Of a DNA stretch of 44,264 nucleotides, positions 1-44,264 are shown piece by piece (within the stretch, counting starts at the first letter, position 1; each line of letters begins with the position of its first letter). Source of the DNA: Acidobacteriota bacterium (GTDB taxonomy: Bacteria > Acidobacteriota > Terriglobia > Terriglobales > Acidobacteriaceae); contig QIAB01000045.1 in the NCBI GenBank assembly GCA_003225455.1, positions 41,880 through 86,143 on the forward strand, written 5' to 3'. Under the pieces are notes generated by a model that saw only the letters and a program-made list of their open reading frames with translations, ran no database searches and was not told where the DNA came from. The translations under genes and the position numbers were made by a program.

Positions 1-7
1 CCTTATG

Positions 8-22
8 TTTCACATTGTGAAA
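8..22. promoter_or_regulatory. Perfect 15-bp palindrome, possible operator
   Basis: The arms TTTCACA and TGTGAAA flank a single central T. This could be the binding site of a dimeric regulator upstream of the response regulator gene that starts at 227, or it could belong to a gene lying left of the window. No cognate regulator is visible. The remaining leader up to 226 shows no convincing promoter or Shine-Dalgarno site. Chance occurrence cannot be excluded. Confidence 0.25.
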
Positions 23-226
23 GCAGCACATGGTTGAAGATTCCGAGTCGCGAAGATTCGCAGATGGACGGACGGGAGTAGCTGTTTGAGCGCGAGAGGC
101 ATAGCGAGTCTGTAGCGGGATGGCACTCTTCTGCGATAGCCTGTGAAGCGGGATGGACGCAGACCGAAGTGGAACGGGCCGTAAAACCGCTGGCGAGGAC
201 GAAGCGAACAACTGAGCGAGTCCACT

Positions 227-1105
227 ATGGGCGATGAGCCGAAAATTTTATTCGTTGATGACGAAGACAGTATCAGGCTGACTCTTCCGCCGCTCCTGCA
301 GTCCTACGGCTTCGAAGTCACGGCTGCTGCAACCGTAGCGGAAGCGTTGGGACTGATAACTCAGCACAAATTTGATGTCCTGATCTCTGACCTCAATATC
401 GGTCATCCGGGAGATGGCTTCACTGTGGTCAGCGCAATGCACACCCATCAGCCGGATGCTTTGCGATTTATTCTCACTGCCTATCCTGCGTTTGAGAGTG
501 CTCTCGAGGCGATACGGGAAGAAGTTCACGACTATCTCATCAAACCAACCGAAATCGAGGTGTTGGTGGAGAAGATCCGCTCCAAGCTGGCAAAGAGATC
601 GCCTGAGCAAAGCGTTATTCGCCAGCGTCTCCCGCAAGTCATCAGAGCAGACAGCGAATCCATAGTTGAACATTGGTTGCAGGCAGTTAAGCAAGACCTC
701 GAGATCGGTTCCATTCCAATCGCGGATTCCGAACGCAGGGAGCATGTGCCGGTTCTTTTGGATATAGCCACCGGCATCGCCGAAGGCAAGGAATTGGCCG
801 CCGAGGACAGGAAGGCTTATGTCCGACATGGAGCGATTCGTTACCAGCAAGGCTATACGGTTCCGTTGCTCATCCGGGAAGCGAGGTTATTGCAAGCTTC
901 ACTCGCGAACTGCATCCAGCGTAACTTTACCGCCATCGAGATGAACTATCTGGTTCCCGATGCGATTCATTTTATGGGAACAATTGATGCTCTACTGGAG
1001 GACGCGGCACGCGGATTTATTCAGCAAGCGAACTCGGAAAGAGCGTCCAGCCGTCGGCGTGTCAAGAAGAAGGAGCTGCCCGAATCGAATGCCAAAATGA
1101 GCTAA
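227..1105 (+). CDS. Response regulator: receiver plus RsbRD_N-like output domain
   Basis: A 292-residue cytoplasmic protein. Residues 5-120 form a CheY-like receiver with an acidic pair in VDDED, the phosphoacceptor Asp in LISDLNIG, the switch Thr in ILTAYP and the conserved Lys in LIKPTE. Residues 125-265 are helical, with a W-L-x-A-V region and an HGxxRYQQGYxxPLLIREAR-type core that resembles the RsbRD N-terminal domain of stressosome and anti-sigma pathways. The tail is basic (SSRRRVKKK). No DNA-binding or enzymatic output is visible, so it probably acts by protein contact. The ATG at 227 is the first in frame, but the Shine-Dalgarno is weak (GAGCGAG). The gene is alone on its strand and no cognate kinase is adjacent. 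The receiver call is firm; the output-domain assignment rests on pattern only. Confidence 0.85.
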   Translation: MGDEPKILFVDDEDSIRLTLPPLLQSYGFEVTAAATVAEALGLITQHKFDVLISDLNIGHPGDGFTVVSAMHTHQPDALRFILTAYPAFESALEAIREEVHDYLIKPTEIEVLVEKIRSKLAKRSPEQSVIRQRLPQVIRADSESIVEHWLQAVKQDLEIGSIPIADSERREHVPVLLDIATGIAEGKELAAEDRKAYVRHGAIRYQQGYTVPLLIREARLLQASLANCIQRNFTAIEMNYLVPDAIHFMGTIDALLEDAARGFIQQANSERASSRRRVKKKELPESNAKMS

Positions 1106-1270
1106 GGAAATTGTTTCGGCCTAGCTGCTTGGACGGCAAGGTACGCGATAATTTCATCAGGGCCGCACAGGTTTTCTCCTCATTTCCACAGTATTTCCTT
1201 CGACCTTCATTGCTCTTTTAACATTTCAGTTATAAATTCAAGTTAATAAATTGCTGACGAAAATCATTCG

Positions 1271-1498
1271 ATGGCGGATGCCATGTTTTTATTATTCAAA
1301 GAGCAAATCCAATCTGCGATCAGGAACCGTCTCCAGACAATCGAACTGCTGTTGAAGGCCCCGTATTGTGATGAACGCGACGAGAGGATCGAGGAACACG
1401 TCCACATGATTGGGAAGCTCCTCGTACTGGAGCCAGCCCCCGCTCGCGCCCAGGTGAGCGCCCAAAGTAGCTGGAATCGAATTGCACAAAAGAACTGA
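1271..1498 (+). CDS. Small hypothetical protein, 75 aa
   Basis: A short open frame starting with ATG in an otherwise gene-free stretch. The predicted protein is mostly alpha-helical for its first 55 residues (FKEQIQSAIRNRLQTIELLL) with a His- and Glu-rich middle and no signal peptide. I recognise no family. There is no clear Shine-Dalgarno in front of the ATG, and overlapping frames on the other strand are also open, so the coding assignment is uncertain. A strong hairpin terminator lies about 65 bp downstream, which weakly supports a transcript here. Confidence 0.35.
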   Translation: MADAMFLLFKEQIQSAIRNRLQTIELLLKAPYCDERDERIEEHVHMIGKLLVLEPAPARAQVSAQSSWNRIAQKN

Positions 1499-1561
1499 CT
1501 TTTGCACAGGTAAGCCAAGACGTACAATGCCCCAACCCTAACGCGAAAGAAAAAGAAAAAG

Positions 1562-1626
1562 AGCCCCGTTCAGCTTGCCTCAACCGTTCGTCCCAAATGG
1601 GAGAACATCCTCCGAGCCACGGGGCT
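1562..1626 (-). terminator. Bidirectional rho-independent terminator with nested hairpin
   Basis: The outer stem is AGCCCCGT (1562-1569) with ACGGGGCT (1619-1626). Read on the plus strand it is followed by TTTTGC. Read on the minus strand it is followed by a T-rich tract (CTTTTTCTTTTTC). Inside the long loop a second stem, GTTC-g-TCCCA (1586-1595) with TGGGAGAAC (1598-1606), forms around a two-base loop. It lies between a plus-strand frame ending at 1498 and a minus-strand gene ending at 1654, as expected for a terminator shared by converging genes. The better U-tract serves the minus-strand gene. Confidence 0.65.
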
Positions 1627-1653
1627 TTTGCTGTGCGTTGCATTTCTTATCAT

Positions 1654-2259
1654 TCATGCTGGCAACAGATGAGAAGGGCGTTGTTCGCGTTGGAGCCACG
1701 CCACTTTTTGCTGCGAGGTTCGTCTGGCAACGCTTCCGGGTTTCTCGGTGCTTGTTGGACGAGCTGAACGTAGTTCATGGTCGCTCGGGTTCTGACGGCG
1801 GCTTTGGGCCGGAACCAATCTCGCCGCAAGGTCCTCCACCGTGACGGATTCCCCCTGCACTGTGGCCGGCGCTCTGGCCGCAGCCCGTTCTTTCTGACAA
1901 GCTGTCATCGCCTCCTGCTGCTGCGGGTTGATTAGGGCCTCGATCTGTTGATGCGACTGCTGGCGAACCTCACGTATCTTTTCGCGCTTCTTCTGTTCAT
2001 TCAGCGAAGAATCATTGCACACAGACTGCACCTGAGAGTGGGTTTCTTGTTCAATCCGTCTGCGTTCGGCCATTGCTGATTTTGAAATGCCTGCGACCTC
2101 CCAGCAGGGCTTCTCGTGTGCATGCTGCACCCGTGTCATTGGCGCGGTGGACTTGGTGTGCAGCTTCGCGGACGGCGCGGCTTGGGCCAGTAGAGGTGGA
2201 AGTGAAAGATTCAAAACCATGGTCACGGCCAAGGCGAACGTGGCCGACTCTTTTTTCAT
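1654..2259 (-). CDS. Exported coiled-coil protein of unknown function
   Basis: A 201-residue protein beginning MKKESATFAL, with a signal peptide (hydrophobic residues 8-25, probable cleavage after AQA near residue 27). The start at 2259 is fixed by GGAGG six bases upstream; the frame stays open further 5' but runs into the palindromic element. Residues 75-145 are charged, Gln-rich and helical (MAERRRIEQETHS, EKIREVRQQSHQQIEAL, LINPQQQEAM), resembling the LTxxQ/Spy-CpxP style of periplasmic stress proteins without a clear family match. The C-terminus is basic and low in complexity. Secretion is well supported; function is unknown. Confidence 0.65.
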   Translation of the reverse strand: MKKESATFALAVTMVLNLSLPPLLAQAAPSAKLHTKSTAPMTRVQHAHEKPCWEVAGISKSAMAERRRIEQETHSQVQSVCNDSSLNEQKKREKIREVRQQSHQQIEALINPQQQEAMTACQKERAAARAPATVQGESVTVEDLAARLVPAQSRRQNPSDHELRSARPTSTEKPGSVARRTSQQKVAWLQREQRPSHLLPA

Positions 2260-2403
2260 GACGGGCCTCCAGCCTGACTCAACCCAATGAATTGAGAAAA
2301 GTTGTTTGATATTGCAACGCACAACTGCGATCGGAGAGCCGGGCGAAGAGAGGCATCGAACATCCGCGATGAAGAGGGAAGTCCGTGCAGCAGGAGAATC
2401 GGG

Positions 2404-2565
2404 CCCACCCAAGCCCGTTTTGTGTCCAGTCTCATGACATCCTTTACAGTTTGTCCCGCGACATCCTTTACACTCCGGCGCTCGCGAGCGCCGGAGTGTA
2501 AAGGATGTCGCGGGACAATTTGTAAGGTATGTCGCGGGACTAGACACCCGTTTTGCTTGGGTGGG
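2404..2565. repeat. Nested palindromic element (MITE-like), 162 bp
   Basis: The core 2451-2518 is a perfect 68-bp palindrome with no loop (centre between 2484 and 2485, GCGCTCG|CGAGCGC). Outside it the symmetry continues imperfectly to matching outer arms CCCACCCAAGC (2404-2414) and GCTTGGGTGGG (2555-2565). Each half carries two copies of a 13-mer, 24 bp apart: GACATCCTTTACA at 2436 and 2460, and its complement at 2497 and, with two mismatches, at 2521. Repeated subterminal motifs of this kind are typical of transposon ends, and the sequence recalls IS481-type termini, so a non-autonomous derivative is likely. No transposase lies inside. It sits 15 bp from the 3' end of the alcohol dehydrogenase gene and upstream of the gene starting at 2259. 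The rest of the 2260-2580 gap holds nothing else recognisable. Confidence 0.8.
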
Positions 2566-2580
2566 GATTGTTGGCCAACT

Positions 2581-3624
2581 TCACATCGTCAGAACGACGC
2601 GGAACTGCGCGTTGCCGCTCATCATTCGCGCGTAAGCCTCGGCTGCTTTTTCGAGCGGATAGGTTTCAATCATGGGACGCACTCCGCTCAGTTCGGCGAA
2701 GCGCAGTGTGTCCTCGGAATCGGCTGGTGTTCCCGCGGCCCAGCCTTGAATGGTTCGACTTCCAAAGATGAGCTGTGGCGGCGTGACTTCAATGGGATCA
2801 AAGGTCGCACCCACCACCATCAGCTTGCCGTTCGGCCCCAGACCGTCGATCAGCTCGGACATCGCTTTCGAGTTGGGAGCCGTCGCTAGAATCACCTGTG
2901 CGCCTCCCAGCTTTTGCAATGCCTCTGCTGCGTTCGTCGATTTGCTGTCGATGTACACGCTCGCCCCGAGTTTCTTTGCCAACGTCGCATTTTCGGACCC
3001 GCGCCCGATAGCCGCGACTTTATAACCAAACTTGTTCGCAAATTGAATTCCCAGGTGACCCAGGCCGCCGATACCCTGAACCGCAACAAGGTCACCAGGG
3101 AACGCACCGCTGTGCCGCAGCGCGTTGTAGGTGGTAATTCCGGCGCAGAGCAACGGTGCTGCGTCGGTGTCACTAAGGCTTTCCGGTATCGCCACGAGCG
3201 CTTCCACGGGAGCCACCATGTATTGCTGGTATCCGCCGTCATAGTTGATGCCACAAACTTTCACATTGCGGCAATTGCGAAAGTCTCCGCGCCGGCACTC
3301 GCGACACGTGTTGTCCTGACCGCCGTGCCAGCCGACACCGGCACGCTGCCCCTTCTTCCATTCGGAAACACCGTCACCTACTTCATCGATGATGCCCGCC
3401 ACTTCATGTCCTGGAGCACGGGGATACTGAATTCCGGGCCACAAGCCTTCTACCGTGAGCACGTCACTGTGGCAAACACCACAGGCCTGCACCTTGATCC
3501 GCACCTGCCCTGCATCCGGCTCAGGAATCTCGCGCTCCACGATCTGGAAACCTGCTCCTGGTTTAGAAATCTGCGCCGCCTTCATTTGTGCTGCTGTAAT
3601 TGGTGCCACTCTTCTCGTTGCCAT
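2581..3624 (-). CDS. Zinc-dependent alcohol dehydrogenase (MDR superfamily)
   Basis: A 347-residue cytosolic enzyme expected to interconvert alcohols and aldehydes with NAD(P). The start MATRRV at 3624 is preceded by AGGAGG four bases upstream, better than the ATG five codons further out. The catalytic zinc ligands are Cys48 (CGVCHSDV) and His73-Glu74 (PGHE), with a further Cys in PLLCAG. The GxGGLGHLG nucleotide-binding turn lies in the Rossmann domain around residue 175. The structural zinc loop reads D104-x2-C107-x2-C110-x7-C118, so the first of the usual four cysteines is Asp. Length fits the family. It is monocistronic as far as visible, with a palindromic element just past its stop. Substrate cannot be deduced. 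Confidence 0.88.
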   Translation of the reverse strand: MATRRVAPITAAQMKAAQISKPGAGFQIVEREIPEPDAGQVRIKVQACGVCHSDVLTVEGLWPGIQYPRAPGHEVAGIIDEVGDGVSEWKKGQRAGVGWHGGQDNTCRECRRGDFRNCRNVKVCGINYDGGYQQYMVAPVEALVAIPESLSDTDAAPLLCAGITTYNALRHSGAFPGDLVAVQGIGGLGHLGIQFANKFGYKVAAIGRGSENATLAKKLGASVYIDSKSTNAAEALQKLGGAQVILATAPNSKAMSELIDGLGPNGKLMVVGATFDPIEVTPPQLIFGSRTIQGWAAGTPADSEDTLRFAELSGVRPMIETYPLEKAAEAYARMMSGNAQFRVVLTM

Positions 3625-3742
3625 AAGTCCTCCTATCAATTTTCGGTTATTGTTGAAAAGTGTTTAGAACTGGTTTCATCAATGCCTTTGCTGGGAGCCG
3701 TGCCCTCAGGGGCTAAAGAGTGTGTGTGAGGACTGTTCTTCC

Positions 3743-3928
3743 GCCCCTACGGGGCTTGCTCATTTTCCACTTTCACCCAGGGCTTGCGCCCTGGGCTGCA
3801 TTCTGTCGCCGCTTCGCGGCTAGATTCTGGCGGTTTTGTGCCACCGGGCAATCCGAAATTGAGTTCTCACACAGACTCTAAAGCCCACGTCGGTTGCGGT
3901 TCTGAGCGGCACGGCTGAAGTCCGTGCC
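3743..3928. repeat. Cluster of intergenic palindromes (REP-like)
   Basis: The gap 3625-4079 holds several short hairpins: GCCCCTACGGGGC (3743-3755), CCCAGGGCTTGCGCCCTGGG (3776-3795), GCCGCTTCGCGGC (3808-3820), and a stem GGCACGG/CCGTGCC around CTGAAGT (3908-3928). I associate such dense GC hairpins with dispersed intergenic repeats of acidobacterial genomes; a related pair lies at 39350-39402. They may terminate or protect transcripts. Between 3950 and 4070 the minus strand has an open frame of about 40 codons without a start codon and without recognisable similarity. I do not call a gene there. Confidence 0.55.
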
Positions 3929-4079
3929 CTTCCCAAAACCCTTTACCTCGCCACCTCGAAAATGACTTCCAGCTCGACCCGGCGCGCCGAGCGGAAGGCT
4001 TGCGACACCACACACCAGGCGGCAAGGGCTCTTGTCTGTGGTTGATCAGATATGCGGTCATCTTTAAAGCCTCACGATC

Positions 4080-5080
4080 TCACGCACGACCCGCAGAGCG
4101 GAACGCCTTCTGAATGAGAGTGTAGCGGGCACCTCCAATAATCCCAGAATCGTCGTTCAGAACGATTTTAACTGGCATTTCCCTGAGCAGTGGCTCCATC
4201 CGTCCTTTGTCGAGGAACGATTGCATGAAAATTGGGTCCCTCATTTTGGGCACGATTTTTGCCGCAATGCTGCCGCCGATGAAGACGCCTCCAGTGGACA
4301 TGAAATTCAAAGCGCAGTTCCCCGTCTCAGCTCCGTAGATGCTCACGAACATTGACAAAGTCTGCTCGCAAATGGCCGACTTGCTCTCCAGAGCAAGTTG
4401 CGAGATCAGAGCCGGAGGATCCTGGGCCGCACTCATCTGCTCTTTTAACCATTTGGGTTCGTCTGCTTTCTTGGCTTCTCGAAGAAAGTCGTAAATGTTT
4501 TTGATTCCGGGCCCGGAGAGAATTCGCTCGCAGCTTATGTGGCCGTACTTTTTCTGAAGATACGCCAACAATTCCATCTCCAGGTCATTTCGGGGTGCGA
4601 AATCGGTGTGCCCGCCTTCGCAGGCGAAGGGATGATGCCGGAATCCATCCCAAAACAGGCCCGCCATGCCGAGTCCGGTCCGGGCAGAAATAACCGCCCT
4701 ATTTCCTTCTGCATCTTCGGACCCTTCACTGAGTGTGATGAAATCGTTCGATTCAAGCGCATCGATTCCATAGGCGTAGGCTTCGAGATCGTTGAGCAAG
4801 CCAATCGAGTCGAGCTTGAGTTGCTGTGCCAGTTCACGAGAATCAATAACCCAGGGAAGATTCGAAATTTTGCTGCGGCCGCCTTTCACCGGACCGGCGA
4901 CGCCGAAGCATGCGCTGTGTACCGGTATCCCTTCGGTCTTGATGAAACCCGCGATGATTTGGGACAAGCCGCTATGCTCCTGGCTTGCGTAAATTCTTTC
5001 GACCACCCGCTGCAGCTTGTTGCCTGCAGTTTCGAAGGCGGCCAACCGGGTGCGAGTGGCGCCGATTTCGCCTGCGAGAA

Positions 5081-5084
<4 letters not shown>
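4080..5084 (-). CDS. glk: Glucokinase
   Basis: A 334-residue ATP-dependent kinase that phosphorylates glucose to glucose 6-phosphate, the substrate of the gene before it. Glucokinase-family signatures are in order: N-terminal phosphate loop [10 protein letters not shown] (residues 5-14), CFGVAGPV (59-66), catalytic Asp99 in [11 protein letters not shown], a glycine-rich [20 protein letters not shown], and [12 protein letters not shown]. The N-terminal loop is atypical: most members read D-x-G-G-T, here E-x-G-A-T. The ATG at 5084 shares four bases (ATGA) with the zwf stop and has GGAGG about 11 bases upstream, so translational coupling is likely. An in-frame GTG at 5102 is less likely. Confidence 0.9.
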
Positions 5085-6616
<1,532 letters not shown>

Positions 6617-6763
6617 GGACCACTCGCGACTCGATTTGCCGAACCTGATCGAAACCTGTGGCGAACATTGTAGGCCAGTCAAGCACACTCTGGGGATGAG
6701 CGATTCAAAGAAACGATGCAATCCGCGCGAGTGGGTAGTGGCTGCCAGACGTCACTTTTGCAG

Positions 6764-6769
6764 TAAAAT
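6764..6769 (+). promoter_or_regulatory. Possible -10 box (TAAAAT) for a leaderless mtnB transcript
   Basis: TAAAAT ends six bases before the GTG start at 6776, and no Shine-Dalgarno precedes that GTG. If this is the -10 element, transcription would begin at or next to the start codon and the mRNA would be leaderless. No good -35 hexamer is visible at the right distance, so the assignment is tentative. The 6617-6775 region must also carry the zwf promoter on the other strand. Confidence 0.25.
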
Positions 6770-6775
6770 TATTGG

Positions 6776-7462
6776 GTGGCTAATTCGACCGCAAGTGCAC
6801 AGTCGTGTGCAATACAGCCCGACTGGATCCTGGTTGCGGATTCATTGGCAGATATCGGGCGCAGTTTTTATGACCGTGGCTGGGCACTCGGCACCAGTGG
6901 CAATTTCAGCGCAGTACTAAGCTCCCGACCGCTTCGGTTGGCCATCACCGGTACCGGCCTCGACAAGGGCCGGCTCTCTCGGAAGGGGATCGTCGTCGTG
7001 GACGAATCCGGGAAGGTCGTGGAAGGAGTGGGGGCACCTTCCGCGGAGGTAGCGTTGCATCTGGCGATCGCGCAGACCATGGGCGTCGGGGCGGTTTTGC
7101 ATACGCATTCTGTTTGGAGCACGGTGTTGGCAGAATTCAACCATTCCGAAGGTGGAGTTTCAATCAAAGGCTATGAAATGCTGAAGGGACTTTCAGGCAT
7201 TCACACTCATGAGCATCGCGAGTGGCTGCCGATCCTCGAGAACTCACAAGATTGCAATGAACTAGCTCGTACAGTAACCAAAGAACTGGGCGAGAATCCT
7301 CAAATTCACGGTTTCTTGCTTTATCGGCACGGACTGTACACGTGGGGAGCGGATCTGGAAGAGGCGAAGCGGCACGTTGAAATCCTTGAGTTCCTGCTCG
7401 AAGTCTTGGGACGAAGTCGTGCTGCTGAACGCGACATCGCCGCGGCGATGACGGAATCGTGA
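6776..7462 (+). CDS. mtnB: Methylthioribulose-1-phosphate dehydratase
   Basis: A 228-residue class II aldolase-fold zinc enzyme that dehydrates 5-methylthioribulose 1-phosphate to the diketo intermediate of methionine salvage. Markers are GTSGNFS (39-45) for phosphate binding, the acid/base Glu in PSAEVALH (around 91), zinc ligands His109 and His111 (LHTHS), and a third His185 in LYRHGLYTW. The GTG at 6776 is the only start that keeps the N-terminal helices. It has no Shine-Dalgarno and may be leaderless. It is first of three closely packed genes (mtnB-mtnD gap 7 bp, mtnD-mtnC gap 6 bp) for consecutive or near-consecutive pathway steps, which strengthens the call. Confidence 0.9.
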
Positions 7463-7469
7463 GGTTCAT

Positions 7470-8027
7470 ATGGCTACCGTGAGAATTCCAGATGAGGAAC
7501 GGAGCTTCAGCGATCCTGAAGCGGTCCGGCAATGTCTTGCCGGAATAGGGATCGAATACGAACGCTGGACGCCATCTCAGGAGCTCTCCGCCGACTCACG
7601 CGCCGAGGAGGTTCTTGCCGCCTACTCGCAAGAAATTGACAGGCTCAAAGCAGGTGGGGCCTACGCTACTGCGGATGTAATCGATGTCAAACCCGAAACT
7701 CCGGAGCTGGAAGCGATGTTGGCGAAGTTTAATCGCGAGCATTGGCACGATGAAGACGAGGTGAGATTCATCATCGAGGGCCGTGGACTTTTCCACATTC
7801 GGCCTCGGCAAGGTCCCGTGATCGCCATCGAAGTCGAACCTGGTGATCTGATCCGAGTGCCTCGAGGAACCTGGCATTGGTTCGACTTATGCGCGGACCG
7901 CAGGATTCGCGCCATTCGACTGTTCCAGAATCCCACGGGCTGGACTCCTTATTACACCGCGAGCGGGGTTGACCAAAATTACCAGGCCGTGTGTCTGGGC
8001 CCGACTTACATCGCACCCGTCGCATAA
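7470..8027 (+). CDS. mtnD: Acireductone dioxygenase (cupin)
   Basis: A 185-residue cupin metalloenzyme that oxidises acireductone to 2-keto-4-methylthiobutyrate and formate (Fe form) in methionine salvage. Metal ligands are visible as His91, His93 and Glu97 in [11 protein letters not shown] and His136 in GTWHWFD, the expected pattern. The C-terminal [13 protein letters not shown] motif is also typical. The ATG at 7470 follows the mtnB stop by seven bases, with GAGG just upstream inside the mtnB end. Operon position between mtnB and mtnC agrees with the pathway. Confidence 0.93.
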
Positions 8028-8033
8028 ACAACT

Positions 8034-8789
8034 GTGATCGTCTCCTTGAAAGCGGATACACAGGTCATTCTGCTGGATGTTGAAGGAACAACGACCCATG
8101 TAGATTTTGTGTATAAAGTTTTGTTCCCCTATGCGCGGGCCCACCTTCGCGAATTCCTAGCCGAGCACGGCGACTCTGAACAGGTTCGCAGAGATCTCCT
8201 GCTGTTGCGTAACCAACATGCCGAAGATGAGGCCGCTGGATTTGGCCCTCCGCCTCTTCTTCAATCAGCGGCTGAGCTTGATTCCATGGTGCGGTATGTG
8301 AATTGGCTCATGGATCGGGACAGTAAGGACCCAGGTCTTAAATCCCTTCAGGGCAAGATATGGGAACAGGGTTATCAGGGGGGTGAGCTACAGGCCCACG
8401 TATTTCCTGACGTCCCAGTGGCAATGAGGCGTTGGCGGGACCAGCAGAAAAAAGTCTGCATATTTTCCTCTGGAAGCGTTTTGGCGCAGAAGCAGCTGTT
8501 TGTCCACACGGTCGCAGGCGACTTAACCGCATACATCGATGAATACTTCGATACCGGTAGTGGCAATAAACGTTCGCCCCAGAGCTACCAGAGGATCGCC
8601 GGGCAATTGCAGCAAAGACCAGAGAGCGTTGTGTTTATTTCCGATACAGCAGAAGAACTCGACGCGGCGCAGCAAGCCGGAGTGGAGACAATCCTCTGCG
8701 TCCGCCCGGGAAACCGTTCCCAGCCTATGGATCGATACTCGGTCATACACACGTTTGACGAGATTCTGCTTTGGCGCCAGCGGGTCTAG
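8034..8789 (+). CDS. mtnC: Enolase-phosphatase E1
   Basis: A 251-residue HAD-superfamily enzyme that enolises and dephosphorylates the diketo-1-phosphate made by MtnB, giving acireductone for MtnD. HAD motif I is LLDVEGTT (13-20) with nucleophile Asp15; Glu17 replaces the usual second Asp, as is normal for this family. Motif II is FSSGS, the motif III lysine sits in NKRSPQSY, and motif IV is FISDTAEEL. The start is GTG at 8034, six bases after mtnD, without a clear Shine-Dalgarno, suggesting coupled translation. Genes for the earlier steps (mtnA, mtnK or mtnP) are not in the window. Confidence 0.92.
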   Translation: MIVSLKADTQVILLDVEGTTTHVDFVYKVLFPYARAHLREFLAEHGDSEQVRRDLLLLRNQHAEDEAAGFGPPPLLQSAAELDSMVRYVNWLMDRDSKDPGLKSLQGKIWEQGYQGGELQAHVFPDVPVAMRRWRDQQKKVCIFSSGSVLAQKQLFVHTVAGDLTAYIDEYFDTGSGNKRSPQSYQRIAGQLQQRPESVVFISDTAEELDAAQQAGVETILCVRPGNRSQPMDRYSVIHTFDEILLWRQRV

Positions 8790-8889
8790 GATGAGGCGTA
8801 GGCGATGGATCGAATCGCACCTTCATTTCTCCAAGCCCTAAGTTCCTAACAAAACCTCCGCGTCACATTTGTTCAGTTCCTGTTGATCG

Positions 8890-9360
8890 TTAAAATATCC
8901 TCCTTCCTTCAAAGGTTATGACGACTGGTACGGTTGTGCTATCGGGCAGCGTCAGAGATTTTTGGACAACGCGAATTTCCGTCATGTTGTCGTCAATCAC
9001 CCCAACCAAGACGGATGTGCGATTCAACACTCCCGATACAAAGACCATGGCGGTTACTTTGAGCGTGCAGCTAGCATTCACCGTCCACGTCCCTGTTAGC
9101 GTTTCGTTAGCGAAATCGCCGCCCACGCTTCGGGCCTCCGTTCCCACCAAAGTTCCGTCTGCATGGAGGTTAACCCTGCCTGCGGCCGCGATGAGAACCG
9201 CGCCCGTTGGAAGGAGCAACGTTCCATTGGCCGTGAATCCGTATGGTCCAGCCGCACCAGCCATTGAGCACGTTTGGGCAAGGGCTGATGGCGCTGTGCT
9301 CACGACAAACATCGCGAACACAATAAGTACAAGCGTTGTTGGCCCAAGTTTGCGTTTCAT
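8890..9360 (-). CDS. Secreted protein of unknown function
   Basis: A 156-residue protein with a clear signal peptide (basic MKRK, hydrophobic residues 9-22, cleavage likely after ALA at residue 28). The start at 9360 has AGGAGG seven bases upstream; an open extension of 24 residues upstream is not needed. The mature part is Thr-, Gly- and Val-rich and beta-stranded, with an opening C-x-M-x-G-x-x-G-P-Y-G-F segment and a GTW-T-V-N-x-x-C-T pattern. I associate this layout with small secreted acidobacterial proteins that carry no known function. It stands alone, converging on mtnC. Confidence 0.7.
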   Translation of the reverse strand: MKRKLGPTTLVLIVFAMFVVSTAPSALAQTCSMAGAAGPYGFTANGTLLLPTGAVLIAAAGRVNLHADGTLVGTEARSVGGDFANETLTGTWTVNASCTLKVTAMVFVSGVLNRTSVLVGVIDDNMTEIRVVQKSLTLPDSTTVPVVITFEGRRIF

Positions 9361-9726
9361 AACTATCCTCCTGATTGGATTTTTTCGAGTTCTACTCGTC
9401 ACAGTAGAACGGGTTCTCAGATGCCTCTGCATCCGGCGCTTGCCGGAAGTTCAGCCTTATTGCTTTCCAATTGGGTTCGTTCGCCCGGGGAATCGGGCCG
9501 TCCTACCTCTGGGGGTGCTGCGCTTCCTTGGCTGGAAGCCACTCTTCGGAGAGGAATCGGCACGGATTATCCTGCCAAGTATTGCCCAAGTCAAGCGGCA
9601 ACTAGAGGGTCGATTGCCGCCGTGTGGCGAGGTCTGTTTGCAAATAACTAAACGCGGCTTGTGGGAAAGAGGAGTTTTGTTAGGAGCTGTCCTGCGCTGG
9701 CCGGATCGAACGAAACGAAAAGACCC
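9361..9726. other. Intergenic region with several hairpins, possible ncRNA
   Basis: No convincing gene lies between the secreted-protein start and otsA. Several stems are visible: GCCCG/CGGGC near 9484-9498, CTC-TTCG-GAG near 9543, and GCGGCAA (9595-9601) with TTGCCGC (9615-9621). Together with the orphan terminator that follows at 9727 this suggests a plus-strand transcript ending there. No known RNA family is recognised. Confidence 0.3.
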
Positions 9727-9756
9727 AAAGCTCCGACTCGCCGATCGGGGCTTTTT
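9727..9756 (+). terminator. Rho-independent terminator without an obvious gene
   Basis: The ten-base-pair stem AAAGCTCCGA (9727-9736) and TCGGGGCTTT (9745-9754) has one G-T pair, an eight-base loop, and runs into TTTTTCTATT. The orientation is plus-strand, yet the nearest upstream plus-strand gene (mtnC) ends 940 bases away beyond an opposing gene. It either ends an unannotated RNA or insulates otsA. Confidence 0.7.
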
Positions 9757-9807
9757 CTATTAGAGTAAGCTGGATTCAACATCTTCGCCAAGGCCACGGG
9801 AGCTGAC

Positions 9808-12039
9808 GTGCGACTACTGAGCGTTCGCCTCATTGTTTCTCTGATATTGGGCGTTACTCTCGTCTCTCTGCTTTCCTCGTACTATGAGGTGCAGGGGGAG
9901 AAGCGTGGCCTGCGGAAGGAATTGGAGCACAGAGCAGACGTGCTAGGGGAGAGCCTAGCCGGAAACGTCGAGCCTCATCTGGAGAGCGGGTCACTCAAAG
10001 AATTGCAGCGTATTGTGGAACGGTTCAGCAACCGCGAGCATCTGGCGGGAGTCGCGGTCTTTAATACAAAGCTGGAAACCATCGCCGAGTCGTCGGGACT
10101 GGCGCAGCGGCTGCAGATGCAGCCCTTTGGAGTGCTCCAGGCAATCAAGAAGAACCAGAAACAAAGTCAGTTTATCCACCAGGCCGGTGGAGCCTGGCAC
10201 ATTTTTGTGCTGCCTCTGCATCAGCACGAGGAATTGGTAGGGGCGCTTGCCATCGTTCATGATGCCAGCTACATCGATGCGCAGACCGCACAGGTGTGGC
10301 GGGACAGCTTTTTGCGGGTACTGGTGCAAGTTTTTCTGATCGCGCTGATTACGCTTCTGATTGTCCGCTGGAGTATCGCCGGGCCGATTGCCCGGGCGGC
10401 GCAATGGATGCGAGCTCTGCGAACCGGCAAAATCGTGACTCCGATGGCCGGCTTTCCGGATCTGGATTTGTTGCGTCCGCTGGCCAGGGAGGTGACAACT
10501 TTTGCGGAAAGCCTCACCGCAGCCCGCTCGGCTGCGCAAAGAGAAGCCCAATTGCGCGAGGCAGGAGAATCATCCTGGACGGCGGACCGGCTCTCGGTGC
10601 ACGTGCGCAGCAAACTGGGCGACAGCCGACTGTTCGTGGTTTCCAACCGCGAGCCGTACAGTCACGTTCGCGAGGGCAAGTCGATACAGGCCATCGTTCC
10701 GGCCAGCGGACTCGTCACCGCGCTGGAGCCCGTCCTGCGTGCTTGTGACGGAACCTGGGTAGCTCACGGCAGTGGCGATGCCGATCGCGAAATGGTCGAT
10801 GCGCGCGACTGCCTGCGTGTCCCTCCCGAGGACCCGAGGTATACCCTGCGCAGAGTCTGGCTCACAAAAGAGGAAGAAGAAGGCTACTACTACGGCTTCG
10901 CCAACGAAGGCGTCTGGCCGCTCTGTCATATTGCTCACACCCGGCCGATTTTTCGCTTTTCCGACTGGGCGCACTATCAGAAAGCGAACCTAAAGTTTGC
11001 AGAGGCAGTCCTGGAGGAGATGGCGGGCACAGAACAGCCGGTACTTCTGGCCCAGGACTACCACTTTGGCTTGTTGCCGCGCCTGGTCAAGAAAGAACGG
11101 CCGGATGCCCGGGTCGCCATTTTTTGGCACACTCCGTGGCCGAACCCGGAAGCCTTTGCGATTTGTCCATGGCAGAGCGAGTTGCTGGATGGTCTGCTAG
11201 GTGCTGACCTCATCGGCTTCCATATCCAATCGCATTGCACAAACTTCCTGCAGACCGTTGACCGCACCGTGGAATCCCGCATTGACTGGGAGCATTTCAC
11301 TGTCAACCGCGAAGACCACCGTACGGTGGTGAAGCCATTTCCCATCAGCGTGGAGTTTCCCGAGCCTTCAGGCCCGGCCGCGGCGCGGGAGTCCACATAC
11401 GTGGAACGGGGCACGCTGCTGCGAGAATTGGGAGTCGATGCCTTATTCCTTGGCGTGGGCGTGGATCGCGTGGACTACACCAAAGGAATTCTGGAACGTT
11501 TCCTGGCCATCGAGCGCATGCTCGAGAAACACCCTACTTATCAAGGCAAGTTTACCTTTGTACAGATTGGCGCCCCCAGCCGTACGCATATCAAGCGCTA
11601 TCACGACTTGCTTGCCGACGTGGAAGCCGAGTCCGAACGGATCAACTGGCGCTTCCAGACGAGCAGATGGAAGCCAATCGTCTTCTTGAAGCGGCACTAC
11701 AGCCACAAGGAGATCCAGCGCTACTACCAGACGGCCGATCTCTGCCTGGTGACCTCCTTGCACGACGGGATGAACCTGGTGGCGAAGGAGTTTGTCGCCG
11801 CGCGGCACGACGAACAGGGAGTTCTGATTCTTAGCCGCTTCACCGGCGCCGCTCGTGAACTGCGCGATGCTGTTTTGGTGAATCCCTACGACGTGGAACA
11901 CACCGCCGAGGCCATTCGTTACGCCCTGGAGATGGAGCCGGAAGAACGCACTGCTCGCATGCAACGCCTGCGCAGGGTGGTCAAAGAGCAAAACATTTAT
12001 CGGTGGGCAGGAACCCTGATTGCCGAACTCTGTCGATAG
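9808..12039 (+). CDS. otsA: Membrane-anchored sensor/HAMP-trehalose-6-phosphate synthase fusion
   Basis: A 743-residue fusion. Residues 7-25 form TM1, 26-168 an extracytoplasmic sensor-like region, 169-188 TM2, 189-242 a HAMP-like linker with helical coiled-coil, and 272-743 a full GT20 trehalose-6-phosphate synthase. GT20 landmarks include VVSNREPY, AHGSGD, QDYHFGLLPRL, WHTPWPNPE, the donor-phosphate Arg and Lys in GVDRVDYTKGI, and LHDGMNLVAKEF with its Asp and Glu. The enzyme should make trehalose 6-phosphate from UDP-glucose and glucose 6-phosphate at the inner membrane face. Usual OtsA lacks the roughly 270-residue N-terminal part. The GTG at 9808 is preceded by GGGAG five bases upstream. 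No otsB phosphatase is adjacent; a STAS gene follows 116 bp downstream. Confidence 0.92.
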   Translation: MRLLSVRLIVSLILGVTLVSLLSSYYEVQGEKRGLRKELEHRADVLGESLAGNVEPHLESGSLKELQRIVERFSNREHLAGVAVFNTKLETIAESSGLAQRLQMQPFGVLQAIKKNQKQSQFIHQAGGAWHIFVLPLHQHEELVGALAIVHDASYIDAQTAQVWRDSFLRVLVQVFLIALITLLIVRWSIAGPIARAAQWMRALRTGKIVTPMAGFPDLDLLRPLAREVTTFAESLTAARSAAQREAQLREAGESSWTADRLSVHVRSKLGDSRLFVVSNREPYSHVREGKSIQAIVPASGLVTALEPVLRACDGTWVAHGSGDADREMVDARDCLRVPPEDPRYTLRRVWLTKEEEEGYYYGFANEGVWPLCHIAHTRPIFRFSDWAHYQKANLKFAEAVLEEMAGTEQPVLLAQDYHFGLLPRLVKKERPDARVAIFWHTPWPNPEAFAICPWQSELLDGLLGADLIGFHIQSHCTNFLQTVDRTVESRIDWEHFTVNREDHRTVVKPFPISVEFPEPSGPAAARESTYVERGTLLRELGVDALFLGVGVDRVDYTKGILERFLAIERMLEKHPTYQGKFTFVQIGAPSRTHIKRYHDLLADVEAESERINWRFQTSRWKPIVFLKRHYSHKEIQRYYQTADLCLVTSLHDGMNLVAKEFVAARHDEQGVLILSRFTGAARELRDAVLVNPYDVEHTAEAIRYALEMEPEERTARMQRLRRVVKEQNIYRWAGTLIAELCR

Positions 12040-12155
12040 TCCCGGCGATGCCAAGGTGACAAATCGGGCGGGGACGTCCGCGGCTTGAAGGTTGGATTCA
12101 GCGCCGCAGAATCTTCAAATCTGCAGTATCCTTTGTCGGATTGGCGCAATTTCGA

Positions 12156-12509
12156 ATGGCTCTACGAATACAGACCCAGATATCTGGGGACGTCTTCATC
12201 GTTCGTTGCGACGGCCGCATCGTGTTTGGCGACGAAGGGGCTGCCTTGCGCGACAGAGTCGGAGACATGCTGTCAGGGAGCCCGAGAATTGTTGTCAACC
12301 TGAATGGGGTGGATTACGTCGACAGCGGGGGACTCGGCATCCTGGTAGGACTCTCCATCTCGGCGAAGAATCGTGGTGGCGAACTCAAGCTGGTCAGTCC
12401 AAGCCAGCGCGTAAACGATGTGCTTGGGCGCACAAGAGTGGATACGATAATCAGAGTGTACGGGAACGACGAAGAAGCGGTCGCAGCCTTCCGCAAACCA
12501 GCAGATTGA
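12156..12509 (+). CDS. STAS-domain anti-anti-sigma factor
   Basis: A 117-residue single STAS domain of SpoIIAA/RsbV type. It contains the phosphorylatable Ser in NGVDYVDSGGLGILV (around residues 65-80), preceded by the family's VVNLNGV strand and followed by GGELKLVSPS. Such proteins bind an anti-sigma kinase and free its sigma factor when unphosphorylated. I prefer the ATG at 12156; an in-frame TTG at 12141 adds five residues. The Shine-Dalgarno is weak. It follows the trehalose synthase fusion on the same strand, so it may belong to a stress-response group, but no kinase or sigma factor is in the window. Confidence 0.85.
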   Translation: MALRIQTQISGDVFIVRCDGRIVFGDEGAALRDRVGDMLSGSPRIVVNLNGVDYVDSGGLGILVGLSISAKNRGGELKLVSPSQRVNDVLGRTRVDTIIRVYGNDEEAVAAFRKPAD

Positions 12510-12550
12510 GGGATCGTCAGCAATGCCTAAGCCGGTGGTGCGCCGGTGGG

Positions 12551-13447
12551 TTACATCAACTCCTCAATGAATGCGCGGGACACTTCTTCTGGAATCCGCG
12601 CATCATTATGCACGAGCGGGCCTGCATCCAGCACTGGCTCGGCTTCGTGCAAAGTGGAGACATCTGTGCGCTCAAAAAATTTCCCTATGGGGACCTCTTC
12701 ACCCCACAGCAAAGATTTTTCCATGGCTGCCACCCAGTCGGTGGGATCGTAAGCGGGATCGTCCTCGAGCTTTTTCACGCGGGGACGGAACCACTGGTAG
12801 GTGTTGTCGTGGTTATAGGTGACGCAAGGGCTGAAAACATCCAGGAAAGAGAAACCCTTGTGCAGGATGCCTTGCTTGATCAGTTCCGTCAGGTGCTTTT
12901 GTTCGGCGCTGTAGCCGCGGGCGATGAAGGTGGCTCCGGCGGCGAGAGCGAGCGAAATTGGATTCACCGGCGCTTCGACGTTGCCGAAGGGCATGCTTTT
13001 TGTCTTCATGCCGATGCGGCTGGTGGGGGAAGTCTGGCCGGTGGTAAGTCCGTAGATCTGGTTATCCATGACGATGTAGAGCAGATCAACGTTGCGGCGC
13101 ATGGTATGGCCAAAATGATTGCCGCCGATACCAAAGCCGTCGCCGTCGCCGCCGGTCACCAGTACGGTCAGATCGTGATTAGCAAGCTTCACGCCCGTGG
13201 CCACTGCGAGCGCCCGGCCGTGCAAAGTGTGCATGCCGTAGGTGTCGATGAAGCCCGGAGTGTTGGACGAACAGCCAATGCCGCTGATAGTGATCACGTT
13301 ATGGTTCGGGATCTGGAGCTCGACCAGGGCCTTTTGGAGTGCGGCAAGCACACCAAAATCGCCGCAACCGGGACACCAGTCGGGATCGACTTTGCCTTTC
13401 AAATCGGCCATCACGAGGTGCTTGGGGGCGGCTACAACCGTCGCCAT
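12551..13447 (-). CDS. korB: 2-oxoacid:ferredoxin oxidoreductase, beta (TPP) subunit
   Basis: A 298-residue thiamine-diphosphate-binding subunit of 2-oxoglutarate (or related 2-oxoacid):ferredoxin oxidoreductase. It carries the cluster/TPP region DWCPGCGDFGVL (23-34) with Cys residues, a further Cys in GIGCSSN, and the TPP-magnesium motif GGDGDGFGIGGNHF followed by IVMDNQIYGLTTGQTSPTS. The ATG at 13447 has AGGAGG seven bases upstream. It lies 12 bp after korA in the same operon. The substrate could be 2-oxoglutarate or pyruvate; the two-subunit architecture with a gamma-alpha fusion best fits the KorAB type. Confidence 0.9.
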   Translation of the reverse strand: MATVVAAPKHLVMADLKGKVDPDWCPGCGDFGVLAALQKALVELQIPNHNVITISGIGCSSNTPGFIDTYGMHTLHGRALAVATGVKLANHDLTVLVTGGDGDGFGIGGNHFGHTMRRNVDLLYIVMDNQIYGLTTGQTSPTSRIGMKTKSMPFGNVEAPVNPISLALAAGATFIARGYSAEQKHLTELIKQGILHKGFSFLDVFSPCVTYNHDNTYQWFRPRVKKLEDDPAYDPTDWVAAMEKSLLWGEEVPIGKFFERTDVSTLHEAEPVLDAGPLVHNDARIPEEVSRAFIEELM

Positions 13448-13459
13448 GTTCTATCCTCC

Positions 13460-15250
13460 TCAAACCATGATTTCATGCGCGGGAATGGAAAGTTTGGACT
13501 TCCCACTCAGCTGTTCTTTCACGGCTTCGACAATGTGGTGCGGCATGAACGGTTCGCCATCGTATTTTCGGATATGTCCGTTCGGCACGTAGCTGGTTTC
13601 ACTGCGCAGGTAGCGGGCGAACTGACCGCTGTAGTTGTTCTCCACGATGATGGTGTGCCGCGAGTCTTTGAGAACGTTGAGAATCGCCTCGCCGTGCAGC
13701 GGTACCAGCCAGCGGATCTGAAGCTGATTGGCCGAAATGCCTTGCTCGGTGAGGATTTCGCAGGCCTCTTCGATTACCCCCATGGTCGATCCCCAGCCGA
13801 TCAAAGTGACCTCGGCATCGCGCGGACCCGACAGCGTAGGAGGCGGAACTGCGGCCTCAATGCCGTCCGCCTTCCGCATACGCTTTTCCATCATGGCGCG
13901 GCGCTTCGTCGGGTTAGTGAATTCGTCGCTGATCAAGACGCCATCTTCGTCGTGTTCGTCACTCGCGGCAGTGTGCGTGTAACCGGGAACGCCCGGAATG
14001 GCGCGCGGCGAGATACCGCTTTCGGTAATCTTGTACCGCTTGTACGCGCCGTTGCCGTTCGCCCCAGATGGGGAGGAAGGCGTAGTGATCAGCTCCCCAC
14101 GATCAATAACCTGATCAAAGTCCAAGTCCTTCGGATCCACGCTGAGCCTGCCCTCCGACAGCAACAGATCGCAAAGTACTATGCCCGGGCACTGAAATCG
14201 ATCCGCGATATTGAAGATCTCCGGGATAATCTTGAAGCAATCCCCAATATCGAGCGGGGCGGCGATAACGCGAGGATAGTCTCCGAAAGCAGCGCCCAAC
14301 ATCTGCCAAAGATCGCCCTGCTCAGTTTTGGTGGGGACCCCGGTGGAGGGTCCTGCACGCTGGCAGTCAATGACCACCACTGGAGTCTCCATCATGGCGG
14401 ACAGCCCGAGACCTTCGCTCATCAGGGCGAAGCCGCCGCCGGAGGTGGCGCACATCGACCGCACGCCGGCGTGTGCGGCGCCGATCGCCATATTCACAAC
14501 CCCAATCTCGTCTTCCACCTGCCGGACCATGATGCCGGCTTTGCGCGCATGAGCCGCCATCCAGTGCAGAACGCCGGTGGAAGGGCTCATGGGGTACGCG
14601 CAGTAAAATTTCACTCCCGCTGCCGCGCCACCCATGGCCATCGCGGTGTTACCGCTGAGCACCGCGTAGCGGTGCTCCGTCATGGGCAGTGGCCGGGCGA
14701 AAGGCTTGAAATTTGCCGTAGCGTAATCGTAACCGGCCCGCGCGATTCCGACGTTCTCCGATACCACGGCTTCACCTTTCTTCTTAAACTGCTCAATGAG
14801 GACGCTTTCTAACGCCTGGAAGCCGATGCCCATCATGCTGAGAGCAGTGCCCACGGCAAGAGTGTTCTGGGCAACTTTGTTCCGGGTAATGTCTGCCAGC
14901 TTTGACACGGGGAGCGGGCAGAGCTGCACGCCTTCACTGGCGGCGCCTGGCTTGATTGTGTCGGCGTTATAAATACAGGCAGCGCCCTCGGTGAACAGTC
15001 CGAGGTGGCGATTCATGGCATCCTGGTTGAGCGGGATCAGCAAATCGAGCCGGTCACCCATGTTCGTGACTTTTTCTGGGCCGGTGCGGATGGTGAGAAA
15101 GGTGTGGCCACCGCGAATGATCGACTGATAAGCGTTGTAGGCGTTCAGGTGCAGCCCGCGGCGACTGAAGATCTTTGCGAAGATGTCGCCCGGCGTGGCC
15201 ACACCCTGACCAGCGGCGCCTCCGATGCCGATGGCAAAGGTCTGCCTCAT
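13460..15250 (-). CDS. korA: 2-oxoacid:ferredoxin oxidoreductase, fused gamma-alpha subunit
   Basis: A 596-residue protein. Residues 1-185 form the gamma domain (GIGGAAGQGVATPG at the start, YQSIIRGGHTF). The pyrimidine-binding alpha subunit follows from about 195, with GNTAMAMGGAAAGVKF, AYPMSPSTGV, EDEIGVVNMAIGAAHAG, and TSGGGFALMSEGLGLSAM. Together with KorB it decarboxylates a 2-oxoacid, passing electrons to ferredoxin and forming the acyl-CoA. The ATG at 15250 has GGGAG eight bases upstream. The gamma-alpha order and length are typical of the two-subunit enzymes found in aerobes and acidobacteria. A ferredoxin gene lies upstream on the same strand. Confidence 0.92.
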   Translation of the reverse strand: MRQTFAIGIGGAAGQGVATPGDIFAKIFSRRGLHLNAYNAYQSIIRGGHTFLTIRTGPEKVTNMGDRLDLLIPLNQDAMNRHLGLFTEGAACIYNADTIKPGAASEGVQLCPLPVSKLADITRNKVAQNTLAVGTALSMMGIGFQALESVLIEQFKKKGEAVVSENVGIARAGYDYATANFKPFARPLPMTEHRYAVLSGNTAMAMGGAAAGVKFYCAYPMSPSTGVLHWMAAHARKAGIMVRQVEDEIGVVNMAIGAAHAGVRSMCATSGGGFALMSEGLGLSAMMETPVVVIDCQRAGPSTGVPTKTEQGDLWQMLGAAFGDYPRVIAAPLDIGDCFKIIPEIFNIADRFQCPGIVLCDLLLSEGRLSVDPKDLDFDQVIDRGELITTPSSPSGANGNGAYKRYKITESGISPRAIPGVPGYTHTAASDEHDEDGVLISDEFTNPTKRRAMMEKRMRKADGIEAAVPPPTLSGPRDAEVTLIGWGSTMGVIEEACEILTEQGISANQLQIRWLVPLHGEAILNVLKDSRHTIIVENNYSGQFARYLRSETSYVPNGHIRKYDGEPFMPHHIVEAVKEQLSGKSKLSIPAHEIMV

Positions 15251-15601
15251 AGTGCAATCTCCCAGAGCCGACCAACCCAGCCGCGCCGAGCGCCAGCTCT
15301 CTTGCGGCCTGCTGTCGGCTGCTTATTACCTGAGCCCGTACATCAGAGCCATCGCAGCAGCCGTGGTTTCCGCGCGTGCAGGGACAAGTTCAGTGCAGTT
15401 CCGAATCTTATGCGAGAAGGTCCTGGTGCCCACAAGCATACACCCGAACCCCGCTTTCCGGCATGCGATTCCGAGTAGCGCGCCGATGTTGACGGCCCTT
15501 GCTGACGCGTGCAGGGGGCTGTGTCGCGGCCAAAGGAAAATAATAACTTCAAGCGGCCTCAACTGGCTGCAGAAGACTGCTGCTAGCGCGGTCGTCGCCG
15601 G
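15251..15601. other. Intergenic region between ferredoxin gene and korA
   Basis: This 351-bp stretch separates two genes of related function on the minus strand. Two overlapping minus-strand frames of 70-80 codons are open, but both would use TTG starts without Shine-Dalgarno and neither resembles a known protein. I see no terminator with a U-tract, so read-through from the ferredoxin gene into korA is possible. It may also carry a separate korAB promoter. Confidence 0.4.
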
Positions 15602-15922
15602 TCATTTGGCGCTGTGTTTGGCGAACTCTTCGGGCGTGAATTTGCCGCCCTTCACATAGCTTTCGTTTATTTCGGTAAAGTGCTTCCACTTCTCGGGCAG
15701 GTCGTCCAGCGCAAAGATCGCCGACACCGGGCAGACGGGCACGCAGGCGCCGCAGTCTATGCACTCGATGGGATCAATATAGAGCTGCGAGACCTTATCG
15801 AAGTCCGGACGGCCATCGTCATATGTCGTGTTCTTCTTGGGATGGATGCAATCTACGGGGCAGGCATCGACGCAGGCGGTGTCCTTCACCCCGATGCAGG
15901 GCTCGGCGATAACGTATGCCAT
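15602..15922 (-). CDS. fdxA: 7Fe-type ferredoxin (3Fe-4S / 4Fe-4S)
   Basis: A 106-residue electron carrier. The N-terminal cluster motif has Cys9, Cys17, Cys21 and Cys25 (C-x7-C-x3-CP-x2-C), and the second motif is CIDCGACVPVCP. This matches the seven-iron FdxA family, in which the C-x7-C spacing yields a 3Fe-4S centre alongside a 4Fe-4S centre; the extra non-ligand Cys present in Azotobacter FdI is Val here. The C-terminal tail (about residues 70-106) is helical as in FdxA. GGAGG lies five bases before the ATG. Position upstream of korA on the same strand makes it the likely electron acceptor of KorAB. Confidence 0.9.
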   Translation of the reverse strand: MAYVIAEPCIGVKDTACVDACPVDCIHPKKNTTYDDGRPDFDKVSQLYIDPIECIDCGACVPVCPVSAIFALDDLPEKWKHFTEINESYVKGGKFTPEEFAKHSAK

Positions 15923-15999
15923 AGCCGCCTCCGCTATCTCTTTACCGTAGGCTTTCCCGAAGCAGAATTCAAGCGAAGCCAGGGGTAAACTGCTGGCTC

Positions 16000-16371
16000 A
16001 TGGAACTATCTATCGAAAAGATTTCGGCGGTGACCTTGCGGGCTTCGAACATGAAAGCCTCCGTGCAGTTCTATCGGGACGTGCTCGGCATGGAGCTTCT
16101 CTACGGCGGAGAAACTGCAGAGTTCTCTTCCTTGCGTGCGAAGGACACGAACTCTGCCATTCTCAACTTGGAGCATGGTAAGCCGGGCGACGGCTGGGGC
16201 CGGCTCATCTTCCATGTCGCGGATGTGGATGCGCTCTGGAGACGCCTCAACGAACTGGGGTTCGAGCCTGAAAAGCCGCAGAATGCTTCGTGGGGCGAGC
16301 GCTATTTCCACATGCTCGATCCGGACGGCCACGAACTGTCGTTTGCGCGACCCTTGCGGCCAGCGGGATGA
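16000..16371 (+). CDS. VOC (glyoxalase/bleomycin-resistance/dioxygenase fold) protein
   Basis: A 123-residue protein with the paired beta-alpha-beta-beta-beta modules of the vicinal oxygen chelate family. The first module holds ASVQFYRDVLGMELLY; the second holds VADVDALWRRLNELGF and ends LDPDGHELSFARP. The terminal Glu ligand in GHELSF is present, but the usual His on the first strand is not obvious (ISAVTLRAS), so metal content is doubtful. The ATG at 16000 has no strong Shine-Dalgarno. It is divergent from the ferredoxin gene by 77 bp and convergent with the efflux operon. Substrate unknown. Confidence 0.8.
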   Translation: MELSIEKISAVTLRASNMKASVQFYRDVLGMELLYGGETAEFSSLRAKDTNSAILNLEHGKPGDGWGRLIFHVADVDALWRRLNELGFEPEKPQNASWGERYFHMLDPDGHELSFARPLRPAG

Positions 16372-16500
16372 ACTTTCGGATACGGTGTCCCGCGAGTCCG
16401 CGGAGATCCTGCGCTATGATTGCAGCGCATTTCGTCGTGCTGGAGCAGAATGCCCTTATCAATCATCACTTTGGTGAAGAAGAAGGCAGTCGCGGTGGGA

Positions 16501-17904
16501 CTATTGCTCCCACCCTCCGCCCAAACCCTTATAGAGCTGCACCAGGGCCAACAGCTCGTTTTGCTGTGCCTGGACCAAGTTAAGTTCGGCAGAAAAATAA
16601 TTCGTTTCATTGGTGAGCACCTCGAGATAGCTAGCGACTCCACCGCTGTACCTCATGTGGGACAGCCGCGCCGCATCTTGCGCGGAGTTCACGAGCAACT
16701 GTTCTTGTTCACGAAACTCCTGTGTCTTGCGGTAGGCGATCAGGGCGTCGGAAACGTCGCGGAAGGCGCCCTGAATGGTCTCCTGATAAAAGAGCACTGC
16801 TTCTTGATGTTGGGCTTCTGCGAGGCGAACGTTCGACCGGAGTCTACCCGCTGTGAATATGGGCTGCGCGAGCGTTGAGCCAAAGGTCCAGAATCCCGCG
16901 GGACCGGTGAACAAAGCCGTCAGCGCCGAGCTTTGATATCCAGAATTGGCAGTTAGCTCAATCTGCGGAAAATATTGAGATCTGGCAACTCCGATCTGGG
17001 CGTTGGCGGCGATCAACTGTTGTTCAGCCTGGCGTATGTCTGGCCGGCGTTGCAATAGCGACGATGGCAGGCCAGCGGGCACTGTAGGTGGATGTGGCTG
17101 ATCGGTTAACGACCTGCCACGTGGTACGGTCGCAGGATTGTTACCTAAAAGGATGCTGATGAAATTCTCCTGCTGCTCGATTTGTTGTTCCAGACTTGGA
17201 ACTTCTGAACCCGCGGTAAAGACAAGCTGCTCGGCCTGGCGGACATCGAGCAGAGATGTCGAACCGCCATTGGCCAGAATTTGCGTTAGGCGGAGCGAGT
17301 CCTGGCGCGATGTCAGCGTGTGCCGTGTGATTTCGAGCTGCAGGTCAAGTGCCCGCAGGCTAAAGTAAGCACTGGCCACGTTGGCCACCAGTTCTGTCGC
17401 GATCTCTCGCTGACCCCATTCGGTTGACGCGAGGTTGGCGCGCGCCGCTTCCGTGGAGCGGCGAAACTTTCCCCAAAAATCCAATTCCCAGTTGAAATCG
17501 AGTCCGACTCGATTGGTACTCGTCTCGACTGGAGGGATCCCGCTTTGCCCCGAAATACGCTTATTTAGGCCTGAGGCATCGGCTGAAATTGTGGGAAACT
17601 GGTCGGCGCGTGTGATACCCAGTGTCGCTCTTGCCTGGAGAATCCGTGTCCCGGCGCGGCGAAGATCATAGTTCTGTTGAAGGGCAGTCTTGATGAGTTC
17701 CTTAAGTTGTTCGTCTTGAAAGACGTCCCACCATTTTTGTTCAGCGAACGATGTAGTATCACCCTTGGCCGCTTCTTCCGGCGTCAACCCTCGATAGATT
17801 GTTGGAGTGTTAACCGTAGGCTTCTTGTAATTGGGCCCGACTGCGCAACCGGATGTCAGGCAAATAACCAGAAGAAGCGCCGCGCTTTTCTTGGTGTTAG
17901 TCAT
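16501..17904 (-). CDS. Outer-membrane efflux lipoprotein (OprM/NodT family)
   Basis: A 467-residue outer-membrane channel of an RND pump. The signal peptide ends in a lipobox LTSGC with Cys20 as lipidation site, followed by the typical AVGPNYKKPTV. Two OEP repeats follow (about 60-250 and 270-460), with LDFNWELDFWGKFRR and RPDIRQAEQQLIAANAQIGVARSQYFPQI characteristic of this family. The start at 17904 overlaps the permease stop by 8 bp and has GGGAG six bases upstream; an extra 19-residue extension is unlikely because it precedes a good signal peptide. It is third gene of the operon and would dock with the fusion protein and permease to export drugs or solvents. Confidence 0.92.
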   Translation of the reverse strand: MTNTKKSAALLLVICLTSGCAVGPNYKKPTVNTPTIYRGLTPEEAAKGDTTSFAEQKWWDVFQDEQLKELIKTALQQNYDLRRAGTRILQARATLGITRADQFPTISADASGLNKRISGQSGIPPVETSTNRVGLDFNWELDFWGKFRRSTEAARANLASTEWGQREIATELVANVASAYFSLRALDLQLEITRHTLTSRQDSLRLTQILANGGSTSLLDVRQAEQLVFTAGSEVPSLEQQIEQQENFISILLGNNPATVPRGRSLTDQPHPPTVPAGLPSSLLQRRPDIRQAEQQLIAANAQIGVARSQYFPQIELTANSGYQSSALTALFTGPAGFWTFGSTLAQPIFTAGRLRSNVRLAEAQHQEAVLFYQETIQGAFRDVSDALIAYRKTQEFREQEQLLVNSAQDAARLSHMRYSGGVASYLEVLTNETNYFSAELNLVQAQQNELLALVQLYKGLGGGWEQ

Positions 17905-20900
17905 CCGCGGCTCCCGGGCTCTGAGACGGAAACTGTGCAGCATCGACCGGAACCGTTCCAAGGAGCTTAGGCCTGGAGAATCTCTCCACTATGTAGAACA
18001 CCGCCGGAACAAAGAAAATACCGAGAGCGCTCGCTGCCAGCATGCCGCCGATGACTGTGGTGCCCATGATCTGGCGGGCCACGGAGCCGGCACCGGTTGC
18101 CGTCCAAAGAGGAATGCATCCGCAGATGAATGCCAATGAAGTCATCAGGATCGGACGAAGGCGTAGCTTTGCTCCCTCAAGCGCCGCATCGATCAGGTTT
18201 TTGCCTTTCTCATATTCGTCCTTAGCAAATTCGACAATGAGAATGGCATTTTTGGCAGCCAACCCGATCAGCATGACTAATCCGATTTGTGAGTAAACGT
18301 CGCTTTCGATCTGCACCATATAAGGCGGGTAGAAGGCGCTGACCAGCGCGCGTCGAAGCCAGAGAACCGCGAAAGCGCCAAACACAGCAATCGGAGTACT
18401 CAGTAGAACGCTGAACGGCAGTGTCCAGCTCTCGTAGAGCGCAGCCAGGATCAGAAACACAAAAAGCAATGAGAGTCCAAAGATCACCGCCGGCGGCACA
18501 CCCTGCTGTGCCTTTTTTTCTTGGAAAGATATGCCAAGATAGTCGTAACCCATTTCGGGTGGCATGGTCTGGGCAAAGACCTGCTCCAAGGCCGCCATGG
18601 CCTGATTGGAACTGTATCCCGGGGCGGCACTGCCATTTATTTGCGCAGAGCGAAAAAGGTTATAGCGCATTGTGAATTCAGGACCAGCACGAGATTCAAA
18701 GTTCGTGAGCGCCGAAAGCGGAACCATGCTCCCACGGTTGTTCTTGACATAAAACTGGCCCACATTTTCGACGTTCGTGCGGTAATCGCCTTCCGCCTCG
18801 ATATAGACCTGCCACTGCCGGCCAAAGCGATTGAAGTAATTGATGAACAACCCGCCCATGAATGCCTGAATGGTTCGATAGACATCGTTGATGGCCACGC
18901 CCTGCTTGATGACTTTGTCACGGTCGACATCCACGAATTGCTGCGGTACGCTGCCCAGAAAGGTCGTACTCACGCTTGCGATCTCGGGGCGTTTACGAGC
19001 AGCCGCCAGAAACGTATTCAGGTTCGACGAGAGGAACTCGATATCTTTGCCGTCCCGATCTTCAAGAACGAAAGTGAACCCTCCCGAGGTACCTACGCCA
19101 GGGATGGCGGGAGGTGAAAAATCGAAAGCAATCCCTTCCGGCAGTTGGCTGAGTTCGCGATTCAAACGCGCTTTGATCACTTGAAACTGCTCCAGCCGGC
19201 TTTTTCGATCGTCCCATGGTTTCAACGTGACGAAGAGGAAAGCGTTGTAACTCGCACGGGTAAAGCTGAGCAAACTGAACCCAACGACACTGGTCGTCGA
19301 TTGCACTCCCGGTGTGTGTGCCAGGATGCTTTCGATTTTCTCCACGACGTGATCGGTACGCTCGAGAGACGCAGCACTGGGCAACTGCAGATTGACGTAG
19401 AGGTATCCCTGGTCTTCGTCTGGCAGAAAGCTGGATGGAACTCTATTGCTGAAAAAAGCCGCCCCTGCTCCGAAAGCCGCCAGCATGATTATGGCGATGG
19501 CGAACTTGCGAATGAGCGCGCCGCAAATCCTGACGTAGGAGTTGGTCGCACGTTCAAAGGTGCGATTGAACCAATCAAAAAACCTTCGCAATAAACCGCC
19601 TCGCTTTTCCCTGGGCCGCAGCAGCAATGCAGCGAGAGCCGGGCTGAGCGTGAGAGCGTTGAATGCCGAGATAAGCACCGAGACAGCGATGGTTATCGCA
19701 AACTGTTGATATAACCGGCCGGTAATTCCGGGTATGAAACCTGTGGGCACAAATACTGCCGACAGCACGAGCGCAATTCCCACGACAGGCCCGGAGATCT
19801 CTTCCATGGCTTTCAAGGCAGCGGCCTTCGGTGACATTCCGTCCTCGATGTGCCGCTCCACGGCCTCGACCACCACGATGGCGTCATCCACCACCAGGCC
19901 GATCGCCAACACCAGACCAAACAACGACAGCGTATTTATGGAAAAGCCAAACAACGGGAAGAAGATAAAGGCGCCCACCAGTGATACGGGCACGGCTAGA
20001 AGCGGAATCAGGGTCGCCCGCCATCCCTGCAGGAAGAGGTAGACGACGAGAATCACCAACACAATGGCGATGACGAGGGTGAGAATAATCTCCTTTATTC
20101 CTTGGACCACTGAGCGGGTTGTATCAAGGGCAGTGGCGTAATCCATGTCGCCAGGAAAGCGAGTCTTCAGTTCCGCCACCAGTTTGTTCACGCCGCTTGC
20201 AGCATCCACCGCATTGGAGCCGGGTAACTGATAAACGGCGATTATGGCGCTCGGCTTCCCGTTGAGGCGGCCGGCTACCGAATAGTCCTGTGCTCCAAGT
20301 TCGATACGAGCGACGTCTTTCACGCGCACCACGCCGCCTTCCGGGGATTCACGAACCACAATCTCTCCGAACTCCTCCGGCGAAACTAACCGCCCCTGGG
20401 CTCGAACCGCGTACGAGAACTGCTGTCCGGAAGGAATTGGTTCTCCTCCGATTTTTCCGGCAGGATTTACTGTGTTTTGGGTTTGGACTGCATTGACAAT
20501 CTCCGGAACCGTGATACCCAGCTTGGCAAGCTGGTCCGGCTTAACCCAGAGCCGCATGGCATACTGTCCTGCCCCGAATACTTGCACCTGCCCGATTCCG
20601 GATGACCGGGTTATGGAATCGACCAGATTGATGTATGCGTAATTGGCAAGGAAGCGTGCGTCGTACGTACCGTGCGGCGAATACAGAGCAATAAGCATGA
20701 GCGGCGCGGTAACCGATTTGCGAACAGTAATTCCGTAGTTCGTCACATCGATAGGGAGCTGAGATGCCGCCTGTGTCTCTCTGGACTGCGCGAGGATCAA
20801 ATCGTTGTTGGGATCCGTCTTAACGTCGAAGTTGACAACCAGAGTCGTCTGCGAGTTCCCAGTTGCGTTCAATGAGTACATGTAATTCATGTTGTCCACA

Positions 20901-21096
20901 CCGTTCATCTGTTGCTCGATGGGAGTGGCAACTGATTGCTCGAGAGTTTGGGCATCCGCGCCAACATAGGTGGCAAGCACCTGAATTTCCGGGGGCGCGA
21001 TGTTAGGAAACTGAGCGATTGGCACGCACCAACTATCACCGTGACGATGGCAATCACCATGGCGACAATCGGACGATTGATGAAAAACTTGGACAT
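17897..21096 (-). CDS. RND efflux permease (HAE1/AcrB family), N-terminus frameshifted
   Basis: An inner-membrane proton-driven drug exporter. The long open frame (17897-21025, 1042 codons) starts at VPIAQFPNIAPPEIQV and is otherwise complete. It holds the proton-relay Asp pair in LVVDDAIVVVE, the essential Lys in LAAKNAILIVEF, and two sets of membrane segments around large periplasmic loops. The first membrane helix (MSKFFINRPIVAMVIAIV) is encoded at 21096-21027 in another frame. Compared with AcrB/MexB about five residues and one base are missing at the junction near 21025, so roughly 16 bases seem lost. Either the gene is inactive or the sequence has an error. It sits between the fusion-protein gene (3-bp gap) and the outer-membrane gene (8-bp overlap). 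Confidence 0.85.
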
Positions 21097-21099
21097 AAC

Positions 21100-22326
21100 T
21101 CAGCTGCCTGCGGGCGAAGCAGTTGCGGACGCAATCTTGACCGGCATGCCATCCCTGACCTTTTGCACGCCCTCCACGACAACTCGCTCTCCGGGCTTGA
21201 TTCCGTGTTCAATAATCCACATCGGGCCGCTCCGCTCTCCCACTTGCACGGTCCTGATGCTCACCTTGTCGTCACTACCGACCACCGCAACCTGGTACGT
21301 GCCTTGGAGTTCAGTGACCGCTTTTTGCGGTACCAAAAGCGCCGCCGGTCTGACATAGCTGACGAAACGCACACGACCGTACTGACCAGGCCGAAGAACA
21401 TTGTCGGGATTAGGAAACAGTCCGGCCAGACGAATAGACCCTGTCTGCGCATCGACGTGACGATCAGCAGCAAAGAATTTCCCCTTCATGGGGTATTTCG
21501 ATCCATCGGCGAGAATAAGTTCCAATACGAGCTGTCTTTCAGTCTTCTCTCGCGACGCGACCGTGGGATTGCGCTGGACAAAAGCGAGGTATTGCTGCTC
21601 ACTGACAACGAAATAGGCTTTGATGGGGTCGAGCTGTGAGACGGTGGTGAGAACGGTCTGTGGGCCGACCAGATTTCCAACCTGGCCGGTGGCGATACCG
21701 GCCACGCCGTCGACCAGCGAGCGAACGTTCGTGAACTCGAGGTTGATTTCTGCCTGTTCGACCGCCGCCTTGTCCGCTTGGACAGTCGCTTTCCCCGCCA
21801 AGTTTGCCTGTATGTCGTTGTCGAGTTGGCTCTGCGCGATTGCCTTCTCCTTTGCTAGAGGAGTGTCACGCTGCACGTCCAGCTGGGTTTTCCCGAGCTG
21901 TGCTTCTGCCTGCGCGAGCTGTGCCTTATTTTGATCAAGCACCGCTTGAAAAGGCCGCGGATCGATCTTGAAGAGCACATCGTTCTTGCGAACCAACGCG
22001 CCCTCCCGGTAATTCTGTTTAATGAGGTACCCTGAGACCTGCGGCTGGATTATCGCGTTTACATACCCATCGAGCGTTGCAATCCATTCGTGGTAGACCG
22101 GCACGTCTTGTTGAGTGACCTCAACAATCTGGACGGTAGGCGGAGCACCAGGCGATGCCGAGGCGCTCTTAGTTCCACACGCCTCAGAAAATAGAAGAAG
22201 CCACAAAAGGCAGCTAACCAGCCACACATTCTCGGTGTGGTCTGTTGAGGGGAAATTGTAATCCCGGCCTTTTGTGTGTCCCAGATATGGAAACGAGTCG
22301 CCGGAACGGTATGATTGCGCCCACAT
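21100..22326 (-). CDS. RND efflux periplasmic adaptor (membrane fusion protein)
   Basis: A 408-residue MFP/HlyD-type adaptor linking permease and outer-membrane channel. A hydrophobic stretch at 34-47 ends in FSEAC, a likely lipobox with Cys50. The lipoyl half-motifs are NAIIQPQVSGYLIKQNYREGALVRKNDVLF-like (about 85-115). A Gln/Ala-rich alpha-hairpin spans 120-200, followed by the beta-barrel (QVGNLVGPQTVLTTV, DPIKAYFVVSEQQ) and the membrane-proximal domain (RPAALLVPQKAV). The ATG at 22326 is chosen because AAGGAGG lies just upstream; a GTG close to the hydrophobic stretch would give a more usual N-terminus but lacks a ribosome site. First gene of the efflux operon. Confidence 0.9.
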   Translation of the reverse strand: MWAQSYRSGDSFPYLGHTKGRDYNFPSTDHTENVWLVSCLLWLLLFSEACGTKSASASPGAPPTVQIVEVTQQDVPVYHEWIATLDGYVNAIIQPQVSGYLIKQNYREGALVRKNDVLFKIDPRPFQAVLDQNKAQLAQAEAQLGKTQLDVQRDTPLAKEKAIAQSQLDNDIQANLAGKATVQADKAAVEQAEINLEFTNVRSLVDGVAGIATGQVGNLVGPQTVLTTVSQLDPIKAYFVVSEQQYLAFVQRNPTVASREKTERQLVLELILADGSKYPMKGKFFAADRHVDAQTGSIRLAGLFPNPDNVLRPGQYGRVRFVSYVRPAALLVPQKAVTELQGTYQVAVVGSDDKVSIRTVQVGERSGPMWIIEHGIKPGERVVVEGVQKVRDGMPVKIASATASPAGS

Positions 22327-22626
22327 GACTCCCTCCTTCAGCTTCTGCAGTTCTTCGTGGTCTAAACCCGGCCGGGATGAATTCGTACTCCGGGACGAAA
22401 CTTCAGTCAGCATTCAATGAATGCTGGTATCGTCTTTAGCCGATGGCGCACCATTCTATTCCTGCGCGAAAGGTGAGTGCAAAACCTCAATCTGGCTGTG
22501 CCTTGGCCGCAGAGAGCCCGGACGGACGAACAGGAATTGCGCGACCGAATGGGATTTTCGGTATCTAATTAAGTCATTCCGGCAATCCCCAAGGTCTGTC
22601 ATGTTTATCCGGGACTGAGACTTATC
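22327..22626. other. Divergent intergenic region, nothing recognised
   Basis: About 300 bases separate the efflux operon (minus) from the receiver-flavoprotein gene (plus). Promoters for both should lie here. I see no long inverted repeat, no terminator, and no small gene that can be supported. No TetR- or MarR-type regulator gene accompanies the efflux operon in this window. Confidence 0.4.
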
Positions 22627-24297
22627 ATGGCGAAACCAAGTTTGTTGAGTGTGGATGACGACTCCGATGTTTTGCGGGCGATTGAGCGCGATCTTCGTTC
22701 GCAGTATGGCGCTGGATATCGTGTCATCGGAAGTGATTCTCCCGAGGGCGCGCTCGACCTGTTAAAGCAGTTGAAGCTGCGCAACGATAGCGTGGCCTTG
22801 CTTCTGGCCGACCAGCGCATGCCGCGCATGGACGGGGTGGAATTTTTGCAACAGGCAATGGGAGTCTTCCCCGGAGCGAAGCGGGCATTGCTCACTGCCT
22901 ACGCGGACACGAACGCTGCGATCAGCGCCATCAATCAGGCCGGCATCAACTACTTTTTCCTGAAGCCATGGGACCCTCCGGCGGAGCACCTGTATCCGCA
23001 ATTAGATGATTTGCTCGACGACTGGCAAGCTTCCTTTCGTCCAACGTTTCAAGGGATTCGGGTGCTGGGCACCCGCTGGTCGCCCCGCTCGTATGAGCTC
23101 CGGGACTTCCTAGCCCGCAACCATGTGCCCTATCAGTGGATCGACGTTGAGCTTTCCGCAAATGATCCCGAAACCAAGCGGCTTGTGGAGGCTCTGGGTC
23201 CGGAGGCTGCCAATCTTCCCGTGGTGCTCTTCCCCGACGGGACGAAGCTTCTTGAGAGTGTGCCGGCGGACGTCGCCCAAAAAGTTGGGTTGCGAACGCG
23301 TGCGCAAACCAGTTTTTACGACCTTGCCATCGTTGGGGGAGGGCCGGCGGGTTTGGCCGCGGCCGTTTATGGCGCCTCGGAAGGTTTACATACGGTGATG
23401 ATTGAGCGGGAAGCACCCGGCGGTCAGGCGGGAATGAGCTCCCGCATTGAGAACTATCTTGGATTTCCGACCGGACTCAGCGGCGGCGATCTGGCCCGGC
23501 GTGCGGTGGTGCAAGCCCAGCGTTTCGGAGTGGAAATTCTGGCGCCGCAGGAGGCGCTCAGTGTCCGAACGGAGGGGCCTTACCGAATTATTAAGCTCCT
23601 GGATGGCAACGAGATTTCCTGCCATGCGCTGATGATCGCGACGGGTGTGCAGTGGCGGCGCCTGGAAGCTCCGGGAATCGATCGGTTGCAGGGGGCAGGG
23701 ATCTACTATGGCGGCGGCGCTACGGAGGCGCTGTCCTGTAAGGGAGAGATCGTCTATGTGGTGGGCGGCGCAAACTCGGCCGGTCAAGCAGCCATGAACT
23801 TCGCGAAATTCGCGGAGCGCGTCATCATCCTGGTGCGTGGCGACTCGCTTTCCAGCACCATGTCGCAGTACTTGATCGACCAAGTTCAGGAGACGCCTAA
23901 CATTCAGCTTTGGACACACGCCAGCGTGGCTGAGGCGCATGGCGAAACCCACCTGGAAGAGATTTCGGTGCTTTGCTCCGACACCGGCAAGATAGAGCGA
24001 GTGCCGGCGAGTGCGATGTTCATCTTTATTGGGGCGTTGCCGCGGACTGATTGGCTGACCGGTGTGGTCGAGCGGGACGATCGCGGTTTCCTGTTGACCG
24101 GTCCTGACCTTATACGCGACGGGCAACGCCCGAAAGGATGGGCTCTCGACCGCGATCCGTTTCTACTCGAAACCAACGTGCCCGGTATTTTTGCCGTGGG
24201 CGATGTGCGACATGGCTCTATAAAGCGGGTAGCTTCGGGAGTCGGTGAAGGATCCGTGGCAGTCCAGTTTATCCATCAGTACTTGAGCAAGGTATAA
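22627..24297 (+). CDS. Receiver / glutaredoxin-like / thioredoxin-reductase-like fusion flavoprotein
   Basis: A 556-residue cytoplasmic three-part protein. Residues 4-132 form a receiver with phosphoacceptor Asp62 (LLADQRMPRMDG), Thr90 (LLTAYAD) and Lys113 (FLKPW). Residues 143-222 form a thioredoxin/glutaredoxin-like domain (IRVLGTRWSPRSYELRDFL, LPVVLFPDGT) in which the CPxC site reads S-P-R-S (152-155). Residues 230-556 form a thioredoxin-reductase-type flavoprotein with FAD loop GGGPAGLA (237-244), NAD(P) loop VVGGANSAGQ (378-387) and GDVRHGSIKRVA near the end. The redox CATC motif is absent; the matching region is YYGGGATEALSC with one Cys371. The next gene, a histidine kinase, begins immediately after the stop (TAA-ATG), so both are certainly co-translated. 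The weak ribosome site does not affect the choice of ATG 22627. Confidence 0.9.
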   Translation: MAKPSLLSVDDDSDVLRAIERDLRSQYGAGYRVIGSDSPEGALDLLKQLKLRNDSVALLLADQRMPRMDGVEFLQQAMGVFPGAKRALLTAYADTNAAISAINQAGINYFFLKPWDPPAEHLYPQLDDLLDDWQASFRPTFQGIRVLGTRWSPRSYELRDFLARNHVPYQWIDVELSANDPETKRLVEALGPEAANLPVVLFPDGTKLLESVPADVAQKVGLRTRAQTSFYDLAIVGGGPAGLAAAVYGASEGLHTVMIEREAPGGQAGMSSRIENYLGFPTGLSGGDLARRAVVQAQRFGVEILAPQEALSVRTEGPYRIIKLLDGNEISCHALMIATGVQWRRLEAPGIDRLQGAGIYYGGGATEALSCKGEIVYVVGGANSAGQAAMNFAKFAERVIILVRGDSLSSTMSQYLIDQVQETPNIQLWTHASVAEAHGETHLEEISVLCSDTGKIERVPASAMFIFIGALPRTDWLTGVVERDDRGFLLTGPDLIRDGQRPKGWALDRDPFLLETNVPGIFAVGDVRHGSIKRVASGVGEGSVAVQFIHQYLSKV

Positions 24298-25676
24298 ATG
24301 GTCGAAAAATCGGAACTACTTCGCGTTACAGCGTTCGCTGACCTGCCCGACGATCAGCTTGCCTGGTTCATCAGCCAGTGCGAGGAACAGGTCCTCAAAC
24401 CCGGAGATACGTACATCTGCCAGGGTGATCCTGCGGAGAACATGTTCGTAATGTTGGAAGGAGAATTCCAGGCGCGAGGCGAAATTAACGGCGAGACATT
24501 TTCTTTTCCGATCAAGGCGGGAGAGGTAACCGGTCTTCTGCCCTTTTCGAGGATGAAGCGCACGCCTGTGACCGGACGCGCACTCGGCAATGGCCGGCTG
24601 TTGCGTTTTCCTTCGGCGCACTTCCCGGAGCTTGTACAAAAAATGCCGGAGCTCACCACGCGCCTGGTGGGACTGATGTCCGACAGAATCCGCGAGACCA
24701 CGCGCATCGAACAACAGCGAGACCGTCTGGCTTCCCTGGGGAAACTCTCGGCGGGCCTTGCACATGAACTAAACAATCCCGCTTCTGCTGCGAAACGTGC
24801 CACGAGCCAGTTGCGCGACATTCTAAAGAAGATCAGGGACGCGAGTCTCGAGTTGGGAAGGCGTGACCTCACGCCGGCGCAGAAATCAGAGATTGAAAAA
24901 CTGGAAGCGTCGTTCACGCAAAAAGACGTAGTTCCACCCGATGCGCTGACCATCAGCGACCTGGAATCGATTCCCTATTGCGAAGTCACGGGCAGAACGA
25001 CTTATGGCAATTGGCGGCTGACCTGGCGCGAAGGAGTATTAAGCCGGATGTGCTTGAGTCGTTGTTTGCAAACCTCGATGCCGACACCGCTCGGGCCGCT
25101 CTGGTGAGGATCGCCGCTTCCGTGGAGGTCGCGAGTCTATTGCATGAAATCGAGAGCAGCACCTCGCGCATTTCGGACTTGGTCCACGCGATCAAGGAAT
25201 ACACCTACATGGACCAGGCGCCGGCGCAAAACGTGGACATCGTGAAGAGCCTGGAAATCACCCTGACCATCTTGAATCACAAGCTGAAACAAGGCGTGGT
25301 GGTGCAGCGCGATTACCAGCGGGTTCCGCTTCTGGTGAATTCGTTCGGGAGCGAACTCAACCAGGTCTGGACCAACGTTATTGATAATGCGATCGACGCG
25401 ATGCACGGAAAGGGCGAGCTTCGCGTCCGAACCTACCGCGACGCCAGTTGTGTCGTAGTTGAGATCGGCGATAACGGTCCGGGGATTTCACCCGAGGTGC
25501 AGCCCCACATCTTTGAACCTTTCTTCACCACTAAGGGAGTTGGAGAAGGGACGGGACTCGGCCTGGACACTGTGCAACGCATTGTCAAGAAGCACCGGGG
25601 AAATATCCAGGTTACTTCCAAGCCCGGTGACACGCGCTTTCAAATTTGGCTGCCGTTGGCGGAGGCCTCGACCTAA
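24298..25676 (+). pseudogene. Cyclic-nucleotide-binding-domain histidine kinase, frameshifted
   Basis: Together the two frames encode about 460 residues. Residues 1-125 form a cNMP-binding/Crp-like sensor domain (LKPGDTYICQGDPAENMFVMLEGEF). A HisKA region follows with His156 in SAGLAHELNNPASAAKR. After a linker the other frame supplies LRSHGQNDLWQLA, SSTSRISDLVHAIKEYTYMD and a full ATPase domain: N-box NQVWTNVIDNAIDAM, GDNGPGIS, and GTGLGLDTVQ. The frame breaks near 24966-24980; a single missing base around 24966 restores a continuous protein. The ATG directly abuts the stop of the receiver-flavoprotein gene, so the kinase most likely phosphorylates that receiver. No transmembrane segment is present. 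The break may be a sequence error, since all kinase motifs survive. Confidence 0.85.
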
Positions 25677-25874
25677 GAGCCGTGTTTAGCTCGCCTATGT
25701 CCGTCTGGGCGTAATGATTATGTGCAAACGACACAGGAGCATTCTGTAGTTGACCCCGCTCGTTTTCGATGATAGTGTGCGCTCGGTTCCCCGGTGTTCT
25801 GAGTTGTAATCCCTTTTTGAATGGCTGCGGCACAGGAGGTTTCCCGACGAGTTGTTCGGTTGGGAGATCAGAAC

Positions 25875-25894
25875 CCCTCGTAGGTTGACGAGGG
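25875..25894 (+). promoter_or_regulatory. Hairpin in the leader of the NHL-repeat gene
   Basis: CCCTCGT (25875-25881) pairs with ACGAGGG (25888-25894) around a six-base loop. It ends about 18 bases before the Shine-Dalgarno of the gene starting at 25929. No U-tract follows, so it is not a standard terminator for the kinase gene; it could protect or regulate the leader. Nothing else is recognised in 25677-25928. Confidence 0.3.
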
Positions 25895-25928
25895 CTCCTG
25901 TTGTTCCTCATTGAAGGAGGAAGAGTCT

Positions 25929-28305
25929 ATGCCCCGGAAGCATCCGTTTCCATTGATACTTTTTCTTTTCCTGGCCGGAGGTGTTTGCGCGCCTGCGCGG
26001 GCGGAAATTGGAACGATTACCACGATCGCAGGAGGAGGGCCGAAAAATGTGTTGGCCACCAAAGCCCACCTGCACAATCCCACCGATGTTGCCACGGACT
26101 CGCAAGGAAACGTCTACATCGTCACATCTGGTCAGGCCGAAGTATTCCGGGTGGATGCTGTCACCGGCGTGTTGACTGCTGCTGCAGGTAGCGATAGCAG
26201 TGGTTTCAATGGCGATGGCGGTCCGGCCAAGCAAGCCAGCTTGAACGGTCCATACGGACTAGCGGTGGATGCTGCGGGTAACTTGTTCATCGCCGATTCC
26301 TATAACGATCGAATCCGCCGAGTTGACGCGGTAACGCACCGGATCACCACCTTCGCGGGAGGCGGGACCGGGTGTGCCGGACATACTTATATCGGCGATA
26401 GCTGCGCCGCCACAGCCGCCATCTTATATCTTCCGAGCGGCGTGGCAGTAGATGGCGCGGGCAATGTCCTAATTGCGGATCTCGGCCATAACCGCATCCG
26501 ACGCGTGGATGCGGTTACCGGAGTGATCACGACGGTCGCCGGAGGCAAAACAGGCAACCTGGGCACTCTTGGAGACGGCGGCTTGGCAACTGACGCCAAC
26601 TTGTCATTCCCGCAAGGAGTTTCTCTGGATGGCGCCGGCAACGTGCTGATTGCGGACACTAATCACAACCGGATTCGGAGAGTAGATGCGACCACACACA
26701 TCATCACCACGGTCGCAGGCGCGAACAGGCCAGTCAGGGCGCTGGCAGATGCAATGGGCAATCTGTTCATTACACACCGAGGGCTGCTGCAACCGCATCC
26801 TGCGAATCGACGAGACAAGCGGGATGATCACAACCGTCGCCGGCACCGGCGCCTATGGTTATACAGGCGATAACGGTCCAGCAACCAGCGCAACCCTGGC
26901 AAATCCCTATGGGATCAACCTTGATCGCGCTGGCAATCTGCTTATTGCCGACGCCAAGAACAACCGCGTACGCCACGTGGATATTGCGACAAACGTGATT
27001 ACGACGTCGGCGGGCGCCAGTGGCCCGAGGGACTATGATCTTTACGCTCTTCAAGCAAGTCTGAGCAGCGTGGGGCAGGTCGCCATCGATGGCGCCGGGA
27101 ACGTTTTCATCTCGGAAAGCGGTTCCAACACCCTTCTGCGTCTAGACTCTGTGACCAACCTCCTTTCTAAAGTGGGATTCGGAACTCCCTTCAATGCCAT
27201 GTTCGGGCTTGCGCGAGACCGCGCTGGCAATTTGTTCGTTGCTGACGAGACACAAATCTGGCGCGTGGATCCTGTAACAGGCGTGTTCACCACGGTAGCG
27301 GGTAACGGCAGCGGATGCCCGCAGGAGACCGACGGCCTTGGCGATGGTTGTCCCGCCACCGACGCCTGGTTGGAACCTCTATCTATCGCCGTGGATGATG
27401 CGGGGAATTTATTTATTGGCGATGGCGCCGGCGGCAACTCCCTCGTTCGCCGCGTGGACCGAGTGACTCAGATTGTTACCATTGTCGCCGGAGTTGTCGC
27501 GGGAGGAAGCTCAGGTTGCCCGCAAGAAATCAACGACATTGGCGACGGTTGCCTTGCCACCCAGGTCGATTTGGGCAGCATAGGCGGAGTCGCAGTGGAT
27601 AGTAAAGGCAATGTACTTCTTACAACGGGCAGTCGCGTTCGGAGGGTGAATGCGAGTACGCACATCATTACAACAGTGGCAGGTACCGGCGATGAGGCCT
27701 ACAGCGGGGATAACGGCCCCGCTACCAGCGCCGGGGTCGCTGCCTGGCAAGTGGCGGTGGACGGTGTGGGGAACCTTTTTATTACAGGAAACGGCCGCAT
27801 CCGAAGGGTAGATGCGGTGACGAAGGTGATCACCACGGTGGCGGGCAACGGTATTCCAGGTTACAGCGGAGATGGTGGCCTAGCTACGAAAGCAAGTATT
27901 CAGGCCCTAAGTATAGCTTCCATCGACAGTTACGGGAACCTGTTCATCGGCGACGGAGCGAACTTTCGCGTTCGCAAGGTACCCCTGGGTGTGCCGGGGA
28001 TACTACTTTCGACGACTGCGCTGAACTTCGGCAACGTAGTGCTTAACACCCAGAGCCCAGCCCAAACCGTCACCATAACCAACAATGGTACGGCACTGCT
28101 GGAATTCTTCAGCATCGCCGCTTCTGGCGGGTTTCGTCAATCAAATACCTGCCACAGCGGGGTGCAGCCGGGAGCCGCTTGCCAGGTGAGCGTAATCTTC
28201 GTACCGAATAGCATCGGCGCGCAGAGTGCGGTACTAACGATCAGGCCGAATATTCCGGGTGACGCCAGGAAGGTAACTCTGTCAGGCGTTGGCATCAGCC
28301 AGTAA
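25929..28305 (+). pseudogene. Secreted NHL-repeat protein with C-terminal Ig-like domain, frameshifted
   Basis: Encodes about 790 residues across two frames. After a signal peptide (LILFLFLAGGVCAPARA) come at least ten NHL/beta-propeller repeats of the form L-x-x-P-x-G-V-A-V-D-x-x-G-N-x-(F/L)-I-A-D-x-x-x-N-R-I-R-R-V-D, each followed by I-T-T-V-A-G. The C-terminus (about 100 residues, from STTALNFGNV) is an ASPM/SPD-2/Hydin-like Ig fold with TVTITNNGTA and VIFVPNSIG. The ATG at 25929 has AAGGAGG eight bases upstream. The frame changes near 26775-26795, between GNLFIT and GCCNRILRID, where removing one base restores the repeat. Such proteins are probably cell-surface or periplasmic binding propellers; the ligand is unknown. 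Confidence 0.8.
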
Positions 28306-28384
28306 TTGCTTTTCGTGGCCTGGTCCATGTGCGCGCCTGCCGCTTAGCATTGCGACGCAACAGAGCACAAGCATCTTGACTGAT

Positions 28385-28416
28385 ATCGGTAATACCTTTT
28401 ATCGGTAATACCTTTT
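28385..28416. repeat. Tandem duplication of a 16-bp unit
   Basis: ATCGGTAATACCTTTT occurs twice head to tail (28385-28400 and 28401-28416) in the 28306-28678 gap. It is probably a replication-slippage duplication. The rest of that gap shows no gene and no convincing terminator, although it must contain the promoter of the carrier-thioesterase gene. Confidence 0.85.
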
Positions 28417-28678
28417 TCGGCTCGCCTCTTAGGGGAAACTAGAGAAACAGGAACGGAAGTTTCGATTCGCTTGCACCCGACTGTTCAACTTCGTCGCCTT
28501 CCCCGCGGAGCAGTTGGGGCTATTCGCTAGCTAATTCCAAAAACCCCGGTTCGGCTATCCAGTGGCCGTAACGCACAACTTGGGTGACGTCGGTGACTAA
28601 AGTACCCTGTGATATCCGGGCCAACTCCGGCTAGCATATTTTTAACAACTGCTGGGGGATATTCTAACTACTTAGCTC

Positions 28679-29713
28679 ATGTCCACTACAGTCGAAACCC
28701 TCACACTGATTTGGCAGCGTGTACTGCAGCAGTCGCCGATCAGTCCTAAAGATAACTTCTTTGATCTCGGGGGCACTGATGCGTTAGCGGGTCTGCTATG
28801 TTCCGAGATCGGACAAGTGTATGGCCGGCAACTGCCGAGTGCTATGCTCCGCCAAGCGCCAACGATCACGGCCCTGGCTGCCCTTTTGGAGCAAGCCACT
28901 CTTCCCGGGTCTTCGCCCATTATCCAGATTAAGGCTGGTAGTGAGAAGCCCCCGATTTTCATTGCACACGGCCTCTGCGGTACCGTGCGGTTTACCGAAC
29001 TGGCAAGGCACATTCCAACGGGGCAGCCAATCTACGGAATTCAGGGAAAGGGAATAGACGGGATGGAGGAGCCGTTTGAGCGCGTTGAGGATATGGCTAG
29101 GTTCTATCTCGAGGAACTCGAGAAGCTATACCCCCAAGGTCCTTACATCCTGATCGGTTACTCCTTCGGTGGTTTGGTGGCGCTGGAAATGGCACAACGC
29201 CTGTCAGAAACTGGAACGAATGTAGCACTGCTGGTACTCGTGGATGCATATCCCCATCCACGTTACATGACTTGGCCCGTGCGCCTGCGCCTGGTTGCGA
29301 CGAGAGCGAGAAGTCATGGTAGCGAGATGCGGCAGTTGCCGCTCCCGAGCGTATTTTCATACCTCATTCGCGGGCTTAAGCGTCGGTTGCATATTTCAGG
29401 AGCTCTCGACGAGAACGAGATGCTGGGCTTACCGTTCGCCGAGGCCGCTCTGCGGCGGGTTAAGCAGAAAGCTTACTTGGCGTATGTAAGCTATCAGCCA
29501 AGGTTCTATCGCGGCAAGATAAACTTCGTGACCGCCGAGATAAAATCTTTCTTCCCTGGAGATCCAGCCACAGTGTGGTCGGATCTGGCAACCGAGCTTC
29601 AAGTCGAGGTCATACCTGGCAATCATCTGAATATAGTCACCACGCAGTTTAAGCCTCTGGCTGAAGTACTTACTCGCTACGTGCAGCAAGTTACGCTACT
29701 AGGGAAACTCTGA
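28679..29713 (+). CDS. Carrier-protein-like / thioesterase didomain protein
   Basis: A 344-residue protein built like the end of a nonribosomal peptide synthetase. Residues 1-75 have the carrier fold (IWQRVLQQ, DNFFDLGG, AMLRQAPTITALAALL), but the phosphopantetheine Ser of the GGxS motif is Asp34 (GGTDALA). Residues 80-340 are an alpha/beta-hydrolase type I thioesterase with HGLCG, nucleophile Ser162 in GYSFGG, Asp189 in VLVDAYP and His316 in GNHLNI. No adenylation or condensation domain is in the window. It may release or hydrolyse acyl chains from a partner carrier, with the carrier-like part serving only as a docking module. The ATG at 28679 has a weak ribosome site. Confidence 0.85.
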   Translation: MSTTVETLTLIWQRVLQQSPISPKDNFFDLGGTDALAGLLCSEIGQVYGRQLPSAMLRQAPTITALAALLEQATLPGSSPIIQIKAGSEKPPIFIAHGLCGTVRFTELARHIPTGQPIYGIQGKGIDGMEEPFERVEDMARFYLEELEKLYPQGPYILIGYSFGGLVALEMAQRLSETGTNVALLVLVDAYPHPRYMTWPVRLRLVATRARSHGSEMRQLPLPSVFSYLIRGLKRRLHISGALDENEMLGLPFAEAALRRVKQKAYLAYVSYQPRFYRGKINFVTAEIKSFFPGDPATVWSDLATELQVEVIPGNHLNIVTTQFKPLAEVLTRYVQQVTLLGKL

Positions 29714-29882
29714 CTAAGTGTGATAGCCGAGACTTGATCTTACATAGGCTGCCGTCGGGAGTGTCAGAGTCGGCTAAACCTCAAGTTCCAGTTTGCGCAT
29801 TATCCGGGAGTGGACCTTGGCATCGAGTCGTGAAATTCCGTCTCGCTGATGCGCCTGCTTCAAGTCGGTCGCTGCGTAAGCC

Positions 29883-32138
29883 TCACGCGATCAGGTCCTC
29901 AATTTTCAGTGGCAGCTCGCGAACATGAACTCCAGTTGCGTGATGGACCGCCGAAGTTACGGCGGCCGCAACGCCGGCCAGACCGATCTCGCCGATCCCG
30001 CGTGCACCCAGTTCATTAATCTCCTTGTCGGGGTAATCAAGGAAGTGCACGTCGATCGGAGGCGCGTCGGCGTTCACCGTCATCATGTAATCAGCCAGAT
30101 TGCTGTTGATGGGCGCACCGTTCTGCGGATCGTAAGTGGTTTCTTCGAATAGCGCCATTCCGATGCCCATCACCACCGCGCCCTGGATCTGGTTGCGGCC
30201 GGCAAGAGGATTCAAGATTCGGCCTGCGTCCATCACCGTCACGACGCGGCTGACGCGCAGGCGCGCGGTCTCCGGCTGCCACGTGACTTCCACAAAGTGG
30301 CAGCCGAACGAGTGCTTGGAGAATTTCTGGTTCGGAGCAAAAGCCGTCTGTTCAGCCCTGCCGCTGCCTGTGACCAAGCGTACATTCCCCCTCTGCAGCA
30401 CGTCCCCGAACGCAATACCTCGTGCAGGACCCTCAGCCCTTACGAACACGCGCCCGCCTTCAAGCGCAAGATCGTCGGGCTTGTGCCCTAAAAACGGCGA
30501 GACGGGCGTTGTGACGGCGATGATCAGCAGCGATGTGATGGCTTGGTCTGCGGCCTTGAACACAGCCGGGATCACCGAACTAGTGGCCAAGGACCCGCCT
30601 GAGATCGGACCCTCTGGAAGCGCGCTGTCCCCCAGCTCAACATCGATCTTCTCCACCGGCACACCAGTTTTCTGCGACGCAAGCTGGGCCAGGATCGTAT
30701 ACGTGCCGGTTCCGATGTCTTGTGTTGCGCAGGCAACGCGAACCGTTCCATCGTCTCGCAGTTCGAGATTGGCTTCGGCGGCAAATGTCCCAGCGATCCA
30801 TGCCGCGCCGGCCATTCCCCAACCCAGGGTCAAGCCATCGCGCTTCATTGAGCCGACCGCCGGGTTGCGCTTCGACCATCCGAATTTCTCGGCGCCCCGA
30901 TTTAGGCACTCCACATAGTGTCGCGACGAGAACGGCAGATTGAGCGACTCGTCGAGCTTCGGCTCGTTGAGAATGCGGAACTGGACAGGATCCATCTTGA
31001 GCCGCTCGGCCATCTCATTCATTGCCGATTCGGTGGCATAAAGTCCGGGGACTGCGCCGGGACCGCGCATGTCCGACGTTGCGCCGATATTGCGCCGTGC
31101 GCGCCCGAAGCTCACGCGCAAATTGGGAACGCTGTAATGGAAAGGAGTGGCTTCGCCGCAGTCCTCGTGATAGGCGTCGATCATCGACATGTGGTAGACG
31201 TAGTCGTGCTGCAGCGAAACGAGCTTGCCGTCGCGCGAGGCGCCGAGGCGAACACGCTGCTGAGTGCGCGCCCGATGCCCGACTGCCTGGAACATCATTT
31301 TGCGGCTGACGACCAACTTAACTGGCTTACCTACCTGACGTGCCGCCGCGGCCGCGAGCGGGACATGCGTCCAGGGATAAAGTTTGCCCCCGAATCCCGA
31401 TCCCAGGAACTTTGAAATAACGCGAACGTTCTCCTTGGGCAGACCGAACATCTGCGAGAGAACGCTGCGCATATTCACAACGCCTTGGGTCGAGTCATAC
31501 AGCGTCAGCAACGGACCGTCCCAGAGCGCCACGGTCGAGTGCAGCTCGAGTGGATTGTGCGTTTCAGCAGGAGTGACGTACGTTTCGTCCAGCTTGACGG
31601 CCGCATTCTCGAGCGCAGCTGCGGCGTCGCCGCGATGGCTTTGCAGTCGCTCCATCGGCCCGTATGCGGTGAAGACGACGTCAGGATCATTGCCTGCTTC
31701 CAGGTGAGACTCAAGGTTGAATTTCTCTTTCGAGTAGGTCGCACGGACGGTATCGGCGGCAGCCTTGGCAGTTTCGAATGTGTCGGCAACGGCCAGAGCG
31801 ATGTATTGGCCCCAGTAACGGATCGTGTCATCTTCAAACGGAGGTCGCCGTTCTAGACAGACGCGATCGAAATCAGGCGCGGGAGTGGAGCGGAAGATCT
31901 TGCCAATGTTCCCGCGATGAAGCACCGCACGTATGCCCGGCATCTTCTCAGCCGCTGCTGTATCCAGCGAGAGCAACTTGCCATTGGCGATCGTCGCCTC
32001 CACGGGAACCGCGTAAAGCATGCCGGGGAACTGGAAATCAGAGGCGTACTTTGCCACTCCGGTGACTTTGCGCGGACCGTCGACACGGAGAGTGTCGCGT
32101 CCGATAGGAGAAGAAGTTGATTGCGGCGATGTCGCCAT
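29883..32138 (-). CDS. paoC: Aldehyde oxidase, molybdenum-cofactor subunit (PaoC/YagR type)
   Basis: A 751-residue catalytic subunit of a xanthine-oxidase-family enzyme, expected to oxidise aldehydes to acids with water as oxygen source. Family marks include the N-terminal D-G-x-x-K-V-T-G-x-A-K-Y opening, GSGFGGKLYPW for cofactor contact, MRGPGAVPG, and the catalytic Glu in GARGIGEIGLAG near the C-terminus. AGGAG lies five bases before the ATG at 32138. It is third in the order FeS-FAD-Mo, 16 bp after the FAD subunit. It has no signal of its own and would be co-exported with the Tat-signal FeS subunit. Genes for cofactor insertion (paoD-like) are not here. Confidence 0.9.
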   Translation of the reverse strand: MATSPQSTSSPIGRDTLRVDGPRKVTGVAKYASDFQFPGMLYAVPVEATIANGKLLSLDTAAAEKMPGIRAVLHRGNIGKIFRSTPAPDFDRVCLERRPPFEDDTIRYWGQYIALAVADTFETAKAAADTVRATYSKEKFNLESHLEAGNDPDVVFTAYGPMERLQSHRGDAAAALENAAVKLDETYVTPAETHNPLELHSTVALWDGPLLTLYDSTQGVVNMRSVLSQMFGLPKENVRVISKFLGSGFGGKLYPWTHVPLAAAAARQVGKPVKLVVSRKMMFQAVGHRARTQQRVRLGASRDGKLVSLQHDYVYHMSMIDAYHEDCGEATPFHYSVPNLRVSFGRARRNIGATSDMRGPGAVPGLYATESAMNEMAERLKMDPVQFRILNEPKLDESLNLPFSSRHYVECLNRGAEKFGWSKRNPAVGSMKRDGLTLGWGMAGAAWIAGTFAAEANLELRDDGTVRVACATQDIGTGTYTILAQLASQKTGVPVEKIDVELGDSALPEGPISGGSLATSSVIPAVFKAADQAITSLLIIAVTTPVSPFLGHKPDDLALEGGRVFVRAEGPARGIAFGDVLQRGNVRLVTGSGRAEQTAFAPNQKFSKHSFGCHFVEVTWQPETARLRVSRVVTVMDAGRILNPLAGRNQIQGAVVMGIGMALFEETTYDPQNGAPINSNLADYMMTVNADAPPIDVHFLDYPDKEINELGARGIGEIGLAGVAAAVTSAVHHATGVHVRELPLKIEDLIA

Positions 32139-32154
32139 GGTTGCTCCTGAGAAA

Positions 32155-33156
32155 TCAGCTTGCCGTGGCCATTCGCAAGGCGTGCATCAGGCAGCGTTTG
32201 GCCAATTCGATCTTGAATTTGTTCTCGCTCTGCGGCTTTGCGTCTCGCAGCGCCGCTTCCGCAGCTTGGCGGAAGGTACTGTCGTTGGCAGGCTTGCCGA
32301 CGAGCACAGCTTCGGCTTGCGACGAGCGCCAGGGTTTCGTGCCCACGCCACCAAGCGCAATGCGGGCGCGCACAATGTTGCCACTTGCAGTCGTAAGCAC
32401 CACTGCTGCCGATGCCAGGGCGAATTCATACGACGCGCGATCGCGCAGTTTCAGGTAAACCTGCTTGCTTCCAGCGACTGGTGGCGGCAGTGTGACGTGC
32501 GTGATCAGATCGCCGGGTTCCAGCACGGTCTCGCGATTCGGTGTGTCGCCGGGCAGAAGATGGAAATCGCCGAATGCGACCGCACGTGAGCCCTTCGGCC
32601 CCTGAATCTGAACGGTTGCTTCCAGCGCCGCCAAGGCCACGCACATGTCGGATGGATTCGTGGCGATGCACTGCTCGCTCGCGCCGAGGATAGCGAGCGT
32701 GCGATTGTGACCGGTGATTGCTGGGCATCCGCTACCGGGTTCGCGCTTGTTGCACGCCATGGCGGTGTCGCGGAAGTAGACGCAGCGGGTTCGCTGCAGC
32801 AGGTTTCCGCCGACGGTGGCCATGTTGCGGATCTGCGCCGACGCGCCTTGCAGGATCGCCTGCGACAGAACCGAATAATCCTTTTGTACCTTGGCGTCGT
32901 TCGCGAGATCTGAGTTGCGGGCCATTGCGCCAATCTTCACGCCGCCATCGGATGTAGTTTCGATCTTGTCGAGTGGCAGGCGATTGATATCGAGCACGCG
33001 CGCGGGTGTCTCGACATTCAGCTTCATCAGATCGATCAGCGTGGTGCCGCCACCCAGAAAGCGCACATCGGCCCCCTGCTGCGCCGTTTTCGATTGCGCG
33101 GCGGTTGCGATCGCCGCCGCCTGATCTGCTGGACGGATGAACTCGAAAGTATGCAT
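32155..33156 (-). CDS. paoB: Aldehyde oxidase, FAD (and 4Fe-4S) subunit (PaoB/YagS type)
   Basis: A 333-residue subunit transferring electrons from the 2Fe-2S centres to FAD. The FAD-binding region has RFLGGGTTLIDLMK near residue 50 and ATVGGNLLQRTRC near 115. The segment after it contains Cys residues in RTRCVYF, AMACNK, GSGCPA and EQCIA, the cysteine-rich insertion that in E. coli PaoB carries an extra 4Fe-4S cluster and marks the Pao subgroup. AGGAG lies seven bases before the ATG at 33156. It is tightly spaced (15 bp) after the FeS subunit gene. Confidence 0.9.
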   Translation of the reverse strand: MHTFEFIRPADQAAAIATAAQSKTAQQGADVRFLGGGTTLIDLMKLNVETPARVLDINRLPLDKIETTSDGGVKIGAMARNSDLANDAKVQKDYSVLSQAILQGASAQIRNMATVGGNLLQRTRCVYFRDTAMACNKREPGSGCPAITGHNRTLAILGASEQCIATNPSDMCVALAALEATVQIQGPKGSRAVAFGDFHLLPGDTPNRETVLEPGDLITHVTLPPPVAGSKQVYLKLRDRASYEFALASAAVVLTTASGNIVRARIALGGVGTKPWRSSQAEAVLVGKPANDSTFRQAAEAALRDAKPQSENKFKIELAKRCLMHALRMATAS

Positions 33157-33171
33157 CGAGAGACTCCTGCG

Positions 33172-33804
33172 CTAAGCGCGCTTGCGGACCTGCTGAATCG
33201 CCGCAACGATGTTGGCATAGGCGCCGCAGCGGCAGATGTTGCCGCTCATCAATTCCTTTACCGCAGCGTCATCCGGGCCGCATGGCTCCTTCAGCAATGC
33301 GACCGCGGACATGATTTGCCCCGAAGTGCAATAGCCGCATTGATAAGCATCGTGTGTGAAGAACGCTTCCTGCATGGGATGCATTGCCTCAGGTGTACCC
33401 AGGCCCTCGATGGTTGTGATTTCTTCCCCATCGTGCATGACAGCAAAGTTTAGGCATGAAAGCACGCGCCGGCCGTTCACATGGACCGTGCATGCGCCGC
33501 ACTGTCCATGATCACAGCCTTTTTTTGTTCCTGTCAGCGCCACCGTCTCGCGGATGCCATCCAGCAGTGTGGTCCGCGGGTCAATCCGCAGCGAGTGCTC
33601 CTTGCCGTTTATGCGAAGGGTGATCGAAACTGCGCCTTTAATGGCAGGCACAGCCGCTTCCGCCTCAGCCGTCTCCGCGACGGTGGCCCCACGTGCGGGC
33701 GCGGACGCTGCCATCACACCGGCAGCCACTGTGCTGCCGGCTGTCAACAGGAATTGGCGGCGGTTCGGCCGTTGCGATCCAGCGAAACGATCGTCATTTT
33801 CCAT
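33172..33804 (-). CDS. paoA: Aldehyde oxidase, Tat-exported 2Fe-2S subunit (PaoA/YagT type)
   Basis: A 210-residue iron-sulfur subunit. The N-terminus carries a twin-arginine signal NRRQFLLTAG (14-23) followed by an Ala-rich hydrophobic stretch, so the whole complex is probably translocated folded to the periplasm. The plant-type 2Fe-2S motif is CDHGQCGACTVHVNG with a later Cys in VLSCLN; the second 2Fe-2S domain has CGYCTSGQ and GNICRCGAY. The start at 33804 has only a modest ribosome site (AGGATC). It is first gene of the paoABC operon. Confidence 0.9.
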   Translation of the reverse strand: MENDDRFAGSQRPNRRQFLLTAGSTVAAGVMAASAPARGATVAETAEAEAAVPAIKGAVSITLRINGKEHSLRIDPRTTLLDGIRETVALTGTKKGCDHGQCGACTVHVNGRRVLSCLNFAVMHDGEEITTIEGLGTPEAMHPMQEAFFTHDAYQCGYCTSGQIMSAVALLKEPCGPDDAAVKELMSGNICRCGAYANIVAAIQQVRKRA

Positions 33805-34209
33805 TTGGTAGATCCTACGATTTACCGGAACTGCAATTCCGTGGATCGTCTTTCGAGTTCACATACTCAAGGCCCAGGGGCCCGCGGCAGTCACCTGCGC
33901 GACGTACTCGCCCGACTTGGCAAATCATGCAAAGCGGCTGACGAAACATCGCCAAGAATTGGAACTAAGTCAGTCACTAAGCTTGACGGGGCAACATTCT
34001 AGTCCCATGCGTAGGCTGGGTGCAAAACGCGTTCCCGCCAGACGCAAGCTCGCGACCGATGAATCCCTAAAATCAAGTTCGTGGATTGTCGGTAAACAAA
34101 GAAGTAATTCGGTTCCTGCCGGTTTGCCCGTGAGAACGAAGCCGCTGGCGCGGCGGACGCTGCCGCGTGGGTGATATCGGCAGTCCTGATTTTCGGTTCA
34201 GATAATTTG
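33805..34209. other. Intergenic region upstream of paoABC and left of the IS element
   Basis: About 400 bases without a supported gene. It should hold the paoABC promoter (minus strand). A small inverted repeat CGGAA/TTCCG spans 33826-33841, about 22 bases upstream of paoA, and could be an operator. The left boundary of the inserted IS91-type element probably lies in the right part of this stretch but cannot be placed. Confidence 0.35.
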
Positions 34210-34239
34210 TGGGTCACAAGGAGGTGTCCCTGTGACCCA
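34210..34239 (+). promoter_or_regulatory. Hairpin enclosing the ribosome site and start codon of the recombinase gene
   Basis: TGGGTCACA (34210-34218) pairs perfectly with TGTGACCCA (34231-34239). The 12-base loop holds AGGAGGTG, and the GTG start codon (34232-34234) lies in the right arm. In the mRNA this would tie up the start codon and lower expression of the recombinase, a common device for mobile elements. It may also be part of the element's left end. Confidence 0.6.
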
Positions 34240-35108
34240 TCTACGAAAAATAATGCTGGAAGAACTCCAGCGTCGTCATTATTCTGAGGCTACCACACAG
34301 CGTTACATTCGCTTCATCGAGCGGTTCGCCCAGCACTTCCACTGCTCGCCCGATCGCCTGGGACCGAAGCACATCCGCGAGTACCAAGCTCAACTCTTCA
34401 CCGTGCACAAACTGACTCCCGGTTCGGTGACCAATCATCTCTGCGCCCTGCGCTTCCTCTACATCCAGACGCTCAAAAGGCCCTGGAGCATTGCCGACAC
34501 TCCCTATCCCAAGAAGCGCCATCGCCTCCCTAAGATTCTCAGTCAGGAAGAGGTTGCACAGCTCATCGATGCTGCGCCGACTCCCTTCTATCGCACCATT
34601 CTCATGACCCTCTACGGTACCGGTGTGCGCCGCACCGAACTCACGCGCCTGAAGGTTAGCGACATTGATAGCCGTCGCATGGTCGTGCACATTCAGGATG
34701 GCAAGGGTGGCCAAGGCCGCGACGTCATGCTCAGCCCCGTCCTGCTCGAGGAACTGCGCTCTCACTGGCGACGTCTGCGCAAAAAGTCCGTTTGGTTATT
34801 TCCCCGGCAACCGCTGGCACAGCGGTGATCACTTCATGGATGACAAGACGCCCTACAACGCCTGCGTCGAGGCCGCCCGCTGCGCCGGGATTAAGAAACG
34901 TATCTATCCCCACGTGCTCCGCCATTGCTTCGCCACGCACTTGCTCGAAGCCGGCGCCGACCTGCACACCATCCAGATCTTGTTAGGCCATCACGATCTG
35001 AAAGAAACCGCCCGCTATCTCCACCTCTCGCAACGGCACCTGCATGCCACGGCAAGTCCGCTGGATGCACTGGTGCTAAAGAAAGTCAGGTCGTCCGAGG
35101 AGCAGTAG
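34232..35108 (+). pseudogene. Tyrosine recombinase/integrase of the IS91-type element, frameshifted
   Basis: About 290 residues over two frames. The N-terminal SAM-like core-binding domain (HYSEATTQRYIRFIERFAQHF) is followed by the catalytic domain. The first active Arg is in [18 protein letters not shown]. The second frame supplies [15 protein letters not shown] (His and Arg), [17 protein letters not shown] (His and nucleophile Tyr). The frame changes at the CCCC run at 34802-34805; removing one C joins SVWLFP to GNRWHSG. Start GTG at 34232 with AGGAGGTG upstream, both inside a hairpin. The catalytic residues are all present, so the break is either recent or a homopolymer error. Confidence 0.85.
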
Positions 35109-36296
35109 ATGAGTCGGCCACAGTTAGAGGTGGCCGACATCATTCGCAGCGCAGGCACAGACTTCATTGAGCGCAACCGTCACTGGCTCCGCTGGACACA
35201 TATTAAGGTGCTGCGTGCCATCGCACGCTGTCGTACGGCCGCACTCGGCGGCCATATCGATCAGTGCACTCGCTGCGGACATCGTGCCACCATCTCGTAC
35301 AACAGCTGCCGCAATCGACATTGCCCGAAGTGTCAGACCGGTGCCCGTGAACCCTGGATCGCGGCACGTCGCCGCGAACTGCTGCCCACGCCCTACGTCC
35401 ATGTCGTCTTCACGCTGCCGCCGCAACTGGCTTCGTTAGCACTCCAGAACAAGAAAGTCATCTATGGGTTGCTGCTTCGGGCCAGCGCAGAAACTCTACT
35501 CGAAGTGGCGCGCAATCCCGCTCATCTCGGAGCCGAGATCGGCTTCTTCGGCGTGCTCCATACCTGGAACCAGAAACTCCAACTTCATCCCCATGTCCAC
35601 TGTGTCGTTCCCGCCGGCGGACTCTCCCGCGATCACGCCCGCTGGATTCGCTCCCACCCACACTTCTTTCTTCCCATCGCTGTACTGCGGCGCGTGTTTC
35701 GTGGCAAGTTCGTCGCGGCTCTTAGATCCGCTTTCCAGCGTGGCCAACTGCACCTGGCCGGAGAACTCGCACCGCTCACCCATCCCAAGTTCTTCGCTGC
35801 CTGGCTACGTCCGCTCTTCCGCAAGGACTGGGTCGTTTACTCCAAACCACCTTTCGGTGGACCCGAATACGTGCTCCAGTATCTCGGCCGCTATACCCAC
35901 CGCGTCGCCATCTCCAACCATCGCTTGGTCGCCTTGACCGACGATCAAGTCATCTTCCGTTGGCGCGACTCCGCCGACCACAATCGGCAGAAACTGATGA
36001 CGCTCTCGCGTGACGAGTTCCTGCGTCGCTTCCTACTTCATCTGCTCCCCAAGGGCTTCGTCCGCATCCGCCACTTCGGTTTCCTCGCCAACCGAAGGCG
36101 CGCCGCCCTGCTGCCACGATGCTTCGCCGCTTTCCATGCCACTCCACCGAAAAACGAATCGGCTACCTCGACCGCTCCTACCGCGCGCACGCTGGGGCGC
36201 TGTCCCAAGTGTGGCGGACCAATGGCCGTCGTCGAACGGTTCACAGCGGCACAACTCCAACTCCGTTCTCCGCCGCTCTTGGCCACGACTGCATGA
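35109..36296 (+). CDS. IS91-family HUH transposase
   Basis: A 395-residue rolling-circle transposase. The N-terminal zinc-binding region has Cys53, Cys56, Cys67, Cys72 and Cys75 (CTRCGH, YNSCRNRHCPKCQ). The HUH metal motif lies in LHPHVHCVVPAGG (His162 and His164). The DNA-nicking region is QYLGRYTHRVAISN (257-270) with Tyr258 and Tyr262. Near the C-terminus CPKCGG forms a second small zinc knuckle. GAGGAG lies upstream of the ATG, which directly follows the recombinase stop. The length is normal and the frame intact, so this gene is probably functional. Confidence 0.93.
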   Translation: MSRPQLEVADIIRSAGTDFIERNRHWLRWTHIKVLRAIARCRTAALGGHIDQCTRCGHRATISYNSCRNRHCPKCQTGAREPWIAARRRELLPTPYVHVVFTLPPQLASLALQNKKVIYGLLLRASAETLLEVARNPAHLGAEIGFFGVLHTWNQKLQLHPHVHCVVPAGGLSRDHARWIRSHPHFFLPIAVLRRVFRGKFVAALRSAFQRGQLHLAGELAPLTHPKFFAAWLRPLFRKDWVVYSKPPFGGPEYVLQYLGRYTHRVAISNHRLVALTDDQVIFRWRDSADHNRQKLMTLSRDEFLRRFLLHLLPKGFVRIRHFGFLANRRRAALLPRCFAAFHATPPKNESATSTAPTARTLGRCPKCGGPMAVVERFTAAQLQLRSPPLLATTA

Positions 36297-36546
36297 AATC
36301 ACTCCCCCACACACCGCACTGTCGGCGCGCTTCACAGCGTCTCGCCGAAGTGTGTCACTGGCGCCGCTCGACACCTTCTTCATGCCCCAGAGTAGGACCG
36401 CTTCAAGCGCCACTTCGTCCTCGCCTACGCGCGTCGGCTCCTCTGCCACGGAACCTTGACCAGTCCGACAACTTCTACAAACCTCGCTAGCTCCATTCAA
36501 TTTGCATAACTCCCGCGTCCGCCACGCCAGCGGCTTCCTTCTGACG

Positions 36547-36619
36547 GCTTTTTCGAACGCGACGCCTCACACCTTCTTTTAGCGTTGAGCCCTCAGCCCG
36601 GCGTCGCCTCCGAAAAAGC
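36547..36619. repeat. 20-bp inverted repeat downstream of the transposase
   Basis: The arms 36547-36566 (starting GCTTTTTCG, ending GCGACGCC) and 36600-36619 are complementary at 18 of 20 positions, with a 33-base spacer. It lies 250 bp past the transposase stop, where IS91-type elements carry their origin end (oriIS) with secondary structure. It could equally be a terminator-like structure. The remaining part of the 36297-36735 gap has no gene I can support. Confidence 0.6.
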
Positions 36620-36735
36620 ACTAGGGTCATCTGCTCTCAATCGAAAGCCAGCACCGAGTGAGCCTCCAAGTTCCCACAAGCCGACTGTCCGCGAACCCGC
36701 TTAGATAGTACAAGCGCGATTTCTCAATACAGAGA

Positions 36736-38205
36736 TCATGCGGCGGACCTGGTGGTCACTTCAGCAACGCCGTGCGACTCCGCTACAGATGAGAACAGTG
36801 GTATCAGAGCCTCCGCCAACGTAGGGTGAGTTAGGACGGCATCGCGCAGCGCGGTATAAGGCAGTCCTGCGATTATGGCAACCTGGACGGCGGCCATAAT
36901 CTCTCCAGCACCGACGCCGAAAGCCGTGAAGCCGAGGATGCGATCGCTGCCAGCGTCGACCAACGCCTTCATAAAGCCGCGAGTTTCCGAAAGCGTGCGC
37001 GCACGCAGATTTGCTTCCATGGGTACTTTGAACAACCGATATGGGATTTCCTGCGCCCTTGCTTCTGTCTCGCTTAGCCCAACACGAGCAAGTTCAGGAT
37101 CAGTAAACAGACAATACGGAACCTGTCGGCCCGTGGTCACGCGGTTGCCGCCGGTGAGATTCGCATGGACTACACGAAAATCATCCACGCTGATGTGTGT
37201 GAACAGCGGGCTGCCCGCAACTTCGCCAATTGCCCATACGCCCGGCGCGGTCGTCTGCAGGCGCTCGTTGACTTTAATGTATCCACGGTCGGTCACTTCG
37301 ACGCCGGCAATCTCAAGTCCGAGCCCTTCTGTGTTCGGAGACCGCCCCGTCGCGACCAGCAGGTGACTGCCCGTTAACGACTTCTCGGTTCCATCCTGTT
37401 CGAACACAACGGACGCCGAGTCTCCAGATTTTCCGGATACTCGTTTGATACGCGCGTTCAGAACAATCTCGATGCTCTCATCCGCGAGCAGATTGCCGAG
37501 AGCCTCGCAGATGTCTTTGTCTTCTCGAGACATCAAGCGCTCGTTACGGTCGATCACGGTCACTTTGCTACCGAATCGGCGCATGGCCTGTGAAAGCTCG
37601 ACTCCGACATAGCCGCCGCCCATCACAAGCAGATGTTTGGGAACTCTGTCGAGTTCGAGCGCTTCGATATGCGTCAGTGGCCGCGCTTCAGCAAGACCGG
37701 GAATTGCATCCAACGCGGCATGCGTACCGGTACTAACGATCACGTTCTCACCGCGCAACTGACGGGTGGTCCCGTCAGGAAGAGCGGCCTCTACTGTTCT
37801 TGGAGCTATGAACCGCCCGGTTCCGAAAACGAACTCCGCTCCCGTTTTCCGGTAATTGTCTAGGTACATTTCGTTCAAGCCGGAAACCATGTTGCGTTTG
37901 CGCTCACGAACTCCTGACATATCGACAGCGAACCCATCCTGAGTGATGCCAAATTCCTTGCTTCGACGGAAATATGACGCGATCTTCGCACTGTGAATGA
38001 TGTTCTTGCTTGGCAGGCACGCTATGTTCGGGCACGAGCCGCCAATATATTTGCGATCAACGACAATGACACTTTTGCCCTCGGCGGCGAATGTCCATGC
38101 GGCAACGGTCGAGCCCGTGCCGCCACCGAGAATCACTAGATCATATTCTTCCGGCTGTGATTTCTTGAGCCCGTGGGCGGATGGAGAGGTTTCGGTGCTC
38201 TTCAT
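36736..38205 (-). CDS. Pyridine nucleotide-disulfide oxidoreductase (MerA/Lpd-like)
   Basis: A 489-residue FAD flavoprotein. The N-terminal dinucleotide fold is LVILGGGTGSTVAAW (23-37), followed by the redox-active disulfide GGSCPNIACLPSKN with Cys58 and Cys63. The NAD(P)-binding fold has MGGGYVGVELSQ, FAD contact comes from GVWAIGEVAGSP, and the C-terminal dimerisation domain carries the catalytic His-Glu pair in HPTLAEAL. The vicinal Cys pair at the extreme C-terminus that defines true mercuric reductase is missing, as is an N-terminal HMA domain, so mercury reduction is unlikely and the substrate is unknown. AAAGGA precedes the ATG at 38205. Confidence 0.9.
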   Translation of the reverse strand: MKSTETSPSAHGLKKSQPEEYDLVILGGGTGSTVAAWTFAAEGKSVIVVDRKYIGGSCPNIACLPSKNIIHSAKIASYFRRSKEFGITQDGFAVDMSGVRERKRNMVSGLNEMYLDNYRKTGAEFVFGTGRFIAPRTVEAALPDGTTRQLRGENVIVSTGTHAALDAIPGLAEARPLTHIEALELDRVPKHLLVMGGGYVGVELSQAMRRFGSKVTVIDRNERLMSREDKDICEALGNLLADESIEIVLNARIKRVSGKSGDSASVVFEQDGTEKSLTGSHLLVATGRSPNTEGLGLEIAGVEVTDRGYIKVNERLQTTAPGVWAIGEVAGSPLFTHISVDDFRVVHANLTGGNRVTTGRQVPYCLFTDPELARVGLSETEARAQEIPYRLFKVPMEANLRARTLSETRGFMKALVDAGSDRILGFTAFGVGAGEIMAAVQVAIIAGLPYTALRDAVLTHPTLAEALIPLFSSVAESHGVAEVTTRSAA

Positions 38206-38362
38206 GCGACTTTTCCTTTCTGAGCGATAGGCTCACTCTTGGCTTGCATTGATTTGACGAGATCGGCGGCTGACGTGACACACCGCAACACACGCCTACA
38301 TTTTATTCAACCCTCGAAGGCAGCGTTCGCTGTTGGCAACAACGAAGGTCAGCACATTGTAC

Positions 38363-39120
38363 TCAGGTGGCCAACACCAGGCCGCCTGCGGCCCGAATGA
38401 CCTCTCCGGTGATCCAGGCGGATTCGTCTGATGCCAGGAATACCGCCAGCGGGGCAATATCAGTGACGCGACCGAGCCGGCCGAGGGGCGTCTTCCCAGC
38501 CAGAACAGCGCCGGCACTACCCTCAAACGTCCCTGCAGCTATATTGCCTTCAGTTTCTGTATGACCGGGAGCGATGGCATTGACGCGGATCTTGCGCGGC
38601 GCCAGTTCGAGCGCCAATCCCTTTGTCAGTGTTTCGATGGCGCCTTTCGTTGACCGTACAACAGAGCTCCTGCCACGGGATGCGATCCGACGATGGAGCT
38701 GAGGTTGATGATGCTCCCGCCGTCGGCGCCGAACCGCTTGATCGCCTCCTGCACGGTGAGAATCGCTCCGAGAACGTTGATGTTGTAATGGAGGTGAAAA
38801 CTCTCTTCCGTAATCTTATCGAAGGCACCGAAGCGGAATACCCCGGCGTTATTGACCAGAACGTCTAGTCTTCCGAACGCGGAATCGACTTCTTTGAATA
38901 GCCGCGCGACATCTGCGACCTTAGACACGTCGGCCCCGACCGCAATCGCCTTGCCCCCTTTATCTATGATCGCCTGAGCGGCTCGTTCGGCACCATCCCG
39001 GTCGGAGGAATAGTTCATGGCCACGCGTGCGCCCGCAGCGGCCAACGCCGTTGCTATCCCAACGCCTATCCCTTTGGAGGCGCCCGTCACTATTGCCACT
39101 TTGTCAGACAGACTGTCCAT
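38363..39120 (-). pseudogene. Short-chain dehydrogenase/reductase, frameshifted
   Basis: Two frames together encode a normal SDR of about 252 residues. Coenzyme motif TGASKGIG (13-20), NNAG near 90, catalytic Ser in NLSSIVGS and Tyr in LLYG are in the first frame; the second gives LALELAPRKIRVNAIAPGHTET and the C-terminal LASDESAWITGEVIRAAGG. The break lies near 38650-38656: inserting one base after YG restores YGSTKGAIETL with the catalytic Lys. The order and spacing are those of 3-ketoacyl-ACP-reductase-like SDRs. Start ATG at 39120 has a weak ribosome site. Probably a sequence error or a recent mutation. Confidence 0.82.
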
Positions 39121-39349
39121 AGTTCACCATTGTTCTTGATCCGATTCTCCATAAACGCGAACGCCAATGGCGGTGACTCGCACCTTTCCCTTATGGAATG
39201 CGATTTATTCGCCTTACGCGATGAGCGTTTTGAAACCAGCGCGCCAACATGTAATTTTGCATCCTGAGTGAATCGTCGACAATACTGAGGTTAACTTTTC
39301 CGCGAAATGGTTCCGACTATTGCAGATTAAGTTAGCCGCAATTCCCTCG

Positions 39350-39402
39350 GCGGCTGAAGCCGCAATGATGTGCGTCAGTGGCGGACGGCCTGAAGGCCGT
39401 CC
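39350..39402. repeat. Pair of CTGAAG-core hairpins
   Basis: GCGGCTGAAGCCGC (39350-39363) and GGACGGCCTGAAGGCCGTCC (39383-39402) are near-perfect palindromes sharing the CTGAAG centre, like the hairpin at 3908-3928. They look like members of one dispersed intergenic family. The 39121-39565 gap otherwise holds no gene that I can support. Confidence 0.6.
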
Positions 39403-39565
39403 CTTTCGAAAACTTGGCTTAAATCAGACGTTCCCTAGCCGACGATTTATAAGACGCTTCCAGCAGGCTAAGCCCTCCCTGATTTTGTGCCACGTACGCG
39501 GCGTCTACCACAGTGCAGCAGGCTTTCGTGAGTTTTTCCGCAGCCTTCCAGTCTTTACTGGACCC

Positions 39566-39599
39566 AAAAACAAAATCGCGCGCCGCAGGGCACGCGATT
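39566..39599 (-). terminator. Rho-independent terminator of the S41-like gene
   Basis: On the minus strand AATCGCG (39599-39593) and CGCGATT (39580-39574) form a stem around a 12-base loop, followed by TTGTTTTT. It starts 32 bases past the stop at 39631, as expected for the end of the S41-like gene. Confidence 0.75.
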
Positions 39600-39630
39600 C
39601 AGCCAACAACTATCGATCACGGACCAATGA

Positions 39631-40851
39631 CTAGCTCGTCCGGCTCTTCAATACCTGAATCGCCTTATGCAACTGCTCATCCGTCTGCGGGGGCTGCTTT
39701 TTATTGTTCTCATCAGGCGGCGCAGTCGTCTGCTGGTCTTCGTCCGGAAGCGGACCATCATCGTCGCCATCGGCTGCAAGAATGTTCGGGGTTACGGCGC
39801 TATCTTGAATGGCCTTGCCGCTGGGCGAATAATACTTGGCAATCGAGAGGATCAACGCGGAACCATCCGGCAGCTCGATCGTTTTTTGCACCGAGCCATC
39901 ACCAAAAGTTTTGTCGCCCACAACATCGCCGCGAGCATTTTCAAGAACAGCCGCAGCGACCACTTCCGCCGCTCCTGCCGTTCCTTTGTTCACCAGAACC
40001 ACCAGCGGCAAGGTGGTGATGGCCTTCGACGGATCGGCATTGAACGCCTCACGCGGATATTTTTGCCCTTGCAGATAAGTGATTGTCCCGTGATTGAGCA
40101 ACAGGTTGGCAGTAGAGATACCTTCTGACTCTTCGCCTTCCGCGCAGTTGCGCAAATCCAAAATCAGTTTTTTCGCTCCTGATTTCTGCAAAGCCTTGAT
40201 CTTGTTGGCAACTTCCGACGACTTACCTTTGTTGAAGGCATCCACCTGGATGTAGCCTATGCCATCTTCGACCATCTTGTCGTTAACCGGCGGGACGTTG
40301 ACAATGTCGCGGGTAATAACGATCTTCTGCGGCTCCGCCCGGCGGGCGCGCACCACTGCCACACTCACGTTCGAGCCCGGCTGGCCCTCGAGCAAATTGT
40401 GAACTTCCGCCAAAGACATTTCGCGCGTGCTCTTGGCCTCGATGGCTTCGATGATGTCGCTCGCCTGAAGGCCAGCTTTATCGGCGGGACCTCCCGGTAT
40501 GACTGACACCACCGCGGCATAGCCGAATCGCTTCGATATCGCCGCTCCGATCTCACCTTTTGCTTCAGTGCGATGGGACTTGTACTCCTTGTACTCGGCG
40601 GGGCTTAGATAGCTGGAATTCGCATCCAGCGATTCCAGCAAACCGTGCAGAGCGCCATCCGTGACCTGGGGGATATTCGGCTCCTCCACGTACTCGCTAC
40701 GCACGCGCGAGAGCACCTCGCTGTAAACCTGAAGCTGACGGTAAGCGCCATCGTTGCTGGAGGCGCGGACGCCGTCCAAACTGCCCACAACCATAAACAA
40801 CAGAATGGCGGCCGAAGAAACAAGAATTGCGGCCTTGGTTTTCATTGACAT
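39631..40851 (-). CDS. S41 (C-terminal processing) peptidase-like protein lacking catalytic residues
   Basis: A 406-residue exported protein: signal/anchor helix at 7-25, helical N-terminal region, PDZ domain about 97-175 (VVSVIPGGPADKAGLQASDIIEAI), and S41 core 190-345 (GYIQVDAFNKG, LDLRNCAEGE, TFGDGSVQ, AKYYSPSGKAIQD). In Prc/CtpB-type enzymes the nucleophile Ser and the Lys 25 residues later lie in SASASE and TFGKGTVQ. Here these positions are Gly293 (TAGAAE) and Asp318 (TFGDGS). Proteolysis by the usual dyad is therefore not expected. The Asp/Gln-rich tail is low in complexity. Start ATG 40851, with a GGGGA ribosome site 12 bases upstream; the open frame further 5' is not coding. Divergent from the gene at 41029. 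Confidence 0.88.
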   Translation of the reverse strand: MSMKTKAAILVSSAAILLFMVVGSLDGVRASSNDGAYRQLQVYSEVLSRVRSEYVEEPNIPQVTDGALHGLLESLDANSSYLSPAEYKEYKSHRTEAKGEIGAAISKRFGYAAVVSVIPGGPADKAGLQASDIIEAIEAKSTREMSLAEVHNLLEGQPGSNVSVAVVRARRAEPQKIVITRDIVNVPPVNDKMVEDGIGYIQVDAFNKGKSSEVANKIKALQKSGAKKLILDLRNCAEGEESEGISTANLLLNHGTITYLQGQKYPREAFNADPSKAITTLPLVVLVNKGTAGAAEVVAAAVLENARGDVVGDKTFGDGSVQKTIELPDGSALILSIAKYYSPSGKAIQDSAVTPNILAADGDDDGPLPDEDQQTTAPPDENNKKQPPQTDEQLHKAIQVLKSRTS

Positions 40852-41028
40852 CGGATTTGATCTTCCCCGGTTTGGCCTTCTCGGCAGGAACTCGCCCCCG
40901 CAGGAGGCTATCGTTATTATAGCTTGTTTGATGCTGGTTGCTGCCGTGCGGTTCGGTAAAAATAGCCCTTCAGTAACTATAACGGTGCTTGCATTGCTTT
41001 TTACTCCAACTCGTATTAAAAACCCTGC

Positions 41029-44000
41029 ATGTTTCGACATCTGTGCACCCTCTCCACTTGTTTGACGCTGACCGCCGTGTTGTTTGCCCAAACGCCCTCC
41101 GCGACCGATAAGAAGGACACGTCTGGCGAGGCCTTTGCCTACGAGCGCATTGCTAACCTGGTGCGCTTTGAAAGCGACGGCACCGGCATTCGCGACACCA
41201 CGGCTGTGATTCGCATTCAAAGCCAGGGCGGGATTCAGGCGTTTGGCCAATTGATTGTGGGTTACTCCGCGGCGACAGAAAAGTTGGAAATCGATTATGC
41301 ACGAGTCCGCAAACCGGACGGGCAGCTGATCTCTACGCCTTTGACCGAGGCACAGGACTTCGCACCTGAAATCCTTCGCGAAGCACCGATGTACAGCGAC
41401 TACCGGCAGCGCCACATTTCGGTTGTCGGACTGCAAGTAGGAGATGAACTGGAATATCACACCATCGTTCACATCGTGGCCCCGCTCGCGCCGCACGAAT
41501 TTTGGTACGAGCACGTTTTTCCAAGAAACATGGCGGTTGGAAATGAGCGGCTGGAGATTGATGTTCCCAAAGCACGCGAGCTGAAACTGAAAAGCCCCGA
41601 TCAGAAATATGAAGTCCGTGAAAACGGTGACCGGCGCATCTATACGTGGACTCGCAAGAACATCGCGCCGAACCACGATTTAAGTGCCGAGGATGAAATT
41701 AACGAGATTCCCGACGAGCCGGATGTACAACTCTCAAGTTTTACGGATTGGCAGCAGATTGCGCATTGGTACGCGAAGCTTCAGGGCGAGCGCATGGCAG
41801 TGGATGACAGTGTGCGCAAAAAGGCCGATGAACTGACGCGCGGCGCGACCAAGCCGGAGGAGAAAGCCCGCCGGTTGTACGACTACGTCGCCCGCAACAT
41901 TCGATATGTCAGCTTGTCATTCGGAGTGGGACGGTACCAGCCTCATGCCGCTTCCGAGGTCATGACCAACGGCTACGGTGACTGCAAAGACAAGCATACG
42001 TTGCTGGCCACGTTGCTTCGGGCTGAAGGGATTCCGAGTTATCCGGTCCTGATCCACAGCGGTCGCAAACTCGATCCTGATGTTCCTTCACCGGCGCAGT
42101 TCGATCACGTAATCACAGCAGTCCCATTGGGATCTGACCTGACGTGGCTTGATGCCACGGCTGAGGTCGCACCCTATGGCCTCATCATGTATCAGCTTCG
42201 CAACAAACAGGCGTTGCTGGCCTCGGAAGATGCAAAGGCCGGTTTGCATCGCACGCCCGCTGAAGCTCCAGTTAAGAACTCGATGACTATCAAAATGGAT
42301 GGCAGCTTCAACGAGACCGGTGCGTTCGATAGCGGAATAGAGATGACGGCTCAAGGCGACAGCGAACTTTCCCTGCGGGCTGCCTTTCGTCAGGTTCCTC
42401 AGGCGGACTGGAAACGGCTGCTGCAAATTTTTTCTGCCGCGTGGGGCGTTGCAGGCGAAGTTTCCGACATTCACCTGCAAACACCCGAGGACACTGCCAA
42501 ACCTTTCCACCTGACATTCCGCATTCACAAAGACAACTACTTTATCGTTCCAACCTCTGGCGCCAGTTTCCGCGTTCTGCCTCCCCTACGGCTCGCACGG
42601 CTCGAAAAAGTGAATACCAAGAAAGCCTCTGAGCGCTTGAATGTTGGGCCGCCGGTCGAGGAAATCTATCACGCGCACATTCAGTTCCCAGCGAATTACA
42701 GCCTGCGCACGCCTCTCGCCGTGCGAATGGCCCGCGACTATGGCGAATATTCTTCTTCGTACACGCTGGCGAAAAATATTCTGGATTCCGAGCGCCACTT
42801 GATTTTGAAAGTCAATGAGCTGCCTGCCTCGCGGCGCTCTGATTACGAATCATTTCGCAACGTGACCAGCAGCGATGAAGAGCAGGTGCTTACCGCCAGC
42901 ATTACTCCAGCTTCGGGTGAAGCAGTTGCCTCTGCCGGAAAAGCAAGCGGGACGCCGACGGAGCTGCGCAAATCCGCTACCGCCGCACTGCAACGAAAAG
43001 ATTTCAGCACCGCAGCTGAACTCCTGAAACGGTCCCTTGAGCAGGACGCGAATCAGAAGGACGCATGGGATGACCTAGGCCGAGCCTATGCGGCTTTGAA
43101 CAATCATGACCAAGCCATCCGTTCCTTTCAAAAGCAGCTTGAACTCGATCCGTTTCACGGCAGCGCCAATAGCGATCTTGCGGCAGAACTTCAGCAGCAA
43201 GGGAAACTCGACGATGCGGTTGCGGCTTACCGCAAGCAGCTTGAAGTCACTCCCGTAAACCGGATGGCGCACAAGAACCTTGGCTTGCTGTTGTTGCAAA
43301 TGAGCCGTGAACATGAGGCGCAACCGGAGCTGGAAGCCGCCGCTTCTTTGCCACCGGATGACCCGGAAGTAAAGATCGCGCTGGCGCGCATCTACGCGAA
43401 TGCCGGGAACAAAGACAAATCACAAGAACTGATGAAGAGTGTGCTGGGAGTTAGTGCGGCGGCTACTGGTCCGGACCTTTACGCTTCGGCACTGCGCGAC
43501 GACATCGACCCAAACCAGACGGTCCGCGATGCCAGGCAAACTCTGGATGACATCGGTGAGCAATTTGACTCCGGTGAGTACGACCGACTCGGGCCATCAG
43601 CATTTTCGGCCATGAATCTGGTTGCATTGGCGTGGTCGCGAATGGGATGGGCAAAGTTTCTGCAAGGCGAGAACATGGAAGCTATGCAATTCTTGAATTC
43701 CGCTTGGATGTTGAGCCAGTCGGGAACCGTCGGGAACAGACTCGCACGGCTGCTGGAAAAACAGGGCCAGCGCGACAGGGCAAGGCACATGTATGCGCTT
43801 GCCGCGGTCGCGGGCGGAGCGGAGGCGGAGCAATCTAGACAGGCAGTACAGCGGCTTGCGGCGAATCCTGCTGCTGCGGATCAAGAGCTCGCACAAGCGG
43901 CGAAAGATTTGACACAGGCTCGAAGTGTTCAACTGCCGGCAAACGCCAACGGGAGCGCCAAGTTTGTTCTTGTGTTTGACAGCTCCAGCAGCCCGGAGCG

Positions 44001-44205
44001 AGTTGCCTTCCTTGAGGGAGATTCCGGCCTGAGCGGAGCCGGCAAGCAGCTCCAACAAAAGGAATTTCCCATCAAGTTCCCTGATGTTTCCTCAGTGAAA
44101 ATTATTCGACGCGGAACTCTTTCGTGCCAAAGCTCTGGCTGCGTAATGGAGTTATTGCCGGCCGAAGGAATGGCCCTCGAGCCACAGTCGAAAGCTGCGA
44201 AATAG
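41029..44205 (+). CDS. Secreted DUF3857-transglutaminase-TPR protein
   Basis: A 1058-residue protein. After a signal peptide (CTLSTCLTLTAVLFAQ) comes a DUF3857 domain (about 45-210), then a transglutaminase-like core with Cys319 (NGYGDCKDKH), His360 (FDHVI) and Asp375 (WLDAT), all three catalytic positions intact. A beta-rich DUF3858-like region follows (about 410-610), then at least three or four TPR repeats (645-800: DAWDDLGRAYAALNNHDQAIRSF, KNLGLLLLQM) and a mixed C-terminal domain ending with a small Cys pair (LSCQSSGCVM). It probably acts at the cell surface or in the periplasm as a peptidase or cross-linking enzyme; its substrate is unknown. A possible -10 TATTAA lies nine bases before the ATG. 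The stop is within the window. Confidence 0.88.
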   Translation: MFRHLCTLSTCLTLTAVLFAQTPSATDKKDTSGEAFAYERIANLVRFESDGTGIRDTTAVIRIQSQGGIQAFGQLIVGYSAATEKLEIDYARVRKPDGQLISTPLTEAQDFAPEILREAPMYSDYRQRHISVVGLQVGDELEYHTIVHIVAPLAPHEFWYEHVFPRNMAVGNERLEIDVPKARELKLKSPDQKYEVRENGDRRIYTWTRKNIAPNHDLSAEDEINEIPDEPDVQLSSFTDWQQIAHWYAKLQGERMAVDDSVRKKADELTRGATKPEEKARRLYDYVARNIRYVSLSFGVGRYQPHAASEVMTNGYGDCKDKHTLLATLLRAEGIPSYPVLIHSGRKLDPDVPSPAQFDHVITAVPLGSDLTWLDATAEVAPYGLIMYQLRNKQALLASEDAKAGLHRTPAEAPVKNSMTIKMDGSFNETGAFDSGIEMTAQGDSELSLRAAFRQVPQADWKRLLQIFSAAWGVAGEVSDIHLQTPEDTAKPFHLTFRIHKDNYFIVPTSGASFRVLPPLRLARLEKVNTKKASERLNVGPPVEEIYHAHIQFPANYSLRTPLAVRMARDYGEYSSSYTLAKNILDSERHLILKVNELPASRRSDYESFRNVTSSDEEQVLTASITPASGEAVASAGKASGTPTELRKSATAALQRKDFSTAAELLKRSLEQDANQKDAWDDLGRAYAALNNHDQAIRSFQKQLELDPFHGSANSDLAAELQQQGKLDDAVAAYRKQLEVTPVNRMAHKNLGLLLLQMSREHEAQPELEAAASLPPDDPEVKIALARIYANAGNKDKSQELMKSVLGVSAAATGPDLYASALRDDIDPNQTVRDARQTLDDIGEQFDSGEYDRLGPSAFSAMNLVALAWSRMGWAKFLQGENMEAMQFLNSAWMLSQSGTVGNRLARLLEKQGQRDRARHMYALAAVAGGAEAEQSRQAVQRLAANPAAADQELAQAAKDLTQARSVQLPANANGSAKFVLVFDSSSSPERVAFLEGDSGLSGAGKQLQQKEFPIKFPDVSSVKIIRRGTLSCQSSGCVMELLPAEGMALEPQSKAAK

Positions 44206-44264
44206 TGACCAGAATCGCAGGTACGTGGAATCAACGCCCGCTCAGGAATTCTTCTACTTTCTTT

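What the first reader, a model, noticed from the sequence alone, without database searches (positions are those of the whole stretch)
22627..25676. Receiver-flavoprotein plus cNMP-domain kinase: a candidate redox two-component system
The sequence shows a receiver fused to a glutaredoxin-like domain and a thioredoxin-reductase-like flavoprotein, followed with no gap (TAA-ATG) by a soluble histidine kinase with a cyclic-nucleotide-binding domain. Both redox sites usual for these folds are gone: the Grx-like CPxC reads SPRS and the flavoprotein lacks CATC, keeping only Cys371. Phosphorylation of Asp62 could therefore switch a flavoenzyme or flavin sensor directly, without a DNA-binding output. 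I recall similar fusions being annotated in databases, but I know of no assigned function.
Basis: partly seen in the sequence, partly recalled or inferred. Interest (0 to 1): 0.75.

Follow-up and report, generated by a model that had tools for sequence, protein, structure and literature searches.

The report
Kinase-controlled flavoprotein without redox cysteines
Bacteria of many phyla carry a two-gene signalling pair in which a soluble kinase probably switches a thioredoxin-reductase-like flavin protein that has lost its redox cysteines; the receiver-plus-enzyme design has been noted in print, but I found no report of what it does.

Summary
22627-24297 encodes an intact receiver + glutaredoxin-like + thioredoxin-reductase-like protein; TAA-ATG leads into a cNMP-domain histidine kinase that is split by a change of frame near 24963-24969 in this assembly (28 of 28 close relatives with both parts have it open).

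It is not local. Of 151 family genes with a canonical receiver (window included), 146 have this kinase family in the fetched locus; three of the other five have it elsewhere. Genes with a degenerate receiver never do (0 of 38), nor do 45 receiver-less relatives, many with a cNMP domain instead. The tree shows only three changes of receiver state, so I claim no P-value, and unpaired kinases of this family also exist.

The cysteine losses are family-wide: no CPxC and no CxxC at the CATC place in 234 distinct genes, while FAD and NAD(P) residues are almost invariant. It is not an ordinary thiol reductase. The kinase's cNMP domain lacks the CRP-type Glu in this clade, so cAMP sensing is doubtful.

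A new lead: small UBP zinc-finger genes lie near family members (20 of 139 places, 0.38 expected); the window has none nearby. Phosphotransfer and reaction are inferred.

The parts
22627..24297 (+). receiver + Grx-like + TrxR-like flavoprotein gene (556 aa)
   Evidence: ORF; Pfam; AlphaFold model mean pLDDT 90.3, pTM 0.73
22627..22986 (+). receiver domain, residues 1-120
   Evidence: Pfam Response_reg 7-117, E 7.6e-13
22810..22812 (+). Asp62, predicted phospho-acceptor (with D10/D11, T90 at 22894-22896, K113 at 22963-22965)
23053..23292 (+). glutaredoxin-like domain, residues about 143-222, without CPxC (SPRS at 23080-23091)
   Evidence: alignment; Pfam Glutaredoxin in 6 of 55 and 2 of 42 family members (sets overlap), not in the window protein; model
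23311..24294 (+). TrxR-like FAD/NAD(P) module, residues 229-556
23704..23730 (+). YYGGGATEA in place of the CATC active site (family signature about YYGAxxxEA)
23737..23739 (+). Cys371, the one widely conserved cysteine
24100..24162 (+). insert GPDL...W.L.R.P. relative to the genome's own thioredoxin reductase, conserved in the family
24298..24969 (+). histidine kinase, first part: CRP-like cNMP fold and H box (this frame runs on out of register to a stop at 25107)
24763..24765 (+). His156, predicted phospho-donor (AGLAHELNNP)
   Evidence: 85 of 85 paired kinases have His here
24963..25676 (+). histidine kinase, second part in another frame: HATPase_c
   Evidence: ORF 24978-25676; HATPase_c E 7.1e-27; frame boundary

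Best explanation
A two-component system whose output is an enzyme-like flavoprotein. The soluble kinase senses a ligand or state through its CRP-like N-terminal domain, phosphorylates itself on His156, and passes the phosphate to Asp62 of the receiver on the flavoprotein. Through the Grx-like linker domain, receiver phosphorylation changes the domain movement (flavin-reducing versus flavin-oxidising positions) of the TrxR-like module and so gates hydride flow from NAD(P)H to FAD and on to an acceptor that is not a disulfide. In paralogues the same core is controlled in cis by a cNMP domain instead. Shown: architecture, conservation of cofactor sites, cysteine loss, kinase pairing, absence of the kinase where the receiver is degenerate. 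Inferred: phosphotransfer, its effect on the flavoprotein, the acceptor, the ligand.
For: Pairing: 146 of 151 canonical-receiver genes (window's own included) have the kinase in the fetched locus; of the 5 without, 3 were looked up and have it elsewhere, 2 were not looked up (L213, which has T90V, and L242). In 200 genomes (the window's included) all 76 with a receiver-type gene have the kinase; 6 of 124 without do. Degenerate receivers: 0 of 38 distinct have it in the locus; in two such genomes it sits beside a second receiver-type gene. Receiver-less relatives: 0 of 45 distinct. Catalytic His, Asn, Asp of 85 paired kinases: 85, 85 and 84 (one gap); distance matrices of the 85 pairs correlate, rho 0.61, reached by 0 of 999 permutations. 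FAD and NAD(P) residues G237, G239, G242, N276, G380, N383, S384 in all 237 rows, G525 and D526 in all but one gap. The modelled module matches the flavin-reducing form of L. lactis thioredoxin reductase (5mh4, rmsd 1.9) much better than the flavin-oxidising form of the same enzyme (5mjk, rmsd 7.3). Module swap: 27 of 42 receiver-less relatives match Pfam cNMP_binding.
Against: No biochemistry. Only 3 changes of receiver state lie on the tree and the sign test cannot reach significance, so the 146/5/0/38 table is mostly shared ancestry. The distance correlation partly reflects species phylogeny. The kinase family also has unpaired members: 38 of 82 genomes with a kinase match have two or more matches (in a few, pieces of one gene), and in the 55-59% identical acidobacterial clade the copy beside the flavoprotein is often less like the window's kinase than a copy elsewhere. 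In this genome the kinase is broken. A flavin sensor or scaffold role is not excluded. The flavin-reducing position is a prediction without cofactor.
Confidence: 0.6

Rival explanations
1. The flavoprotein is a redox or NAD(P)H sensor that reports to the kinase: the flavin state alters the receiver and so the kinase's kinase/phosphatase balance, with signalling running the other way or on to other receivers.
For: FAD and NAD(P) residues kept, redox cysteines gone; no DNA-binding output; unpaired kinases of the family exist.
Against: cNMP-fused and core-only paralogues without any kinase in the locus suggest the core is an output with swappable regulators, not an input to a kinase.
Confidence: 0.2
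2. It still acts on thiols: the conserved lone Cys371, about ten residues after the lost CATC, works as a one-cysteine site with a partner such as the zinc-finger protein.
For: Cys371 in 142 of 151 canonical-receiver genes and 36 of 45 receiver-less ones; kept in only 2 of 40 degenerate rows.
Against: It aligns after the active-site stretch, not at CATC; Tyr, Val or Ala in some canonical-receiver members; the Grx site has no CxxC in any of 237 rows.
Confidence: 0.1
3. In this genome the pair is a decaying pseudogene system: the frame change kills the kinase and only the flavoprotein remains.
For: Kinase in two frames; no other match to the kinase in G000 at E 1e-40 than these two pieces. A second apparent frame change lies in the NHL-repeat gene just downstream (25911-26873 and 26686-28305).
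Against: Both pieces are still 75% and 91% identical to an intact relative, with no stop inside; receiver residues are canonical; two frame changes within about 2 kb also fit base-calling or assembly error.
Confidence: 0.35
4. The kinase senses cAMP or cGMP through a working cyclic-nucleotide site.
For: CRP-like fold; Pfam cNMP_binding in 17 of 17 kinases scanned; 18 of 85 kinases keep the CRP-type Glu.
Against: The window's kinase has TG-LLPFSR at the cassette; 41 of 85 kinases are of the LP[FY]SR type and none of these keeps the Glu (the window's own broken kinase is not among the 85). That Glu contacts the cyclic nucleotide in CRP is recalled knowledge.
Confidence: 0.15

Closest known systems
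REC-thioredoxin reductase response regulators ('Mycobacterium-like', Galperin et al. 2018, PMC5847659; two passages read)
   Same: Receiver joined to a thioredoxin-reductase-like module; Mycobacterium/Mycolicibacterium relatives were found here (L111-L114, L116, L118).
   Different: The passages read only name the combination; they give no kinase partner, cysteine status or function. That it is the same family is inferred.
Low-Mr NADPH thioredoxin reductase (TrxB, TIGR01292)
   Same: Same FAD/NAD(P) fold over residues 227-556, best Z 35.5, 27-30% identity in the ten best rows.
   Different: No CxxC; scores 200.2 against a cut-off of 343.45; receiver and Grx-like domain in front; insert. The genome has a separate TrxR with CATC.
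AhpF
   Same: Thioredoxin-fold part in front of a TrxR-like module (recalled); second in Foldseek.
   Different: AhpF has CxxC in both parts (recalled); 160.6 against a cut-off of 502.9 here; no receiver in AhpF.
TrxR-like ferredoxin/flavodoxin-NADP reductases (FNR1/FNR2 of Bacillus)
   Same: TrxR fold without a redox CxxC (recalled); in the structural list at Z 27.6-28.6.
   Different: Less similar than thioredoxin reductases proper; ferredoxin binding not tested.
RefSeq 'cyclic nucleotide-binding domain-containing thioredoxin-disulfide reductase'
   Same: Same Grx-like + TrxR-like core.
   Different: cNMP domain in place of the receiver; no kinase of this family in any of 45 distinct receiver-less loci.

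Membership tests
Two-component system (kinase + response regulator) | Receiver with acidic pocket, phospho-Asp, Thr/Ser and Lys | tested here: met
   D10 D11 D12, D62, T90, K113 in the window protein
Two-component system (kinase + response regulator) | Kinase with H box, N and G1 boxes in one open gene | tested here: inconclusive
   Motifs present in 85 paired kinases of relatives, but split over two frames in the window
Two-component system (kinase + response regulator) | Kinase-regulator pairing | tested here: met
   146 of 151 in the locus; 76 of 76 genomes; but unpaired kinases of the family exist
Two-component system (kinase + response regulator) | Phosphotransfer | not testable with these tools
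   needs biochemistry
Thioredoxin reductase (TrxB, TIGR01292) | FAD/NADPH two-domain fold | tested here: met
   Pfam Pyr_redox_2; structure match
Thioredoxin reductase (TrxB, TIGR01292) | Redox-active CxxC in the NADPH domain | tested here: not met
   absent at that place in the window and in 237 rows (three rows have a CRGC at 371-374)
Thioredoxin reductase (TrxB, TIGR01292) | Score over the curated cut-off | tested here: not met
   200.2 against 343.45
AhpF (TIGR03140) | Score over the curated cut-off | tested here: not met
   160.6 against 502.9
Glutaredoxin domain (PF00462) | Profile match | tested here: inconclusive
   No match in the window protein at E 0.1; 6 of 55 and 2 of 42 family members match (sets overlap)
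Glutaredoxin domain (PF00462) | CPxC | tested here: not met
   SPRS in the window; no CxxC at 149-160 in 237 rows
Cyclic-nucleotide-binding domain (PF00027) | Fold | tested here: met
   Pfam E 1.8e-10; a CRP/CAP protein first in Foldseek
Cyclic-nucleotide-binding domain (PF00027) | CRP-type Glu of the phosphate-binding cassette | tested here: not met
   TG-LLPFSR in the window; Glu kept in 18 of 85 kinases, none of the LP[FY]SR type
TrxR-like ferredoxin/flavodoxin-NADP reductase | Ferredoxin/flavodoxin reduction | not testable with these tools
   only fold similarity seen
Three-gene form with zf-UBP | UBP zinc-finger gene beside the pair | tested here: not met
   the genome's only match is at G000:C51:3654, another contig

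The most novel reading that the evidence does not exclude
A widespread, unstudied signalling module in which a thioredoxin-reductase-like flavoprotein without redox cysteines is the common output, plugged into interchangeable regulators (phosphorylated receiver plus its own kinase, cNMP domain in cis, or a degenerate receiver), and works with a small bacterial UBP-type zinc-finger protein as its target or electron-transfer partner: phosphorylation-gated flavin chemistry that controls a zinc-finger protein, independent of thioredoxin.
Probability: 0.25. Interest if true: 0.82.

Novelty: new variant of a known kind. Interest (0 to 1): 0.6.

Why it matters
Most response regulators act on DNA (general knowledge). 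Here a phosphorylation site is wired onto an intact FAD/NAD(P) fold whose usual thiol chemistry has been removed, in organisms that include Streptomyces, Mycobacterium, cyanobacteria and Bacteroidota. If phosphorylation gates flavin chemistry, it would be a direct post-translational switch of a redox protein. The natural contrasts found here (degenerate receivers without kinase, cNMP-fused paralogues, zinc-finger neighbours) make it testable.

Tried and rejected
Rejected: loss of cysteines private to this genome (family-wide). Rejected: kinase as a chance neighbour. Not supported: a shared efflux or other neighbour as a clue. Neighbour clustering over 73 receiver-type and 46 receiver-less loci gave zf-UBP in 14 loci by blastp, but nearly as often (13 loci) a cluster that looks by eye like DNA-binding response regulators, a large common family, then three clusters of 8; only zf-UBP was tested against genome-wide frequency. 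Rejected as proof: Fisher P 7e-9, because the tree shows only 3 changes. Led nowhere: paper searches. Lists were capped: one search showed 20 of 188 papers, 20 of 64, 15 of 1,195, 15 of 29; titles and abstract starts only. Of the four papers, PMC5847659 was read in two passages, PMC6599016 in two passages (unrelated), the other two not opened. A Deinococcus thiol-reductase review (PMC8945050, passages) showed nothing on this family for the terms searched. The distance of Cys371 to the flavin could not be measured: no coordinates are given out. The VIA-align rows span residues 227-556 only, so the receiver and Grx-like parts were not tested by fold.
Full report
WHAT IS THERE. The window lies at G000:C81:41880-86143 of a 4.99-Mb, 195-contig genome. 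Its class is probably Terriglobia (Acidobacteriota): genome G134, listed as 'same class', gave L072, whose DNA is the same as L145, titled 'Terriglobia bacterium'. ORF 22627-24297 (556 aa) carries a receiver (Pfam 7-117), a glutaredoxin-like unit (about 143-222) and a FAD/NAD(P) module (231-542). TAA is followed at once by ATG 24298. The next gene is a soluble kinase: CRP-like cNMP fold and H box, then HATPase_c. In the window it is cut by a change of frame near 24963-24969. Of 29 close relatives (L009-L037), 28 hold both parts and all 28 have them in one frame (L013 ends at its contig's edge). Intact copies therefore exist; whether the window's is a pseudogene or an error cannot be told. A second apparent frame change lies just downstream in an NHL-repeat gene.

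HOW FAR IT REACHES; 103 of 200 genomes (the window's included) have a family member at E 1e-60; one search sorts them into 76 with the receiver form (75 by a match that begins at the receiver's start, five of these in pieces: G056, G061, G067, G106, G113; G108 added by hand, its receiver part being broken off) and 27 with other forms only. Loci with canonical receiver and kinase carry eight phylum names: Actinomycetota 24, Bacteroidota 8, Cyanobacteriota 3, Acidobacteriota 2, and Pseudomonadota, Gemmatimonadota, Thermomicrobiota and Verrucomicrobiota 1 each; 50 of the 91 have no name in that tally. Annotated plasmid records add Deinococcus, Nostoc, Caballeronia and Streptomyces.

THE KINASE AS PARTNER. 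First sample: 101 receiver-type loci (L013, L035, L117 set aside as partial, L057 and L074-L077 dropped as repeats; the window's own locus L001 with its broken kinase is counted). 94 have a canonical receiver (D62, an acid at 10 or 11, K113): 91 have a kinase of this family in the locus, and the other three genomes have one elsewhere. By the stricter rule (same strand, gap under 250 bases) it is 86 of 101. Seven have a degenerate receiver: none has the kinase in the locus. In two of those seven genomes full-length kinases exist, beside another receiver-type gene whose receiver state I did not check; one has only partial matches, four none. 46 receiver-less loci (45 distinct): none. Second sample: one search covered 246 genomes of one class of Actinomycetota relatives (class of L143's genome), 130 with a match; I examined 90 places (30 given as loci with about 1.5 kb flanks, 60 fetched with 2 kb, taken from the top of the list downwards, not at random and not all). 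57 canonical, 55 with kinase; exceptions L213 (T90V) and L242, not looked up elsewhere. 33 degenerate, none with kinase; two of them repeat L127 and L143, which leaves 38 distinct over both samples. The tree of the flavoprotein part shows only three changes of receiver state and six of kinase presence, and the sign test cannot reach 0.05. The association is firm as description, weak as independent statistics. In the 200 genomes all 76 receiver-type ones have the kinase; six of the other 124 do: three are under 86% complete, two have partial matches, one (G183) is a clear exception. Against strict pairing: 38 of the 82 genomes with a kinase match have two or more matches, a few of them pieces of one gene, so unpaired kinases of the family exist.

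THE CYSTEINES. In 237 rows (234 distinct, the window's own included) there is no CxxC at the Grx site and none at the CATC position; three rows have a CRGC at 371-374. The place of CATC holds about YYGAxxxEA; Tyr361 is in 236 of 237 rows. The genome's own thioredoxin reductase has CATC (30% identical). FAD residues G237, G239, G242, N276 and NAD(P) residues G380, N383, S384 are in all 237; G525 and D526 in all but one gap; R404 in 234. Cys371: 142 of 151 canonical, 36 of 45 receiver-less, 2 of 40 degenerate rows. The predicted module lies as in the flavin-reducing form: 5mh4 (titled FR conformation) Z 35.5, rmsd 1.9; 5mjk (same enzyme, FO) Z 30.5, rmsd 7.3. That thioredoxin reductase moves between these positions is established knowledge.

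SWAPPABLE CONTROL. Of 42 receiver-less relatives scanned, 27 match cNMP_binding; others are about 420 aa, core only. RefSeq names one such gene 'cyclic nucleotide-binding domain-containing thioredoxin-disulfide reductase'. The same core thus takes a receiver, a cNMP domain, a degenerate receiver or nothing. Kinase cassettes among 85 pairs: 41 LP[FY]SR, 18 with the CRP-type Glu, 26 neither. I therefore do not expect cAMP binding in the window's type.

A POSSIBLE THIRD PARTNER. Small UBP-type zinc-finger genes (PF02148) turn up in the loci: 34 open frames, in receiver and receiver-less forms, not all directly adjacent and one pair (L072, L145) the same DNA. In the 200 genomes, 20 of 139 places lie within 5 kb of a family member against 0.38 expected (the expectation assumes 4.5-Mb genomes and uniform placing): 6 by receiver-type, 14 by other forms. 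In the second sample 19 of 57 canonical and 4 of 33 degenerate loci have one. Two were confirmed by Pfam. The window has none; the genome's only match is on another contig.

KNOWN OR NEW. Galperin et al. 2018 (PMC5847659; two passages) mention REC with thioredoxin reductase, 'Mycobacterium-like'. In ten searches of an open-access library (several with capped lists, seen as titles and abstract starts) no paper on its function, kinase, cysteine loss or zinc-finger neighbour showed; that is not proof of absence. I rate it a new variant of a known kind.

MECHANISM. Ligand or state, kinase His156, receiver Asp62, Grx-like linker, gated NAD(P)H to FAD to a non-disulfide acceptor. The parts, the pairing and the loss of cysteines are shown; phosphotransfer, gating, acceptor and ligand are inference.

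Noticed in passing
L161 11065-11418; L077 11175-11468; further loci: Small UBP-type zinc-finger genes near this flavoprotein family in several phyla; 20 of 139 zf-UBP places in 200 genomes within 5 kb.
   Followed up: partly
window 25911-26873 and 26686-28305: Two overlapping ORFs in different frames both look like one NHL-repeat protein: a second apparent frame change close to the kinase's.
   Followed up: no
window 16501-22413 (-): Divergent efflux set upstream of the flavoprotein gene: a membrane-fusion protein (Pfam HlyD_3) and, by eye, an RND pump and outer-membrane factor.
   Followed up: partly
L173-L200, L127, L141, L143: Actinobacterial genes with degenerate receivers (E-H...D...V...R or S...M patterns) that have mostly lost Cys371 and have no kinase in the locus.
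   Followed up: partly
L112 7653-10547: Mycolicibacterium austroafricanum locus with two kinases of the family in a row after the flavoprotein.
   Followed up: no
window 28679-29713 and 29883-33804: Carrier-protein plus thioesterase fusion next to a three-gene molybdopterin dehydrogenase set whose [2Fe-2S] subunit has a Tat signal match.
   Followed up: no
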